From Patescibacteria group bacterium (GTDB lineage Bacteria; Patescibacteriota; Patescibacteriia; UBA1558; GWA2-36-10), in the NCBI GenBank assembly GCA_018062885.1, contig JAGORJ010000004.1:1-48168 (forward strand): a DNA stretch of 48,168 nt, written 5' to 3'. The notes under the pieces are model-generated. The model saw only the letters and a program-made list of their open reading frames with translations. It was not told the DNA's origin and made no database searches. Numbering within the stretch: position 1 is the stretch's first letter; the number at the start of each line of letters is the position of its first letter. The position numbers and the translations under genes are program-made. Positions 1-48,168 of the stretch are shown here, piece by piece.

Positions 1-1221
1 CAAGTAGCCAAAATAAAGGCACCGAAAGCTTTGTCTCTGATCAATCCGTATTTTAATATCTGGGATGCTAACTGGTGGCCTGATTTTCCTGTGAGTGCCC
101 AAAAGATTATGTGGTTTTACCAAAACTTTGGTGGCTCGACAGTGGACGGCGTGATAGCTTTGAATGCTGATGTTTTAAAGGCTTTGTTGGAAGTTTTGGG
201 ACCACAAAGTATGCCAGAATATAATGTAGTCATTACAGCAGACAATTTATTTGAAGTGATTCAAGACGAAGTGGAGCTTAATTATGACAAAGAAACTAAC
301 GAGCCTAAAGCTATTATCGCTGACTTAGCGCCATTACTTTTGGATCAACTACTCAAAAATTCTGAGCACCAAAAAGAAATAGTCAGCACTTTAGTTGGTC
401 AGTTAGCCAACAAAAATATTCAGATGTACTTAGAGGACGATGGCGCTCAAGAAAAAATCAGACAATTTGCTTGGACAGGTGAAACACTCAAAAGTCAAAA
501 AGATTATTTACAACTTGTAAATACCAATATCGCTGGTGGTAAAACTGACAATGATATTTATCAAAGCATTGACCATCAGGCAGAAATTTTACCTAACGGT
601 GAGATCATCAACACTGTCAAAGTGACGAGAACAAACAAAGGGCAAGCTAATAATCCTTTGTCGGGTATGGATGGTGGCAATGTGAGCTACATGAGATTTT
701 TTGTGCCCAAAGGCAGTGAATTTATCGAGTCGGTTGGTTTTGATACTTTAGCTAACAATTATTTTCAAAACGCTACTGAGGCTACTTTGATTGATAAAGA
801 CTTGGAAACAGAGGAGGCTAGCAAAATGCTTGACGCGGCTTCGCAGACAGAAATTTTCACCAGTCTAGACAAAACAGTCTTTGCTAATTGGTTGGCCTTA
901 AAACCTGGTGAAAGCAAAACGGTAGCTATCAAATATAAACTACCTTTCAAAATTAATTCGATTGATCCATTGGTTAATAATTGGTGGACAAAACTTTGGC
1001 GTGGAGATGTATTTTTGGATAATTATAGTCTATTGATCCAAGGCCAAGCAGGTAGTAAAAATACTTTATTTAATTCTTCAGTTTTATTACCAGAAAATTT
1101 GAAAGTAGTGTGGAATCAGTCAAGTGATCTAGAGAAAATGAGCGTCAACAATAAGCTAGTGACTTACACCAGTGATTTGGTTGGCGACCAATACTTTGGT
1201 TTTATTTTGAGTTCAAAATAA
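1..1221 (+). CDS. DUF4012 domain protein, 5' end outside window
   Basis: The frame is open from base 1, so the true start lies upstream; the last 406 residues are present. The sequence 'DANWWPDFPVSAQKIMWFY' followed by 'GGSTVDGVIALNADVLKALLEVLGP' matches what I know of DUF4012, a family found mainly in Patescibacteria and Actinobacteria. Those proteins usually have an N-terminal membrane anchor and a large outer domain of unknown function; the anchor is not visible here. It ends three bases before murJ and may share its transcript, which suggests a role in the envelope, but that is inference. The family call is fairly secure and the function is unknown. Confidence 0.8.
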   Translation, partial: QVAKIKAPKALSLINPYFNIWDANWWPDFPVSAQKIMWFYQNFGGSTVDGVIALNADVLKALLEVLGPQSMPEYNVVITADNLFEVIQDEVELNYDKETNEPKAIIADLAPLLLDQLLKNSEHQKEIVSTLVGQLANKNIQMYLEDDGAQEKIRQFAWTGETLKSQKDYLQLVNTNIAGGKTDNDIYQSIDHQAEILPNGEIINTVKVTRTNKGQANNPLSGMDGGNVSYMRFFVPKGSEFIESVGFDTLANNYFQNATEATLIDKDLETEEASKMLDAASQTEIFTSLDKTVFANWLALKPGESKTVAIKYKLPFKINSIDPLVNNWWTKLWRGDVFLDNYSLLIQGQAGSKNTLFNSSVLLPENLKVVWNQSSDLEKMSVNNKLVTYTSDLVGDQYFGFILSSK

Positions 1222-1224
1222 GTC

Positions 1225-2799
1225 ATGTGGACAAAACTTTGGCATAAAATTAATAACACGGTAGCAGGCGGGGCACTGATTATTGCCTGCTTTTCTTTTT
1301 TGTCCAAAATTATCGCTCTTTTTAGAGAGCGTCTGATAGCTTATAATTTTGGCGCCTCAGAAATTTCTGATATTTATTATGCTGCTTTTCGTTTACCAGA
1401 CATAATTTTTAATACTTTAGTTTTGGGCGCTTTAACTTCAGCTTTTATACCGGTCTTTCAAAAAGTTTGGCACAAAAATAAAGACGAAGCTTTGGTTTTA
1501 GCAAATTCGGTTTTAAATTTATTTTTAATTGTTATTTTTTTCTTGAGTTTATTGGCGGCTATTTTTACTCCGCAAATCATGGACTTTTTGACGCCAGGTT
1601 TTAGTGAGTGGCAAATGATCAAAGTCAATCAGCTGACGAGAATCATGCTCTTGTCTATTTTGTTTTTTGTTGGCTCCAATGTCATCGGTGGTGTCTTAAA
1701 CTCTTGGAAAAAGTTTTTTAGTTTTTCCCTGGCGGCTTCATTTTATAATTTAGGTATTATTTTCGGTATTGTTTTCTTGTATCCTATTTTTGGTTTGACG
1801 GGCCTGGCTTGGGGTGTCTTGATCGGTGCTATTTTGCATTTAGTAGTGCAGTTGCCTGAAGTTTATAAATATGGTTTCCGTTATCAATTAAAATTAGTTT
1901 TTAATAGCGACCTAAAAAAGATTTTATATTTGATGATGCCACGCACTATCGGTCTAGCCGCTGGACAAGTCAATCTTATTTTTATCACGATGCTAGCCTC
2001 TGGGATGGCGGCTGGTAGTATTGCGATTTTTAATTTAGCCAACAATTTACAAAGTCTACCTGTCAGTTTGTTTGCGGTCTCTTTAGCGATAGCTGTTTTC
2101 CCGACTTTCACCCAAGCTATTCAGGAAAATAACAAAAGTTTATTTGCGCAACATTTTTCTGCAAGTTTTAGAAGAATTTTATTTGTCTTAGTGCCAATTT
2201 CGGTTTTGATAGTTATTTTGCGAGCCCAAATTGTCAGGCTTATCTTGGGTGCTGGTGCTTTTAGCTGGCAAGATACTTATTATACGGCACAAACTTTAGG
2301 ATTTTTTGCCTTGTCTTTATTTGCTCAAGGTTTGATACCTATTTTAGCTAGAGCTTTTTATGCTTGGGAAGACACTAAGACGCCGATGTATATCAGTATT
2401 ATCAGTATAATTGTAAATATATTTTTCTCTTTCTTGTTTACCAAAAACTTAGGCGTCATTGGTTTAGCTTTGGCTTTTTCTATCTCCAGTATTCTCAATA
2501 TGTTTTTATTGTTTATTTTCTTACATCGAAAAAGCAAAGATTTGGATGATCAGGCGATATTTTTTTCGATTATCAAAATAAGCATTTTATCTTTTATCGC
2601 CGGCGTGGTGACTTACTTTGCTTTACAATTTTTTGCAAGTATCGTCAATATGCAGACATTTTTTGGTATTTTTATCCAAGGCGTGGGTTCAGGCACTTTG
2701 GGCTTGCTAATTTACCTTATTTTAGCTATAGTTTTCAAACTCGAAGAAATTGATTTAGTCAGGAAGTTATTCAAGCGTTTGCTCGGCGTTATTCGATAA
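1225..2799 (+). CDS. murJ: Lipid II flippase MurJ
   Basis: A 524-residue polytopic membrane protein of the MOP/MviN family, which flips undecaprenyl-linked peptidoglycan precursor (lipid II) across the cytoplasmic membrane. The N-terminal block from about residue 24 ('SKIIALFRERLIAYNFGAS' then 'DIYYAAFRLPDIIFNTLVLGAL') is the MurJ signature, and about 14 hydrophobic segments follow, the usual topology. The length is normal for the family. ATG 1225 comes three bases after the upstream stop, and lepA follows with a four-base gap, so the three genes look co-transcribed. No Shine-Dalgarno is visible. Its presence implies that this organism makes peptidoglycan. Confidence 0.95.
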   Translation: MWTKLWHKINNTVAGGALIIACFSFLSKIIALFRERLIAYNFGASEISDIYYAAFRLPDIIFNTLVLGALTSAFIPVFQKVWHKNKDEALVLANSVLNLFLIVIFFLSLLAAIFTPQIMDFLTPGFSEWQMIKVNQLTRIMLLSILFFVGSNVIGGVLNSWKKFFSFSLAASFYNLGIIFGIVFLYPIFGLTGLAWGVLIGAILHLVVQLPEVYKYGFRYQLKLVFNSDLKKILYLMMPRTIGLAAGQVNLIFITMLASGMAAGSIAIFNLANNLQSLPVSLFAVSLAIAVFPTFTQAIQENNKSLFAQHFSASFRRILFVLVPISVLIVILRAQIVRLILGAGAFSWQDTYYTAQTLGFFALSLFAQGLIPILARAFYAWEDTKTPMYISIISIIVNIFFSFLFTKNLGVIGLALAFSISSILNMFLLFIFLHRKSKDLDDQAIFFSIIKISILSFIAGVVTYFALQFFASIVNMQTFFGIFIQGVGSGTLGLLIYLILAIVFKLEEIDLVRKLFKRLLGVIR

Positions 2800-2803
2800 A
2801 CAT

Positions 2804-4573
2804 ATGGAAAACATTAGAAATTTTTGCATAATCGCGCATATTGATCACGGTAAATCCACCTTGGCAGACAGGATGTTAGAGGTGACTAATACCATTGATA
2901 AGCGCAAAATGAAAAACCAGGTCCTTGATCAAATGGACTTGGAAAGAGAGCGTGGTATCACCATCAAGCTTCAACCAGTGCGTATGCAATGGCATGGCTA
3001 TACTTTGAATTTGATAGACACTCCCGGCCATGTGGATTTTACTTATGAGGTATCTCGGTCACTAGCTGCTGTAGAAGGTGCTATTTTGTTGGTTGACGCA
3101 ACCCAAGGCATTGAAGCTCAAACTTTGGCTAATTTGTATTTAGCTTTGGAGCAAAACTTAGAGATTATTCCCGTGATTAACAAAATTGATTTACCAGCTT
3201 CTGATGTGGAAACAGTTTCCAAAGAAATAGTCAATTTGCTTGGTTGTAAAAAAGAAGACATATTATTGACCTCAGCCAAAACTGGTCAAGGCGTAGAAGC
3301 TGTTTTACAAACAGTGATAGACAAAGTGCCAGCTCCAAAAAGCCGTGCCGATGAATTGCAAGCTTTGATTTTTGATTCAGCTTATGATGAATACCGAGGT
3401 GTAGTGATTTATATTCGTGTCTTTGGCGGAAATCTCAAAAAAGGCCAGTTAGTAAAATTTTCTGCCACCGAAGAAAAAACAGAAGTTTTAGATCTTGGCT
3501 TTTTTCAGCCTTCATGGGTAAGCTCAGATGAGCTTGAAAATGGCAGTATCGGCTACTTAGTGACCGGTGTGAAAGATTTGTCTTTGGCTAAAGTGGGTGA
3601 CACTATCATCAGCCAAGAAAGCACTACCAAAGCTTTACCAGGCTACAAAGAAATCCGTCCCATGGTTTATGCTGGTATTTTTCCCACTGATGGCGGTGAA
3701 TATAATAAATTGCGAGAAGCAATTTTAAAATTAAAGTTAAGTGATGCAAGTCTCGTTTTTGAGCCAGCTAGCTCTCAGGCTTTAGGCTTTGGTTTTCGTT
3801 GTGGATTTTTAGGCTTATTGCATCTAGAAATTTTCCAAGAAAGATTAAAACGAGAATTTAACTTGGCTTTGATAGTCACTATACCGACAGTAGCTTATAA
3901 ATTGTTTTTACAAAATGGCCAAGAAAAAATCTTGACCACTCCAGCTGAGATGCCGGATCCTAATCACATCGAACACACCGAAGAGCCTTATGTAAAAATT
4001 GAAGTAGTTGCACCCAAAAGCTATATTGGTGATTTGATTGCCTATATCATCGAACAGCGAGGACTTGCTCAAGACACTGAGTATTTAGATGAAAACCGTG
4101 TTATTTTGCGCTACGAAATACCTTTAAGCAGTGTCTTGGTTGATTTTTATGACAAAATAAAAAGCATTTCCTCAGGCTATGCTTCAATGAATTATGATTT
4201 TTCTGATTACAAAAAATGTGATTTAGTCAAAATGGACTTTTTGGTAGCCGATAGTCCAGTGGAGGCTTTGACCATGCTGACTTATCGAGATCAAGCTCAT
4301 ATGGTAGGCAAAAGGGTGGTAAATAAATTAAAAAATGTTTTACCTAGAGCTCAATTTGCTATCAAAATACAGGCAGCTATCGGTGGTAAGATTATTGCCG
4401 CGGAAAAAATATCTCCGATGCGTAAAGATGTGACCGCTAAACTCTACGGTGGTGATGTGACGCGTAAAAGAAAACTCTTAGACAAACAGAAAAAAGGTAA
4501 AAAAAGAATGGCCCAATCAGGGCGAGTGATCATTCCGCAAGAGGCTTATTTAGCAATCTTAAAAAAAGATTAG
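2804..4573 (+). CDS. lepA: Elongation factor 4 (LepA)
   Basis: A 589-residue translational GTPase that binds stalled or mistranslocated ribosomes. All G motifs are intact: AHIDHGKS (11-18), RGIT (50-53), DTPGH (72-76), NKID (126-129) and SAKTGQG near residue 162. The C-terminal part has the EF-G domain V-like fold and the LepA-specific tail ('KLYGGDVTRKRKLLDKQKKG'). The length is close to that of other LepA proteins (about 600). It starts four bases after murJ. No terminator is seen behind it; instead its last codons overlap the end of a possible convergent small gene. Confidence 0.97.
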   Translation: MENIRNFCIIAHIDHGKSTLADRMLEVTNTIDKRKMKNQVLDQMDLERERGITIKLQPVRMQWHGYTLNLIDTPGHVDFTYEVSRSLAAVEGAILLVDATQGIEAQTLANLYLALEQNLEIIPVINKIDLPASDVETVSKEIVNLLGCKKEDILLTSAKTGQGVEAVLQTVIDKVPAPKSRADELQALIFDSAYDEYRGVVIYIRVFGGNLKKGQLVKFSATEEKTEVLDLGFFQPSWVSSDELENGSIGYLVTGVKDLSLAKVGDTIISQESTTKALPGYKEIRPMVYAGIFPTDGGEYNKLREAILKLKLSDASLVFEPASSQALGFGFRCGFLGLLHLEIFQERLKREFNLALIVTIPTVAYKLFLQNGQEKILTTPAEMPDPNHIEHTEEPYVKIEVVAPKSYIGDLIAYIIEQRGLAQDTEYLDENRVILRYEIPLSSVLVDFYDKIKSISSGYASMNYDFSDYKKCDLVKMDFLVADSPVEALTMLTYRDQAHMVGKRVVNKLKNVLPRAQFAIKIQAAIGGKIIAAEKISPMRKDVTAKLYGGDVTRKRKLLDKQKKGKKRMAQSGRVIIPQEAYLAILKKD

Positions 4574-4665
4574 GCCAATCCTATACCGACAGTAAATAAA
4601 AGCATAGAAAAGATAATCAAGACTGCTAAAACTATCATAATTCTTCGTTGAATTTTTTTCCGCAC
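4570..4665 (-). CDS. Possible 31-residue single-pass membrane peptide
   Basis: On the minus strand a frame from GTG 4665 to a TAA at 4570-4572, inside the lepA stop region, encodes 31 residues. It has a basic start (RKKIQRRIM) followed by about 20 hydrophobic residues ending in GIGLA, which is a convincing single transmembrane helix with a cytoplasmic N-terminus. A minus-strand promoter (TTGTCC, 18 bases, TATAAT at 4731-4702) lies about 30 bases upstream of the start. An in-frame ATG at 4638 would give 22 residues and lose the basic end. No good Shine-Dalgarno is present. I do not recognise a family, and the gene could be chance. Confidence 0.45.
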   Translation of the reverse strand: MRKKIQRRIMIVLAVLIIFSMLLFTVGIGLA

Positions 4666-4701
4666 AAATTTTTCGTTTAGTTTCTTTTATTCTTTAAGTA
4701 T

Positions 4702-4733
4702 ATTATAATACATTTGTCTGCTTTTGGACAAAT
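4702..4733. promoter_or_regulatory. Two-way promoter with inverted repeat
   Basis: TATTATAATA at 4701-4710 is its own reverse complement, so it offers a -10 box on both strands. Minus strand: TTGTCC (4731-4726), 18-base spacer, TATAAT (4707-4702), serving the 31-residue peptide. Plus strand: TATAAT at 4704-4709 with only a weak -35, serving the gene at 4734. The minus -35 lies within an inverted repeat ATTTGTC/GACAAAT (4712-4718 and 4727-4733) that ends at the ATG at 4734 and could be an operator or a start-site hairpin. Confidence 0.5.
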
Positions 4734-5180
4734 ATGCCTCATAATTTTCAAAATTTTTTAGATCTTGATGAATCCTTACTTTGCGTATCCAAGCGAAAAA
4801 AGGATTTGAGATCTTTTTATTTTATATTTTTTCTTATTTTACCTTTACTTTTTTTCTTTTTATACCCACTGATGTCCTATGGTCGTTATGGTCTGAGCCT
4901 ATGGCTAAGCCTGATTTTTTTAAGTATTTATATATTTATCATAAAATTTAATCACAATGATGATTTATATCTACTGACAAACAAAAGATTATTATTTTTA
5001 CATAAAAAAGCCTTAGACTATCAGCTAAAAGGCTCTGTGAATTTGACTAAAATAACTAAGCTTAAAAAAATCGGCAAAAATAATCTTAGCCTGTGGCTAG
5101 CACACAAACGCTTTGATTTATTACATCTAGAAAATAGAGATAGTATTTATCAAAAAATTGTGCAATTAAAATTAAAATAA
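4734..5180 (+). CDS. Small membrane protein with PH-like domain
   Basis: A 148-residue protein with two hydrophobic segments (about residues 27-48 and 54-70) followed by a soluble part containing 'DLYLLTNKRLLFLHKK'. The pattern 'YxLTNKRLL' after two membrane helices is typical of bacterial PH-like domains (bPH_2/YdbS type), which sit on the inner face of the membrane; the role of such single-domain proteins is unknown. It stands alone, with a promoter -10 about 25 bases ahead and a separate promoter for the next gene behind it. Assignment by pattern only. Confidence 0.65.
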   Translation: MPHNFQNFLDLDESLLCVSKRKKDLRSFYFIFFLILPLLFFFLYPLMSYGRYGLSLWLSLIFLSIYIFIIKFNHNDDLYLLTNKRLLFLHKKALDYQLKGSVNLTKITKLKKIGKNNLSLWLAHKRFDLLHLENRDSIYQKIVQLKLK

Positions 5181-5182
5181 TT

Positions 5183-5211
5183 TTGTTGTTTATGGGAATT
5201 TTTGTTATAAT
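5183..5211 (+). promoter_or_regulatory. Extended -10 promoter for 5228 operon
   Basis: TTGTTG (5183-5188), 17-base spacer, TATAAT (5206-5211), with TGT directly before the -10 (extended -10). The expected transcription start is near 5218, leaving only about ten bases before ATG 5228, so the message would be almost leaderless. Confidence 0.65.
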
Positions 5212-5227
5212 ATAAGCATTCATTTAT

Positions 5228-5698
5228 ATGGCAGACAATAATTTTGAAATACCACAGTCAGTTGAGCAAGTGAATAAAGTAGAGGCGAGTGCGGCTCAAG
5301 CGACAGAAAACAAGCGAGAACAAGCTGTTCGGGAAAATATCCAACATTCCGAAGCAGCTAATATTGATTTGTCCAAAATAAATAATGCTACTAATAATCA
5401 AATAGTTCGAAATTCAGACATAGAACTTAAAAAAGTAGAAAACATTTTGGCGGAAAATATGGACAAGGTTTTTTTGTCTTTAGATGCGCCTACGCAAATG
5501 ATATTCAAAAACAAAGGTGAAGAAGTAGCTAAAAAAATCAACGTTTTATTGCAGTCTGGTCAAGTCAAAATAAAAAAAGTCTTAGATCTTATTTTAGAAT
5601 GGTTGCGGGTAATTCCCAAAATCAATAAGCATTTTTTACAGCAAGAAGCCAAGATCAAAGCGGATCAAATAATGAATTTATATCATAAAAATAAATAA
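5228..5698 (+). CDS. Unknown protein ahead of membrane ATPase
   Basis: A 156-residue soluble protein. The first 60 residues are polar and rich in N, Q, A and E, and look disordered; from about residue 65 the sequence is helical with alternating charged and hydrophobic residues ('LKKVENILAENMDKVFLSL', later 'VLDLILEWLRVIPKINKHF'). No signal peptide or membrane segment is seen. Its stop overlaps the start of the next gene by one base (TAATG), so the two are probably translationally coupled and work together. I know of similar short proteins ahead of HerA-type ATPase genes in Patescibacteria, but no function. Confidence 0.7.
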   Translation: MADNNFEIPQSVEQVNKVEASAAQATENKREQAVRENIQHSEAANIDLSKINNATNNQIVRNSDIELKKVENILAENMDKVFLSLDAPTQMIFKNKGEEVAKKINVLLQSGQVKIKKVLDLILEWLRVIPKINKHFLQQEAKIKADQIMNLYHKNK

Positions 5699-8142
5699 TG
5701 ACTATTAGTTTAAATCTAATTCTTTTTCTGGTTTTGCCGATAATTATCTTACTTGGCTTAATTTTTTTTATTTTTTGGTACAAACGCAGTATCAATAAAC
5801 ACATTGAGCTAGAAATATTATCTTTTAAGATTCCAAAATATACCCAAAAAGACCAAGAAATTTTGAGCAAAGAGTATATCAATAGTGCTTTGGGTAAAAT
5901 AGAAAATTTATTTACCGCTCTAGCTGGCTTAAAAGCGGAAAAAACTTGGAAAAAAGAACAGATTTTTTCTTTAGAAATGGTGGCGCTTGATGGCGAGATT
6001 TGTTTTTATGCCGCTGTACCCAAAAAACTCAAAGAATTTTTTATCCAACAATTTCAAGCTGCTTATCCAAAAATTTATTTTGAAGAAATTCCTGACTACA
6101 ATATTTTTGAAGCCAACTCTGCGATCAAAGCTGGCGCCTTGAGACTAAAGAATGATTTTGCTTTGCCGATCAAGACTTATCATGTTTTTGAAAATGATCC
6201 CTTAGAAAGTATCACCAATGCTTTAAGTAAGCTCAATGAACATGAAGCAGCGGCCGTGCAATATGTTTTTCGCTCAGCCAACAAATCTTGGCATCAACGA
6301 GGCCGTAAAATCATCAAACACATGCAAGAGGGTATGAGCTTAAAAGCAGCGGTTGATAAAGCCGGTACTATCGGTTTTGCTGGGTTTATATCAGCCACTT
6401 TGAGTTTTATAGCTAGTTTTTTCAAATCAAGCGATAAAGAAAAAGATGGCTTAAAAAACTATCCGGAAAAAAACATTGCTTCAGCTAAAGAACAAGAAAT
6501 CAGCAAGCTTTTGGAAGACAAAAACTCCAAGCCAGCTATGGATGTAAATATTCGCATTGTGGTTGCTAGCCAAAACATTGAGCGCTCCAAGATGCTTTTG
6601 GATGACGTGCTCAACAGCTATGCTCAGTATAATATTTATGAATTTGGTAATAGTTTTGAAGCACAGATACCAAGAAACCCAGATAAAATCATTGAAGAGT
6701 TTATTTTCCGCCAATTTAAATCCAATAGACGCTTGCTTCTCAATGCCGAGGAAATGGTCAGTATGATTCATCTGCCTTTACCGACTACCGAAACGCCAAA
6801 TATCGCTTGGCTAGAGGCTGTCAAAGCGCCACCACCAAACAACATGCCACAAAATGGCTTGATATTAGGCAAAAGCTCTTATCGTGGCCGAGAAACTCTC
6901 GTGCGCATCAAAGACAATGACCGTCGCAGGCACATGTATATCATCGGTCAGACTGGTGTTGGTAAATCGGTTTTACAAGAAAGTTTGATAGTCCAGGACA
7001 TTCAGTCTGGCAAAGGTGTTTGTGTGGTTGATCCCCATGGAGACTTGGTAGAGGCTATCATGTCGCATATCCCCAAAGAAAGAGCTGAGGATGTCATTTT
7101 GTTTGATCCAGCTAATTCTGACAGACCTTTGGGCATGAACATGCTTGAGTATGATACCGAAGAGCAAAAGTCTTTTGTGATCAATGAAATGATCGCTATC
7201 TTTGATAAACTCTACAATCTCAAAGCGACTGGTGGTCCAATGTTTGAACAGTACATGCGTAATGCGATGTTGCTGATCATGGATGATAAAAATGAGGGCG
7301 CAACTTTGTTGGAGATCCCCAAGATTTTGGCAGATGCTAATTTTAGAAAACAAAAGTTAGCTAAAGTTTCCAATCAATTTGTCAAAGATTTTTGGGAAAA
7401 AGAAGCCGAGAAAGCTGGTGGTGAAGCAGCTTTGGCAAATATGGTGCCTTATATCACCAGTAAACTGACACCTTTTATTTCCAATGATCTTATCAGACCG
7501 ATTATTGCCCAAAGTAAAAGTGCTTTTAATTTTCGTGAAGCCATGGATAGCGGCAAAATTGTTTTGCTCAATCTTTCCAAAGGTAAAATCGGAGAAACAA
7601 ATAGTAGTTTACTTGGTATGATTGTGATCGGAAAACTTTTGTTTGCTGCTATGAGTAGAGTCAATATCGCTGAAGAAGAGCGCAAAGATTTTTATTTATA
7701 CATTGATGAGTTCCAAAATTTTATCACCGACACTATTTCTATTATTTTATCTGAAGCGAGAAAATATCGTTTAGGCTTGGTCCTGGCTCATCAATTTATT
7801 GCGCAGTTAGTCAAAAATGGTGAGACCAGTGTCCGCGACGCTATCTTTGGTAATGTCGGCACTATTATTTCTTTCCGTATCGGTGTAGAGGACTCTGAAG
7901 TAGTGGCTAAACAAATGGCACCAGTAGTGACAGAATATGATTTGATCAACATGCCAAAACATACTTGTTACGCCAGACTTTTGATCGACAATGCCGCTCC
8001 ACCAGCCTTTAATTTTAAACCTATCATGCTGGAGAAAGGCAATTTTGAACTAGCGCAAGCCATCAAAGAGTTATCAGCCTTGAAGTATGGTAGAGACAAA
8101 AAACTGGTTGACCAAGACATTTTGTATCGTTCTGGCTTATAA
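5698..8142 (+). CDS. Membrane-anchored HerA/VirD4-like ATPase, fused form
   Basis: An 814-residue protein combining a membrane/periphery module with a motor. Residues 5-29 are a membrane helix; about 35-390 resemble the separate 508-residue protein at 17100 (both carry an 'S.E.V..DG' strand and later 'YP...EE..DY'). From 395 a DUF87/HerA-TraG-type ATPase follows, with Walker A GQTGVGKSV (417-425), DPHGDLVE, and Walker B YLYIDEFQNF (D670, E671). Families with this motor pump DNA or couple substrates to type IV secretion. No relaxase or other secretion gene is nearby, so transport of DNA or protein is inference. A terminator follows at 8164. Confidence 0.8.
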   Translation: MTISLNLILFLVLPIIILLGLIFFIFWYKRSINKHIELEILSFKIPKYTQKDQEILSKEYINSALGKIENLFTALAGLKAEKTWKKEQIFSLEMVALDGEICFYAAVPKKLKEFFIQQFQAAYPKIYFEEIPDYNIFEANSAIKAGALRLKNDFALPIKTYHVFENDPLESITNALSKLNEHEAAAVQYVFRSANKSWHQRGRKIIKHMQEGMSLKAAVDKAGTIGFAGFISATLSFIASFFKSSDKEKDGLKNYPEKNIASAKEQEISKLLEDKNSKPAMDVNIRIVVASQNIERSKMLLDDVLNSYAQYNIYEFGNSFEAQIPRNPDKIIEEFIFRQFKSNRRLLLNAEEMVSMIHLPLPTTETPNIAWLEAVKAPPPNNMPQNGLILGKSSYRGRETLVRIKDNDRRRHMYIIGQTGVGKSVLQESLIVQDIQSGKGVCVVDPHGDLVEAIMSHIPKERAEDVILFDPANSDRPLGMNMLEYDTEEQKSFVINEMIAIFDKLYNLKATGGPMFEQYMRNAMLLIMDDKNEGATLLEIPKILADANFRKQKLAKVSNQFVKDFWEKEAEKAGGEAALANMVPYITSKLTPFISNDLIRPIIAQSKSAFNFREAMDSGKIVLLNLSKGKIGETNSSLLGMIVIGKLLFAAMSRVNIAEEERKDFYLYIDEFQNFITDTISIILSEARKYRLGLVLAHQFIAQLVKNGETSVRDAIFGNVGTIISFRIGVEDSEVVAKQMAPVVTEYDLINMPKHTCYARLLIDNAAPPAFNFKPIMLEKGNFELAQAIKELSALKYGRDKKLVDQDILYRSGL

Positions 8143-8163
8143 AATTAATCTAAATTTTAGCTA

Positions 8164-8193
8164 AAAAATACCTATTGAAAAGTAGGTATTTTT
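8164..8193 (+). terminator. Intrinsic terminator after 5698 ATPase
   Basis: ATACCTA (8168-8174), an eight-base loop, TAGGTAT (8183-8189), extended by flanking A and T runs and ending in TTTTT. The loop carries the -35 of the next promoter. Confidence 0.8.
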
Positions 8194-8203
8194 ATGTTAT
8201 TCT
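8175..8203 (+). promoter_or_regulatory. Promoter overlapping terminator, for 8229
   Basis: TTGAAA (8175-8180) sits in the terminator loop; a 17-base spacer leads to TATTCT (8198-8203). The expected start is near 8210, about 19 bases before ATG 8229. Confidence 0.55.
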
Positions 8204-8228
8204 AAAGGTAGAAAAATAAAAATAAAAA

Positions 8229-8822
8229 ATGCCAAACGCAAAAAATATTAAAGATCTAGAATCTTTGATTTACAATCTAGAACTAGAGCTCAAAAAAACC
8301 AAAGTAGTCTTGGGTGAATTGCAGGGTAAAAAGGGCTCCAAGGCTATTGATTATAGCCTCAAAGCCGCTGAATATGGCCGTGAAGACAACGAAGACGACG
8401 CTATGGTGGTAGAGGGTGTCTTTAATGGTCAAATCATGATCGGACCAGACGGTAAACAGTATTCTGTACCCGCTAATTACGCTTCCAAATCCAAATTAGT
8501 TGAGGGTGACATTTTGAAGCTCACGATTGATAACTCCGGCGCCTTTATTTTCAAACAAATTTTACCGGTAGAAAGACAGAGATTGATAGGACATCTGGTC
8601 AAAGATAAAGAAAACGGTAACTTTGTAGTTTTGGCAGGAGAAAAAATATTTAAAGTTTTATTAGCCAGCATTACCTATTTCAAAGGTGATGAAGGTGATG
8701 AAGTGGTAATCTTGGTGCCCAAAGACGCTGATGGTGCTTGGGCAGCCGTAGAAAATGTGATCAAAAACAAACAGTATAATAATTATCAAAGCGAAGAGGA
8801 GGATTTAGGCATTAATTTATAA
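8229..8822 (+). CDS. Conserved-looking protein, coiled coil plus beta domain
   Basis: A 197-residue protein. Residues 5-35 form a leucine-rich coiled coil ('DLESLIYNLELELKKTKVV'), a linker follows, and residues about 60-180 are rich in beta-type, glycine-punctuated strands ('GQIMIGPDGKQYSVPANYASK', then 'EGDILKLTID'), suggesting one or two small barrel (OB/SH3-like) domains. The tail is acidic. It sits two bases ahead of dnaX, so a link with replication or transcription is possible. I recall similar proteins in Patescibacteria, sometimes misnamed as ribosomal proteins, but I cannot name a function. Confidence 0.7.
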   Translation: MPNAKNIKDLESLIYNLELELKKTKVVLGELQGKKGSKAIDYSLKAAEYGREDNEDDAMVVEGVFNGQIMIGPDGKQYSVPANYASKSKLVEGDILKLTIDNSGAFIFKQILPVERQRLIGHLVKDKENGNFVVLAGEKIFKVLLASITYFKGDEGDEVVILVPKDADGAWAAVENVIKNKQYNNYQSEEEDLGINL

Positions 8823-8824
8823 AA

Positions 8825-10327
8825 ATGTCAGAGGTATTATACAGGAAATATAGACCAAAAATATTTAAGGAAGTAGTAGGTCAAAGGCCTATTAAGGTGA
8901 CTTTGGAAAACGAAATTATTTCCGGTCAGGTCGCTCATGCTTATTTATTTGTTGGACCAAGAGGAACGGGCAAAACTACTTTAGCCCGTCTTTTTGCTCG
9001 TTCATTAAATTGTCTTGCTAGAGCCAAAGACAGCTCTGAGCCTTGCAACACTTGCCAAACTTGTCAAAACAATCTGCGCAATCAGTCTTTGGATGTCATC
9101 GAGATAGATGCAGCTTCACACACAGGCGTAGATAATGTCAGAGAAAATATCATTGCTAGTGCCCAAATACCGCCATTTAACCAAAACGGCTACAAAGTAT
9201 TTGTGATTGATGAAGTGCACATGCTTTCAAAATCAGCTTTCAATGCTTTACTCAAAACTTTGGAAGAGCCACCAAAAAAAGTGATTTTTATTTTGGCTAC
9301 CACCGAGATTCATAAAGTGCCTGAAACTATTATTTCCCGTTGTCAGCGTTTTGATTTCAAAAAAATTCCTCAAGCCGATGTGATCAAACGCTTAAGCGAA
9401 ATCATTGAGTGGGAAAATGTCCAAATAGATGAAAAAGTTTTGGCGCAAATTGCCCGTCGTTCCGAAGGTTGTTTGCGTGATGCTGAGTCTCTTTTGGGTC
9501 AAATCATTTCTTTGGCCAATGGCCAAGTGACTGATGATCTGATTTCTTTGGTTTTACCGCGAAACAATTGGCAAGAAGTAGATATTTTACTGGAAGCTTT
9601 ACGCCTAAAAAATTTATCCGCCGCTTTGAATCAAATAAATAAATTAGTAGAAGAGGGGATAGATTTGGATAGTTTGCAAAATGATTTTTTAAGCTATGTC
9701 AGACAAGTGATGCTCTATAAAATCATTGGCTCAGACTTTTTGTTTGACTTGGATGTTTCTGGTCAAGATAATATCAAAAAACAAGCTGAAGATTTCCAGC
9801 TTAGCGAATTATCCCGCTTAATCAATATTTTACTCAACAAATTTAGTCACAAACAACAGGGTCTGATAGACCAATTGCCTTTGGAGTTGGTTTGCGTAGA
9901 GTTTTTGTTGGCTTTCCAAGAAAAAAATTCTACAGCAAATATTTCAGCTAGCATTCAAACAAGCGAACAAGATATTCTGGTCAATGCTCAAGATCTAGAT
10001 ATCTTGCAAAACAATTGGCATAAACTCGCAGAAAGTTTAAAAACATTAAATCACGCAAGTTCTACTTTGATCAAAGGCACTCATCCTTTGAAAATTGAAG
10101 AAAAATATGTCACTCTAGGCTGTGAATTTAGTTTTCATGTAGAACAATTAAGCAAACTAGACATCAAACAAGCGATAGAAAACTCTTTGACGGAAATATT
10201 AGCTCGTAGTGTGCTAGTCAATTTTGAGATAGACACTAACTACAAAAACGCTCACCAGAATTTTAAAGGTGGCGCTGAAGAAGGAGTTGAAGAGGTGGTG
10301 GATGTTTTTGGTGGTGAGATAATATAA
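8825..10327 (+). CDS. dnaX: DNA polymerase III subunit gamma/tau
   Basis: The clamp-loader ATPase of the replisome, 500 residues. It begins with the family start 'LYRKYRPKIFKEVVGQ'; Walker A is GPRGTGKTT (44-52), zinc-binding cysteines are C63, C74, C77 and C80, Walker B is VIDEVHML near 120, and sensor/arginine-finger motif SRCQRFDF is near 174. Domain III runs to about residue 365, followed by a short C-terminal part, so the tau-specific region is reduced compared with E. coli. The start lies two bases after the previous stop. No frameshift signal for making a shorter gamma was noticed. Confidence 0.96.
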   Translation: MSEVLYRKYRPKIFKEVVGQRPIKVTLENEIISGQVAHAYLFVGPRGTGKTTLARLFARSLNCLARAKDSSEPCNTCQTCQNNLRNQSLDVIEIDAASHTGVDNVRENIIASAQIPPFNQNGYKVFVIDEVHMLSKSAFNALLKTLEEPPKKVIFILATTEIHKVPETIISRCQRFDFKKIPQADVIKRLSEIIEWENVQIDEKVLAQIARRSEGCLRDAESLLGQIISLANGQVTDDLISLVLPRNNWQEVDILLEALRLKNLSAALNQINKLVEEGIDLDSLQNDFLSYVRQVMLYKIIGSDFLFDLDVSGQDNIKKQAEDFQLSELSRLINILLNKFSHKQQGLIDQLPLELVCVEFLLAFQEKNSTANISASIQTSEQDILVNAQDLDILQNNWHKLAESLKTLNHASSTLIKGTHPLKIEEKYVTLGCEFSFHVEQLSKLDIKQAIENSLTEILARSVLVNFEIDTNYKNAHQNFKGGAEEGVEEVVDVFGGEII

Positions 10328-10346
10328 AACATACTACAATTCAAGT

Positions 10347-10790
10347 ATGAAACAAACATTTACAATCGGTGTTTTTGGAATTATCAAAGATGAGCAAGAT
10401 CGTGTTCTCTTAGTTTTGAGAAATGATTATAATTTTTGGAATTTACCTGGTGGTGGATTGGAGAAAGGAGAGTCTCCGTGGCAAGGAGTGATTCGTGAAG
10501 TGAAAGAAGAAACCGGATATGATGTAGAAGTTGTAAAATTATCAGGGGTATATACAGAACTTGATCAGAGTGAAGTTATGTTTGCTTTTGAATGTAAAAT
10601 AATTAAGGGAGAGCAGACACTAAATAAAGAAGCAAAAAAGATTCAGTATTTTTCCTTTGATGAAATACCTAAAAACACTTTTCAACAACATATTGAAAGA
10701 ATTGAAGATTTCTTGAAAAATAAAACTAATACAACATTAAAAGTTCAGAAGACTGATCCTTCAATAAATTTGATTTTAAAAGGAAAATGA
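10347..10790 (+). CDS. Nudix hydrolase
   Basis: A 147-residue Nudix-fold enzyme expected to hydrolyse a nucleoside diphosphate linked to another group. The Nudix box is complete: G-GLEKG-E, then REVKEETGY (about residues 36-58), with the three glutamates that bind magnesium. The substrate cannot be read from the sequence. Its stop overlaps the start of the VanX-like gene (ATGA). Codon choice is unlike dnaX (more GGA glycine, more A-ending codons), hinting that the pair came from elsewhere. Only a weak -10 (TACAAT at 10335-10340) is seen upstream. Confidence 0.9.
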   Translation: MKQTFTIGVFGIIKDEQDRVLLVLRNDYNFWNLPGGGLEKGESPWQGVIREVKEETGYDVEVVKLSGVYTELDQSEVMFAFECKIIKGEQTLNKEAKKIQYFSFDEIPKNTFQQHIERIEDFLKNKTNTTLKVQKTDPSINLILKGK

Positions 10791-11461
10791 ATAAAATAAA
10801 AAAACTTGAAACAAAATTTTTTCAGAGAGATCAACTGACAAAAGTTTCCATTAAAGATAACAAAGAAAAATTAGTAGACATCAACAAGATTGATCCTACT
10901 ATTATTTTATTACCGAGAATTGATAATGTAGCAAAAACAGGTAAAACCATCTTTGTGCGCCAAACAGTTGCTAAGAAACTAAAGAAAATAAATCAAGACC
11001 TTAATAAAAAAGGTTTATGCCTAAAAATTGTTGATGGCTATAGACTACCAGAAGTTCAAAAAAAATATTGGGAATACCAAATATCGCTTACCAAGAAACA
11101 ACATCCTAAATGGACTTTAGAAATGTTAGAAAAAGAAGCTATGAAATTTTGTGCTATGCCCTCGCTTTCTTTTCATCCTACCGGTGGTGCAGTTGATCTT
11201 ACACTAGTGAATTCAAAAAACGGCAAAGACTTAGCTATGGGAACAAAAATTAATAACTTCAGCCATAGAGCATATTCTCACTATCCTTTATTATCCACTA
11301 CTGCTCTGAAAAACAGAAAGATTTTATTTCAAGTGATGGAAAAAGAGGGTTTCTATAATTATCCTGCTGAATGGTGGCATTTTTCATATGGTACTACAGA
11401 CTGGTCTCTATTTTACAAAAAACCACACGCTATTTATAATGTAATAAAGTTTAAAAAATAA
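10787..11461 (+). CDS. VanX-type D-Ala-D-Ala dipeptidase (M15D)
   Basis: A 224-residue zinc peptidase of the VanX/DdpX family, which cuts D-alanyl-D-alanine. 'VDGYRLPEVQKKYWEY' is followed by the zinc motif SFHPTGGAVD (H130, D137) and EWWHFSYG (E195 catalytic, H198 zinc ligand), so the active site is complete. There is no clear signal peptide, which fits a cytoplasmic or released enzyme. It overlaps the Nudix gene by four bases. In other bacteria such enzymes salvage D-Ala-D-Ala or give glycopeptide resistance; no vanA or vanH is present, so recycling is the more likely use. Confidence 0.85.
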   Translation: MNKIKKLETKFFQRDQLTKVSIKDNKEKLVDINKIDPTIILLPRIDNVAKTGKTIFVRQTVAKKLKKINQDLNKKGLCLKIVDGYRLPEVQKKYWEYQISLTKKQHPKWTLEMLEKEAMKFCAMPSLSFHPTGGAVDLTLVNSKNGKDLAMGTKINNFSHRAYSHYPLLSTTALKNRKILFQVMEKEGFYNYPAEWWHFSYGTTDWSLFYKKPHAIYNVIKFKK

Positions 11462-11470
11462 TTTGATTTA

Positions 11471-11499
11471 TTGACTAAAATATGGTTTTTTTGTAAAAT
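11471..11499 (+). promoter_or_regulatory. Promoter for tRNA-Gln
   Basis: TTGACT (11471-11476), 17-base spacer, TAAAAT (11494-11499). The expected start near 11506 lies about 18 bases before the mature tRNA 5' end. Confidence 0.8.
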
Positions 11500-11523
11500 A
11501 GCCAAGTCATTTAATCTTTTCAT

Positions 11524-11597
11524 TCGGGGATCGTCTAATGGTAGGACAACAGGTTCTGGTCCTGTTTATTGGGGTTCGATTCCCTATCCCCGAGCCA
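11524..11597 (+). tRNA. tRNA-Gln, anticodon CTG
   Basis: The cloverleaf folds fully. The acceptor stem TCGGGGA pairs with TCCCCGA (11587-11593), the discriminator is G (11594), and CCA is encoded (11595-11597). The D arm has GTC/GAC with loop TAATGGTAG; the anticodon arm is ACAGG-TTCTGGT-CCTGT with anticodon CTG reading CAG (Gln); the T loop is TTCGATT. Glutamine identity fits the weak first pair (T-A) and G discriminator. The gene has its own promoter and terminator and no other tRNA beside it. Confidence 0.95.
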
Positions 11598-11599
11598 TT

Positions 11600-11624
11600 A
11601 CAGCCTAATCAGGCTGTTTTTTTT
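11600..11624 (+). terminator. Intrinsic terminator of tRNA-Gln
   Basis: ACAGCCT (11600-11606), loop AATC, AGGCTGT (11611-11617), then a run of T to 11624. It starts three bases after the encoded CCA. Confidence 0.9.
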
Positions 11625-11626
11625 GA

Positions 11627-11655
11627 TTGACTTTTAGCTGATAAAATGGGAAAAT
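11627..11655 (+). promoter_or_regulatory. Candidate promoter for 11692
   Basis: TTGACT (11627-11632) follows the tRNA terminator directly; a 17-base spacer leads to GAAAAT (11650-11655), a poor -10. TACAAT at 11670-11675 is an alternative -10 without a good -35. Confidence 0.4.
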
Positions 11656-11691
11656 TAGCCTAGCTTATCTACAATTATTAAATAAAAACAT

Positions 11692-12348
11692 ATGAAAAAG
11701 TATATTTATTATGTTTTAGAAGCTCTCTTGGCAATAGTAATAGTCTTTGGTTTAATTAGATATTTTTACGGTCAAGACGATGCTTGGATGTGTATTAACG
11801 GTACTTGGGAAAAATATGGCAATCCCAGGTCAGCACAACCAGACTTTGAGTGTCCTAAAATAGGCGAGCAAGTAGTGACGCCACCAGTTACTAAAGTGAC
11901 TAATTTTAGCGAGTGTGAAGCGGCCGGTTTTCCTGTGATGGAAATATACCCCCGCCAATGCCAAGGCAAGGATATGATTTATGTCGAGGAGCTGGCAGTG
12001 ACAAATGAGGAAGAAGAAAAGCATAAAGATTTGATAGTTTTGGATAATATCCATGCCGGATCTTATATTTCTAGTCCTGTGACTATCACGGGCAAGGCTC
12101 GAGGCAACTGGTTTTTTGAAGCGAGTTTTCCGATATCGATTGTCAATTGGGATGGTTTGATCATCGGTCAGGGCATAGCTACTGCCCAAAGTGACTGGAT
12201 GACTGAGGAATTTGTACCTTTTGAGGCTAATATCACTTTTGAGCCTGCTACTTACAAAAATAACGGCGCCATTATTTTAAAAAAAGACAATCCTTCTGGA
12301 TTACCAGAACATGATGATGCCTTAGAGATTCAAATATTTTTCCAATAA
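11692..12348 (+). CDS. Membrane-anchored Gmad2 surface protein
   Basis: A 218-residue protein with an N-terminal membrane anchor (about residues 5-25) and the rest outside the cell. A cysteine-bearing stretch contains 'ECEAAGFPVMEIYPRQC', a motif I recall from Patescibacteria surface proteins. Residues about 125-217 match the Gmad2 immunoglobulin-like domain ('ITGKARGNWFFEASFPI', then 'AQSDWMTEEFVPFEA', 'LKKDNPSGLPEHDDAL'). In other bacteria Gmad2 is found in spore germination and envelope proteins and is thought to bind a ligand or partner. A methyltransferase gene follows 11 bases later. Role unknown. Confidence 0.8.
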   Translation: MKKYIYYVLEALLAIVIVFGLIRYFYGQDDAWMCINGTWEKYGNPRSAQPDFECPKIGEQVVTPPVTKVTNFSECEAAGFPVMEIYPRQCQGKDMIYVEELAVTNEEEEKHKDLIVLDNIHAGSYISSPVTITGKARGNWFFEASFPISIVNWDGLIIGQGIATAQSDWMTEEFVPFEANITFEPATYKNNGAIILKKDNPSGLPEHDDALEIQIFFQ

Positions 12349-12359
12349 ACCATTAAACT

Positions 12360-13169
12360 ATGCACGAAAATAATTACGAAGAGAAAAAAGCTATTCAAAA
12401 AGAGTACTATAATAGGACAGCCGAAAAATATGATCACTGGCATACCGAAACTGCTTCGGCTCAAGTAGTAGATGCTTGGAATTTTGCCAACTTAAAAAAG
12501 TTTATCAAGAAAGAAAAAGTTGATACTTGTCTAGATATTGCTTCAGGCACTGGGCGTTTGAGTGAAAAGTTGCTAGCAGTTTCACATAAAGTGTGTGGCG
12601 TGGATTTGTCTGAAGAAGTTTTGAAGATTGCGCAAAACAAATATCCACAAATAGAATTCAAAATTGGCGAAGCAGTTAATTTGCCTTATGAGGAAAATTA
12701 TTTTGACTTAGTAGTCATCAATGGATCGCTACATCACTTTTTTGCCATGGAGAAAACCTTTGCTGAAAGCTACCGCGTTTTGAAACCAGGTGGACTTTTT
12801 GTAGTTTTGGGTGAGCCAAATGCGAATTATCACAAATGGCACAATCCATTTTTTTATTTATGGATTGCTTCAAGACTTTTGATCAACGCGCTTTTGAGTA
12901 TTTTGTCCACCAAAACAGTTTTTCACAAAGAGCAGATTGAGCCTGATGCAGAAGTTTTTGTACCAAAAATAATGCGCAAAGCGCTTAAAGATGTTGGTTT
13001 TGAGATAGAGGCTTTTTATACTTATGATTATGTGCCTCGTTTGGAAGCGAACTGGTTTGTCAAAAGGTATTATAAATATCTAAATTGGGAAAGAGTCACT
13101 TTGAGCAATCTTTTACCAGATTTAGGGGCTGCTATTCAGTTTAGCGCTAAAAAACCGCCAGTCGCTTGA
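12360..13169 (+). CDS. Class I SAM-dependent methyltransferase
   Basis: A 269-residue enzyme of the Methyltransf_11/UbiE-like group. Motif I is LDIASGTGR (about 57-65), followed by 'GVDLSEEVLKIA', the acidic residue that holds the SAM ribose, then 'LPYEENYFDLVVINGSLHH' and 'RVLKPGGLFVVLGEPN'. A hydrophobic stretch near residues 162-182 could touch the membrane or bind a lipid substrate. The substrate cannot be deduced. It lies 11 bases after the Gmad2 gene and its stop codon overlaps the -35 of the secD promoter. Confidence 0.88.
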   Translation: MHENNYEEKKAIQKEYYNRTAEKYDHWHTETASAQVVDAWNFANLKKFIKKEKVDTCLDIASGTGRLSEKLLAVSHKVCGVDLSEEVLKIAQNKYPQIEFKIGEAVNLPYEENYFDLVVINGSLHHFFAMEKTFAESYRVLKPGGLFVVLGEPNANYHKWHNPFFYLWIASRLLINALLSILSTKTVFHKEQIEPDAEVFVPKIMRKALKDVGFEIEAFYTYDYVPRLEANWFVKRYYKYLNWERVTLSNLLPDLGAAIQFSAKKPPVA

Positions 13170-13193
13170 AAAAAAATGAGACTGTGCTAAAAT
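13166..13193 (+). promoter_or_regulatory. Extended -10 promoter for secDF
   Basis: TTGAAA (13166-13171) overlaps the methyltransferase stop TGA; a 16-base spacer leads to TAAAAT (13188-13193), preceded by TGC (extended -10). The expected start is near 13200, with ATG 13221 about 20 bases on. Confidence 0.75.
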
Positions 13194-13220
13194 ATCCCCA
13201 TATTAAAAAATAATTTTTCT

Positions 13221-14891
13221 ATGCAAAAAAACACTATTTTTCAGGTCAAGCAAGTAAATAAGAATCAAATCCGGCTAACTTTTTTAGCCATTGTTTTATT
13301 GACAGCCTTTGCGGTGGCCGTTATTTGGCCAAACGGTTTTGGCTGGTTTAATCAATTTAAAATTCATTTAGGTTTAGATTTGCAAGGTGGTACACATTTG
13401 GTTTATGAAGCTGATGTAGCTGCCATTGAGAGCGTCGACAAGAAAGAGGCGGTTGAGGGTGTGAGAGATGTGATTGAACGCCGTGTCAACGCCTATGGTG
13501 TGTCTGAGCCAACAGTGCAAACAAACTATAGTGGCGATAATTATCGTATCATTGTCGAGCTGGCTGGTGTCAAAGATGTGAGTGAGGCTATTCAAATGAT
13601 TGGTGAAACTCCACTGCTTGAATTCAAAACTCAAGGTGAGGCTTTGCCTAGCACTGACCAAACTGCTATTGATGCCAATGTAGAAGCTAAAAACTTGGCT
13701 CAAGAAATTTTGAACAAAGCTTTACTAGGTGACGATTTTGCTCAATTAGCCAAAGAGTATAGTGAAGATTTAGAGTCTGCCCAAAATGGTGGTGATTTAC
13801 CTTGGGTCAAAAAAGGTGATTTTGTGCCTGAGTTTGACCAAGCTATCTTTGATACTTTGAAAATAGGTGAGATATCCCAAGAATTAGTTGAATCACAATT
13901 TGGCTATCATATTATCAAAAAGCTAGAAGAAAGACTCAATGATCAAGGTGAAATCGAAGTACATGCTGCTCATATTTTGATCAAAAATAGCAACGCTGAT
14001 TTAGGCGCTGTCACTTGGGAAACTACTGCTTTAGGCGGTCGCAATCTACAAAGAGCTTATTTGGAGTTTGATCAAAATACAAATAGACCAATGGTTGGCT
14101 TAGAGTTTAATGCCGAAGGTAAAGACTTATTCGCTAGTATCACTGAGGCCAATGTCGGCAAACCGGTTGCTATCTTTTTGGACGGTTTCTTGATCTCTGC
14201 TCCAACTGTGCAAGAGGCTATCAAAGATGGTAACGCTGTTATTTCTGGTGACTTTGATGTCAAAGAAGCCAAAGACATGGTCAGACGTCTAAACTCTGGC
14301 GCACTGCCTGTGCCAATCAATTTGATTAGCCAACAGACTATCGGTGCTTCTTTGGGTGCAAATTCTGTTTCCCAAAGTTTGACCGCTGGTATTGTCGGTT
14401 TACTGGCAGCCGCTCTATTTATGCTTATTTTTTACCGCTTGCCAGGTCTTGTGTCAGTTTTGGCCTTGGGCGTTTATTCGGCTATTACTTTAGCTATTTT
14501 TGCCATGATCCCAGTCACTATGACTTTAGCTGGTGTAGCAGGTTTTATTCTTTCTGTGGGTATGGCGGTGGACGCAAATATTTTGATCTTTGAAAGAACC
14601 AAAGAAGAGTTGAGAGCAGGTAGAAGCTTGGTCTCAGCCGTTGAAAATGGCTTTGCTAGAGCTTGGAGTTCTATTCGTGACTCAAACTTGTCTTCTATCA
14701 TCACCTGTTTGATTTTAGCTTGGTTTGGTACCTCGATAGTCAAAGGTTTTGCTATCACTCTCGCTATCGGTATTTTGGTCTCAATGTTTTCCGCTATTAC
14801 CGTGACTCGTACTTTATTACATTTGACAGTCAACAAAAAATTTGAAGAAAAACTCTGGCTATTTGGATTAAATAAAAAAAGACAAGAATAA
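13221..14891 (+). CDS. secD: Protein translocase SecD with parvulin-like insert
   Basis: A 556-residue subunit of the SecDF complex, which uses the proton gradient to pull exported proteins out of the SecYEG channel. An N-terminal helix (20-36) is followed by 'GLDLQGGTHLVYEAD', the P1 head region, and a C-terminal half with five hydrophobic segments and the motif 'MAVDANILIFERTKEEL'. Unusually, about 118 residues (140-258) between 'LLEFK' and the rest of P1 match a PpiC/parvulin prolyl isomerase. SecD proteins that I recall from Patescibacteria can carry this insert. secF follows after four bases. Confidence 0.95.
   Translation: MQKNTIFQVKQVNKNQIRLTFLAIVLLTAFAVAVIWPNGFGWFNQFKIHLGLDLQGGTHLVYEADVAAIESVDKKEAVEGVRDVIERRVNAYGVSEPTVQTNYSGDNYRIIVELAGVKDVSEAIQMIGETPLLEFKTQGEALPSTDQTAIDANVEAKNLAQEILNKALLGDDFAQLAKEYSEDLESAQNGGDLPWVKKGDFVPEFDQAIFDTLKIGEISQELVESQFGYHIIKKLEERLNDQGEIEVHAAHILIKNSNADLGAVTWETTALGGRNLQRAYLEFDQNTNRPMVGLEFNAEGKDLFASITEANVGKPVAIFLDGFLISAPTVQEAIKDGNAVISGDFDVKEAKDMVRRLNSGALPVPINLISQQTIGASLGANSVSQSLTAGIVGLLAAALFMLIFYRLPGLVSVLALGVYSAITLAIFAMIPVTMTLAGVAGFILSVGMAVDANILIFERTKEELRAGRSLVSAVENGFARAWSSIRDSNLSSIITCLILAWFGTSIVKGFAITLAIGILVSMFSAITVTRTLLHLTVNKKFEEKLWLFGLNKKRQE
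13638..13994 (+). other. Parvulin-like domain inserted in SecD
   Basis: Residues about 140-258 of SecD read as a rotamase: 'LGDDFAQLAKEYSED', 'SAQNGGDLPWVKKGDFVPEFDQAIF', 'LKIGEISQ' and 'FGYHIIKKLEER'. In free parvulins the opening strand 'HILI' comes first; here 'EVHAAHILIK' comes last (about 246-255), so the domain looks circularly permuted, or is one domain plus the start of a truncated second copy. It would face the outside of the membrane, placed to help proteins fold as they emerge. Confidence 0.8.
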
Positions 14892-14895
14892 GCTT

Positions 14896-15786
14896 ATGAA
14901 TTACAATATTATCAATTCAAGAAAAATTTGGTTTACTATTTCTGGCTCTTTGATGGCCTTAAGTATTATTTCCTTATTGTTTTGGGGTTTAAAATTAGGC
15001 ATTGATTTTACTGGAGGCAGTTTATTGGAAGTTTCTTATCAAACCGCTCGTCCTAGTATTGAAGAAGTGACTCAAACACTTTCTGCTGTAGAACTACAAA
15101 GCCTCAAGGTGCAACCAGCTGGAGACAATGACTTCTTAATTCGTTTTGAAAATGTCTCTGAAGTCAAACATCAAGAAGTTTTGGATCAACTCAAAAATCA
15201 AGTAGAGGGTCAGCTAGAGGAGAGGAAGTTTGAATCTATCGGACCAACTATCGGTATGGAGCTGCGCAACAAAGCGGTGACTGCTATTGTCGTAGTTTTG
15301 ATTTTTATCTTAGCTTACATTGCCTATGTTTTCCGCAAGGTCTCAAGACCAGTAGCTTCTTGGAAATACGGCATGGCCGCTATCGTTGCTTTGTTTCATG
15401 ATATTTTGATTGTGACTGGTATCTTTTCAGCCTTAGGCTTTTTCTTTGGCGTAGAAATTGACACCTTGTTTGTCACGGCTCTATTGACGATTTTGGGATT
15501 TTCTGTTCATGATACTATTGTTACTTTTGATAGAGTGCGAGAAAATTTATTTAAAGTACATAACCAAAGTTTTGAAGAAATTGTCAATATCAGTGTCAAC
15601 CAAACAATCACTAGATCGATAAATACCTCATTAACCTCCATTTTAACGCTTTTAGCCGTCTACATCTTTGGTGGAGAGAGTGTCAGAGACTTCGTCTTAG
15701 CCTTGATTTTAGGCTTTATTGTCGGTACCTATTCCTCAATCTTCATTGCCTCACCATTACTCGTGTGGTGGAATAAGAGTAAATAA
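14896..15786 (+). CDS. secF: Protein translocase SecF
   Basis: A 296-residue membrane partner of SecD. It begins with a helix, then the SecF signature 'KLGIDFTGGSLLEVSY' (about residues 34-49) and a short outer domain. Five further hydrophobic segments carry 'ALFHDILIVTGIF' and 'GFSVHDTIVTFDRVREN', the conserved SecF motifs with proton-relay aspartates. The length is normal. It starts four bases after secD and is followed by a strong terminator at 15814. Confidence 0.95.
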   Translation: MNYNIINSRKIWFTISGSLMALSIISLLFWGLKLGIDFTGGSLLEVSYQTARPSIEEVTQTLSAVELQSLKVQPAGDNDFLIRFENVSEVKHQEVLDQLKNQVEGQLEERKFESIGPTIGMELRNKAVTAIVVVLIFILAYIAYVFRKVSRPVASWKYGMAAIVALFHDILIVTGIFSALGFFFGVEIDTLFVTALLTILGFSVHDTIVTFDRVRENLFKVHNQSFEEIVNISVNQTITRSINTSLTSILTLLAVYIFGGESVRDFVLALILGFIVGTYSSIFIASPLLVWWNKSK

Positions 15787-15789
15787 TTA

Positions 15790-15801
15790 GCTAATATTAG
15801 C
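15790..15801. repeat. Palindrome GCTAATATTAGC, copy 1
   Basis: A perfect 12-base palindrome three bases after the secF stop. The same sequence occurs after alaS at 26498-26509. The shared 14-mer AGCTAATATTAGCC reads in opposite directions at the two places. Confidence 0.6.
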
Positions 15802-15813
15802 CTAAATAAATAC

Positions 15814-15850
15814 AGTCAAGATCATTGCAAAATGGTCTTGACTTTTTTTT
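15814..15850 (+). terminator. Strong intrinsic terminator of secDF
   Basis: A 13-bp stem (15814-15826 with 15831-15843, one G-T pair), loop GCAA, then eight T to 15850. The 3' arm contains the -35 of the next promoter. Confidence 0.93.
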
Positions 15851-15866
15851 ATAAATATGTTATTAT
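15838..15866 (+). promoter_or_regulatory. Promoter inside terminator, for 15896
   Basis: TTGACT (15838-15843) is the end of the terminator stem; a 17-base spacer that includes the T run leads to TATTAT (15861-15866). The expected start near 15873 is about 23 bases before ATG 15896. Confidence 0.75.
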
Positions 15867-15895
15867 GCTGATGTTATTTTATAAACACAAATAAT

Positions 15896-16996
15896 ATGAG
15901 TTCAATTTTAGATCAAGTTATGACTGCCCAACAGCTATCTCATTTAGCTGATTTTAATCCTAGCGCCACTGTGGAGCGTATTTTAGCGCTACTTGCTGAG
16001 CGTGAACAAGAAATCTTGAAGATGAGACATGGCCTGGCTGGTGCAGAAAAAAAGACTTTGGAAGACATTGGTCGCCAATACAAGATCACTCGTGAAAGAG
16101 TGCGTCAAATTGAAAACAGTGCTTTGAAAAAAATTAGCAAAAGCTTTGATGAGAGTTTCTTAAAACACATCGAAGATATAGCTAATGCTATTTTGGCTGA
16201 GCATGGTGGCATGATGTCAGAAGAAAATCTGATTAAGGAATTATTATTGATCCCTGGCTTAACCGATCAAAATAAAGCTGCTATCAACTTTGTTTTGAAT
16301 CAGCTACTTAATCATCGTTTTCACTTTGTCAAAGAAAGTAAACATACTCATAATTTTTGGAAAACTCCAGAAGCTTCATTGAGCTTCTTTGAAGAAATTG
16401 TAGAAAAATTAAGAGCCTTGATTCATTCACATGCAGATACTTTATCACTTGATGATTTGATGAAAAAAGTCATGGCCGCTGATTTCTTTGTAAACAACGA
16501 AGAATTGACTGATAAAGTGGTAGTTAACTTTTTGTTTATTACCAAGAAGATCAAAAATAATCCTTATCAAGAATGGGGTTTATCTGAATGGTCAAGTATC
16601 AGCCCAAAGAGAATGAATGACAAAATTTATATTGTCTTAAAGAAAGAAAATAAGCCATTACATTTTACAGAAATCGCTGAAATCATCAATCAAAAAGATT
16701 TTGACAAACGCAAAGCTTATCCAGCTACTATCCATAATGAATTGATTTTAGATGGTAAATATGTTTTAGTCGGTCGTGGTATTTATGCCCTTAAAGAATG
16801 GGGCTATAAGCCAGGAGTTGTCGCTGATGTGATTGCTGAGATTTTGACAGAGCTTGATAGACCACTAAGCAAAAAAGAGATCATCTCTGAGGTTATGAAA
16901 AAGCGTATGATCAAAGAAACAACTATCGCTTTAGCCTTGATGAATAAAGACCGTTTTGAAAGAGATGCTAAAGGCAGATACGCCCTCAAGAAGTAA
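15896..16996 (+). CDS. Sigma region 4 / HARE-HTH regulator
   Basis: A 366-residue DNA-binding protein. Residues 27-77 are a sigma70 region 4 helix-turn-helix ('LLAEREQEILKMRHG', then 'TLEDIGRQYKITRERVRQIE'), the part that reads the -35 box, but there is no region 2 or 3, so it cannot act as a normal sigma factor. Residues about 240-306 match HARE-HTH, as in the delta subunit (RpoE) of Firmicutes RNA polymerase; a further winged-helix-like end runs to 366. It probably binds RNA polymerase or promoters as an accessory factor. It is transcribed alone, between its own promoter and terminator. Confidence 0.85.
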   Translation: MSSILDQVMTAQQLSHLADFNPSATVERILALLAEREQEILKMRHGLAGAEKKTLEDIGRQYKITRERVRQIENSALKKISKSFDESFLKHIEDIANAILAEHGGMMSEENLIKELLLIPGLTDQNKAAINFVLNQLLNHRFHFVKESKHTHNFWKTPEASLSFFEEIVEKLRALIHSHADTLSLDDLMKKVMAADFFVNNEELTDKVVVNFLFITKKIKNNPYQEWGLSEWSSISPKRMNDKIYIVLKKENKPLHFTEIAEIINQKDFDKRKAYPATIHNELILDGKYVLVGRGIYALKEWGYKPGVVADVIAEILTELDRPLSKKEIISEVMKKRMIKETTIALALMNKDRFERDAKGRYALKK

Positions 16997-17008
16997 AAAA
17001 ATAATTAT

Positions 17009-17041
17009 AAAAAACACTCTAAATTAAAGGAGTGTTTTTTT
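17009..17041 (+). terminator. Intrinsic terminator after 15896 gene
   Basis: AAAACACTC (17011-17019) pairs with GAGTGTTTT (17030-17038) around a ten-base loop, followed by more T. Confidence 0.85.
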
Positions 17042-17053
17042 ATTAGGCAATTC

Positions 17054-17082
17054 TTTAAAAAGTTTGGATAATCGTGTATAAT
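17054..17082 (+). promoter_or_regulatory. Promoter for 17100 operon
   Basis: TTTAAA (17054-17059), 17-base spacer, TATAAT (17077-17082). The expected start near 17089 leaves about 11 bases before ATG 17100. Confidence 0.65.
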
Positions 17083-17099
17083 AAAGAAGTATTAATTTC

Positions 17100-18626
17100 A
17101 TGCAAATAGACTTTTGGATTTTCACTATAGATTTTTCCCCTTTTTTAGCAGCCGCTGATAAAGGCCTGTTTTTTGCGATTATCTATATTTTTTTAAACGG
17201 CGGCTGGATTTTATTTGTATTACTTTTAGCTAGACCGATTTATGATATCTGGCAAATGGAAGTGCAAAACAAATGGTTTGATACCAACAAATTTGTTTTG
17301 TTAGCCATTGATATCCCTAAAGAACACGAGCAAACACCAAAAGCGGTAGAGGGCTTATTTGCTACTGTCTCTGGTGCTCACGCTAATATCAATAAAGTAG
17401 ATGAATATATCAAAGGTGTTTTTCAATTGGCTTTTTCTTTTGAAATTGTCAGTATTGATGGCTATGTCCAATTTTTGGTGCGCACTCCCGTTCAGTATAG
17501 AGATGTAGTGGAAAGCGCCGTTTATTCTCAATATCCAGACGCAGAAATCACTGAAGTAGAGGATTATACCACTTGGGCACCAAAAGAATTTCCTGATGAA
17601 AACTATAACATTTGGGGCACAGATATAGTCTTGACCGCACCTGATGCTATCCCTATTCGTACTTATCCTGCTTTTGAAGATAAAGTTTCTGGTGAATACA
17701 AAGATCCACTAGCAGCCTTACTGGAAACCATGAGCAAAATCCATATGGGTGAACAAGTCTGGTTTCAGATACTTGTTAGACCAACTGGCGTTGAGTGGAT
17801 CAAAAAAAGTGAAGCTTTAGTTTATAAATTAGCTGGCAAAAAAGCTGCACCAAGCAAAGGAAGTGCTGCTAATCAATCAGTTGATTTTCTGATGAACACG
17901 GTAGATAATATCGGTGAATTTATTTATCCTTTGTGGAAAGAAAGCAAAGAAAAAAAAGACGATATGCCGAGCATGATGCTTCATCTAACTCCTGGAGAAA
18001 AATCCACTATTGAAGCGATTGAAAATAAGGCTGGCAAAATTGGCTTTGAATGCAAAATCCGTTTAGTTTATTTATCTCCAAATGAAGACTTTAGTCCTAA
18101 CCGGGTGATTTCTTCAGTTTTTGGTTCTATCAAACAATTTTCTACTTTGGATCTCAATGGTTTTAAACCTGACTCTTCGACCAAAACTTCAACTAACTAT
18201 TGGTTTACTAAATATCGCAATAAAAAAAGAAAAGCAAAAATTATCCGCGCCTACAAAGGCCGTAGCACGGTAGTCGGTTCTAACGCTTTTATGTTAAACA
18301 CCGAAGAATTAGCTAGTCTTTGGCATTTTCCTGGTATTGAAGTCAAAACACCACTATTGCACCGCACTGACACCAAAAAAGGCACACCACCATCAGGCTT
18401 ACCTATCACTGACAATCAAGCTAGTGATGAGAGTGTAGACTTACAAAAACAATTACACAAAGTTGCTAGTTTTAATGTCGATCTAGACAACAACTATTTT
18501 GAAGATAAGTTCGCTAAAAACAAAAGCAGCGAAACTCCTGAAGTCTCTATTGAGCTAAGCAAACAACTAGGCAAGCAAATTGCAGACAAAAAGGGCACAC
18601 CGCCTCCTAATTTACCTATCGGATAA
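17100..18626 (+). CDS. Membrane protein partner of ATPase 18631
   Basis: A 508-residue protein with an N-terminal hydrophobic region (about 16-47) and a large cytoplasmic part. Residues about 60-240 ('FSFEIVSIDGYVQFLVRTPVQ', then 'YPDAEITEVEDY') resemble the N-terminal half of the fused ATPase at 5698, so this appears to be the same membrane module as a separate gene. The last 85 residues are polar and contain the motif KKGTPPxxLPI twice (18375-18407 and 18588-18620), the second at the very end. The ATPase starts four bases after the stop, so the two are surely one system. Function unknown. Confidence 0.75.
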   Translation: MQIDFWIFTIDFSPFLAAADKGLFFAIIYIFLNGGWILFVLLLARPIYDIWQMEVQNKWFDTNKFVLLAIDIPKEHEQTPKAVEGLFATVSGAHANINKVDEYIKGVFQLAFSFEIVSIDGYVQFLVRTPVQYRDVVESAVYSQYPDAEITEVEDYTTWAPKEFPDENYNIWGTDIVLTAPDAIPIRTYPAFEDKVSGEYKDPLAALLETMSKIHMGEQVWFQILVRPTGVEWIKKSEALVYKLAGKKAAPSKGSAANQSVDFLMNTVDNIGEFIYPLWKESKEKKDDMPSMMLHLTPGEKSTIEAIENKAGKIGFECKIRLVYLSPNEDFSPNRVISSVFGSIKQFSTLDLNGFKPDSSTKTSTNYWFTKYRNKKRKAKIIRAYKGRSTVVGSNAFMLNTEELASLWHFPGIEVKTPLLHRTDTKKGTPPSGLPITDNQASDESVDLQKQLHKVASFNVDLDNNYFEDKFAKNKSSETPEVSIELSKQLGKQIADKKGTPPPNLPIG

Positions 18627-18630
18627 ATAT

Positions 18631-20454
18631 ATGAGTCAAGATATTAATTTTTTTGCGGAAACCAATTTTCGTCACGGTAAGGTGAAATTTGGCATCAAAA
18701 CTGACGACCGTCGTCGTCATATGTATGTCATCGGCAAAACTGGTATGGGTAAGTCCACTTTACTAGAAAACATGATCATTCAAGATATCCAAGCTGGTCA
18801 CGGTGTTTGCGTGATCGATCCTCATGGTGACTTGGTAGAAAAAATAGTAGATTTTATCCCTAACTCTCGAGTCAACGATGTAGTTTATTTTAATCCAGCC
18901 GACTTGGATTTTCCGATTGCTTTCAATGTTTTGGAAAATGTACACGAATCAGAAAGACATCTAGTAGTTTCGGGTTTAATAGGTGTTTTCAAAAAAATCT
19001 GGGCAGACTCTTGGGGTCCACGTTTGGAATATGTTTTACATCACGCTATTTCAGCTTTACTAGAATATCCCGGCTCAACTTTGTTGGGTATCATGAGAAT
19101 TTTGGTAGATAAATCATTTCGTAACCGAGTGATAGAAAAAGTGACTGATCCGGTGGTCAAATCTTTTTGGGTTGACGAGTACTCAAAATATCCAGACAGA
19201 TTTCAGAGTGAAGCCATAGCACCTATCCAAAACAAGGTTGGTCGTTTTTTATCTTCAGCCTTAGTGAGAAATATTTTGGGACAGGTGAAATCTTCTTTTA
19301 ATATGCGCCAAATTATGGATGAGCAAAAAATTCTTTTGCTTAATTTGGCCAAAGGTAGAGTAGGTGAAGATAATTCAGCTCTACTTGGTGCCATGATGAT
19401 CACTAAAATCCAACTCGCTGCTATGAGTAGGGTAAATATCCCAGAAAATGAACGAAAAGATTTTTATTTGTATGTAGATGAGTTTCAAAACTTTGCCACC
19501 GAATCTTTTGCTGGTATTTTATCAGAAGCTAGAAAATATCGCTTAGATTTGACTATTGCTCACCAATACATCGAACAAGTAGAGGAAAATGTCCAAGCCG
19601 CCGTTTTTGGTAATGTCGGTACACTGGTTGCTTTTAGAGTTGGCGCTACTGATGCTGAATTTTTGGAAAAAGAATTTTTCCCTACTTTCACTCAAACAGA
19701 TTTAGTCAATCTGACCAAATTTGAAATTTACTTGAAGCTTATGATTGACGGTGTTTCTTCGGAAGCTTTTTCAGCCGCCACCATGGCCCCGATTGATAAA
19801 GCTTATAGTGATCCAGAAATAAAAGACAAAGTCATCAAAGTCTCGAGAGAAAGATACGCTAAACCAAGAGAATTGATTGAAGAAAAAATTATCCGTTGGA
19901 GTGAAAACAAAGAAGACACTACAGAAGCACCAAGTAGTAAAGATAAACCGAATTCCAGTAATACCATACATCTGCCAACAAGTAAGCGTGCGCCTGAGAC
20001 CAAGTCCGACAGCTTGTCAAAAAACCCACGAGAAAAATCAAGGGAAAAGCCAAAAAAATCTATCAGAAATAAAGTTATCTGCTCTTTTTGTGGTAAAAAT
20101 ACAGAGATTAATTTTGATCCAGATCCAAGCAAACCTATTTACTGCAAAGAATGTTTAGACTTATCCAAACAAGGAAAAATTCCCTCACCAAACAATATAA
20201 AAATTGTAGAAGACAAAATACCAGTAGAAGAAGAAAAAGACAATGACGGTTTTATTTCTTTGGCAGAGGCCTTGAAAATAAAACCAAACCTCATGAGTGA
20301 AAACGTAGAGGTAGAAAAAGACATGGCTATTCGACAAGCCAAAAGTGACGAAGCCATTCAACAAGCTCAGAGTGAGGAGACACCTCAACAAACTCAAGCT
20401 GACACTGATCAAGATAAAAAAATTATTCAACCAGGAGAAATAATAAAATTTTAA
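18631..20454 (+). CDS. HerA/VirD4-like ATPase with zinc ribbon
   Basis: A 607-residue motor. ATG 18631 is preferred because it is the first ATG after the upstream stop; a longer frame from 18580 would overlap that gene. Walker A is GKTGMGKST (35-43), then DPHGDLVEK and Walker B YLYVDEFQNF (D283, E284); 'ILSEARKYRLDLTIAHQYIEQV' is typical of the DUF87/TraG group. After about residue 420 comes a polar linker, a four-cysteine zinc ribbon (C484, C487, C505, C508; pattern 'CSFCGKN...KPIYCKECL') and an acidic Gln-rich tail. The zinc ribbon is absent from the paralogue at 5698. Likely a DNA or protein pump with the 17100 protein. Confidence 0.82.
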   Translation: MSQDINFFAETNFRHGKVKFGIKTDDRRRHMYVIGKTGMGKSTLLENMIIQDIQAGHGVCVIDPHGDLVEKIVDFIPNSRVNDVVYFNPADLDFPIAFNVLENVHESERHLVVSGLIGVFKKIWADSWGPRLEYVLHHAISALLEYPGSTLLGIMRILVDKSFRNRVIEKVTDPVVKSFWVDEYSKYPDRFQSEAIAPIQNKVGRFLSSALVRNILGQVKSSFNMRQIMDEQKILLLNLAKGRVGEDNSALLGAMMITKIQLAAMSRVNIPENERKDFYLYVDEFQNFATESFAGILSEARKYRLDLTIAHQYIEQVEENVQAAVFGNVGTLVAFRVGATDAEFLEKEFFPTFTQTDLVNLTKFEIYLKLMIDGVSSEAFSAATMAPIDKAYSDPEIKDKVIKVSRERYAKPRELIEEKIIRWSENKEDTTEAPSSKDKPNSSNTIHLPTSKRAPETKSDSLSKNPREKSREKPKKSIRNKVICSFCGKNTEINFDPDPSKPIYCKECLDLSKQGKIPSPNNIKIVEDKIPVEEEKDNDGFISLAEALKIKPNLMSENVEVEKDMAIRQAKSDEAIQQAQSEETPQQTQADTDQDKKIIQPGEIIKF

Positions 20455-20457
20455 TTT

Positions 20458-21954
20458 ATGTCATACTATCTCAAAGTAAAAAAACTTGATATCAAGACTG
20501 GCCAATCAAATATTGCTTTACTCAATGACACCGAAGCCATGCACTATGGTATTCATGCTGGCGATAAAATCAGAATTTCTTGGGACAAAAAAAACATCAT
20601 TGCCGAAGCTAATACTAGTGAAGAAAAAATCAAAGCCGGCTCTATCGGTTTATACAAAGACATTTGGGAAAAAACATCTGTGGCTATAAATACTATAGTA
20701 GAGATAGAAGTTTTGGAACGCGCACCATCTGTCCAGGCTATCAAAAAAAGATTGCTGGGCAAAAAATTAACTTACAATGAATTTAAACAGATTTTTACTG
20801 ACATTTCTTCTGGCATTTTGACCAGGACAGAAATCACTTATTTTGTCGCCTCTGGCTTTATGCGCCAATATACTGACGAGGAGCTTTATTTTATGACTAA
20901 AGCCATGGCTGAAACCGGTGAAATGATCAAATTTCCTGGGCTAGTAGTAGATAAACATTCAGTTGGTGGACTAGCTGGCAACCGAACCACCATGGTTGTC
21001 ATACCAATTATCGCAGCTTTGGGTCTCACTATTCCTAAGACTTCATCTCGTGCTATCACTTCACCAGCTGGTACATCTGATACTATGGAAGTTTTGGCGC
21101 CTGTATCTTTGTCTGCTAAACAAATCAAAGAAGTTGTCGAAAAACATGGCGCTTGTTTGGTTTGGGGCGGTGGTTTAAATTTGGCGCCAGCTGATGACAA
21201 GATTTTGAAAGTGTCTTATCCATTGTCATTAGAACCTTATAGTAAAATGCTAGTGAGTATCATGGCTAAAAAAGTAGCCACCGGAGTCAAAGTTTTGATT
21301 ATTGATATGCCAGTTGGACCAACTACCAAAATCCCTAACATGGAAATAGCGAGAGACTTAGAAACAAAGTTTAAATATCTGGCCAAAAAATTTGGTATCA
21401 AAATCAAAGTTATTATGATCAAAACCGAGGACCCAGTCGGTCGTGGTGTTGGTCCAGCTTTGGAAGCTAGAGATGTTTTGCGAGTTTTACAACAAAAAGA
21501 TAATTACCCAGCTGATCTAGCTAACAAGTCAATTCATTTGGCTGGTGAGCTCCTAGAGCTGTCTGGTAAGGCTAAAAAAGGCCACGGCGCTACTTTGGCT
21601 TGGAAAACCTTGGAAAGTGGTAAGGCTTGGACTAAAATGCAAGAAATCATCAAAGCTCAGGGTGGTAACCCAAATGTTCAGCCTGACGACATTGTTTTGG
21701 GTGCTTGCAAAAAATATATTGAAGCCAAAAAATCTGGTCATATCATTTTCACTGATAACAAAATGATCAATACGATAGCTCGTATTTTAGGAGCGCCAGC
21801 TGATCAGTTAGCTGGAGTTTACCTAAACAAAGAATTTTCTGATCCAGTCAAAAAAGGCGAGAGACTGTTTACACTTTATGCTCGCAGTCAAGATAGAATC
21901 AAATTAGCTTTGAAGGCTTTGGAAAAAGGTGAAATATTTAAAATAGGAAAATAA
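20458..21954 (+). CDS. AMP phosphorylase (archaeal-type DeoA)
   Basis: A 498-residue enzyme of the thymidine phosphorylase superfamily. It has the N-terminal extension of the archaeal AMP phosphorylase branch ('YLKVKKLDIKTGQSNIALLN') and the motif 'VDKHSVGGLAGNRTT' (about 164-178) with 'IPKTSSRAITSPAGTSDTMEVL'. AMP phosphorylase turns AMP and phosphate into adenine and ribose-1,5-bisphosphate, the first step of the AMP salvage path that ends in RubisCO in archaea and some Patescibacteria. No RubisCO or R15P isomerase gene is in the window. It begins three bases after the ATPase gene. Ordinary pyrimidine phosphorylase is the alternative, but the motif favours AMP. Confidence 0.88.
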   Translation: MSYYLKVKKLDIKTGQSNIALLNDTEAMHYGIHAGDKIRISWDKKNIIAEANTSEEKIKAGSIGLYKDIWEKTSVAINTIVEIEVLERAPSVQAIKKRLLGKKLTYNEFKQIFTDISSGILTRTEITYFVASGFMRQYTDEELYFMTKAMAETGEMIKFPGLVVDKHSVGGLAGNRTTMVVIPIIAALGLTIPKTSSRAITSPAGTSDTMEVLAPVSLSAKQIKEVVEKHGACLVWGGGLNLAPADDKILKVSYPLSLEPYSKMLVSIMAKKVATGVKVLIIDMPVGPTTKIPNMEIARDLETKFKYLAKKFGIKIKVIMIKTEDPVGRGVGPALEARDVLRVLQQKDNYPADLANKSIHLAGELLELSGKAKKGHGATLAWKTLESGKAWTKMQEIIKAQGGNPNVQPDDIVLGACKKYIEAKKSGHIIFTDNKMINTIARILGAPADQLAGVYLNKEFSDPVKKGERLFTLYARSQDRIKLALKALEKGEIFKIGK

Positions 21955-21957
21955 TTT

Positions 21958-22353
21958 ATGCTTACAAAAATCATTATCGCTTCTGGCCCGGTGATTGTAG
22001 AAAATAATAAAGTATTACTAAATCAACACGGTGATACAGAATTTTGGAAATTTTGCGGTGGCACATTAGAGCAAAATGAAACTTTGCTCGAAACTGTCAA
22101 AAGAGAAGTCAAAGAAGAAATGAATTTAGAGATCAAAATTTTAAACCCAGAACCATTTTTCTTTTATACCCAAAAACAAGGTGACGAAGGCTTAAAAGAT
22201 GTTATCTTAGCTCATTATTTAGCCGAAAGAATTGGTGAAATAAGTCCTGGTACTGACATTAGAGAGTGGAAATGGTTTGATATTGATGATTTGCCAGCTA
22301 ATTTAGCGCCAAACATTGTCCCGACCTTAAAACACTTTGGCTTTATCAAATAA
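21958..22353 (+). CDS. Nudix hydrolase
   Basis: A 131-residue Nudix enzyme starting three bases after the AMP phosphorylase, so probably in the same transcript. The Nudix box is 'GGTLEQNETLLETVKREVKEEMNLEI' read in two parts; the REVKEE core with its metal-binding glutamates is intact, while the usual glycine after EEx is asparagine (EEMNL). The substrate is unknown; with an AMP-degrading neighbour, a nucleotide or nucleotide-sugar is plausible. A terminator and a new promoter follow. Confidence 0.85.
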   Translation: MLTKIIIASGPVIVENNKVLLNQHGDTEFWKFCGGTLEQNETLLETVKREVKEEMNLEIKILNPEPFFFYTQKQGDEGLKDVILAHYLAERIGEISPGTDIREWKWFDIDDLPANLAPNIVPTLKHFGFIK

Positions 22354-22362
22354 AATAGCTTT

Positions 22363-22396
22363 AAAATACCACTGCCAGACAGTGGGTTTTATTTTT
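22363..22396 (+). terminator. Intrinsic terminator after 17100 operon
   Basis: CCACTG (22369-22374), loop CCAGA, CAGTGG (22380-22385), then GTTTTATTTTT. The final T run overlaps the next -35. Confidence 0.8.
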
Positions 22397-22423
22397 GACA
22401 AAAGTCAAAATTCATAGCATAAT
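22395..22423 (+). promoter_or_regulatory. Promoter for 22449 operon
   Basis: A perfect TTGACA (22395-22400), 17-base spacer, CATAAT (22418-22423). An inverted repeat TTTTGAC-AAAA-GTCAAAA (22393-22410) covers the -35 and could be an operator. The expected start is near 22430. Confidence 0.8.
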
Positions 22424-22448
22424 ATAAGCATTATTCAAAGATTTGCTT

Positions 22449-22991
22449 ATGATCAAAGTCGCCTTAGGCTCAACTCAGCAACCAAAAGTAGAGGCTATAA
22501 AATCAGCTTTCGCTAAGATTTATCCTGGAGAAGAAATAGAGCTTATTGCTCAAAAATCAGCCTCAGGAGTTGATGATCAGCCTCGAAGCATAGAGGAAAC
22601 AAGCTTAGGTGCTTATAATCGCGCTCAAAACTTGATTAAAGCTGGAGTGAAAGCAGATTTTTATATAGGTATTGAAGGTGGGGTTTGGCTAAATAATTTT
22701 TTAGGCAAAGAAAAATTCTTTTTAATTGGCGCTGTTTATGTGACTGATGGGAAAATTGATAGCCTAGCTTATAGTGGAGCGATAGAGTTGTCTGACTATG
22801 CCAAACTAGAGATCATAGACAAAAAACGAGAGTTAGCCCCGGTAGCAGAAGAGATGTTTAGCAAAGCCAATGTCAGAGGTACAAATGGTACGGTGGGCGA
22901 GCTAACTAATGACTTTATCACAAGAGCTCAATCTTTTGAAAACGGCATTTTGATGGCCATGGCAAAATTTTACAACAAAGATTTATATTAA
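22449..22991 (+). CDS. Inosine/xanthosine triphosphatase (YjjX/DUF84 type)
   Basis: A 180-residue house-cleaning enzyme that hydrolyses non-canonical purine triphosphates (ITP, XTP) before they reach nucleic acid. The start 'MIKVALGSTQQPKVEAIKSAF' and the block 'DFYIGIEGGVWL' near residues 74-85 are typical of the YjjX/DUF84 family, as is 'GTNGTVGELT' near the end. ATG 22449 is used; a frame from TTG 22443 would add only two residues. It leads an operon with mnmA, a membrane protein and alaS. Confidence 0.85.
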   Translation: MIKVALGSTQQPKVEAIKSAFAKIYPGEEIELIAQKSASGVDDQPRSIEETSLGAYNRAQNLIKAGVKADFYIGIEGGVWLNNFLGKEKFFLIGAVYVTDGKIDSLAYSGAIELSDYAKLEIIDKKRELAPVAEEMFSKANVRGTNGTVGELTNDFITRAQSFENGILMAMAKFYNKDLY

Positions 22992-22993
22992 AC

Positions 22994-24067
22994 ATGTTTT
23001 TTCAGAAAGAAAAAAAATTAAAAGTTTTAGTAGGCTTGTCCGGTGGTGTTGATTCTGCAGTCACTGCTTTGTTATTAAAAAAAGCTGGACACGAAGTATC
23101 AGCGGTTTTTATGAAAAACTTTTCTAGTAGAGACAATGCAAATCACGAATGTCCCTGGAAAGCTGACAGAGATGAGGCTTATGAAGTTGCTAAGCATTTA
23201 GACATTCCGATTGAAACTTGGGATTTTGAAAATCAATACCGTGAAACGGTGGTCAATTATTTATTTGATACTTACCAAAAAGGCCAAACACCAAATCCAG
23301 ATATTTTATGTAATTCAGAAATTAAGTTTAAACTTTTTTTAGCCAAAGCTCTTTTAAATGGTTTTGATAAGATAGCCACTGGACATTATGCTCAGATCAC
23401 ACAAGACAAAGACGGCTACCATTTGCTCAAAGGCAAAGATCCAAATAAAGATCAGTCATATTTTTTGTCAGGCCTCAATCAAGAGCAACTGGCCAGAAGT
23501 CTATTTCCCATTGGACATCTTCTGAAACCAAAAGTGCGTAAAATAGCCAAAAAAGCTAAGCTGCCAAATGCAGAGAGAAAAGATTCACAGGGCATTTGCT
23601 TTGTCGGTAAAGTAAACTTAAAAGATTTTTTGAGCCAAAAGATTAGCCCTAAAATAGGTGAAATACACAATCTTGATGGCAAAAAAATCGGTGAACACGA
23701 AGGTGTTTGGTTTTATACTATTGGTCAAAGAAAGGGCATTGAAGTTGGTGGTGGCCCGGCGCTTTATGTCATCAAAAAAGATTTAGCCAATAATATTTTA
23801 GTAGTTGGCCCACAAGAAGCCATAGAACTTTATAGTCAAGACATTGAAGTAGAAGATTGGCATTGGCTCGGTAAAAAATATCCACTGCCACTGAAGGCAA
23901 AAGCAAAAATCCGCTATCGCCAAGAAGACCAAAAAGTATTTTTACAACAATTAAACGATACAGAATATTTAGCTAAGTTTAAAGTGGCGCAATTTGCAGC
24001 AGCCAGTGGGCAAACATTAGCTGTTTATAAAAATAAAGAATTAATTGCTTCGGCTATAATAAAATGA
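22994..24067 (+). CDS. mnmA: tRNA 2-thiouridylase MnmA
   Basis: A 357-residue enzyme that puts sulfur on U34 of tRNAs for Lys, Glu and Gln. The PP-loop SGGVDS sits near residue 16, followed by 'FMKNFSSRDNANHECPW', the catalytic-cysteine region 'TPNPDILCNSEIKF', 'ATGHYAQI', 'DQSYFLSGL' and the second cysteine in 'SQGICFVGK'. The C-terminal beta-barrel domain is present, so the protein is full length. It starts two bases after the previous stop and overlaps the next gene by four bases (ATGA). Confidence 0.96.
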   Translation: MFFQKEKKLKVLVGLSGGVDSAVTALLLKKAGHEVSAVFMKNFSSRDNANHECPWKADRDEAYEVAKHLDIPIETWDFENQYRETVVNYLFDTYQKGQTPNPDILCNSEIKFKLFLAKALLNGFDKIATGHYAQITQDKDGYHLLKGKDPNKDQSYFLSGLNQEQLARSLFPIGHLLKPKVRKIAKKAKLPNAERKDSQGICFVGKVNLKDFLSQKISPKIGEIHNLDGKKIGEHEGVWFYTIGQRKGIEVGGGPALYVIKKDLANNILVVGPQEAIELYSQDIEVEDWHWLGKKYPLPLKAKAKIRYRQEDQKVFLQQLNDTEYLAKFKVAQFAAASGQTLAVYKNKELIASAIIK

Positions 24068-24672
24068 AAAATATGAAACTTACTATTAGAAAAGTTATAA
24101 ATTTTTTAAGCATCATTTTAATTATCGTATCTGTTTATTTTTTCTTTAATGGACACAGTATTTTTGTTTCTTTAGGCTATTTGGCTTTTGCTGGTGTTTT
24201 GTTTTTACCACGCACCATTTATCGTCGTTTGGGCTTACACGAAAATATTTCCAATGAATTTTTAGACTGGATAGAAATAGGCTTTTCCGCTATCATGCTT
24301 TTGTCAGTGGCTGGCTATATATGGCTATTTGATAATATTTATCATTATGATACTTATGTTCATTTTTTCACACCTCTAGCTTTATTTATTTTATTTGCGA
24401 TATTTTTCAAAGCTGGTACTTTACATCTAAAGATCAAAACTACCAAGTCAGATTTGGTTTTAGCTACTTTAGTGGTCGCGATGTCTTTTATTTTACTTTG
24501 GGAATTATTTGAATACATTGTGACTGTTTATCTCAACAAAAACATGTTTTTTACAGTCACCGAACCAAATGATACTCTATATGATGTATTATTAGGTTTT
24601 ATGAGCTTGCCAGTATCATCTGTTTTGGTCTATAAATACAGTGATTGGTTTTTTGATAAGTTTAAAAAATAA
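24064..24672 (+). CDS. Polytopic membrane protein, YjdF/DUF2238-like
   Basis: A 202-residue protein with about six hydrophobic segments. Conserved-looking polar spots sit in or near the helices: 'YHYDTYVHFF' (about 97-106), 'LLWELFEYI' (about 157-165) and 'PNDTLYDVLLGF' (about 177-188). The order H-D..H, then E..E, then D-T..D is what I recall of the DUF2238/YjdF group, whose function is unknown. It overlaps mnmA by four bases. A second in-frame ATG three codons later is an equally possible start. Confidence 0.6.
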   Translation: MKNMKLTIRKVINFLSIILIIVSVYFFFNGHSIFVSLGYLAFAGVLFLPRTIYRRLGLHENISNEFLDWIEIGFSAIMLLSVAGYIWLFDNIYHYDTYVHFFTPLALFILFAIFFKAGTLHLKIKTTKSDLVLATLVVAMSFILLWELFEYIVTVYLNKNMFFTVTEPNDTLYDVLLGFMSLPVSSVLVYKYSDWFFDKFKK

Positions 24673-24688
24673 TCCGGCATACGCCGGA
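24673..24688. repeat. GC-rich hairpin before alaS
   Basis: TCCGGC (24673-24678), loop ATAC, GCCGGA (24683-24688). It begins right after the upstream stop and ends 11 bases before the alaS ATG. There is no T run, so it is not a terminator; it may affect translation or message stability. Confidence 0.5.
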
Positions 24689-24699
24689 CAAGATTTTCT

Positions 24700-26469
24700 A
24701 TGAATATAAACGGACAGGACTTAAGAGAAAAATTTCTTAAATATTTTGAAGCAAAGGGACATAGTATCATTAGTTCCGCTTCTTTGATTCCAGAAAATGA
24801 CCCAACAGTTCTATTTACAACTGCTGGCATGCACCCACTAGTTCCTTATTTGATGGGCGAAAAACATCCAGGTGGCTCAAGATTGACTGATGCACAAAAA
24901 TGTTGGCGTACTGGCGATATTGAAGAAGTTGGCGACACCACTCATCATACTTTTTTTGAGATGTTGGGTAATTGGTCTTTAGGAGATTATGACAAAATTC
25001 AAGCTATTGATTTTGCTTGGGAATTTTTGACAAAAGAATTAAGTATTGATCCAAAATTTTTAGCTTTTACTATTTTTGAAGGGGATAAAAATGTACATAA
25101 AGACACGGCGGCTTTGGAAAAATGGTTAAGTCTAGGCGTTGATGAAAAAAGAATCAAGGCTTTGGGTGTCGAAGACAATTGGTGGGGACCAGCAGGCTTC
25201 AGTGGTCCTTGTGGCCCAGACACGGAAATATTTTATTGGACTGGAGATAAAAATAATATTCCAGAAGAATATAATCCCGAAGATAAAAATTGGGTGGAAA
25301 TATGGAACAATGTTTTCATGGAATACAACAAAACCACTGACGGTCAATTTGTAGCCTTAACACAAAAAAACATTGACACGGGCATGGGTTTAGAAAGGAC
25401 CTTGGCAGTCTTAAATAACTTGGCTGATAATTATCTGACTGATTTATTTTATCCTCTTATCCAAAAAATAGAGGACTTAAGTGGCCAAAAATATGAAAAT
25501 GATCTCAAGTCATTCCGCGTGATTGCTGATCATATGCGTAGCGCTACTTTTTTGCTGGGTGACCCAAGAGGCGTTGCTCCTTCAAACACTGGCCAAGGCT
25601 ATGTTTTAAGACGAGTTATTAGACGTGCTATTCGTTTTGCTAAAAACTTAAATATTCAAGCTGGCTTTACAACTATTTTAGCCAAAGTGGTAATAAATAA
25701 TTTTAAAAATGCTTATCCGGAACTAGAAAAAAATAAAGATTTTATTTTTAGTGAATTACAAAAAGAAGAAGAAAAATTTACTCAGACTTTACAAAATGGT
25801 TTAAAACAATTTGAAAAATTATTTCAAGCTAATAATCTCAATGCACAGACAGCTTTTGATTTGTTTGCAACTTATGGTTTTCCGATTGAATTAACTTTAG
25901 AATTAGCTCAAGAAAAAGGCTTGCATTTATCAGAAGAAGATTATAAAGATGCTTTCTTGAAACACCAAGAACTTTCTCGCACTGCTTCGGCTGGTATGTT
26001 TAAAGGGGGATTAGCAGATGATAGTGAAATGAGTACCAAATATCACACCGCTACTCATCTTTTGCATCAAGCTTTACGCACTGTTTTGGGTGATCATGTC
26101 GAACAACGCGGTAGTAATATCAATGCTGAACGCATGCGTTTTGACTTTGTACACCCAGACAAAATGACAAGTGAACAAATAAGTCAGGTGGAAGCCCTAG
26201 TTAATCAACAAATTCAAGCCAAACTAAACATGTCCTGGCAAGAAATGACCGTAGAAGAAGCCAAAAACAAAGGTGCTATTGGCTTATTTGGCCATAAATA
26301 TGGAGAAAAAGTCAAGGTTTATACAGTCGGGCAGGATGATAATTTCTTTAGCCGAGAGATTTGCGGTGGCCCTCATGTGGAAAATACTGGCCAATTAGGG
26401 CATTTTAAGATACAAAAAGAGGAGTCTAGTTCCGCTGGTATCCGTCGTATCAAGGCTATTTTGGAGTAA
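24700..26469 (+). CDS. alaS: Alanyl-tRNA synthetase, short form
   Basis: A 589-residue enzyme that charges tRNA-Ala; E. coli AlaS has 876 residues. The catalytic core is intact ('DLREKFLKYFEAKGHSI', 'TTAGMHPLVPYLMG', 'GDIEEVGDTTHHTFFEMLGNW', 'GLERTLAVL'), as are the editing-site metal residues H449, H453, C555 and H559 ('HTATHLLHQ', 'CGGPHVENTG'). The beta-barrel segment that normally precedes the editing domain (with 'ESGGQxGD') is missing, and the protein ends after the editing domain without the C-Ala domain. I recall this compact form as common in Patescibacteria, so it is probably functional. Confidence 0.95.
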   Translation: MNINGQDLREKFLKYFEAKGHSIISSASLIPENDPTVLFTTAGMHPLVPYLMGEKHPGGSRLTDAQKCWRTGDIEEVGDTTHHTFFEMLGNWSLGDYDKIQAIDFAWEFLTKELSIDPKFLAFTIFEGDKNVHKDTAALEKWLSLGVDEKRIKALGVEDNWWGPAGFSGPCGPDTEIFYWTGDKNNIPEEYNPEDKNWVEIWNNVFMEYNKTTDGQFVALTQKNIDTGMGLERTLAVLNNLADNYLTDLFYPLIQKIEDLSGQKYENDLKSFRVIADHMRSATFLLGDPRGVAPSNTGQGYVLRRVIRRAIRFAKNLNIQAGFTTILAKVVINNFKNAYPELEKNKDFIFSELQKEEEKFTQTLQNGLKQFEKLFQANNLNAQTAFDLFATYGFPIELTLELAQEKGLHLSEEDYKDAFLKHQELSRTASAGMFKGGLADDSEMSTKYHTATHLLHQALRTVLGDHVEQRGSNINAERMRFDFVHPDKMTSEQISQVEALVNQQIQAKLNMSWQEMTVEEAKNKGAIGLFGHKYGEKVKVYTVGQDDNFFSREICGGPHVENTGQLGHFKIQKEESSSAGIRRIKAILE

Positions 26470-26497
26470 ATAAAGACCCTATTATCATAGTCAAATG

Positions 26498-26509
26498 GCT
26501 AATATTAGC
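26498..26509. repeat. Palindrome GCTAATATTAGC, copy 2
   Basis: Identical to 15790-15801 and likewise placed between a stop codon and an intrinsic terminator. Confidence 0.6.
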
Positions 26510-26511
26510 TC

Positions 26512-26554
26512 AAAAGTCAAGCAATCTGCTTGGCTTTTAAAACTTGATTTTTTT
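26512..26554 (+). terminator. Intrinsic terminator after alaS
   Basis: AAAAGTCAAGCA (26512-26523) pairs with TGCTTGGCTTTT (26527-26538) over 12 positions with one G-T, loop ATC. A T-rich stretch to 26554 follows and overlaps the next -35. Confidence 0.75.
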
Positions 26555-26572
26555 GCTGATTTTTAGTATATT
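26544..26572 (+). promoter_or_regulatory. Promoter for hpf
   Basis: TTGATT (26544-26549), 17-base spacer, TATATT (26567-26572). The expected start is near 26580, giving a leader of about 40 bases, longer than most in this window. Confidence 0.6.
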
Positions 26573-26618
26573 TAAGGGGTAAAGGGAACTAAGATGTAAT
26601 TAGTAACAAAATAAAACT

Positions 26619-26978
26619 ATGAACATTAAAATCTACAACAAAAACTTTGACTTAACAGAAGCCTTCAAAAACTACGTCCAAGAAAAATTTGATTCTCTAG
26701 ATAAGTATCAAGAAAATATAACTTCTTTTTCTCTAGATATAAAAAGAGACCCTCATCACCGCAAGGGAGAAATATTTGAAGCCGAGGTACACTTGGTTTT
26801 ACCAAACAAACAAGAAATTCGCATAGCAGATATGCACCAAGACGCGAGAGCAGTGATTGACATCATCCAAGATAAACTTGCTCGAGCTATTGTCAAACAA
26901 AAAAGTAAAACTAATAGTAAATTTAGAAAAAATATAAAAATTTTACAATCTCTAAAATTTTGGGATAAAACGAAATAA
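26619..26978 (+). CDS. hpf: Ribosome hibernation factor (HPF/RaiA, short form)
   Basis: A 119-residue protein of the HPF/YfiA family, which binds the decoding centre of the small subunit and silences ribosomes when growth stops. The signature is clear: 'MNIKIYNKNFDLTEAFKNYV', 'KFDSLDKY', and 'HHRKGEIFEAEVHLVLPNK' followed by 'DMHQDARAVIDIIQDKLARAI'. It lacks the C-terminal dimerising domain of long HPF, so it is the short type. It stands 27 bases ahead of secA, with only a weak -10 (TATACT, 26994-26999) between, so co-transcription is likely. Confidence 0.92.
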   Translation: MNIKIYNKNFDLTEAFKNYVQEKFDSLDKYQENITSFSLDIKRDPHHRKGEIFEAEVHLVLPNKQEIRIADMHQDARAVIDIIQDKLARAIVKQKSKTNSKFRKNIKILQSLKFWDKTK

Positions 26979-27005
26979 TTATTATTAAACAATTATACTG
27001 AAGAT

Positions 27006-29753
27006 ATGTCCTGGTTACAAAAAATATTCGGTGACGCCAACCAACGCTTTCTAGATACTTTAAAACCAAAAATTGAAGCTATCAACAAACAAGAAGCCGA
27101 GTGGTCACAATTGTCCGATGAAGACATCAAGCAAAAATCACTTGAACTAAAAAATCAAGCACAAACTGGTACTAGCCTAGATGATTTATTGGTACCAGCT
27201 TTTGCTTTAGTCAAAATAGCAGCTTTTAGGACTCTGAAGCAAAGACATTTTGATGTGCAGTTATTAGGTGGAATGGTCTTACATCAAGGTCAAATTGCCG
27301 AAATGAAAACTGGTGAAGGTAAAACTTTGACCTCTACTTTAGCTGTTTACCTCAATGCTTTACAAGGTTTGGGTGTGCACGTCATTACTGTCAATGACTA
27401 TTTGGCTAAGCGTGATGCTACTTGGATGGGACAAATTTATAATTTCTTGGGTTTGAGTGTTGGTGTTATCCAGCATGAAGCTTCTTTTCTCTATGACACA
27501 AATCAAGCCGATGTAGATGATGACAAGCTTCGCGACCAAGCCGTTAAAGTAGTGATGGACTACTTGCGACCAGTCAACCGTAAAGAAGCTTACCAAGCAG
27601 ACATCACTTATGGTACCAACAATGAATTTGGTTTTGATTATTTGCGTGACAACATGGCTCAAAGTATCAAGGATCAAGTTCAACGAGGTCTTTCTTATGC
27701 TATTGTCGATGAAGTTGATAGTATTTTGATTGATGAGGCTAGAACTCCACTTATTATCTCAGCTCCAGCTGAAGAGTCAGCTTCTCAATACCAACAGTTT
27801 GCCATGTTAATCAGTCAGCTCAATGAAGCGACTGACTACAATATTGATGAAAAAATGCGTAGCGCTACTTTGACCGAAGAGGGTATCCACACTATGGAAA
27901 AAATCTTGAATGTGGAAAATATTTATGAAAGTCACGGCTTAAGCACTATTCATCATCTAGAACAGGCCTTGAGAGCACGTGCTTTGTATCACAAAGACAA
28001 AGATTATATTGTACGTGATGGTGAAATAGTTATCATTGATGAATTTACTGGCCGTATGATGGAGGGTCGCCGTTATTCTGAAGGTCTACATCAAGCCATT
28101 GAAGCTAAAGAAGGTGTCAAAGTGCAAAGAGAAAGTATGACACTGGCAACTATTACATTCCAAAATTATTTTAGAATGTATGAAAAATTATCCGGCATGA
28201 CAGGAACAGCTGCTACTGAAGCAGAAGAAATGGCCAAAATTTATAGCTTAGATGTGACCGTGATCCCAACTAATAAGCCATTTTCAAGAGCTGACTTACG
28301 AGATAAGATTTTCAAATCTGAACGCGGAAAATTTAAAGCCATTGCTAAAGAAATAGCTTATCGTCACCAAATTGGTCAGCCAGTTTTGATTGGTACCGCT
28401 TCTATCGAAAAAAATGAATTATTAGCTCAATTTTTAGAAAAAGAAGGCCTGCCTTTCAATTTGCTGAACGCTAAAAATCATGCTAAAGAAGCAGAGATTT
28501 TGGCTCAAGCTGGTAAATTTGGTGCCATCACCGTCGCTACCAACATGGCTGGTCGTGGTGTGGATATTATTTTAGGTGGACTTCCTTTTGACAAAGCAAA
28601 ATACGACGAAATCAAATCTTTAGGTGGTTTACATGTCTTGGGTAGTGAAAGACATGAGTCACGCCGTATCGATAATCAGCTTAGAGGTCGAGCTGGCCGT
28701 CAAGGTGATGTCGGTTCTTCTCAATTTTTTATCTCTTTAGATGATGATTTGATGAGAATCTTTGGCTCAGACAGAATCAAGTCTGTCATGAATACTTTGG
28801 GACTTGATGAAGAAACTGCTATTGAAAACAAAATTATTTCCAGCTCGATTGAGTCTGCCCAAAGAAAAGTAGAGGGCCACAACTTTGATATCCGTAAACA
28901 TTTGGTGGAATACGATGATATCATCAACAAGCATCGTCAAGTTATTTACAAAATGCGTCAAAAATTCTTGACTCTTTTTACCGAAACCGGTGCCAGTGAA
29001 ACTGATAACTCTCAAACTTTTGTTTTGGATCAAATCAATAAAGAATTAGAAGAAGTGGTTTCTTTTCACACTTTAGCTAAAGATAATATCGGCGATTTTA
29101 ATCCTAAAGAAATTATCGAGACTATCAAATCTATTTTTCATTTGACTGAGACTGAGATCAGTGAGATAGAAAATTTACTAAATAACATCAATAAAGAAAA
29201 TTCTCATGAAACCCGTACAGTCTTGATAGATTATTTAGTAAATTTGGCAAAAAATAAATACCTAGAACAAACACAAAATATCAATAGCTCGATAGATTTA
29301 CCAGAAAGTCCATTTGCTCCTATGCAAATGATAGAAAGAGGTATTGTTTTGCGAAGCTTAGATACTTTGTGGGTAGAGCATTTGACTGCGATGGACAAAC
29401 TACGTACTGGTATTGGCTTACAAGGCTATGGTCAACGAGATCCTTTAGTAGAATACAAACGCGAAGCTTTCGGTTTATTTAACAACTTGATAGCAGCTAT
29501 TCGTAAACAAATAGTTTATTCTATTTTCAAAGTTGGTCTAGCCAAAAATATTGCTACCCAAAATTTAGCCCCAAAACAATTCAACGAACAAAAACAAGGA
29601 TTTTCTCCTTTTCAAAAACAAGTAGAGGACAGAGAGAAAGCAGGACAAGTTTTAGCCTCAAAACCAAAAAATGAAGATGGCGATAAGATTGGTCGCAATG
29701 ATGATTGTCCTTGTGGCTCTGGTAAAAAATACAAAAAGTGTCACGGTGCATAA
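27006..29753 (+). CDS. secA: Preprotein translocase ATPase SecA
   Basis: The 915-residue motor that pushes unfolded proteins through SecYEG. Walker A is MKTGEGKT (100-107), followed by 'VNDYLAKRDATWMGQIYNFLGL', 'YGTNNEFGFDYLRDNM', 'VDEVDSILIDEARTPLI' near 234, and motif 'TNMAGRGVDIILGG'. The C-terminus keeps the SEC-C zinc site 'CPCGSGKKYKKCHG', which in other bacteria binds SecB or the ribosome. A run of charged, poorly conserved sequence near residues 660-760 is slightly long but within family range. A strong terminator follows. Confidence 0.97.
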   Translation: MSWLQKIFGDANQRFLDTLKPKIEAINKQEAEWSQLSDEDIKQKSLELKNQAQTGTSLDDLLVPAFALVKIAAFRTLKQRHFDVQLLGGMVLHQGQIAEMKTGEGKTLTSTLAVYLNALQGLGVHVITVNDYLAKRDATWMGQIYNFLGLSVGVIQHEASFLYDTNQADVDDDKLRDQAVKVVMDYLRPVNRKEAYQADITYGTNNEFGFDYLRDNMAQSIKDQVQRGLSYAIVDEVDSILIDEARTPLIISAPAEESASQYQQFAMLISQLNEATDYNIDEKMRSATLTEEGIHTMEKILNVENIYESHGLSTIHHLEQALRARALYHKDKDYIVRDGEIVIIDEFTGRMMEGRRYSEGLHQAIEAKEGVKVQRESMTLATITFQNYFRMYEKLSGMTGTAATEAEEMAKIYSLDVTVIPTNKPFSRADLRDKIFKSERGKFKAIAKEIAYRHQIGQPVLIGTASIEKNELLAQFLEKEGLPFNLLNAKNHAKEAEILAQAGKFGAITVATNMAGRGVDIILGGLPFDKAKYDEIKSLGGLHVLGSERHESRRIDNQLRGRAGRQGDVGSSQFFISLDDDLMRIFGSDRIKSVMNTLGLDEETAIENKIISSSIESAQRKVEGHNFDIRKHLVEYDDIINKHRQVIYKMRQKFLTLFTETGASETDNSQTFVLDQINKELEEVVSFHTLAKDNIGDFNPKEIIETIKSIFHLTETEISEIENLLNNINKENSHETRTVLIDYLVNLAKNKYLEQTQNINSSIDLPESPFAPMQMIERGIVLRSLDTLWVEHLTAMDKLRTGIGLQGYGQRDPLVEYKREAFGLFNNLIAAIRKQIVYSIFKVGLAKNIATQNLAPKQFNEQKQGFSPFQKQVEDREKAGQVLASKPKNEDGDKIGRNDDCPCGSGKKYKKCHGA

Positions 29754-29774
29754 AATAAAAAAATTTATATTTTT

Positions 29775-29808
29775 ACTCCAGTAAATATTTATTTACTGGA
29801 GTTTTTTT
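29775..29808 (+). terminator. Strong intrinsic terminator of secA
   Basis: A perfect 12-bp stem ACTCCAGTAAAT/ATTTACTGGAGT (29775-29786 and 29791-29802), loop ATTT, then T to 29808. Confidence 0.95.
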
Positions 29809-29847
29809 AATTTAGTAAATATGTTATAATATAGATAATTATTTACT
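29803..29847 (+). promoter_or_regulatory. Promoter of pilus operon with inverted repeat
   Basis: TATAAT (29825-29830) preceded by TGT is an extended -10; the -35 would fall in the T run of the terminator. The inverted repeat AGTAAATA (29814-29821) and TATTTACT (29840-29847) flanks the -10 and could be an operator. The expected start is near 29837, about 21 bases before ATG 29858. Confidence 0.65.
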
Positions 29848-29857
29848 CGGAATTTTT

Positions 29858-31591
29858 ATGGGAGCTTCAACTTTACCAATTAGTGAAGAAGAAATTAAAA
29901 AATTATTGCTAGCCCAAAAAACTATCAGTGAAACTGACTGGGAAAATGCCAAAAAAAATGCCTCCAGGCGTCGTCGTGGCATCGAAGAAGTCCTGATAGA
30001 ACGGGGTTTTTTTAATGAGCAATTTTTATATGAGGTCATTGGCGATTATCTCAAAATACCTTATGCAAACTTGAGAAAAATAAAGCTAGACTTAGAAATA
30101 ATCAATCTTTTAGATGAAAAAATAGCCAGATCTGTCCAAGCTGTACCTTTTGCCCTAGAAAATGACAAAGTCAAAGTAGCTTTTGTCAATCCACTCAATC
30201 AAGAAAACATGAAAGCGGTGGTGCAAGGCTTACAAAAAAACATTATACCTTATCTGACAAGCTCAAAAAATTTCTTTTTTGCGGCTCATCTCTATGAAAA
30301 AAACATCACAGAAGAATTACACGAGATCATCAACCAAAAATTTCGCCAGGTGCAAGGCACGCCAACTCAGTTAGACTTGCCGATCATCCAAATCGTTGAT
30401 GTGATCTTAGAATATGCTTTGTTTGACCAAGCTTCTGATATTCACATCGAGGCTTTGCCTGATGCTGTTGTGATTAGATTCAGAATAGACGGTGACTTAC
30501 ATGACAAAGTAGAGTTACCAGCCGAAGTGCACGATGCGATTGTGGCTAGAATAAAAATTTTATCAAACCTCAAAATAGACGAACATCGTGTACCACAAGA
30601 TGGTAGATTTTCTTTTTCTCTAGAAGGCCAAGAAGAATCTGTCCGCGTTTCAGTGATTCCAGCTTTTTATGGAGAAAAAATAGTTATGCGTTTGATGACC
30701 GATGATGCCCAAAATTTCAGTCTAGACAACATGGGCTTTTCTCCAAAAAACATCGCTATTATGGACCACCAAGTCAAAAAGCCTTTTGGTATGATCTTGG
30801 TCGTTGGTCCCACAGGAAGTGGCAAAACTACTACTTTGTATTCTATTTTAAATATTTTAAACACTGAAGAAGTCAATATTTCTACGATTGAAGATCCGAT
30901 AGAATATGGCGTACATCGAGTCAACCAAACACAGGTCAATCCACAAGCTGGCTATGATTTTGCCAATGGCTTAAGAGCCTTACTTAGACAAGACCCAGAC
31001 ATCATCATGATCGGTGAAATTCGAGACAATAAGACTGCGCAAATTGCTGTTAGAGCCGGTTTAACAGGACATTTGGTACTTTCTACCTTACACACCAACA
31101 ACGCAGCCGGTGCGCCACCACGCTTGCTAGATATGGAAGTAGAGCCATTTTTGGTCGCCTCAACTCTCAATGTGGTGATTGCTCAGCGTTTAGTCCGTCG
31201 CATTTGCCTCAAATGCATTGAAAGCTACAAACTCAGCCCCGAAGAATTAAATGCTTTAGGTAAAGAGTTTAATTTGGAAAAAATGCTACAAAGATTCAAA
31301 GATCTGACTTGGATTGAACAAAAATACAAAAATTTTTCCGAACTAAGTTTTTATCGAGGTAAAGGTTGTAAATACTGTCATCAATCAGGCTACAGTGGTC
31401 GTATCAGTGTTTTGGAAATCTTGGAAAATACCCCGGAAATTCAAAAATATATTATCAAAAATTCTACCTCCAATGAAATCCAAGATGCCGCTGTCCAAAA
31501 TGGTATGATCACTATCTTTGAAGATGGTTTGCAAAAAGCCTTAGTTGGTATCACTACTATTGCTGAAGTTTTGAGTATCAAGCGCGAATAA
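29858..31591 (+). CDS. pilB: Type IV pilus assembly ATPase PilB
   Basis: A 577-residue GspE/PilB hexameric ATPase that drives pilus extension at the inner membrane. The N-terminal GspE_N domain (about 1-150) is followed by Walker A GPTGSGKTT (317-325), the Asp box 'EDPIEYGVHRVNQTQVNP', Walker B 'DIIMIGEIRD' (381-390), the His box 'GHLVLSTLHTNNA', and a tetracysteine zinc site C450/C453 with C504/C507. It is full length. It leads an operon of six genes with gaps of 13 bases or less. Confidence 0.95.
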   Translation: MGASTLPISEEEIKKLLLAQKTISETDWENAKKNASRRRRGIEEVLIERGFFNEQFLYEVIGDYLKIPYANLRKIKLDLEIINLLDEKIARSVQAVPFALENDKVKVAFVNPLNQENMKAVVQGLQKNIIPYLTSSKNFFFAAHLYEKNITEELHEIINQKFRQVQGTPTQLDLPIIQIVDVILEYALFDQASDIHIEALPDAVVIRFRIDGDLHDKVELPAEVHDAIVARIKILSNLKIDEHRVPQDGRFSFSLEGQEESVRVSVIPAFYGEKIVMRLMTDDAQNFSLDNMGFSPKNIAIMDHQVKKPFGMILVVGPTGSGKTTTLYSILNILNTEEVNISTIEDPIEYGVHRVNQTQVNPQAGYDFANGLRALLRQDPDIIMIGEIRDNKTAQIAVRAGLTGHLVLSTLHTNNAAGAPPRLLDMEVEPFLVASTLNVVIAQRLVRRICLKCIESYKLSPEELNALGKEFNLEKMLQRFKDLTWIEQKYKNFSELSFYRGKGCKYCHQSGYSGRISVLEILENTPEIQKYIIKNSTSNEIQDAAVQNGMITIFEDGLQKALVGITTIAEVLSIKRE

Positions 31592-31604
31592 AATAAAAAT
31601 AAAC

Positions 31605-32789
31605 ATGAAATATTTAGGGCCTAATGAACAAAATAAAACGGAAGAGAAAAAACCGACAGCTGAAATCATTAAACCAGATTTAAAAACAGAACTTACTACT
31701 AGCAAAGCTAAGACCGAAAAAAAGAGTTTTCTCAAATTTAGAGCCGGCAAAGTTAATTTGACCAGCAAAATGTTTTTTTTGGATAATTTATCCACCATGC
31801 TTAAAGCCGGCCTTGCTTTAGCACCGGCCTTAAATACTTTGAGTAAAGAAGTCAAAAATAAATATCTACAACAAGTTATTTTACATCTAAAAAATAGAGT
31901 AGAAAACGGCCAGCCACTTTCCGTCAGCATGAAAGAATACCCTGATGTTTTTCAAGAAATGATCATAGCTACAGTTGAGGTGGGGGAAAACACCGGTTTA
32001 TTAGCTGATGCTTTGGGTAATTTGGCTAACATTTTGAAAGCACAAAAAAAATTACGCTCCAAAGTAGTCGGCGCCATGATGTATCCAGTGATTGTTTTGA
32101 TAGCTTTGGGGGGTGTCAGTGTTTTTTTAGCACTCTTTGTTTTTCCCCAACTAGTAACTATTTTTCAAGATTCAAACATCGAATTACCCTTTGTCCTGAA
32201 AGCTGTGCAAGCTATGATTGACATCATGAAAAATTATGCTGGCTTAGTGATAATTGCCTTTATAGTTTTGTTAGTTGGCACAATCATGACACTAAAATTA
32301 CCTAAGCCAAAATTATTATTTCATAAATTCTTACTCAAAATACCTTTTGTCGGCAACTTAATCAAAGAACTAGCCCTCACTCGTTTTACAAGCAACTTAA
32401 ACGCTTTATTGATATCTGGTCTGTCAATTGTCAAATCTTTGGAAATAGTCGCCAAAACTTTAGCTAATACATATTATCGTCAAACGCTGTTGACTATTTC
32501 TGAAGAACTAGCCCGCGGTGTTTCTTTGGCTGATGCCATGGCCCAAAGACCAAAACTTTTTCCTTCTTTAACTGTACAGCTTTGTGAGGTCGGGGAGAGC
32601 ACCGGAGAATTAGACGATATTTTAAAAAAAATAGCTAATTATTACGAAGAAAGAGTCAATAATGTTTTAGCTAATCTTTCTTCTATTATTGAGCCGGTAT
32701 TATTGATTTTGGTAGGACTCGCGGTTGGCTTTATCGCTATTTCTGTCATTGGGCCAATGTATGAATTAACCTTAAGTTTCGGAGAATAA
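31605..32789 (+). CDS. pilC: Type IV pilus inner membrane protein PilC
   Basis: A 394-residue GspF/PilC platform protein that couples PilB to the growing pilus. After a charged, probably disordered start of about 45 residues, two GspF domains are visible: 'FFLDNLSTMLKAGLALAPALNTL' (about 58-80) and 'RFTSNLNALLISGLSIVKSLEIV' (about 260-282), each followed by hydrophobic helices, with 'GEXTGLLADALGNLA' and 'GESTGELDDILKKIA' type repeats (X is N in the first). It starts 13 bases after pilB. Confidence 0.95.
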   Translation: MKYLGPNEQNKTEEKKPTAEIIKPDLKTELTTSKAKTEKKSFLKFRAGKVNLTSKMFFLDNLSTMLKAGLALAPALNTLSKEVKNKYLQQVILHLKNRVENGQPLSVSMKEYPDVFQEMIIATVEVGENTGLLADALGNLANILKAQKKLRSKVVGAMMYPVIVLIALGGVSVFLALFVFPQLVTIFQDSNIELPFVLKAVQAMIDIMKNYAGLVIIAFIVLLVGTIMTLKLPKPKLLFHKFLLKIPFVGNLIKELALTRFTSNLNALLISGLSIVKSLEIVAKTLANTYYRQTLLTISEELARGVSLADAMAQRPKLFPSLTVQLCEVGESTGELDDILKKIANYYEERVNNVLANLSSIIEPVLLILVGLAVGFIAISVIGPMYELTLSFGE

Positions 32790-32791
32790 AA

Positions 32792-33262
32792 ATGTTAAAC
32801 CAAAAAGGTCTTACTTTTATTGAAATAATGTTGACAATCAGCATTGCTGCTTTGATTGCTGCGATGGGCTTCAGTGGTTTTTATCAATGGCGTAATCATA
32901 TTTCTCTACTAAATCAAGTCGATGAACTAAAAAGTAATATCGTCAAAGTCAGACAACTAGCAATTTCTGCTGCTGGAGAAAAAAAATGGGGCATCCGTCT
33001 TGAAGACTCACAATATATTATTTTTAATAGTGATAGCTATGACCAAAGTAACCCAAATAATGAAACTATTTTATTAAAAAGTGCTTTGATCTATGAATCT
33101 GAGACTAGCCTTTCAAATGGCAACGGCGCTTATAGTTTGGATTTAATTTTTGAAAAATTCACCGGCCAAACAATAAACATCGGTACCATCACTTTGGTCT
33201 CACTGAACAATCCAGAAGTACGTTATAGTTTTAGCGTGGATAATCTAGGTAATATAAATTAA
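32792..33262 (+). CDS. Type IV pilin-like protein (GspH-like)
   Basis: A 156-residue prepilin. The leader is very short and ends in KG, followed by the methylation motif LTFIEIMLTI, so prepilin peptidase should cut after G6 and leave the conserved glutamate at position 5 of the mature protein. A hydrophobic helix to about residue 28 and a small beta-rich head ('LAISAAGEKKWGIRLEDSQYIIF') are like GspH/FimT minor pilins. It lies two bases after pilC and overlaps the next gene by one base (TAATG). Confidence 0.88.
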   Translation: MLNQKGLTFIEIMLTISIAALIAAMGFSGFYQWRNHISLLNQVDELKSNIVKVRQLAISAAGEKKWGIRLEDSQYIIFNSDSYDQSNPNNETILLKSALIYESETSLSNGNGAYSLDLIFEKFTGQTINIGTITLVSLNNPEVRYSFSVDNLGNIN

Positions 33263-35160
33263 TGCCTCAAAAAATAAAAAATCAAGGCTTCTCTCTCATC
33301 GAGCTACTAATCGCGATTGCTTTTATTGGTGTGATTATCACCTTGATTATGACGATGAATTCTTTTAACGCTGATTTATGGCGCTTAAATGAAAATAAAA
33401 CCAAGGCTTATTTTTATGCCTCTGAAAGTTTAGAAGCCATCAAGTTGCTCAACTGGTCAGAATTAGCTGACGGCGACTATCATCTAGTCCTACAAGATGA
33501 GGCTTGGTCTTTAGTAGAGGGAGCGGAAATTTTGGAGGAAAAATATACTCGCACTATAAATATTTCTAGTGTAAATAGAGAATTTATAGACAATGGTCAT
33601 GTTTATGGAGAGATAGTAGAAAACGGAAATATTGATCCTGATAGTAAAAAAATAACAGCTCAAGTCACTTGGTTAGGCAAAAATGCCCAAACGCAAGAAA
33701 TACTTTTGGAAAATTATTTGAGTCGCTGGCAAGCCAAAAGATTTGTACAAACAGATTGGTCTGGTGGTAGTGGCCAAAGTGATTGGACTGAAGAAAACAA
33801 GTTTTTTAACAAAAATATTGCTATGAGTACTGCCGTAGAAGGCATCGGTACTTTGGTGTCTGGATTTTTGGACTGGAACCAAGCAGTTCCCACCTCAACT
33901 TTTGATTTATTAAATAGCAGTGCCGATGTCAATGATGTCTATGAATACGGTGATTATGTTTTTATAGTAACCTCAAATAATTCTGCTGGTTCTGAATTTT
34001 TTATTGTAAATATTAGTGACAAAAAAAACCCTTCTTTAGTGTCTTCATTAAACATTGGCGCAGCCGCTAGCTCTATAGTTGTGCAAGACGATTATGCTTA
34101 TGTAGGCACATCATGGGATGACAAAGAGATAAGAGTGATTGATATAAGTAATTTAAATATACCAGTAATTGAAGTAAATATTAATTTAGACGGTACCCAA
34201 AATGTTTTAAGCTTGGATATTAGTGCCACGCAATTATATGTTGCCCAAGGCAATTATCTGCGTAGCATAGACATCAGCAACCCAAGTGCTCCGACAGTAT
34301 TAGATAGTATTGATTTAAATGCCACAGCCCGCAATGTTTTTGTTTCTGCCGACAATGTTTATGTAGCCACCCAAAATTCTAGTCAAGAATTACAAATCAT
34401 TGATGCTAGCAATCCTGCTAACTTAGCCAATATAGGCAACTTTAATTTGTCCGGATCTTTGATAGCGACTGATGTTTTTGTCTTGGGAAACAGAGCCTAT
34501 GTTTCGACTGATACTAACTCTGGCTCTGAATTTTTTGTACTAGATATTTCTTCGACCAACGCACCGGTTTTATTAGGCTCTTATAACACAGGAGCAAGAG
34601 TTTATGCTTTCAAAATAGTCGGTCCTTATGCCATTTTGGCTTTAAATAATTCTAGTAAAGAAATAGAAATTTTAGATATTAGCTTTCCTGCCACTATCAA
34701 TAGCATCAAAAGCTTTGATTTAAGCGCTTTGGTATATGGACTCAGCGCTAACTGTGCTTTTATCTATGCTGGTAGCACCAGTAACACTCAAGAACTCATT
34801 GTCATTTCCACCCAAGTCGCTGAATGTGGCTATGAAAACAATGGCCAGCTAGAGTCTTCAACTTTTGATACTGGTTCAAGCCAAGTGAGCTACAACTGGA
34901 TTGCTTGGTCAGGCTCACAACCAAATGACACGACAATTCGTTTTCAAATTGCCACCAGCAACAACGCAAACGGCCCTTGGAATTTTGTCGGCCCAAGTGG
35001 AAACTCCAGTGATTATTATACTACAGCTGCCAAAGAGTTTATCAACCACAGCCATCACCTTGATCAAAGATATTTGCGCTATAAACTTTTTTTAAGTAGC
35101 GCTGATGAATTGCAAATACCTATTTTAGAAGAAGTCAAAATTAGTTATTCAAATCACTAA
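33262..35160 (+). CDS. Large minor pilin with beta-propeller (LVIVD repeats)
   Basis: A 632-residue prepilin: NQG then FSLIELLIAIAFIGV gives a normal cleavage and assembly helix. The head is exceptionally large. From about residue 220 to 490 there are roughly six repeats of the type 'DVYVFGDYAYV....ELQIIDISNP', the LVIVD-type beta-propeller pattern (for example 'SLDISATQLYVAQGNYLRSID' and 'NVFVSADNVYVATQNSS'). The last 110 residues form another beta domain ('TIRFQIATSNNANGPWNFVG'). Such a pilin would most naturally sit at the pilus tip and bind a surface or host; that is inference. One-base overlaps on both sides tie it to its neighbours. Confidence 0.88.
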   Translation: MPQKIKNQGFSLIELLIAIAFIGVIITLIMTMNSFNADLWRLNENKTKAYFYASESLEAIKLLNWSELADGDYHLVLQDEAWSLVEGAEILEEKYTRTINISSVNREFIDNGHVYGEIVENGNIDPDSKKITAQVTWLGKNAQTQEILLENYLSRWQAKRFVQTDWSGGSGQSDWTEENKFFNKNIAMSTAVEGIGTLVSGFLDWNQAVPTSTFDLLNSSADVNDVYEYGDYVFIVTSNNSAGSEFFIVNISDKKNPSLVSSLNIGAAASSIVVQDDYAYVGTSWDDKEIRVIDISNLNIPVIEVNINLDGTQNVLSLDISATQLYVAQGNYLRSIDISNPSAPTVLDSIDLNATARNVFVSADNVYVATQNSSQELQIIDASNPANLANIGNFNLSGSLIATDVFVLGNRAYVSTDTNSGSEFFVLDISSTNAPVLLGSYNTGARVYAFKIVGPYAILALNNSSKEIEILDISFPATINSIKSFDLSALVYGLSANCAFIYAGSTSNTQELIVISTQVAECGYENNGQLESSTFDTGSSQVSYNWIAWSGSQPNDTTIRFQIATSNNANGPWNFVGPSGNSSDYYTTAAKEFINHSHHLDQRYLRYKLFLSSADELQIPILEEVKISYSNH

Positions 35161-35687
35161 TGACAAAAAATTTCACAAACAAAAAAATAGCCGGCTTTAG
35201 TCTGATTGAAACTCTGATGTATATTTTTATTACCGCTATGTTGCTGACTACTATCAGCAGTTTGTTGATGTCAAATTTTAATATTCGTAAACAACTCAAA
35301 ACTTCTAGTCTGATTTATAATGATGCGCGTTTTATCATGACTCAGTTAAATAATCATCTGCATTCTGTTGCGGTGATAGAGGATGTCAGGCCAGATATAA
35401 AACAAGTCATTTTTTATCCCATAGAAGACGCCCGTTTTAGTCTACAAGTAGAAAATGATAATCTTATTTTTCGAGAAGTCTTTATGTTGGGCGGTGATCC
35501 ACCTATAGAAATGAAATGGAATTCAGAAAGAGTCAGGGTATCAAATTTTGTATTGACACCAATAGATGATAACAAGGGAAATGAAGATAGAGGATTGTTG
35601 GTAACTTTTACTTTAAGTGCCGGTAATTCAGCGGATCCTTATGGGTATTTAAGCGAAGATTTTCAAACTTTTATTAGTCTACGTTAA
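35160..35687 (+). CDS. Type IV pilin-like protein (PilW/GspJ-like)
   Basis: A 175-residue prepilin with leader ending AG, then FSLIETLMYIFITAMLL, giving cleavage after G12 and the glutamate at position 5. The head is small and beta-rich ('VIFYPIEDARFSLQVENDNLIF'). Its place between two pilins with extra domains and its size recall PilW/GspJ, which help prime pilus assembly. It overlaps the preceding gene by one base and is three bases from the next. Confidence 0.85.
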   Translation: MTKNFTNKKIAGFSLIETLMYIFITAMLLTTISSLLMSNFNIRKQLKTSSLIYNDARFIMTQLNNHLHSVAVIEDVRPDIKQVIFYPIEDARFSLQVENDNLIFREVFMLGGDPPIEMKWNSERVRVSNFVLTPIDDNKGNEDRGLLVTFTLSAGNSADPYGYLSEDFQTFISLR

Positions 35688-35690
35688 AAA

Positions 35691-36653
35691 ATGAACAAGA
35701 TAAAAAAAATCATCACTAATAAAGCTGGCGCAGCAGCCCTGATAGCTTCTATTATAGTATCGGCTGGTTTATTATCTATTATTTTATCAACTACTATTAT
35801 TGCCTTAAACAATAAAAATTCCCTAGCCGCCTTCACAGAGACGATTGATAGTTTTTATAGCGCTGAGTTTGGTATCCAAGAAGCTTTGTTGCAGGTCAAA
35901 AGAGATCCAAACAATCTAACTTTTCCTAATTTAAGCGCAGGCGATACACAAATAGCTAGTCAATTTGTAGAAACACAAAGTGCCAGCTGTAGTCCACCGC
36001 TAGAGTGTCAATTTATACCTGGTAGTGGCTGGTGGGGAGAATACTTTAACTACTCAGTCAATCATCCTGATATGGAGCTTCCAAATTTACCCTCAGCCAC
36101 CGAAACACCAACAGAGCATGATTGGTATAACGACACTTATAAGACACACGAACAGATTGATCAAAATATCATCTTTCCTCTCAACGGCTGGTTTCCATAT
36201 GACGGCACACAATGGGAAAACAAAGAAGGCTTTGCTCATGATTATTTTTTTGGTGCACATTGGCGAGCGCAAGTTTTTGCACCAGCACAAGGAAATTATG
36301 CTTTTTCACTTGCTTCTGATGATGACTCTTGGGCACTGGTCAATGGTGTGGTGGCAGTCAACAACAGTGGCGCACACGCATCGTTTACTTATGCTGGTAA
36401 TATTTTTTTAAATGCTGGATTAAATGTTGTTGAACTTTATTTTGCCGAAAGACACACAGTGGAGTCTGGTTTTAGTTTTAGTTTTAGCAACCCCAACCTT
36501 GTCATCACACCTTTTCCAGAAGGCTGTAATCAAGATCTAGAATGCAATTCAAATATAGAAACTTCCGCTAGTTCTACCAAATCCAGTCGCAAATTACGCT
36601 ATACTTGCAATAATGATCTAGAAAATTGTACTTGGAAAGAGCTGATTCCTTAA
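35691..36653 (+). CDS. PilX-like pilus protein with fibro-slime domain
   Basis: A 320-residue protein. The N-terminus ('NKAGAAALIASIIVSAGLLSI') is a hydrophobic helix like that of PilX/GspK proteins, which lack the usual glutamate. Residues about 110-275 match the PA14/fibro-slime domain ('NYAFSLASDDDSWALVNG', then 'LNAGLNVVELYFAERHTVESGF'), a carbohydrate-binding or adhesive fold in other bacteria. Several cysteines near the end (for example 'CNQDLECNS') suggest disulfides outside the cell. It closes the pilus operon. Binding to sugar is inferred from the domain only. Confidence 0.82.
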   Translation: MNKIKKIITNKAGAAALIASIIVSAGLLSIILSTTIIALNNKNSLAAFTETIDSFYSAEFGIQEALLQVKRDPNNLTFPNLSAGDTQIASQFVETQSASCSPPLECQFIPGSGWWGEYFNYSVNHPDMELPNLPSATETPTEHDWYNDTYKTHEQIDQNIIFPLNGWFPYDGTQWENKEGFAHDYFFGAHWRAQVFAPAQGNYAFSLASDDDSWALVNGVVAVNNSGAHASFTYAGNIFLNAGLNVVELYFAERHTVESGFSFSFSNPNLVITPFPEGCNQDLECNSNIETSASSTKSSRKLRYTCNNDLENCTWKELIP

Positions 36654-36655
36654 GC

Positions 36656-36684
36656 TTGCTCCTTTGAGCCAAAGTTGCTATGCT
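36656..36684 (+). promoter_or_regulatory. Candidate promoter for 36711
   Basis: TTGCTC (36656-36661), 17-base spacer, TATGCT (36679-36684). The match is moderate. No terminator is visible between the pilus operon and this gene. Confidence 0.4.
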
Positions 36685-36710
36685 AAAGCTTACTTTTAGA
36701 GGCAAATACT

Positions 36711-37817
36711 ATGTTTTACGAAAAAATTATCAGACCAATTTTATTCCTTTTTCCCCCCGAAACTATCCATAATCTTACTTTCGGCATTTTAAGTGTTTTT
36801 AATAAGAGCAAAACTCTTAATCAAATTTTATTTAAAATTTGTCATTTTAGTTCACCAAAATTAAAACAAAAACTTTTTGGTTTAGACTTTGTAAATCCTA
36901 TTGGACTAACAGAGGGTTTAGATAAAAACGGCAAGCTGTCAGTCACCTGGAGAGCTTTTAATTTTGCTTGGGCAAACTTGGGCTCTGTCACTGCTGAAGC
37001 GCAAAGTGGCAATGCTAAACCTAGACTATGGCGTTTACCAAAAGATAAAAGTCTAGTGGTTTACTATGGTCTTGCAAACCAAGGTGTGCAAAAAATCATC
37101 AACAAACTACAGCAAGACAAAAATAAATTTCCTCAACATGGTATTTGGTCAATCAGCATTGCCAAAACCAACACAGTATCACTTGAAGACGCGGCCGAAG
37201 ATTATGCTAAAACTTTTGAGATTGTCAAAAATGTAGCGGACATTATCACCATCAATTTAAGTTGCCCTAATGTCAAAAATTTTACTGGTTTACAAAGTCC
37301 TGAATTATTAGAACCTATTTTAGCAAAAATCACTAAACTAAATATTCACCAAAAACCACTGTGGTTAAAAATTGGCAATGAGCTTGGCGCAAAACAATTA
37401 GACGAAATTATAGCTTTGGTCAAAAAATACCAAATAAACGCAGTCGTTGCCACTAATCTTGCTAAAGACAAAAGCAAATTTAAACTCCAGTCCCCAGATC
37501 AAGATAAACCAGGGGGAATATCTGGCCTGCCAATAGCCCAAAAAGCTAATCAAATTATCAGCTATTTATACAAAAATAGTGAAAATCAATACAAAATCAT
37601 CGGCGTGGGTGGTGTCTTTTCAGGAAAAGATGCCTATGCTAAAATCAAGGCTGGCGCTAATTTGGTCCAAATTGGCACAGGTTTTATCTATGGTGGACCA
37701 TTGATTGTCAAAAAAATCAACCAAGAATTAGACGCTTTATTGAGTCGGGATAATTTTAACCATATCAATCAAGCTGTCGGTATAGAAGCTGATAATTATA
37801 AATTAGACAATGACTAA
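36711..37817 (+). CDS. pyrD: Dihydroorotate dehydrogenase family protein (class 2-like)
   Basis: A 368-residue FMN enzyme with the membrane-facing N-terminal helices of quinone-linked class 2 PyrD, then 'FVNPIGLTEGLDKNG', 'GNAKPRLWRLPKDKSL', 'INLSCPNVKNF' and 'IIGVGGVFSGKDAY' with 'LVQIGTGFIYGGP'. Class 2 enzymes use serine as the base (SSPN); here it is C185 (SCPN), as in class 1. The orotate-binding stretch that is NRMGFNN in E. coli reads VYYGLAN here, and the Asn-Thr pair becomes Asn-Leu. So the fold is clear but the substrate is less certain. The next gene overlaps it by eight bases. No other pyrimidine-pathway gene is present. Confidence 0.8.
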   Translation: MFYEKIIRPILFLFPPETIHNLTFGILSVFNKSKTLNQILFKICHFSSPKLKQKLFGLDFVNPIGLTEGLDKNGKLSVTWRAFNFAWANLGSVTAEAQSGNAKPRLWRLPKDKSLVVYYGLANQGVQKIINKLQQDKNKFPQHGIWSISIAKTNTVSLEDAAEDYAKTFEIVKNVADIITINLSCPNVKNFTGLQSPELLEPILAKITKLNIHQKPLWLKIGNELGAKQLDEIIALVKKYQINAVVATNLAKDKSKFKLQSPDQDKPGGISGLPIAQKANQIISYLYKNSENQYKIIGVGGVFSGKDAYAKIKAGANLVQIGTGFIYGGPLIVKKINQELDALLSRDNFNHINQAVGIEADNYKLDND

Positions 37818-39309
37818 AGAAAGAAAAGACTACTATAAATATAGAACACTGGAAATCATACCAGGCTTTTTGACTTGGACTACTTTGTTAGCCACGCTTG
37901 CTATTGCGATTTTCAATCCTTTACTTGGTATTTATGTCGTCATTGCTTTTGATGTTTATTGGATCTTACGCGTCACTTATTTGATGCTTTTTTTGATCCT
38001 GTCGTGGTTCAAATATCGCAAAAGTATCAAAACCGCTTGGTGGCCTTATTTACAAAAAAATCATCCTACTTGGACAGAATATACCCATCTTATTTTTTTA
38101 CCAACTGCCGGTGAGCCATTTGAAGTCGTGGACGCTACTTTCAAAAATTTATCCCTGCTAAACTACGATCCAAAAAAAATGATCCTAGTTTTGGCTGGAG
38201 AAGAAGGTTTTCAAGCGCAATTTCAAGAAATTGCTGACAAAATAGTAGCTAAATACCAAAATAATTTTACTAAAATTTTAGTTACCCTACATCCATCAGA
38301 CCTACCTGGCGAGCTCAGGGGTAAGGGGTCAAATCTTTTTCATGCTGGACATGAGGTCAAGAAATATATTGATGCTAACAATTTTGATTACAAAAAAATC
38401 ATTGTTTCAACTTTTGATATAGACACTGTCACGCATCCTGATTACTTTGCTTATTTGACCCAAAAATTTCTATCTCACAAAAATCCATACCGCGCTAGTT
38501 TTCAGCCGATGGCTTTTTATCACAACAATGTTTGGGAATCAGACCCTATCACTAGAGTAGTGGCGAATTCTACCACTTTTTGGCTGTTGACAGACTTAGC
38601 TCGCCCAGACAGACTATTTACTTTTTCTTCACATAGTATGAGTTGGCAAGCTTTGGTGGATGTCGGTTTTTGGCAAAACAATATTGTCACCGAGGACTCT
38701 CGCATCTTTTTACAATGTCTGATCAAATACGACGGTGATTATCGTACCGAACCGATGCATATCCCTGTTTCTATGAACACTGTTTATATCGGCAATTTTT
38801 GGCGAGGCATGCAAAGCCAATACAAACAAATGCGCCGTTGGGCTTGGGGAGTGGAGCATTTTCCTTACATGGTTTGGAACTTTGCTCACAATAAAAATAT
38901 TCCGCTAAGTAAAAAAATAATCTATATTTGGAATCAAACTGAAGGCGTGTACTCTTGGGCCACTGCCCCTTTGATTATTTTGATTTTAGGACAATTACCA
39001 CTGTTTGTCGCAGAGCTCAATAACACTAGTTCAGTCTTGACCCAAAACGCTCCACTAGTCTTACAAACCCTGATGAGCTCAGGCATGATTGGTTTATTCT
39101 TGATTGCTATCATGAGTGTCATAGTTCTACCGCCAGCCCCAAAAAATAAAGGCAAAAATAAAATAGTCTCCTATGCTATGATGCTTTTACAGTGGGCTAT
39201 TTTCCCGATTACCATGATTGTTTTTGGCTCAATCCCAGCGGTTGATGCTCAAACTAGACTGATGTTTGGTAAATACATGGGCTTTCACATCACTGAAAAA
39301 AAACTTTAA
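37810..39309 (+). CDS. Membrane glycosyltransferase family 2
   Basis: A 499-residue membrane enzyme. Two N-terminal helices (about 18-66) lead into a GT-A domain with the metal-binding DxD-like motif 'STFDIDTVTHPDYF' (about 203-216), the catalytic 'VTEDSRIF' (about 295-302) and 'QYKQMRRWAWG' (about 337-347, QxxRW of processive enzymes), then three or four C-terminal helices. Such enzymes build polysaccharide or lipid-linked sugars across the membrane. The product is unknown. It overlaps the PyrD-like gene and ends at a two-way terminator. Confidence 0.85.
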   Translation: MTKERKDYYKYRTLEIIPGFLTWTTLLATLAIAIFNPLLGIYVVIAFDVYWILRVTYLMLFLILSWFKYRKSIKTAWWPYLQKNHPTWTEYTHLIFLPTAGEPFEVVDATFKNLSLLNYDPKKMILVLAGEEGFQAQFQEIADKIVAKYQNNFTKILVTLHPSDLPGELRGKGSNLFHAGHEVKKYIDANNFDYKKIIVSTFDIDTVTHPDYFAYLTQKFLSHKNPYRASFQPMAFYHNNVWESDPITRVVANSTTFWLLTDLARPDRLFTFSSHSMSWQALVDVGFWQNNIVTEDSRIFLQCLIKYDGDYRTEPMHIPVSMNTVYIGNFWRGMQSQYKQMRRWAWGVEHFPYMVWNFAHNKNIPLSKKIIYIWNQTEGVYSWATAPLIILILGQLPLFVAELNNTSSVLTQNAPLVLQTLMSSGMIGLFLIAIMSVIVLPPAPKNKGKNKIVSYAMMLLQWAIFPITMIVFGSIPAVDAQTRLMFGKYMGFHITEKKL

Positions 39310-39312
39310 AAT

Positions 39313-39343
39313 AAAAACACCCTCTAAAAGAGGGTGTTTTTTT
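39313..39343. terminator. Two-way terminator between GT2 and fmt
   Basis: ACACCCTC and GAGGGTGT (39317-39324, 39330-39337) around a five-base loop, with A on one side and seven T on the other, so it works on both strands. On the minus strand the A/T flank touches the fmt stop codon. Confidence 0.88.
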
Positions 39344-40244
39344 ATAATTTATTTTGATAACCTCTGATAAAATCGCCTGAGGACATAGATTTTTTATTAG
39401 CTGGCTGCAATTGCAAGATTTCTAAAGCGAATGTCTGGGTGCCAATAAATAATTTGTCTTTTTCGATTTTTATTTCAGCAGGATTTAATTTAAGCTCACT
39501 AATTTTAACTTTCTCAATTTTGACTTCAATATTTTTTAAACTTGTAAAACTTTTTGGCCACACAATAAAAGCTCTGACTTGATTCAAAATATTTTCTGCG
39601 CTATTTTGCCAATTTATTAGGCCAGCTTCTTTTTTGATCAGCTTACAAAAAGTAGCCTCAGCGTCATCTTGGACAACTCCTGATAATTGACCACTTAAAT
39701 AAGGACTGATATTTTGAGTCAACAATTGACCACCAATTTCACTTAATTTAGTACTCAAGCTAAGATAATCATCTTCTGCTTCTATTTTGAGCTCTATTTG
39801 CCCCAAAATTGGCCCGTGGTCCATTTTTGCATCTAATTGCATTAAAGATACCGCCGTAGACTCAAAACCTTCTAATAAAGCCATTTGGATAGGGGATGGA
39901 CCTCTAAGAATAGGTAACTTTGAAGGGTGAATATTTAAGGCTGGTAATTCAGACAAATCCAAAATTTCTTGGGGAATAATTTTACCATAAGCCACAGTCA
40001 CGAAAGTCGCTGGTAAAAATTGTTTGAGCTCATTGACAAAAGCTTCGTCCAAACTATCACTTTGTAAAACAAAAAGATCATGCTCAAGAGCATATTTTTT
40101 GATAGCGGAAATATTTAGCTTTTGACCACGACCAGCAGGCTTATCACTCTGAGTGACAACCGCTTTAACCAAGTCTAATTTTACTAAAGACTCAAGGCTT
40201 GGCAAAGAAAATTCTGGCGTGCCCCAAAAAATTATTTTTTTCAT
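39342..40244 (-). CDS. fmt: Methionyl-tRNA formyltransferase
   Basis: A 300-residue enzyme that formylates initiator Met-tRNA using 10-formyl-tetrahydrofolate. It begins 'KIIFWGTPEFSLPSLESL'; catalytic residues are N104 and H106 in 'NIHPSKLPILRGPSPIQ' and D142 in 'DAKMDHGPIL'. The C-terminal OB-like tRNA-binding domain is present but short. It overlaps def by four bases, the classic def-fmt pair: one adds the formyl group and the other removes it. Confidence 0.95.
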   Translation of the reverse strand: MKKIIFWGTPEFSLPSLESLVKLDLVKAVVTQSDKPAGRGQKLNISAIKKYALEHDLFVLQSDSLDEAFVNELKQFLPATFVTVAYGKIIPQEILDLSELPALNIHPSKLPILRGPSPIQMALLEGFESTAVSLMQLDAKMDHGPILGQIELKIEAEDDYLSLSTKLSEIGGQLLTQNISPYLSGQLSGVVQDDAEATFCKLIKKEAGLINWQNSAENILNQVRAFIVWPKSFTSLKNIEVKIEKVKISELKLNPAEIKIEKDKLFIGTQTFALEILQLQPANKKSMSSGDFIRGYQNKL

Positions 40245-40729
40245 AATTTAGCTTTAAGCTTGTCCAACAAGTCTTGACCTTCGGTAATTTTTTCTGCGCG
40301 ATCAATAAATAAAATACCATTCAAATGATCTATCTCATGTTGCAAAACAATAGCTGTAAAATCTTTGATTTTAACTTTATTGACCTTGCCATCTAAATCT
40401 TGATACTTCAAATGAATTTTTTTAGGGCGTTTGACTAAACCATAAATCTTTGGCAAAGACAAACAACCTTCTTCATTGACGCTTTTTTCACGAGAAAAGA
40501 AAGTGATTTCTGGATTGACATAAACTGCAAAACTTTTTTTGTCAGCATCACCGATGACAATCAATCTTTGAGAAACAGAAACTTGTGGTGCAGCCAAGCC
40601 AATACCATCATCTTCATACATGGCTTTGGCCATAGCGGTCGCCAAATCTCGCAATTCTTGATTGAATTCCGTGATTTGCTTGGCTGTTTGCCGTAAAACC
40701 GGTTGTGGATAAGTGGCTATTTGTAACAT
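40241..40729 (-). CDS. def: Peptide deformylase
   Basis: A 162-residue metalloenzyme that removes the formyl group from new proteins. All three motifs are present: GIGLAAPQ (42-49), EGCLS (87-91, with metal ligand C89) and HEIDH (131-135). The length is normal for a type 1 deformylase. It is transcribed from a strong minus-strand promoter at 40775-40747 whose expected start is only about 11 bases before the ATG. Confidence 0.96.
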   Translation of the reverse strand: MLQIATYPQPVLRQTAKQITEFNQELRDLATAMAKAMYEDDGIGLAAPQVSVSQRLIVIGDADKKSFAVYVNPEITFFSREKSVNEEGCLSLPKIYGLVKRPKKIHLKYQDLDGKVNKVKIKDFTAIVLQHEIDHLNGILFIDRAEKITEGQDLLDKLKAKL

Positions 40730-40746
40730 ATTTAAATATAAATTAT

Positions 40747-40775
40747 AGTATAATATTTTTTATGTATTTTGTCAA
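40747..40775 (-). promoter_or_regulatory. Promoter of def-fmt
   Basis: On the minus strand TTGACA (40775-40770), 17-base spacer, TATACT (40752-40747). The -35 lies within one arm of the inverted repeat at 40768-40805. Confidence 0.82.
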
Positions 40776-40805
40776 CCCATTCGACTTCGCTCAGGGTTTG
40801 ACAAA
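40768..40805. repeat. Inverted repeat with dispersed-repeat-like core
   Basis: TTTGTCAA-CCC (40768-40778) pairs with GGG-TTTGACAAA (40794-40805) with one bulged A; the core is ATTCGACTTCGCTCA. Read on the minus strand the centre is CCCTGAGCGAAGTCGAATGG, which resembles a short repeat I recall being scattered through many bacterial genomes. It stands out as GC-rich here and brings TTGACA on both strands. Confidence 0.55.
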
Positions 40806-40831
40806 CAACTATTTACTTTCTTTATGGGGCA

Positions 40832-40860
40832 TTTAAATAAATAGTCTTATCTGTTATAAT
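40832..40860 (+). promoter_or_regulatory. Extended -10 promoter for 40897
   Basis: TTTAAA (40832-40837), 17-base spacer, TATAAT (40855-40860) preceded by TGT. The -10 is inside the left arm of a long inverted repeat. The expected start is near 40867. Confidence 0.6.
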
Positions 40861-40895
40861 TCTAGCATATTTAACAAAATTGCAGAATTATAACA
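40852..40895. repeat. Long inverted repeat over promoter and leader
   Basis: TGTTATAATTCT (40852-40863) and AGAATTATAACA (40884-40895) are perfect 12-base complements, and GCA/TGC extends the stem after one bulged A. The left arm holds the -10, the right arm ends one base before ATG 40897. It could be an operator, or a leader structure if transcription starts upstream. Confidence 0.75.
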
Positions 40896-40896
40896 T

Positions 40897-41196
40897 ATGG
40901 CAGAAGAAACAGGCTTTCAAACTTTAGGTGATATTTTCAAAAATCAGCAAACAAACAAGGTAAAACCACCGGCTTATCAGTGGCAAGATTTTGCTTTACA
41001 GGTCATCAAAGATCTGAGTATTCCGGCTTTCAAAAGAAATTCCGTCTTTAAAATTTGTAAAGAAAAGCCCCGTGCTTTTGTGGAAACTTGCGTAGCTGAT
41101 ACTAAAGAGCTTTGCAAAAGCGGGGAGATGTGGAAATATTTTTTTAAAGTAGTAGCAGATAAATCTCTTGGGCCTAGCAAAGAAGTAAAAAAATAA
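40897..41196 (+). CDS. Small basic protein of unknown function
   Basis: A 99-residue soluble protein. After about 20 polar residues there is a compact helical core ('YQWQDFALQVIKDLSIPAFKRNSVFKICKEKPRAFVETCVAD', read in parts) with three cysteines (C54, C65 and C73) and a Lys-rich end. I have the impression of having seen similar sequences in Patescibacteria but know of no function. It has its own promoter, a large inverted repeat in the leader, and a terminator, so it is a single-gene unit and possibly regulates itself. Confidence 0.7.
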   Translation: MAEETGFQTLGDIFKNQQTNKVKPPAYQWQDFALQVIKDLSIPAFKRNSVFKICKEKPRAFVETCVADTKELCKSGEMWKYFFKVVADKSLGPSKEVKK

Positions 41197-41214
41197 TAAA
41201 TAATCACAAGCATT

Positions 41215-41246
41215 AAAAAAACAGGCTTATATAAGCCTGTTTTTTA
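41215..41246. terminator. Two-way terminator, 41196 and 41249 genes
   Basis: ACAGGCTTAT and ATAAGCCTGT (41221-41240) form a perfect palindrome, with six A before and six T after, ending transcription from both sides. Confidence 0.9.
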
Positions 41247-41248
41247 TT

Positions 41249-42040
41249 TTATCTTAACTTAAAGTTTTCTACCAAATAACCAATGCCGAATGGCGCTTGA
41301 TAACTCAAACGATCACAGCGATAATTTAAATTTTTGATCACACCCAATAAAATCAAAAGTGAATAAAAACCATCAACCGCTGCTACTTCTTTGACAAAGT
41401 CCGGATCAAAGTCCAAAATTTCTTCTAGTTTATTTTCACTCAAATAAGTCATCAAACTTTGATCAAACTCTTGAGCACGAGCCGAGTAGCCAGCCGGAGA
41501 GTCTTGATGCAATTTGTGTGAAAGATCACCTGCAGCTATCACAGCCACTCTTTTACCAGAACGATGAATCATTTCTTTGATATGCTTACCGAAATCAAAG
41601 TGAGCCTGATTGCCTAATGAGCTATAGCTGATAGGCACGATTTTGATATTAGCCAAATGTGGCGTCAAATAATACAAAGGCACACCAGCACTATAGTCTA
41701 ACATATCATGAGAAGTCAGCGTGATGGGCACAGAGCTTTCCACTGCTTCTTTGATCTGATAGCCAAGAGCAATGTCATTTGGCAGCTGAATCTTGGTCAC
41801 TAAATCACCAAATTTCTTGAAGTCAACTTTGATTTCAGGCTGTTGATTGATAGAAAAAGCTTTTTCCAAAATCTCTGCATGTCTTGCAATCAAAATAATA
41901 GTATCAGGTTTAGCAGCATAAATTTCTTGCTCCAATTTTTTGTAGGCCAAAACTGTATTTTCTAATTGAGCTAAATTATTTTTACCCACCTCAGGAATCA
42001 AAAGGGGAGAGTGTGGTACAAAACTTGCAAAAACTATCAT
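41249..42040 (-). CDS. LigB/Memo-like protein (class III dioxygenase fold)
   Basis: A 263-residue protein of the LigB/Memo/AmmeMemoRadiSam-B group. The start 'MIVFASFVPHSPLLIPEVG' has the histidine of the metal site; 'IILIARHAEI', 'SHDMLDYSAGVPLYYL' and 'VAVIAAGDLSHKL' (about 170-182) match the family, which includes true ring-cleaving dioxygenases and proteins of unknown role. No catechol pathway is nearby and its partners (AMMECR1, a radical SAM enzyme) are not in the window. It begins one base after the lysozyme-like gene, so the two are one operon. Confidence 0.82.
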   Translation of the reverse strand: MIVFASFVPHSPLLIPEVGKNNLAQLENTVLAYKKLEQEIYAAKPDTIILIARHAEILEKAFSINQQPEIKVDFKKFGDLVTKIQLPNDIALGYQIKEAVESSVPITLTSHDMLDYSAGVPLYYLTPHLANIKIVPISYSSLGNQAHFDFGKHIKEMIHRSGKRVAVIAAGDLSHKLHQDSPAGYSARAQEFDQSLMTYLSENKLEEILDFDPDFVKEVAAVDGFYSLLILLGVIKNLNYRCDRLSYQAPFGIGYLVENFKLR

Positions 42041-42041
42041 A

Positions 42042-43481
42042 TTATAAACTTATTGCTTCACCAACTTGGTGTAATTTTAAAACTCGCTCACTAACTTTTT
42101 TTATATTAGCCCAAGAATAGCCGAGTCCCAAAAAAGTCTCTTCATTTTGAATCCAGCGTCTTTTGCCAGCGGCAATCACATAAACTTGATTACTGGTAGG
42201 TGATAAAATCAAAGTACCGTCATTGAGTTTTACGGCTGACTCTTTTTGCAAAGCATCTAGTTGTTGGCTAGTAGCAATTTTGACTTTTAGGTCTGGATAA
42301 TTTAAGGCTATCAACTCTGGCTCAACGATAGGGTATTTTTTACCATCTTTAGCATAATACACACCACCGGTTGTTTTGTCTTTTAGTAGTTGCCCTAAAG
42401 GCACAGTAGCTACATCGGTGATAGCTGGACCATCGCTAATGTCTCTCAAATCTTGTGTGCTGACTTCGATCACTTCTTCAGGATTGAAACCTAAGTTTCT
42501 AAAAACCGTGTCTGAGCTGATCAAGCGTTTTTGTAAGCCATCAAGTAAATATTTTTTATTGTCTGGGCCCATCAAGATAGAATAAGCCGGGTACTTTATG
42601 TTTGGACCTAAACTAAACTTTTCTAATTCTGCATTGGGGACATTGAGGATTTTATCTGGCTGATAACGAGAAACTAAAGCTGTATTGGAAGAAAAAGCTT
42701 GTTTGGTGTTGTTGCGGATCAAATAAACAGTTTCTGTATCTTCACCGTCTTTGGCTCTGACCAATGAACCTTCTGGTATGACACCCAGTACGACTGGCGC
42801 TGTTGTTTCACCACCAAAGCCATATCTATCCCAAATGGTTTTGAATAAGGCATTGCCATGTAAATGAGGCGTGTAGTTGTACAAACCAGCGGTCACATTG
42901 TTTTCTGGGGTTATTTCTTCGCCTTCAATCACAAAAGTTTTTCCTGTCTGATAGGGACGAGTGTGAATATTGTCTATATAGTCTCGAAATTGCAAAGCGG
43001 TGGATCTAACTTGTTTACCAAAACCTTGCCAACGAGGATTGCAAGATTGCCCATCAAAACAATAATAGCCCATCGCAAAGTCATATTGTCTGTCTGTAGG
43101 ACTAGGATCTTCTATCAAACTCATTTCTTTTTGCAACATTGTCAACAAAAATTGAGGATTGATCTGCGATTCATAGGCCGCATTATAGATAATCTCTACC
43201 GCTGATCGTTCTTTGAGATGATTTTCATCCTCAACTGCGCCCACACTAGAGCTTCTCAGTTCTAGTGGACCAGGATTGTAGCCAGTATAAAAATAATTTG
43301 ATAAAGTGCTATTTTTGCTACGTAAAAAATCTCTGATTTGCACTTGAGTCATTGCCTGATAATTTTGCGCCTCGGCGTCAGAAATGATATTAGAATAGTT
43401 AATATTAGCACCAAAAACTAATTGTGGTGCCAAAAAACAAAATATAGCTAAAATAATAACTTTGTGCTGTTGTTTCTTCAT
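42042..43481 (-). CDS. Secreted lysozyme-like protein with four repeats
   Basis: A 479-residue exported protein. The signal peptide ends near residue 24 (LVFGA). Residues about 85-225 resemble a lysozyme/transglycosylase-like domain: 'AAYESQINPQFLLTMLQKEMSLI' with a candidate catalytic glutamate, then 'MGYYCFDGQSCNPRWQGFGKQV'. Residues about 240-479 are four repeats of about 55 residues, each of the form 'G.L......VYLI..GKKR.I.S...F..LGY....I..VS...L', probably wall-binding or adhesive. It may cut the organism's own wall or that of a host. It has a weak candidate promoter at 43524-43496 and is co-transcribed with the LigB-like gene. Confidence 0.75.
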   Translation of the reverse strand: MKKQQHKVIILAIFCFLAPQLVFGANINYSNIISDAEAQNYQAMTQVQIRDFLRSKNSTLSNYFYTGYNPGPLELRSSSVGAVEDENHLKERSAVEIIYNAAYESQINPQFLLTMLQKEMSLIEDPSPTDRQYDFAMGYYCFDGQSCNPRWQGFGKQVRSTALQFRDYIDNIHTRPYQTGKTFVIEGEEITPENNVTAGLYNYTPHLHGNALFKTIWDRYGFGGETTAPVVLGVIPEGSLVRAKDGEDTETVYLIRNNTKQAFSSNTALVSRYQPDKILNVPNAELEKFSLGPNIKYPAYSILMGPDNKKYLLDGLQKRLISSDTVFRNLGFNPEEVIEVSTQDLRDISDGPAITDVATVPLGQLLKDKTTGGVYYAKDGKKYPIVEPELIALNYPDLKVKIATSQQLDALQKESAVKLNDGTLILSPTSNQVYVIAAGKRRWIQNEETFLGLGYSWANIKKVSERVLKLHQVGEAISL

Positions 43482-43495
43482 AGAATTGTCTTGAT

Positions 43496-43524
43496 ATTAT
43501 ACAATATTTTTCTAAAAAATGGAA
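43496..43524 (-). promoter_or_regulatory. Candidate promoter of 43481 operon
   Basis: On the minus strand TATAAT (43501-43496) is perfect; 17 bases upstream TTCCAT (43524-43519) is a poor -35. The leader would be only a few bases long. Confidence 0.45.
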
Positions 43525-43558
43525 ATAAAGATCTTGTGTATAAAAGCTCAAGCAGCAT

Positions 43559-43587
43559 TTGCTAAAAGTCTCATTTTTGGGTAAAAT
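43559..43587 (+). promoter_or_regulatory. Promoter for thpR operon
   Basis: TTGCTA (43559-43564), 17-base spacer, TAAAAT (43582-43587). The expected start near 43594 is about 16 bases before ATG 43610. Confidence 0.7.
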
Positions 43588-43609
43588 TTGAATGATCTAA
43601 TAAAGACCT

Positions 43610-44173
43610 ATGGAATATCAAAGACTTTTTATAAGTTTGGCCATTGACCAGGTTTTAGTCAAAAAACTAAGCCGAGATTTAGCCAATTTACAACTATCCA
43701 GTGACAAAATAAAGTTTGTCAAAGCCGAAAATTTTCATTTAACAATGAAGTTTTTAGGTGATACCCCGATTGATAGACTAGACCTCATCATTCAAACTTT
43801 AGCAGAAACTTGCCAAAACTTTGGGCCTTTTGAATTAAGTTTGGATAAAACCCAAATTTTCCCAGAAAATCACCCTGAGCAAGCACCTAGAGTTTTGTCT
43901 ATTGGCTTGAAAGCCGAAGCACAACTGCAAGAGCTTTATCAAAAAATAGAGGAGAGCTTATGGCAAGCGGGCTTGGCAAATAAAGAGATGAAAAAATTTA
44001 GCCCACATCTGACTTTGGCCAAAGTACATGCCGGCATCAGTCGAGCAGAATTACAAAGTTTTTTGGACTGGCAACCACAAGGTAGTTTTTATGTTGACCA
44101 CATTGATCTCCAAGTCAGTCTTTTGGAAAAAAATGGTCCACAATACAGCGTTTTAAATAGTTTTGATTTATAA
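43610..44173 (+). CDS. thpR: RNA 2',3'-cyclic phosphodiesterase ThpR
   Basis: A 187-residue 2H phosphoesterase that opens 2',3'-cyclic phosphates on RNA (formerly called 2'-5' RNA ligase). Both catalytic motifs are present: HLTMKFLG starting at H43 and HLTLAKV starting at H133. The start 'YQRLFISLAID' is typical. The length is normal. The next gene starts one base after its stop. Confidence 0.93.
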   Translation: MEYQRLFISLAIDQVLVKKLSRDLANLQLSSDKIKFVKAENFHLTMKFLGDTPIDRLDLIIQTLAETCQNFGPFELSLDKTQIFPENHPEQAPRVLSIGLKAEAQLQELYQKIEESLWQAGLANKEMKKFSPHLTLAKVHAGISRAELQSFLDWQPQGSFYVDHIDLQVSLLEKNGPQYSVLNSFDL

Positions 44174-44174
44174 A

Positions 44175-44912
44175 ATGCAAGAATTCAAAGTTTTAGGAGT
44201 AAAAATTAACTGTTTACCAGAACATTTAGCCAAAGAATTGCTCTTTGATTTTTTGAACTCCGCCGGACAACACCAAATAGCCACCGTCAACCCAGAGTTT
44301 ATTTTGGAAGCCCAAAAAAATAAAAATTTTAAAAATACTCTGAACGAAACCAGTCTCTCAACTATTGATGGCACTGGCATTGTCTGGGCACTACAACTAG
44401 CTGGTCACAAAGTATCTTTAGCTGATCGTATTACTGGCGTGCGTCTGACACAAATGTTGATCCAAATAGCAGAGATCAAAGAACACCGAATTTTGTTTTG
44501 TATTAGACCCGATGGTTTGACTAGTCCAGAAAAAATTACTAATTTTTTAAAAACAAAATATCCAAAATTAAAATTTCAGATCAGCAACTCTAGTGAAACT
44601 CTTTTCCAAGCTCAAACTTGGCAGCCAGCCATTCTCTTAGTCGCTTTAGGTGCGCCTGTGCAAGAACAATGGATAGCTGACAATCTAAATAGCATGCCGA
44701 GCGTCAAAATAGCCGTGGGCATTGGTGGTGCCTTAGATTTTTTGAGTGGCACTTTCAAAAAAGCACCAAAAATATTTAGCAGTTTTGGCTTAGAATGGCT
44801 CTGGCGCCTGATCAAACAGCCGATTGACAGGGGATTTAGTAAAAGAATCAAAAGAATTTTTAAAGCCGTCATTGTATTTCCATTTTTCGTAATTAAAGAT
44901 AAGATAAAATAA
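44175..44912 (+). CDS. WecG/TagA/CpsF glycosyltransferase
   Basis: A 245-residue GT26 enzyme that adds an N-acetyl-mannosamine-type sugar to a lipid-linked carrier in teichoic acid, enterobacterial antigen or capsule synthesis. Signatures: 'TVNPEFILEAQKN', 'STIDGTGIVWALQLAG', 'RITGVRLTQML', 'LVALGAPVQEQWI' and 'GIGGALDFLSGTFKKAPKIF' with 'GLEWLWRL'. ATG 44175 is chosen because it follows the upstream stop by one base; a TTG at 44163 would overlap it. The end is basic and hydrophobic, as expected for a membrane-bound enzyme. gltX follows after 11 bases. Confidence 0.92.
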   Translation: MQEFKVLGVKINCLPEHLAKELLFDFLNSAGQHQIATVNPEFILEAQKNKNFKNTLNETSLSTIDGTGIVWALQLAGHKVSLADRITGVRLTQMLIQIAEIKEHRILFCIRPDGLTSPEKITNFLKTKYPKLKFQISNSSETLFQAQTWQPAILLVALGAPVQEQWIADNLNSMPSVKIAVGIGGALDFLSGTFKKAPKIFSSFGLEWLWRLIKQPIDRGFSKRIKRIFKAVIVFPFFVIKDKIK

Positions 44913-44923
44913 CAAAATAATTT

Positions 44924-46342
44924 ATGTCTCAAATTCGCACTCGTTTTGCACCCAGCCCAACCGGCTATCTACACATCGGTAGTTTACGCACCGCTTTGTT
45001 TAACTATCTCTGGGCCAAAAAAAATAATGGTCAATTTTTATTGAGAGTAGAAGATACCGATCAAACTAGATTGGTTCCTGGTGCCCAAGAAAATTTGATA
45101 AAAATTTTACAACTTTTTGGTCTAAATTTTGACAATCATGAACCCATGATTCAATCAACTAGAACGAAAATCTATCAAGAATTTGCCCAAAAATTAGTAA
45201 CAGACAATAAAGCTTATCATTGTTTTTGCTCTAGCGAACGCTTAGATACTTTAAGAAAAGCCCAGAGTGAAGCAAAACAAATGCCAAGATATGATGGTCA
45301 TTGTCGCAATTTAAGTGCAGAACTTGTAGCTGATAAACTCAAAGCTGGTGAAAAATCAGTCATTCGTTTTAAACTGCCAGAAAATCACACAGTGGAGATG
45401 CACGATGAAATTTATGGAGATATCAAGGTCAAAACAGAGGACTTGGATGATTTTGTATTATTAAAATCTGATGGTTTTCCGACTTATCACTTAGCCAACA
45501 TCATTGATGATCGTGAGATGGAAATTTCTCATGTTGTTCGCGCTGACGAATGGCTACCATCTTTACCAAAACATGTTTTGTTGTATCAAGCTTTTGGCTG
45601 GCCAACCCCAACTTTTGTGCATTTGCCATTGTTGTTAAATCCTGATAGATCCAAACTTTCCAAAAGACAAGGCGATGTCGCTGTCGAGGACTTTGTCAAA
45701 AAAGGCTACCTCAAAGAAGCGATTTTAAACTATGTGGCACTCTTGGGCTGGAACCCAAAAGATGATAGAGAGTTTTTTACTTTGGACGAATTAGTTGCCG
45801 ATTTTTCTCTAGAAAATATAAATAAAACCGGCGCTATTTTTGATATCCAAAAATTAAATTGGTTTAATGCTAGCTATATCCGAGAAAATAAATCACCAGA
45901 AATCTTGACTCAAGCTTTTAGTTTTTTACCAGCTGATTTGAGCGATGAAAAAAAACATAAAATTTTTAAACTATTTTCTTCCCGCTTAGATAATTTATCT
46001 CAGCTAACAGAGCTAGCAAGTTTTATCTGGCAATTGCCTGATTATGACAAAGCCATGCTGATTTTCAAAAAAAGTGATTTAGAAAAAACTAAACTTGGCT
46101 TAAATATTGCTATGGAATTTTTAAATACTCTAGCAGACAATGACTGGCAAGAAGAAAAACTAAAAGAAGAATTAAATAATTTAATTGCCAAAAACAATCT
46201 GACAGCCGGGGATGTTTTTTGGCCAATCAGAGTTGCCTTGTCTGGTCGTGAACAATCACCAAGTCCAACAGAAATACTAGAAGCTTTAGGAAAAGAGGAG
46301 AGCTTAAATAGACTCAAACTGGCTGTGGATAAACTAAAGTAA
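44924..46342 (+). CDS. gltX: Glutamyl-tRNA synthetase
   Basis: A 472-residue class I synthetase. HIGS (17-20) follows 'RFAPSPTGYL', then 'LLRVEDTDQTR', and KLSKR (244-248) stands for KMSKS. The C-terminal anticodon-binding domain is complete. Whether it also charges tRNA-Gln, for later amidation by GatCAB, cannot be told here: no glutaminyl-tRNA synthetase or gat genes lie in the window, while tRNA-Gln does. It ends the thpR operon with no clear terminator. Confidence 0.94.
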   Translation: MSQIRTRFAPSPTGYLHIGSLRTALFNYLWAKKNNGQFLLRVEDTDQTRLVPGAQENLIKILQLFGLNFDNHEPMIQSTRTKIYQEFAQKLVTDNKAYHCFCSSERLDTLRKAQSEAKQMPRYDGHCRNLSAELVADKLKAGEKSVIRFKLPENHTVEMHDEIYGDIKVKTEDLDDFVLLKSDGFPTYHLANIIDDREMEISHVVRADEWLPSLPKHVLLYQAFGWPTPTFVHLPLLLNPDRSKLSKRQGDVAVEDFVKKGYLKEAILNYVALLGWNPKDDREFFTLDELVADFSLENINKTGAIFDIQKLNWFNASYIRENKSPEILTQAFSFLPADLSDEKKHKIFKLFSSRLDNLSQLTELASFIWQLPDYDKAMLIFKKSDLEKTKLGLNIAMEFLNTLADNDWQEEKLKEELNNLIAKNNLTAGDVFWPIRVALSGREQSPSPTEILEALGKEESLNRLKLAVDKLK

Positions 46343-46349
46343 ATTGATT

Positions 46350-46378
46350 TTGAAACTTTAGCTACTTTGTGTTATAAT
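46350..46378 (+). promoter_or_regulatory. Strong promoter for 46399
   Basis: TTGAAA (46350-46355), 17-base spacer, TATAAT (46373-46378), with TGT before it (extended -10). A second TATAAT lies at 46388-46393. The leader from the first would be about 14 bases. Confidence 0.85.
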
Positions 46379-46398
46379 ATTATGTAGTATAATAGATA

Positions 46399-47643
46399 AT
46401 GCATAAAATAAAAATAAAATTTATTACTCGAGTCGTTCTGGCTAGTTTTTTAGCTAGTTTTTTATTTGCAAATAATATTTTAGCGGTTGAATACACCCTA
46501 AACAGTCAAGTCAACGAAGAGTTATGGCAACTCAATCAGGATATCAATGAAAAGCGTTCAGAAATCACTACCCTCAAAAAACAAATAGATGTTTATCAAA
46601 AAAACATCACTGCTAAACAAAGAGAGCTCAACTCTTTAGCTAATCAGATGTCCACTATCAATGATAGTATTGCGAAGATTAACTTAGAAATTGCGACCAT
46701 TGAGCTGGAAAAAGAAACTCTAAACTTACAAATAGAAAACACTTCCTTACAGATCAAAAGTAAAGAACAAGAAATCAGCGACCAAAAAACTGTGATTGCT
46801 GAAATTTTGAGAAAGCTACACCGTGAACAACAAAAAACCAACTTACTAGAAGTTTTGTTGATGAATGATAATTTTAGTGATTTCATTGCTGAGGTTCAGA
46901 GAATGGAGGACATGCAAGGCTCTTTGATCAAACAAGTTAAAGACCTACAAAAAATCACTACTAGTTTAAATGAAACTAAAACTGAATTAGAAAATACTAA
47001 AACTGAATTAGATCTTTTGAGTGAAAGATTGCTCACTAAAAAAAGTAGCCTAGATGGACAAAAAGTCGTCAAAGCCACTCTCTTAGAACAAACTCAAGGT
47101 CAAGAAGCTAAATACCAATCACTACTAGAACAATCCAAACAAGAACAACAACAAATTAATTCCGACATTGTTTATTTAGAAAAAGTTGCGCGTGAAAAAC
47201 TCAATCGTCAGCTACAAAACAAAGAGTTAGTCAGCGAAGGTATGATGTGGCCAGTAGAGTCACACTCAATCACAGCTTATTTTTATGACCCGGACTATCC
47301 TTATCGCCATATCTTTGAGCATCCAGCTATCGATATCAGAGCCGCTCAAGGCACTCCTATCAAAGCAGTTGATTCTGGCTATGTTGCCAGAGCCAAAGAT
47401 GGTGGACAAACAGGCTATAGCTATATCATGTTAGTACATGCTGACGGCTTATCTTCTGTTTATGGCCATGTCAATGTCATTTCTGTCGCTGAAGATCAGT
47501 TTGTCAGCAAAGGACAAATTATCGGTTATTCTGGTGGTATGCCGGGCACCAAAGGAGCCGGCGGTTTCACCACTGGACCACATTTACACTTAGAAATCCG
47601 CCTCAACGGTATCCCAGTCAATCCTTTAAACTACTTAAAATAA
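46399..47643 (+). CDS. Secreted coiled-coil M23 peptidase (EnvC-like)
   Basis: A 414-residue exported protein. A signal peptide of about 30 residues ends in ILA; residues about 35-275 are a long coiled coil ('LNQDINEKRSEITTLKKQI' and so on), and about 290-412 are a LytM/M23 domain with H308xxxD312, H357 and HLH (395-397), all the zinc and catalytic residues. It can therefore be an active endopeptidase, unlike EnvC, which only activates amidases. The layout is that of proteins that split peptidoglycan at division. It stands alone between its promoter and terminator. Confidence 0.92.
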   Translation: MHKIKIKFITRVVLASFLASFLFANNILAVEYTLNSQVNEELWQLNQDINEKRSEITTLKKQIDVYQKNITAKQRELNSLANQMSTINDSIAKINLEIATIELEKETLNLQIENTSLQIKSKEQEISDQKTVIAEILRKLHREQQKTNLLEVLLMNDNFSDFIAEVQRMEDMQGSLIKQVKDLQKITTSLNETKTELENTKTELDLLSERLLTKKSSLDGQKVVKATLLEQTQGQEAKYQSLLEQSKQEQQQINSDIVYLEKVAREKLNRQLQNKELVSEGMMWPVESHSITAYFYDPDYPYRHIFEHPAIDIRAAQGTPIKAVDSGYVARAKDGGQTGYSYIMLVHADGLSSVYGHVNVISVAEDQFVSKGQIIGYSGGMPGTKGAGGFTTGPHLHLEIRLNGIPVNPLNYLK

Positions 47644-47672
47644 AAAGACATCGTCTCTTAGGCGGTGTTTTT
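47644..47672 (+). terminator. Intrinsic terminator of M23 gene
   Basis: ACATCGTCT (47648-47656), loop CTT, AGGCGGTGT (47660-47668), nine pairs including G-T, flanked by A and T runs. Confidence 0.8.
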
Positions 47673-47675
47673 AGT

Positions 47676-47705
47676 TTGACTAAATTTGCTTTATCTTGCT
47701 AGAAT
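47676..47705 (+). promoter_or_regulatory. Promoter of small ORF pair, with inverted repeat
   Basis: TTGACT (47676-47681), 18-base spacer, TAGAAT (47700-47705) preceded by TGC (extended -10). The inverted repeat GAATGTT/AACATTC (47702-47708, 47720-47726) overlaps the -10 and could bind a repressor. Confidence 0.65.
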
Positions 47706-47751
47706 GTTTACATAAAAGGAACATTCCATTTGATCAAAATTGGAGGGTGCC

Positions 47752-47889
47752 ATGCAACCACTGAAGTTCAAAACCATCAGACCCATTTTCGTCTTGCTCG
47801 CCCTGATACTACTGATGGTTAGCGCTGTAGCTATCATCACTAGCCGCGATAACTATCACGAACGCCAACAACAAATCACCAGCAAGTGA
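47752..47889 (+). CDS. 45-residue membrane peptide
   Basis: ATG 47752 is preceded by a strong Shine-Dalgarno, GGAGGG (47742-47747), very unlike other genes here. The product starts 'MQPLKFKTIRPIF', then a single hydrophobic helix (about residues 11-29, 'FVLLALILLMVSAVAII') and a polar tail 'TSRDNYHERQQQITSK'. It should be a small membrane protein with its tail outside. Codons are markedly richer in G and C than in the M23 gene. A second small ORF follows 13 bases later. I do not recognise a family. Confidence 0.65.
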   Translation: MQPLKFKTIRPIFVLLALILLMVSAVAIITSRDNYHERQQQITSK

Positions 47890-47902
47890 AAGGTTGTGCA
47901 CC

Positions 47903-48085
47903 ATGGCCAGGCAAAAACACCACTGCAATCCGAACAGCCTTCTTCTGTCTGATCATCCGGAGCCACTGATCACACAGACCCCTCCTGATGGCAAATTGAT
48001 CAAGTTTGGCAGTATTGTCATTCTGATCATTTTCGCCATCTATGCTGGGATGGTTTTCAGCAAACTTTTCCCACCTCCATTCTGA
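47903..48085 (+). CDS. 60-residue membrane peptide
   Basis: ATG 47903 has a moderate Shine-Dalgarno, GAAAGG (47888-47893). The product has a polar, His/Pro-containing first half ('MARQKHHCNPNSLLLSDHPE') and one hydrophobic helix near the C-terminus ('FGSIVILIIFAIYAGMVF'), ending in FPPPF. It shares the GC-richer codon use of the preceding small ORF and is probably in the same transcript, which ends in two hairpins. No family recognised; the overlapping minus-strand frame is rejected because it has neither start signal nor domain. Confidence 0.6.
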   Translation: MARQKHHCNPNSLLLSDHPEPLITQTPPDGKLIKFGSIVILIIFAIYAGMVFSKLFPPPF

Positions 48086-48091
48086 CATTCT

Positions 48092-48109
48092 GAACGAGAC
48101 ACCTCGTTC
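48092..48109. repeat. Hairpin after small ORF pair
   Basis: GAACGAG (48092-48098), loop ACAC, CTCGTTC (48103-48109). No T run follows, so it is not itself a terminator. Confidence 0.55.
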
Positions 48110-48115
48110 GACAAA

Positions 48116-48143
48116 GGACCGCCCTGAAAAGCGGTCCGTTTTT
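48116..48143 (+). terminator. Intrinsic terminator of small ORF pair
   Basis: GGACCGC (48116-48122), eight-base loop, GCGGTCC (48131-48137), G, then five T. Bases after 48143 to the end hold nothing I can identify. Confidence 0.9.
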
Positions 48144-48168
48144 ATTTCTTTAAAGGATGAAACTGGGT

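What the first reader, a model, noticed from the sequence alone, without database searches (positions are those of the whole stretch)
5228..8142. Fused membrane module plus HerA/VirD4-like ATPase with a small partner
The 814-residue protein joins in one chain what is split into two genes at 17100-20454. It is coupled by TAATG to a 156-residue protein of unknown role. No relaxase, coupling partner or other type IV secretion gene is near, so this may be an unstudied membrane pump for DNA or protein.
Basis: partly seen in the sequence, partly recalled or inferred. Interest (0 to 1): 0.6.

Follow-up and report, generated by a model that had tools for sequence, protein, structure and literature searches.

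The report
Phylum-wide secretion-type ATPase with small partner
A membrane-anchored pumping ATPase, related to the motors that feed DNA or protein into bacterial conjugation machines, is kept in nearly every sampled genome of a huge group of tiny host-dependent bacteria, here with a small companion gene, and is a good candidate for the missing 'loader' of their secretion machine.

Summary
Both genes exist as described (156 aa, 5228-5698; 814 aa, 5698-8142; TAATG). The 814-aa protein (A) is a membrane helix, a ~350-aa N-domain and a VirD4/TrwB-like ATPase. Its N-domain is homologous to the 508-aa protein (profile E 2.8e-59), but the direction was misread: single chain is the commoner form, the split pair (B) a likely fission. 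A and B are ancient paralogues; 378 of 380 Patescibacteria genomes have A/B matches. 0 of 120 A/B loci hold virB4 or trsD, and neighbours are housekeeping genes. Yet a type IV secretion (T4SS) locus lies on another contig, and in 11 of 11 haloarchaeal plasmid loci the same N-domain is a separate gene between VirB4 and a TraD-like ATPase; in phage G a single-chain relative follows VirB4. Best reading: a dispersed, domain-extended coupling-type ATPase of the patescibacterial T4SS. Against an exclusive role: 15 of 380 genomes lack VirB4 but keep A/B, and a t4cp gene is reported non-essential. The partner has a disordered head and a helical domain, is class-restricted, and is perhaps an adaptor. 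VirD4 homologues, about two per genome, are already in print; I found no description of N-domain, paralogy or partner.

The parts
5228..5698 (+). P: 156-aa partner gene; residues 1-57 predicted disordered, 58-155 a five-helix domain
   Evidence: ORF; alignment of 50 relatives; AlphaFold2 mean pLDDT 77.8, helical part mostly over 94; no Pfam family over cut-off; 111 of 115 class genomes
5696..5700 (+). TAATG: stop of P overlaps start of A
   Evidence: sequence; in relatives 62 of 69 P-A gaps lie between -4 and +20 bases, 19 of 69 overlap
5698..8142 (+). A: 814-aa membrane-anchored VirD4/TrwB-like ATPase with extra N-domain
5716..5772 (+). N-terminal transmembrane segment (residues 7-25)
   Evidence: hydropathy; 58 of 58 aligned relatives have one near the N-terminus
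5785..6852 (+). family-specific N-domain (residues 30-385; two lobes about 30-232 and 262-385, with a low-confidence linker)
   Evidence: homologous to the 508-aa protein, to haloarchaeal single-gene N-proteins (E 2.7e-28) and to phage G gp156 / SPO1 gp27.4
6853..8040 (+). ATPase domain (residues 386-781), TrwB/VirB4 fold
   Evidence: Pfam; VIA-align Z 29.4 to VirB4 C-terminal domain (341 residues, 3.0 A), Z 28.9 to TrwB (366 residues, 3.4 A)
6946..6969 (+). Walker A GQTGVGKS (residues 417-424)
   Evidence: G417, G420, G422, K423 invariant in 58 rows
7159..7506 (+). helical insertion (residues 488-603), about where TrwB has its all-alpha domain
   Evidence: secondary structure of the model; equivalence to the all-alpha domain is inferred
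7696..7722 (+). Walker B LYIDEFQNF (residues 667-675)
   Evidence: D670, E671, F672 invariant in 58 rows
17100..18626 (+). B-N: N-domain half of paralogue B (508 aa), one N-terminal hydrophobic segment
18631..20454 (+). B-C: ATPase half of paralogue B (607 aa from ATG; 624 aa from TTG 18580)
   Evidence: 45% identity to A over 390-809; start
20071..20157 (+). CxxC-x17-CxxC zinc finger near the C-terminus of B-C
   Evidence: PF23477 8.2e-10 and TIGR04272 3.7e-10, residues 498-527 of the 624-aa ORF
8229..8822 (+). 197-aa gene of unknown family, conserved next to A (neighbour, not claimed as part of the machine)
   Evidence: near A in 54 of 120 loci, position +1 in 46; no Pfam match
15896..16996 (+). 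sigma-70 region 4 + HARE-HTH protein, a neighbour of B in several families (neighbour, not claimed as part)

Best explanation
A (814 aa) and its paralogue B are substrate-loading (coupling-type) ATPases of a type IV secretion machine whose other parts are encoded elsewhere on the chromosome. SHOWN: one N-terminal membrane segment, a ~350-aa N-domain, a VirD4/TrwB-like ATPase with intact Walker motifs; homology to gene pairs or single chains that sit directly behind VirB4 in haloarchaeal plasmids and phage G; VirB4 and PrgI in the same genome and no PF03432 relaxase. INFERRED: the ATPase forms a hexamer on the cytoplasmic face of the membrane, held by the N-terminal helix, with the N-domain docking on the VirB4/VirB3 platform; ATP hydrolysis moves a substrate (protein effector, or DNA) into the channel; the co-translated 156-aa protein binds A as an adaptor or brake, as small proteins do for other coupling ATPases (CagZ on Cag-beta appears as an entry title; DotN/IcmSW on DotL is recalled). 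Two ancient copies may load different substrates or back each other up, which would explain why a single t4cp gene scored non-essential.
For: ATPase signature; fold: best Foldseek matches are full-length TrwK/VirB4 (E 5.1e-15, 919 columns) and TrwB (5.1e-12), VIA Z 29.4 and 28.9. The N-domain gene lies between a VirB4-like gene and a TraD-like gene in 11 of 11 haloarchaeal plasmid loci examined (11 of the 26 plasmid records that matched), with a gene annotated pilin in 5 of the 10 annotated ones (L203-L206, L211). Phage G gp155 is VirB4 (1.2e-64) immediately before gp156, the A-like single chain (1.1e-43 for the ATPase part). One of those plasmids is typed conjugative with a MOBP relaxase. Own genome: VirB4 and PrgI on contig C3 beside TrsD-like and, by reading, VirB6-like and pilin-like ORFs. 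A/B in 378 of 380 and VirB4 over cut-off in 362 of 380 phylum genomes. The Cell 2023 study reports no recognisable coupling protein in the S. epibionticum T4SS (passages).
Against: 0 of 120 Patescibacteria loci with A/B carry virB4 or trsD near by. 15 of 380 genomes have no VirB4 by two searches and all 15 keep A/B; G059 (1 contig) and G120 (2 contigs) are rated 100% complete. Two genomes (G104, G331) have VirB4 but no A/B. SPO1, D6E and MRSA107 phages carry an A-like gene with no VirB4 in the fetched stretch. The survey of T4SS in the phylum states that the t4cp of S. epibionticum is not essential while other T4SS genes are. Canonical VirD4 has a two-helix anchor (recalled); this family has one helix plus a large N-domain. 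Nothing here shows contact with the T4SS.
Confidence: 0.5

Rival explanations
1. Ced-like DNA-import motor: A and B, two HerA/VirB4-architecture ATPases, pull host or environmental DNA inward through a membrane pore, feeding nucleotide salvage, alone or together with T4SS parts.
For: Same layout as archaeal CedB/CedD (TM, N-terminal domain resembling VirB4's, HerA-like ATPase; two co-occurring paralogues needed for import), read as passages of PMC11868833. NCBIfam CedD matches A (1.4e-7) and B (7.1e-8), ATPase part only. Persistence without VirB4 in 15 of 380 genomes. The T4SS survey itself proposes import of DNA or other macromolecules.
Against: CedD score 30.5 bits against a curated cut-off of 600. 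CedB/CedD are described as complementary to VirB4, whereas A/B co-occur with VirB4 in most genomes. No CedA-like channel gene was looked for. In haloarchaeal plasmids and phage G the relatives sit with VirB4.
Confidence: 0.17
2. T4SS-independent chromosomal DNA translocase or genome-maintenance motor (HerA/FtsK-like) tied to replication, tethered to the membrane.
For: dnaX lies within six genes of A in 71 of 120 loci, and A/B are universal like housekeeping genes; DndH, HerA and FtsK folds score Z 17-27; kept when VirB4 is lost.
Against: A separate FtsK is present in the own genome; 33 of the 35 genomes searched have one over the cut-off; the sequence signature is TrwB/TraD, FtsK only 14.4 bits under its cut-off of 24; the plasmid relatives and phage G sit by VirB4; one homologue is reported non-essential.
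Confidence: 0.15
3. Remnant or cargo of an integrated conjugative element.
For: Related genes occur on haloarchaeal plasmids, a Pontibacillus plasmid and Bacillus phages.
Against: Vertical pattern: A and B groups are both present in 11 of 11 genomes for which both loci were in hand; flanks are housekeeping genes; no PF03432 relaxase in the 35 genomes searched.
Confidence: 0.03
4. About P only: P is not an adaptor but an independent gene that merely shares the transcript, or a secreted substrate of A.
For: In G311 P lies on a different contig from A, with no A-like gene in the 8 kb fetched; other classes have unrelated small genes in the slot.
Against: P abuts A in 69 of 74 loci with room to tell; the slot just before A often holds some small acidic gene even where P's family is absent.
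Confidence: 0.3

Closest known systems
VirD4-type type IV coupling proteins (TrwB, TraD, DotL, Cag-beta)
   Same: ATPase sequence family, fold (Z 28.9 TrwB, 26.2 DotL, 22.7 Cag-beta), helical insertion, DEF-type Walker B
   Different: one membrane segment instead of a two-helix anchor, plus a ~350-aa N-domain that matched nothing in Pfam or NCBIfam; dispersed from virB4; two ancient copies; no PF03432 relaxase
VirB4 (TrwK)
   Same: full-length Foldseek match including the N-terminal part (E 5.1e-15); layout N-domain + ATPase
   Different: no sequence signal between the N-domain and patescibacterial TrsD/VirB4 N-regions (probability at most 1.5); a true VirB4 exists separately in the genome
Archaeal CedB/CedD DNA-import ATPases
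   Same: TM + N-terminal domain + HerA-like ATPase, two co-occurring paralogues (passages of PMC11868833)
   Different: far below the CedD cut-off; co-occurs with VirB4
Haloarchaeal plasmid N-protein + 'TraM recognition' ATPase pairs; Bacillus phage G gp156, SPO1 gp27.4
   Same: homologous N-domain and ATPase; the plasmid pairs are arranged as the window's split copy
   Different: about 20-25% identity; next to VirB4 in the plasmids and phage G, not in Patescibacteria
Patescibacterial t4cp homologues of PMC12102498
   Same: very probably the same genes (5,713 in 2,918 genomes, 148 near virB4)
   Different: the parts of the paper that I read do not describe the N-domain, the two clades, the small partner or the plasmid/phage relatives

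Membership tests
VirD4-type coupling protein (T4CP) | TrwB/TraD/TraG ATPase signature | tested here: met
   PF10412 41.9 bits (cut-off 20.5), PF02534 34.5 (20.1), PF12696 26.5 (22)
VirD4-type coupling protein (T4CP) | RecA-like fold with helical insertion as in TrwB | tested here: met
   Z 28.9, 366 residues, 3.4 A to 1e9s; helices 488-603
VirD4-type coupling protein (T4CP) | two-helix N-terminal anchor with short external loop (recalled) | tested here: not met
   one N-terminal hydrophobic segment then a ~350-aa domain; 58 of 58 rows have the segment, three of them (L089, L118, L120) two adjoining ones
VirD4-type coupling protein (T4CP) | gene near T4SS or relaxase genes (usual, not invariable) | tested here: not met
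   0 of 120 Patescibacteria loci with virB4 or trsD; met by relatives in 11 of 11 plasmid loci and phage G
VirD4-type coupling protein (T4CP) | recruits substrate to the T4SS | not testable with these tools
   needs experiment
VirB4 | VirB4 ATPase signature (PF19044) | tested here: not met
   no PF19044 match for A at E 0.1; the genome's two PF19044 matches are on contig C3
VirB4 | VirB4-type N-terminal domain | tested here: inconclusive
   full-length Foldseek match but overall rmsd 12-18 A, and no profile signal; N-domain not folded alone
CedB/CedD | scores above the CedD family cut-off | tested here: not met
   30.5 bits against 600
CedB/CedD | DNA import | not testable with these tools
   needs experiment
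FtsK/SpoIIIE | PF01580 over cut-off | tested here: not met
   14.4 bits against 24; separate FtsK at G000:C54

The most novel reading that the evidence does not exclude
A and B are a Ced-like import engine kept by practically the whole phylum: a pair of membrane ATPases that draws host DNA into cells that cannot make nucleotides, borrowing or replacing T4SS parts, with the small partner as gate. They would answer how these bacteria obtain nucleotides when ComEC is dispensable.
Probability: 0.13. Interest if true: 0.85.

Novelty: new variant of a known kind. Interest (0 to 1): 0.5.

Why it matters
The T4SS of a patescibacterium is reported as essential for its growth on the host, yet that study found no recognisable coupling protein (PMC10633639, passages), so what the machine moves and what loads it are open. 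This work names two phylum-wide candidates (A and B), gives gene-order evidence that their family belongs behind VirB4, points out that there are two paralogues (so single-gene Tn-seq may hide a role), and adds a class-wide partner that can be tested for binding. If the import reading is right it would bear on how cells without nucleotide synthesis live.

Tried and rejected
Integrated element: rejected (neighbours, vertical tree, no PF03432 relaxase). FtsK replacement: rejected, FtsK is separate. N-domain as a TrsD/VirB4 N-region by sequence: no signal, not better than five unrelated families, although the structure search suggests it; left open. P against known folds: no Foldseek match at E 0.001; best VIA rows Z 8.4 (phenylalanine ammonia lyase) and 7.2-7.7 (DGR accessory protein, 8ub8/8ub7/4dwl), which the tool's own note treats as common for helical bundles; not used. 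P's weak Pfam/NCBIfam rows (tRNA_synt_2f 0.0052, an SDR family 0.0013) are far under the cut-offs and taken as chance. Promoter scan: 9 found against 10.8 expected, no use. P beyond its class: none by profile in the 35 loci from outside the class (L164-L198); instead small genes with an LDEFHD-like tail in L055, L146, L165, L169, L172, L178 and, by eye, L149. Literature searches for a description of this N-domain, partner or plasmid/phage relatives; none seen in the listings; subscription papers are mostly not held and no supplement was read. Rows dropped: of 80 loci 2 had a cut A and 4 under 450 bases upstream, 60 of 176 ATPase rows were used, and L200, L199, L195, L203, L201 have long branches.
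Full report
What is there. The window carries, on +, a 156-aa ORF (P, 5228-5698) and an 814-aa ORF (A, 5698-8142) joined by TAATG. The window is contig C5 of a 731-kb genome; nearest named relatives of A are in Parcubacteria group GW2011_GWA2_36_10 and a Komeilibacterium, that is Patescibacteria.

Protein A. Residues 7-25 are a predicted transmembrane segment; 58 of 58 aligned relatives have one near the N-terminus. Residues 30-385 match no Pfam family over its cut-off and no NCBIfam one; 386-781 match the TrwB, TraG/VirD4 and HerA families over Pfam's cut-offs. Walker A and B residues are invariant in 58 relatives. The AlphaFold2 model (pLDDT 84.8, pTM 0.75) has as its best PDB matches full-length TrwK/VirB4 (E 5.1e-15 over 919 columns) and TrwB (E 5.1e-12); by VIA-align the ATPase ties VirB4 (Z 29.4) and TrwB (Z 28.9). 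The match of the N-domain itself to VirB4's is suggestive only: overall rmsd is 12-18 A, and profile comparison with patescibacterial TrsD/VirB4 gave nothing.

Fused or split. Profile comparison of A's N-domain with the family of the 508-aa protein gives probability 100 and E 2.8e-59 over 334 columns, five unrelated control families nothing. In a tree of 60 ATPase domains, A (43 rows) and B (13 rows) form two groups, with support 92/99 and 94/90, just under the tool's star level; phage and haloarchaeal rows fall outside, on long branches, and the root is by midpoint only. Both groups are present in 11 of 11 genomes for which I had both loci (the window's and ten others). Eleven of 13 B rows are single chains; the window and L198 are split. 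The 508-aa protein ends in GTPPPNLPIG, where A reads APPPNNMPQNG just before its ATPase. So the split copy is most likely a fission at the domain border, not A a fusion.

Distribution. A/B-type matches occur in 33 of 35 relatives and 378 of 380 phylum genomes at least 85% complete; the two misses stayed negative with a profile. P occurs in 31 of 35 relatives and 111 of 115 class genomes. P stands directly before A in 69 of 74 loci with enough upstream sequence; 62 of 69 gaps are -4 to +20 bases. In G311 P is on another contig from A. Outside the class P was not found by profile in 35 loci, but small acidic genes often fill the slot before A, some with a different LDEFHD-like tail.

Neighbourhood. 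A is commonly followed by a 197-aa gene of unknown family and by dnaX (54 and 71 of 120 loci within six genes). None of 120 loci holding A or B has virB4 or trsD. The own genome has VirB4 and PrgI on contig C3, in a stretch that also shows TrsD-like, VirB6-like and pilin-like ORFs (L159; VirB6 and pilin by reading, not by a family search). No PF03432 relaxase was found in 35 genomes; other relaxase families were not tested.

Relatives elsewhere. tblastn of the N-domain found 26 plasmid records, most of them haloarchaeal, at about 20-25% identity in the rows listed. In all 11 haloarchaeal loci that I fetched (11 of 26 records; one further record, Pontibacillus, was also fetched) the order is VirB4-like, N-domain gene, TraD-like ATPase, touching, overlapping or within about 85 bases (annotations). 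The N-proteins match A's N-domain by profile (E 2.7e-28). The Pontibacillus copy has the N-gene and a broken-up ATPase, no VirB4 in the stretch. In phages, 31 records match: phage G gp156 (2e-45) follows gp155, a VirB4 (1.2e-64); SPO1 gp27.4, D6E and MRSA107 have an A-like single chain without VirB4 in the stretch.

Co-occurrence with the T4SS. VirB4 (PF19044) is over the cut-off in 362 of 380 genomes. Of the 18 others, three (G067, G140, G385) gave fragments with the own VirB4 as query; 15 gave none: G201, G404, G051, G058, G066, G100, G120, G145, G189, G282, G309, G314, G376, G388, G059. All 15 have A/B matches. Outside that sample, G027 (one contig, 96%) lacks VirB4 and PrgI and has A, B and P. 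Losses are thus not coupled, which argues against A/B serving the T4SS alone; but absence rests on searches and drafts, and near-universality leaves little power.

Literature. PMC12102498 (abstract, passages, sections 12, 13 part 1, 15): 5,713 VirD4 homologues in 2,918 genomes (data set of 3,035), 148 near virB4; t4cp of S. epibionticum not essential; relaxases rare; import of macromolecules proposed. PMC10633639 (passages): T4SS essential, no recognisable coupling or relaxase proteins in it. PMC11868833 (passages): CedB/CedD architecture and DNA import. PMC9905601 and PMC12857230 (passages) were used for background. I did not see the N-domain family, the A/B paralogy, the partner or the haloarchaeal/phage arrangement described (search).

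Judgement. Works like: a membrane-anchored coupling/translocation ATPase of the VirD4-VirB4-HerA group (fold and motifs shown; activity inferred). Is it a VirD4 coupling protein? Not filed as one: its anchor and gene context differ from the canonical family; it is a domain-extended relative whose family context elsewhere is a VirB4 system. Role as loader of the dispersed T4SS: about 0.5. P as its adaptor: inference from gene coupling only.

Noticed in passing
window 13221-14888: SecD-like protein with a PPIC-type peptidyl-prolyl isomerase domain (residues 151-236, 2.3e-25) between its SecD first-segment and P1-head matches; SecF follows at 14896. A translocase with a built-in folding enzyme looks unusual.
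   Followed up: no
window 15896-16996: 366-aa protein combining sigma-70 region 4 (3.8e-14) and HARE-HTH / RNA polymerase delta-like domains, upstream of B in the window and in L179, L184 and L198 of other families.
   Followed up: partly
window 8229-8822: 197-aa protein with no Pfam match, kept near A and dnaX in many families (54 of 120 loci).
   Followed up: partly
L199 (Bacillus phage G, gp155 and gp156): A jumbo phage encodes a VirB4 followed by an A-like coupling-type ATPase, the former matching patescibacterial VirB4 at 1.2e-64.
   Followed up: partly
L200 (SPO1 gp27.4), L213 (D6E gp23): SPO1-group and thermophilic phages carry full-length single-chain relatives without VirB4 in the fetched stretch, near genes annotated partition protein.
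   Followed up: partly
L202 9239-11696 (Pontibacillus plasmid): The ATPase following the N-domain gene is read as two separate ORFs 1.5 kb apart, suggesting an insertion or decay.
   Followed up: no
B loci of G005, G008, G010, G019, G024: In several relatives the ATPase match holds one in-frame TAA within an open frame of about 1000-1180 codons, so the halves of B seem parted by one stop; simple fission or read-through not examined.
   Followed up: no
L195 (G166): A further, very divergent B-group ATPase with several hydrophobic segments.
   Followed up: no
L128, L143: Contigs titled Lysobacteraceae and Methylomirabilis carry typical patescibacterial A genes (50% identity), probably misbinned MAG contigs.
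   Followed up: no
window 20458-21954: AMP phosphorylase / archaeal-type thymidine phosphorylase (TIGR03327 5.6e-167) directly after B.
   Followed up: no

Follow-up and report, generated by a model that had tools for sequence, protein, structure and literature searches.

We analyzed a window of 48,168 nucleotides (contig JAGORJ010000004.1, positions 1 to 48,168) from a member of the Patescibacteria. It encodes a protein that joins a pilin stem, a seven-bladed LVIVD beta-propeller, and a C-terminal beta-sandwich in one reading frame (Table 1). Judged by its operon slot and stem profiles, this LVIVD pilin is the I-type (GspI/PilV/ComGE) minor pilin of an H-I-J-K tip complex. It is not a main shaft pilin with a head. 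It probably acts as the I subunit of a type IV pilus tip complex that would display the propeller, the sandwich, and the PA14 domain of the adjoining K pilin and bind a ligand on a cell or surface. The fusion is kept across the family and recurs across the phylum, which suggests that the propeller pilin is the part of this small-genome bacterium that touches other cells or surfaces.

Table 1. Genes of the pilus operon and parts of the LVIVD pilin (window coordinates).
Feature	Coordinates	Strand	Evidence
pilB/gspE-type extension ATPase, 577 aa	29858..31591	+	PF00437 1.4e-126; MshEN
pilC/gspF-type platform protein, 394 aa	31605..32789	+	PF00482 1e-55
H-type (GspH/FimU/ComGD-like) minor pilin, 156 aa	32792..33262	+	PF07963 above cut-off; PF12019 weak, 0.01; ComGD 2.6e-5
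LVIVD pilin ORF, 632 aa	33262..35160	+	ORF with zero internal stops; prepilin start; LVIVD repeats
Class III leader peptide, residues 1-9, KNQG then FSLIE	33262..33288	+	Sequence; N_methyl and TIGR02532 matches
Pilin stem, residues 10-160, I-type (GspI/PilV/ComGE)	33289..33741	+	AlphaFold2; stem profiles
Conserved linker, residues 161-208	33742..33885	+	Orthologue alignment; also present in further headed pilins of the class
Seven-bladed LVIVD beta-propeller, residues about 209-518 (AlphaFold2 blades 209-516)	33886..34815	+	PF08309; AlphaFold2; Foldseek
C-terminal beta-sandwich, residues about 522-632 (AlphaFold2 model 527-631)	34825..35157	+	AlphaFold2; class-wide HMM matches
J-type (GspJ/PilW/ComGF-like) minor pilin, 175 aa	35160..35687	+	PF07963; ComGE 6.6e-4; ComGF 1.3e-3; position
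K-type (GspK/PilX-like) minor pilin, 320 aa	35691..36653	+	No Glu5; PA14 PF07691 3.7e-10

An earlier note on this DNA had described a normal prepilin start, LVIVD-type repeats, a beta-propeller, and a second beta domain, and each of these was borne out. The N-terminus, MPQKIKNQGFSLIELLIAIAF, is a canonical prepilin start. Its KNQ-GFSLIELLIAIAF segment matches TIGR02532 above that model's own cut-off and N_methyl (PF07963) at E 3.5e-4, just below the Pfam cut-off. GFS..E is invariant in the 19 aligned orthologues. The AlphaFold2 model of the whole protein was built on the alignment of these orthologues. In it, the stem consists of an alpha helix (residues 12-60) followed by the pilin beta sheet (71-154). 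The linker contains the motif WxGGxGQ (residues 166-172, window 33757-33777), in which W166, G168, G169, G171, and Q172 are invariant.

Pfam places LVIVD repeats (PF08309) on five stretches of the protein (E 6.7e-23) and also gives a Beta_propel match (6.4e-7). Tandem LVIVD-type repeats of about 42-46 residues make up the propeller. The model has 28 strands in seven four-stranded blades, with propeller pLDDT mostly 80-95. Strand 209-214 probably closes the last blade. Foldseek returned WD40-type seven-bladed matches such as 6zxf chain g (295 residues, TM-score 0.83 by target length, rmsd 3.0). The propeller is an extra domain after the pilin fold and is not specific to pili; AlphaFold2 shows the two as separate modules. 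Confidence is medium for the whole model (mean pLDDT 76.6, pTM 0.60) and low for the stem helix and linker, so the mutual placement of the modules is not reliable. No match to PF05567, the PilY1 propeller, was found in the protein. A PilY1 homologue was excluded on this result together with the presence of the pilin stem.

The C-terminal domain folded alone with a mean pLDDT of 92.9 (AlphaFold2, alignment of 27 diverse sequences). A class-wide HMM placed it at the C-terminus of many headed pilins. A PDB profile search gave no significant match, and a Pfam scan of 27 copies gave no convincing family. Foldseek found weak likeness to MAM, CBM32, and similar sandwiches, none with E < 0.001.

Two sets of residues stand out in the head. 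Glutamate occupies an equivalent place in six of the seven blades (residues 245, 289, 376, 423, 467, and 511; window 33994-34794). These residues are invariant or nearly so within the family and are common at the equivalent place in LVIVD pilins elsewhere. They may form a ring of acidic residues on one face of the propeller. The sole two cysteines, C498 near the propeller end (34753-34755) and C522 at the start of the C-terminal domain (34825-34827), are invariant in the 19 orthologues and possibly form a disulfide clamp.

Full-length orthologues in a single ORF were retrieved from 19 of the 21 genomes of the GTDB family, including the window's own. In genome G004 the copy is truncated after residue 172, where the contig stops, and G003 gave weak partial matches only. 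The orthologues are 45-62% identical to the window copy, and their alignment has 84 invariant columns. Mean conservation of the head equals or exceeds that of the stem, and the junction between them is among the better conserved parts. GC and GC3 of both parts are like those of the adjoining genes. Because this one ORF recurs in 19 of the 21 genomes, an assembly artifact, a frameshift, and a chimera were all excluded as the origin of the fusion. That the propeller is built into the pilin as one gene, as first proposed, holds. There is next to no chance that two genes were fused by a sequencing or assembly error. At 5730-7116 of the distant relative L072, a stem of 134 aa and an LVIVD propeller of 359 aa do lie in overlapping frames, but the ORF is uninterrupted in the 19 family genomes and at 14 loci from 10 other families, with its junction well kept. 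The arrangement in L072 may be a frameshift, an assembly error, or a real split.

A single-protein scan of named genomes gave no match. The alignment-based scan matched the family members Candidatus Komeilibacteria SI047_bin69 and 'Parcubacteria' SI075_bin20. It also matched a Dojkabacteria locus with the identical full architecture.

The pilB-pilC-H-I-J-K genes are tightly packed or overlapping. Relatives with inspected flanks keep this order and likewise have the fusion next to pilB and pilC. The LVIVD pilin gene sits between the H-type and J-type genes, with the K pilin downstream. Glu5 is missing from the K pilin in all seven copies inspected, while H, I, and J retain it. The capping K subunit is recognized by its lack of Glu5 (PMC9934059). 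The PA14 domain of the K pilin was also present in all five relatives tested, and PA14 is one of the modules catalogued in modular pilins (PMC8179133). Given its I slot in this operon and the adjoining K pilin with PA14 and without Glu5, the LVIVD pilin is likely to be located at a type IV pilus tip.

Stem profiles point to the same subunit. Among 35 related stems, ComGE matched 33, GspI 29, XpsI 23, and PilV 16 (best 3.6e-9); GspJ matched 13 and GspH 12. The window stem alone scores below curated cut-offs, with matches mostly within the helix. ComGE was thus the best stem model, and the neighbors match ComGD and ComGF, as they would in a Com-type DNA-uptake pilus. The headed I pilin would then belong to a competence filament, and the head would bind DNA or aid uptake. 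We consider this unlikely. The ComG matches fall mostly on the N-terminal helix that such pilins share, and the heads of I-slot pilins and their K neighbors are propeller-, lectin-, CBM-, and PA14-type modules. DNA uptake could also be served by a second locus with PilB, PilC, PilT, PilM, and two pilins on contig C3 of the same genome.

H-I-J-K minor pilin sets occur in type IV pili and type II secretion alike. GspE and GspF models score the window's PilB and PilC as highly as PilB and PilC models do. Both points would suit a type II secretion-like pseudopilus with the propeller as cargo adaptor or plug. The absence of a secretin (GspD, PF00263) from all 21 family genomes, in a search that gave matches in six control genomes, argues against this reading and leaves it very improbable.

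Further major-type pilins are encoded on contigs C43 and C2, and neither a major pilin nor PilT adjoins the operon. No PilD (prepilin peptidase, PF01478) was found in the assembly of the window organism. PilD is present in 18 of the 21 family genomes, so this is likely an assembly gap. The absence of PilY1 was dropped as an argument, since the PilY1 search matched in no control genome either. The window also encodes a TraG/VirD4-like coupling ATPase (814 aa, 5698-8142) that is possibly part of a type IV secretion locus.

By analogy with known systems, PilD would cleave the leader of the LVIVD pilin. The H-I-J-K complex would prime and cap the filament, with the I stem inserted in the tip complex. 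The adjacent PilB and PilC would extend the filament, which would draw its major pilin and its retraction motor, PilT, from other loci in the genome. At the tip, I would expose its propeller and C-terminal sandwich, and K its PA14 domain, and these would bind a partner cell or surface. A glycan, protein, or polymer of the partner cell is a candidate ligand. Because the head is so well conserved, a common ligand is favored over one narrow host, and either such a ligand or a structural role would suit it better than a host receptor that changes fast.

Matches to parts of the model are widespread among the 286 genomes sampled from the class and the 333 sampled from the phylum. Outside the class, the same operon slot bears LVIVD propellers in about 15 families (20 loci fetched). 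These loci were chosen for their match and show spread, not frequency. Stem, LVIVD propeller, and C-terminal sandwich form one ORF in 14 of the 20, from 10 families. In those 14, pilC and the gene of a short pilin lie upstream of the ORF and another pilin gene lies downstream. Others have a form of about 470-510 aa that lacks the C-terminal domain.

Within the class, the same slot also bears Laminin_G_3 with CBM_4_9 (laminin-G/ConA lectin, CBM4/9), DUF4082, and DUF2341 heads, heads with no assigned family, and double propellers. On a PilC tree of 47 operons, a sample biased towards loci matching the model, the propeller label changes about eight times, and at least three changes are forced by well-supported branches. 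Heads have thus been gained, lost, or exchanged more than once. A survey that started at the top-scoring pilC in each of 40 genomes was only partly usable, since it drew in several pilC paralogues. It gave about a dozen loci with an I-type stem, from 140-177 aa (headless) to about 750 aa, one of them with an LVIVD propeller.

The propeller might instead chiefly stabilize or prime the tip, leaving binding to the PA14 domain of K or to nothing in the complex. Good conservation of the head in the family and the PA14 domain in every K pilin copy tested are compatible with such a cap. In other lineages, however, I-slot heads are swapped for unrelated domains or missing (140-177 aa), so the propeller is not needed for assembly as such, and we think a mainly structural role improbable. 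A head that binds a cell or surface from the I subunit remains our preferred reading.

Several loci have further arrangements. The WxGGxGQ motif recurs ahead of unrelated heads, often with a C-terminal domain behind, as if the two bracketed the head. Co-occurrence of linker and C-terminal domain was 10/6/5/15 (Fisher p 0.04), but this statistic ignores kinship and carries no weight in our argument. Locus L161 encodes two adjacent propeller pilins in one operon (972 aa, 4205-7123, and 1061 aa, 7074-10259), both with the stem and C-terminal domain. At L125, the C-terminal beta domain is present both in the I-slot pilin (514 aa) and in the J-slot pilin that follows it (527 aa).

The I subunit of Patescibacteria could be a display slot whose interchangeable binding heads replace the stand-alone PilY1 of other bacteria and set the partners or surfaces to which a cell attaches. 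We offer this tentatively, at slightly less than even odds. The slot would comprise the stem, often the conserved linker and C-terminal beta-sandwich, and a head that is often LVIVD but may also be lectin or CBM. To our knowledge, little is established about how Patescibacteria recognize partner cells. Should display prove to be a general function of the I slot, a short scan of genomes would yield a candidate binding protein for many uncultured lineages. Soluble heads could then be tested for ligands without growing the organism.

As far as our searches show, the I slot as the head-bearing position across the phylum is new. We found no earlier description of the I-slot pattern, its spread, or head exchange in the open-licence literature. 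A propeller inside a pilin, which the earlier note had taken to be unusual, is real here but has precedents (PMC8179133, PMC12206443). Modular pilins number > 1,200 proteins in 264 architectures (PMC8179133). They include a Candidatus Falkowbacteria pilin of 860 aa with 12 copies of IPR013211, the LVIVD repeat (Raynaud et al. 2021; PMC8179133). The window protein therefore belongs to a known kind. Like it, the Falkowbacteria pilin combines an N-terminal pilin motif and LVIVD repeats in one patescibacterial protein. That entry comes from an InterPro listing as a motif of unknown function, and the main text gives no operon, subunit type, fold, or conservation (PMC8179133). The window protein differs in its single propeller of seven blades and its C-terminal beta-sandwich.

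PilX2 of the Saccharibacterium Nanosynbacter lyticus TM7x is also a patescibacterial minor pilin with a seven-bladed propeller (2025; PMC12206443). It is a proposed adhesin needed for normal host binding, and its deletion lowered bound host cells from 10.6% to 4.6% (PMC12206443). PilX2 has RCC1 repeats, no predicted PilD signal peptide, and a pilin locus away from pilB2/pilC2 (PMC12206443). The window protein, in contrast, has a canonical prepilin start, LVIVD repeats, and the I slot behind pilB-pilC. Taken with the slot and the K-type neighbor, the TM7x precedent lends good support to a putative tip location and host or surface binding.

PilB and PilC of Streptococcus sanguinis are likewise modular minor pilins with an adhesive module on a pilin stem, and models place them at the tip of this monoderm's type IV pilus (PMC8179133, PMC9934059). 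Their modules are vWA and lectin, and the I-like PilA has none, whereas in the window the I-type pilin bears the module. PilY1/PilC1 of proteobacterial type IV pili is also a beta-propeller presented at the tip by minor pilins. It is a separate, non-pilin protein with a PF05567 propeller, whereas the LVIVD blades of the window protein are covalently joined to the pilin.
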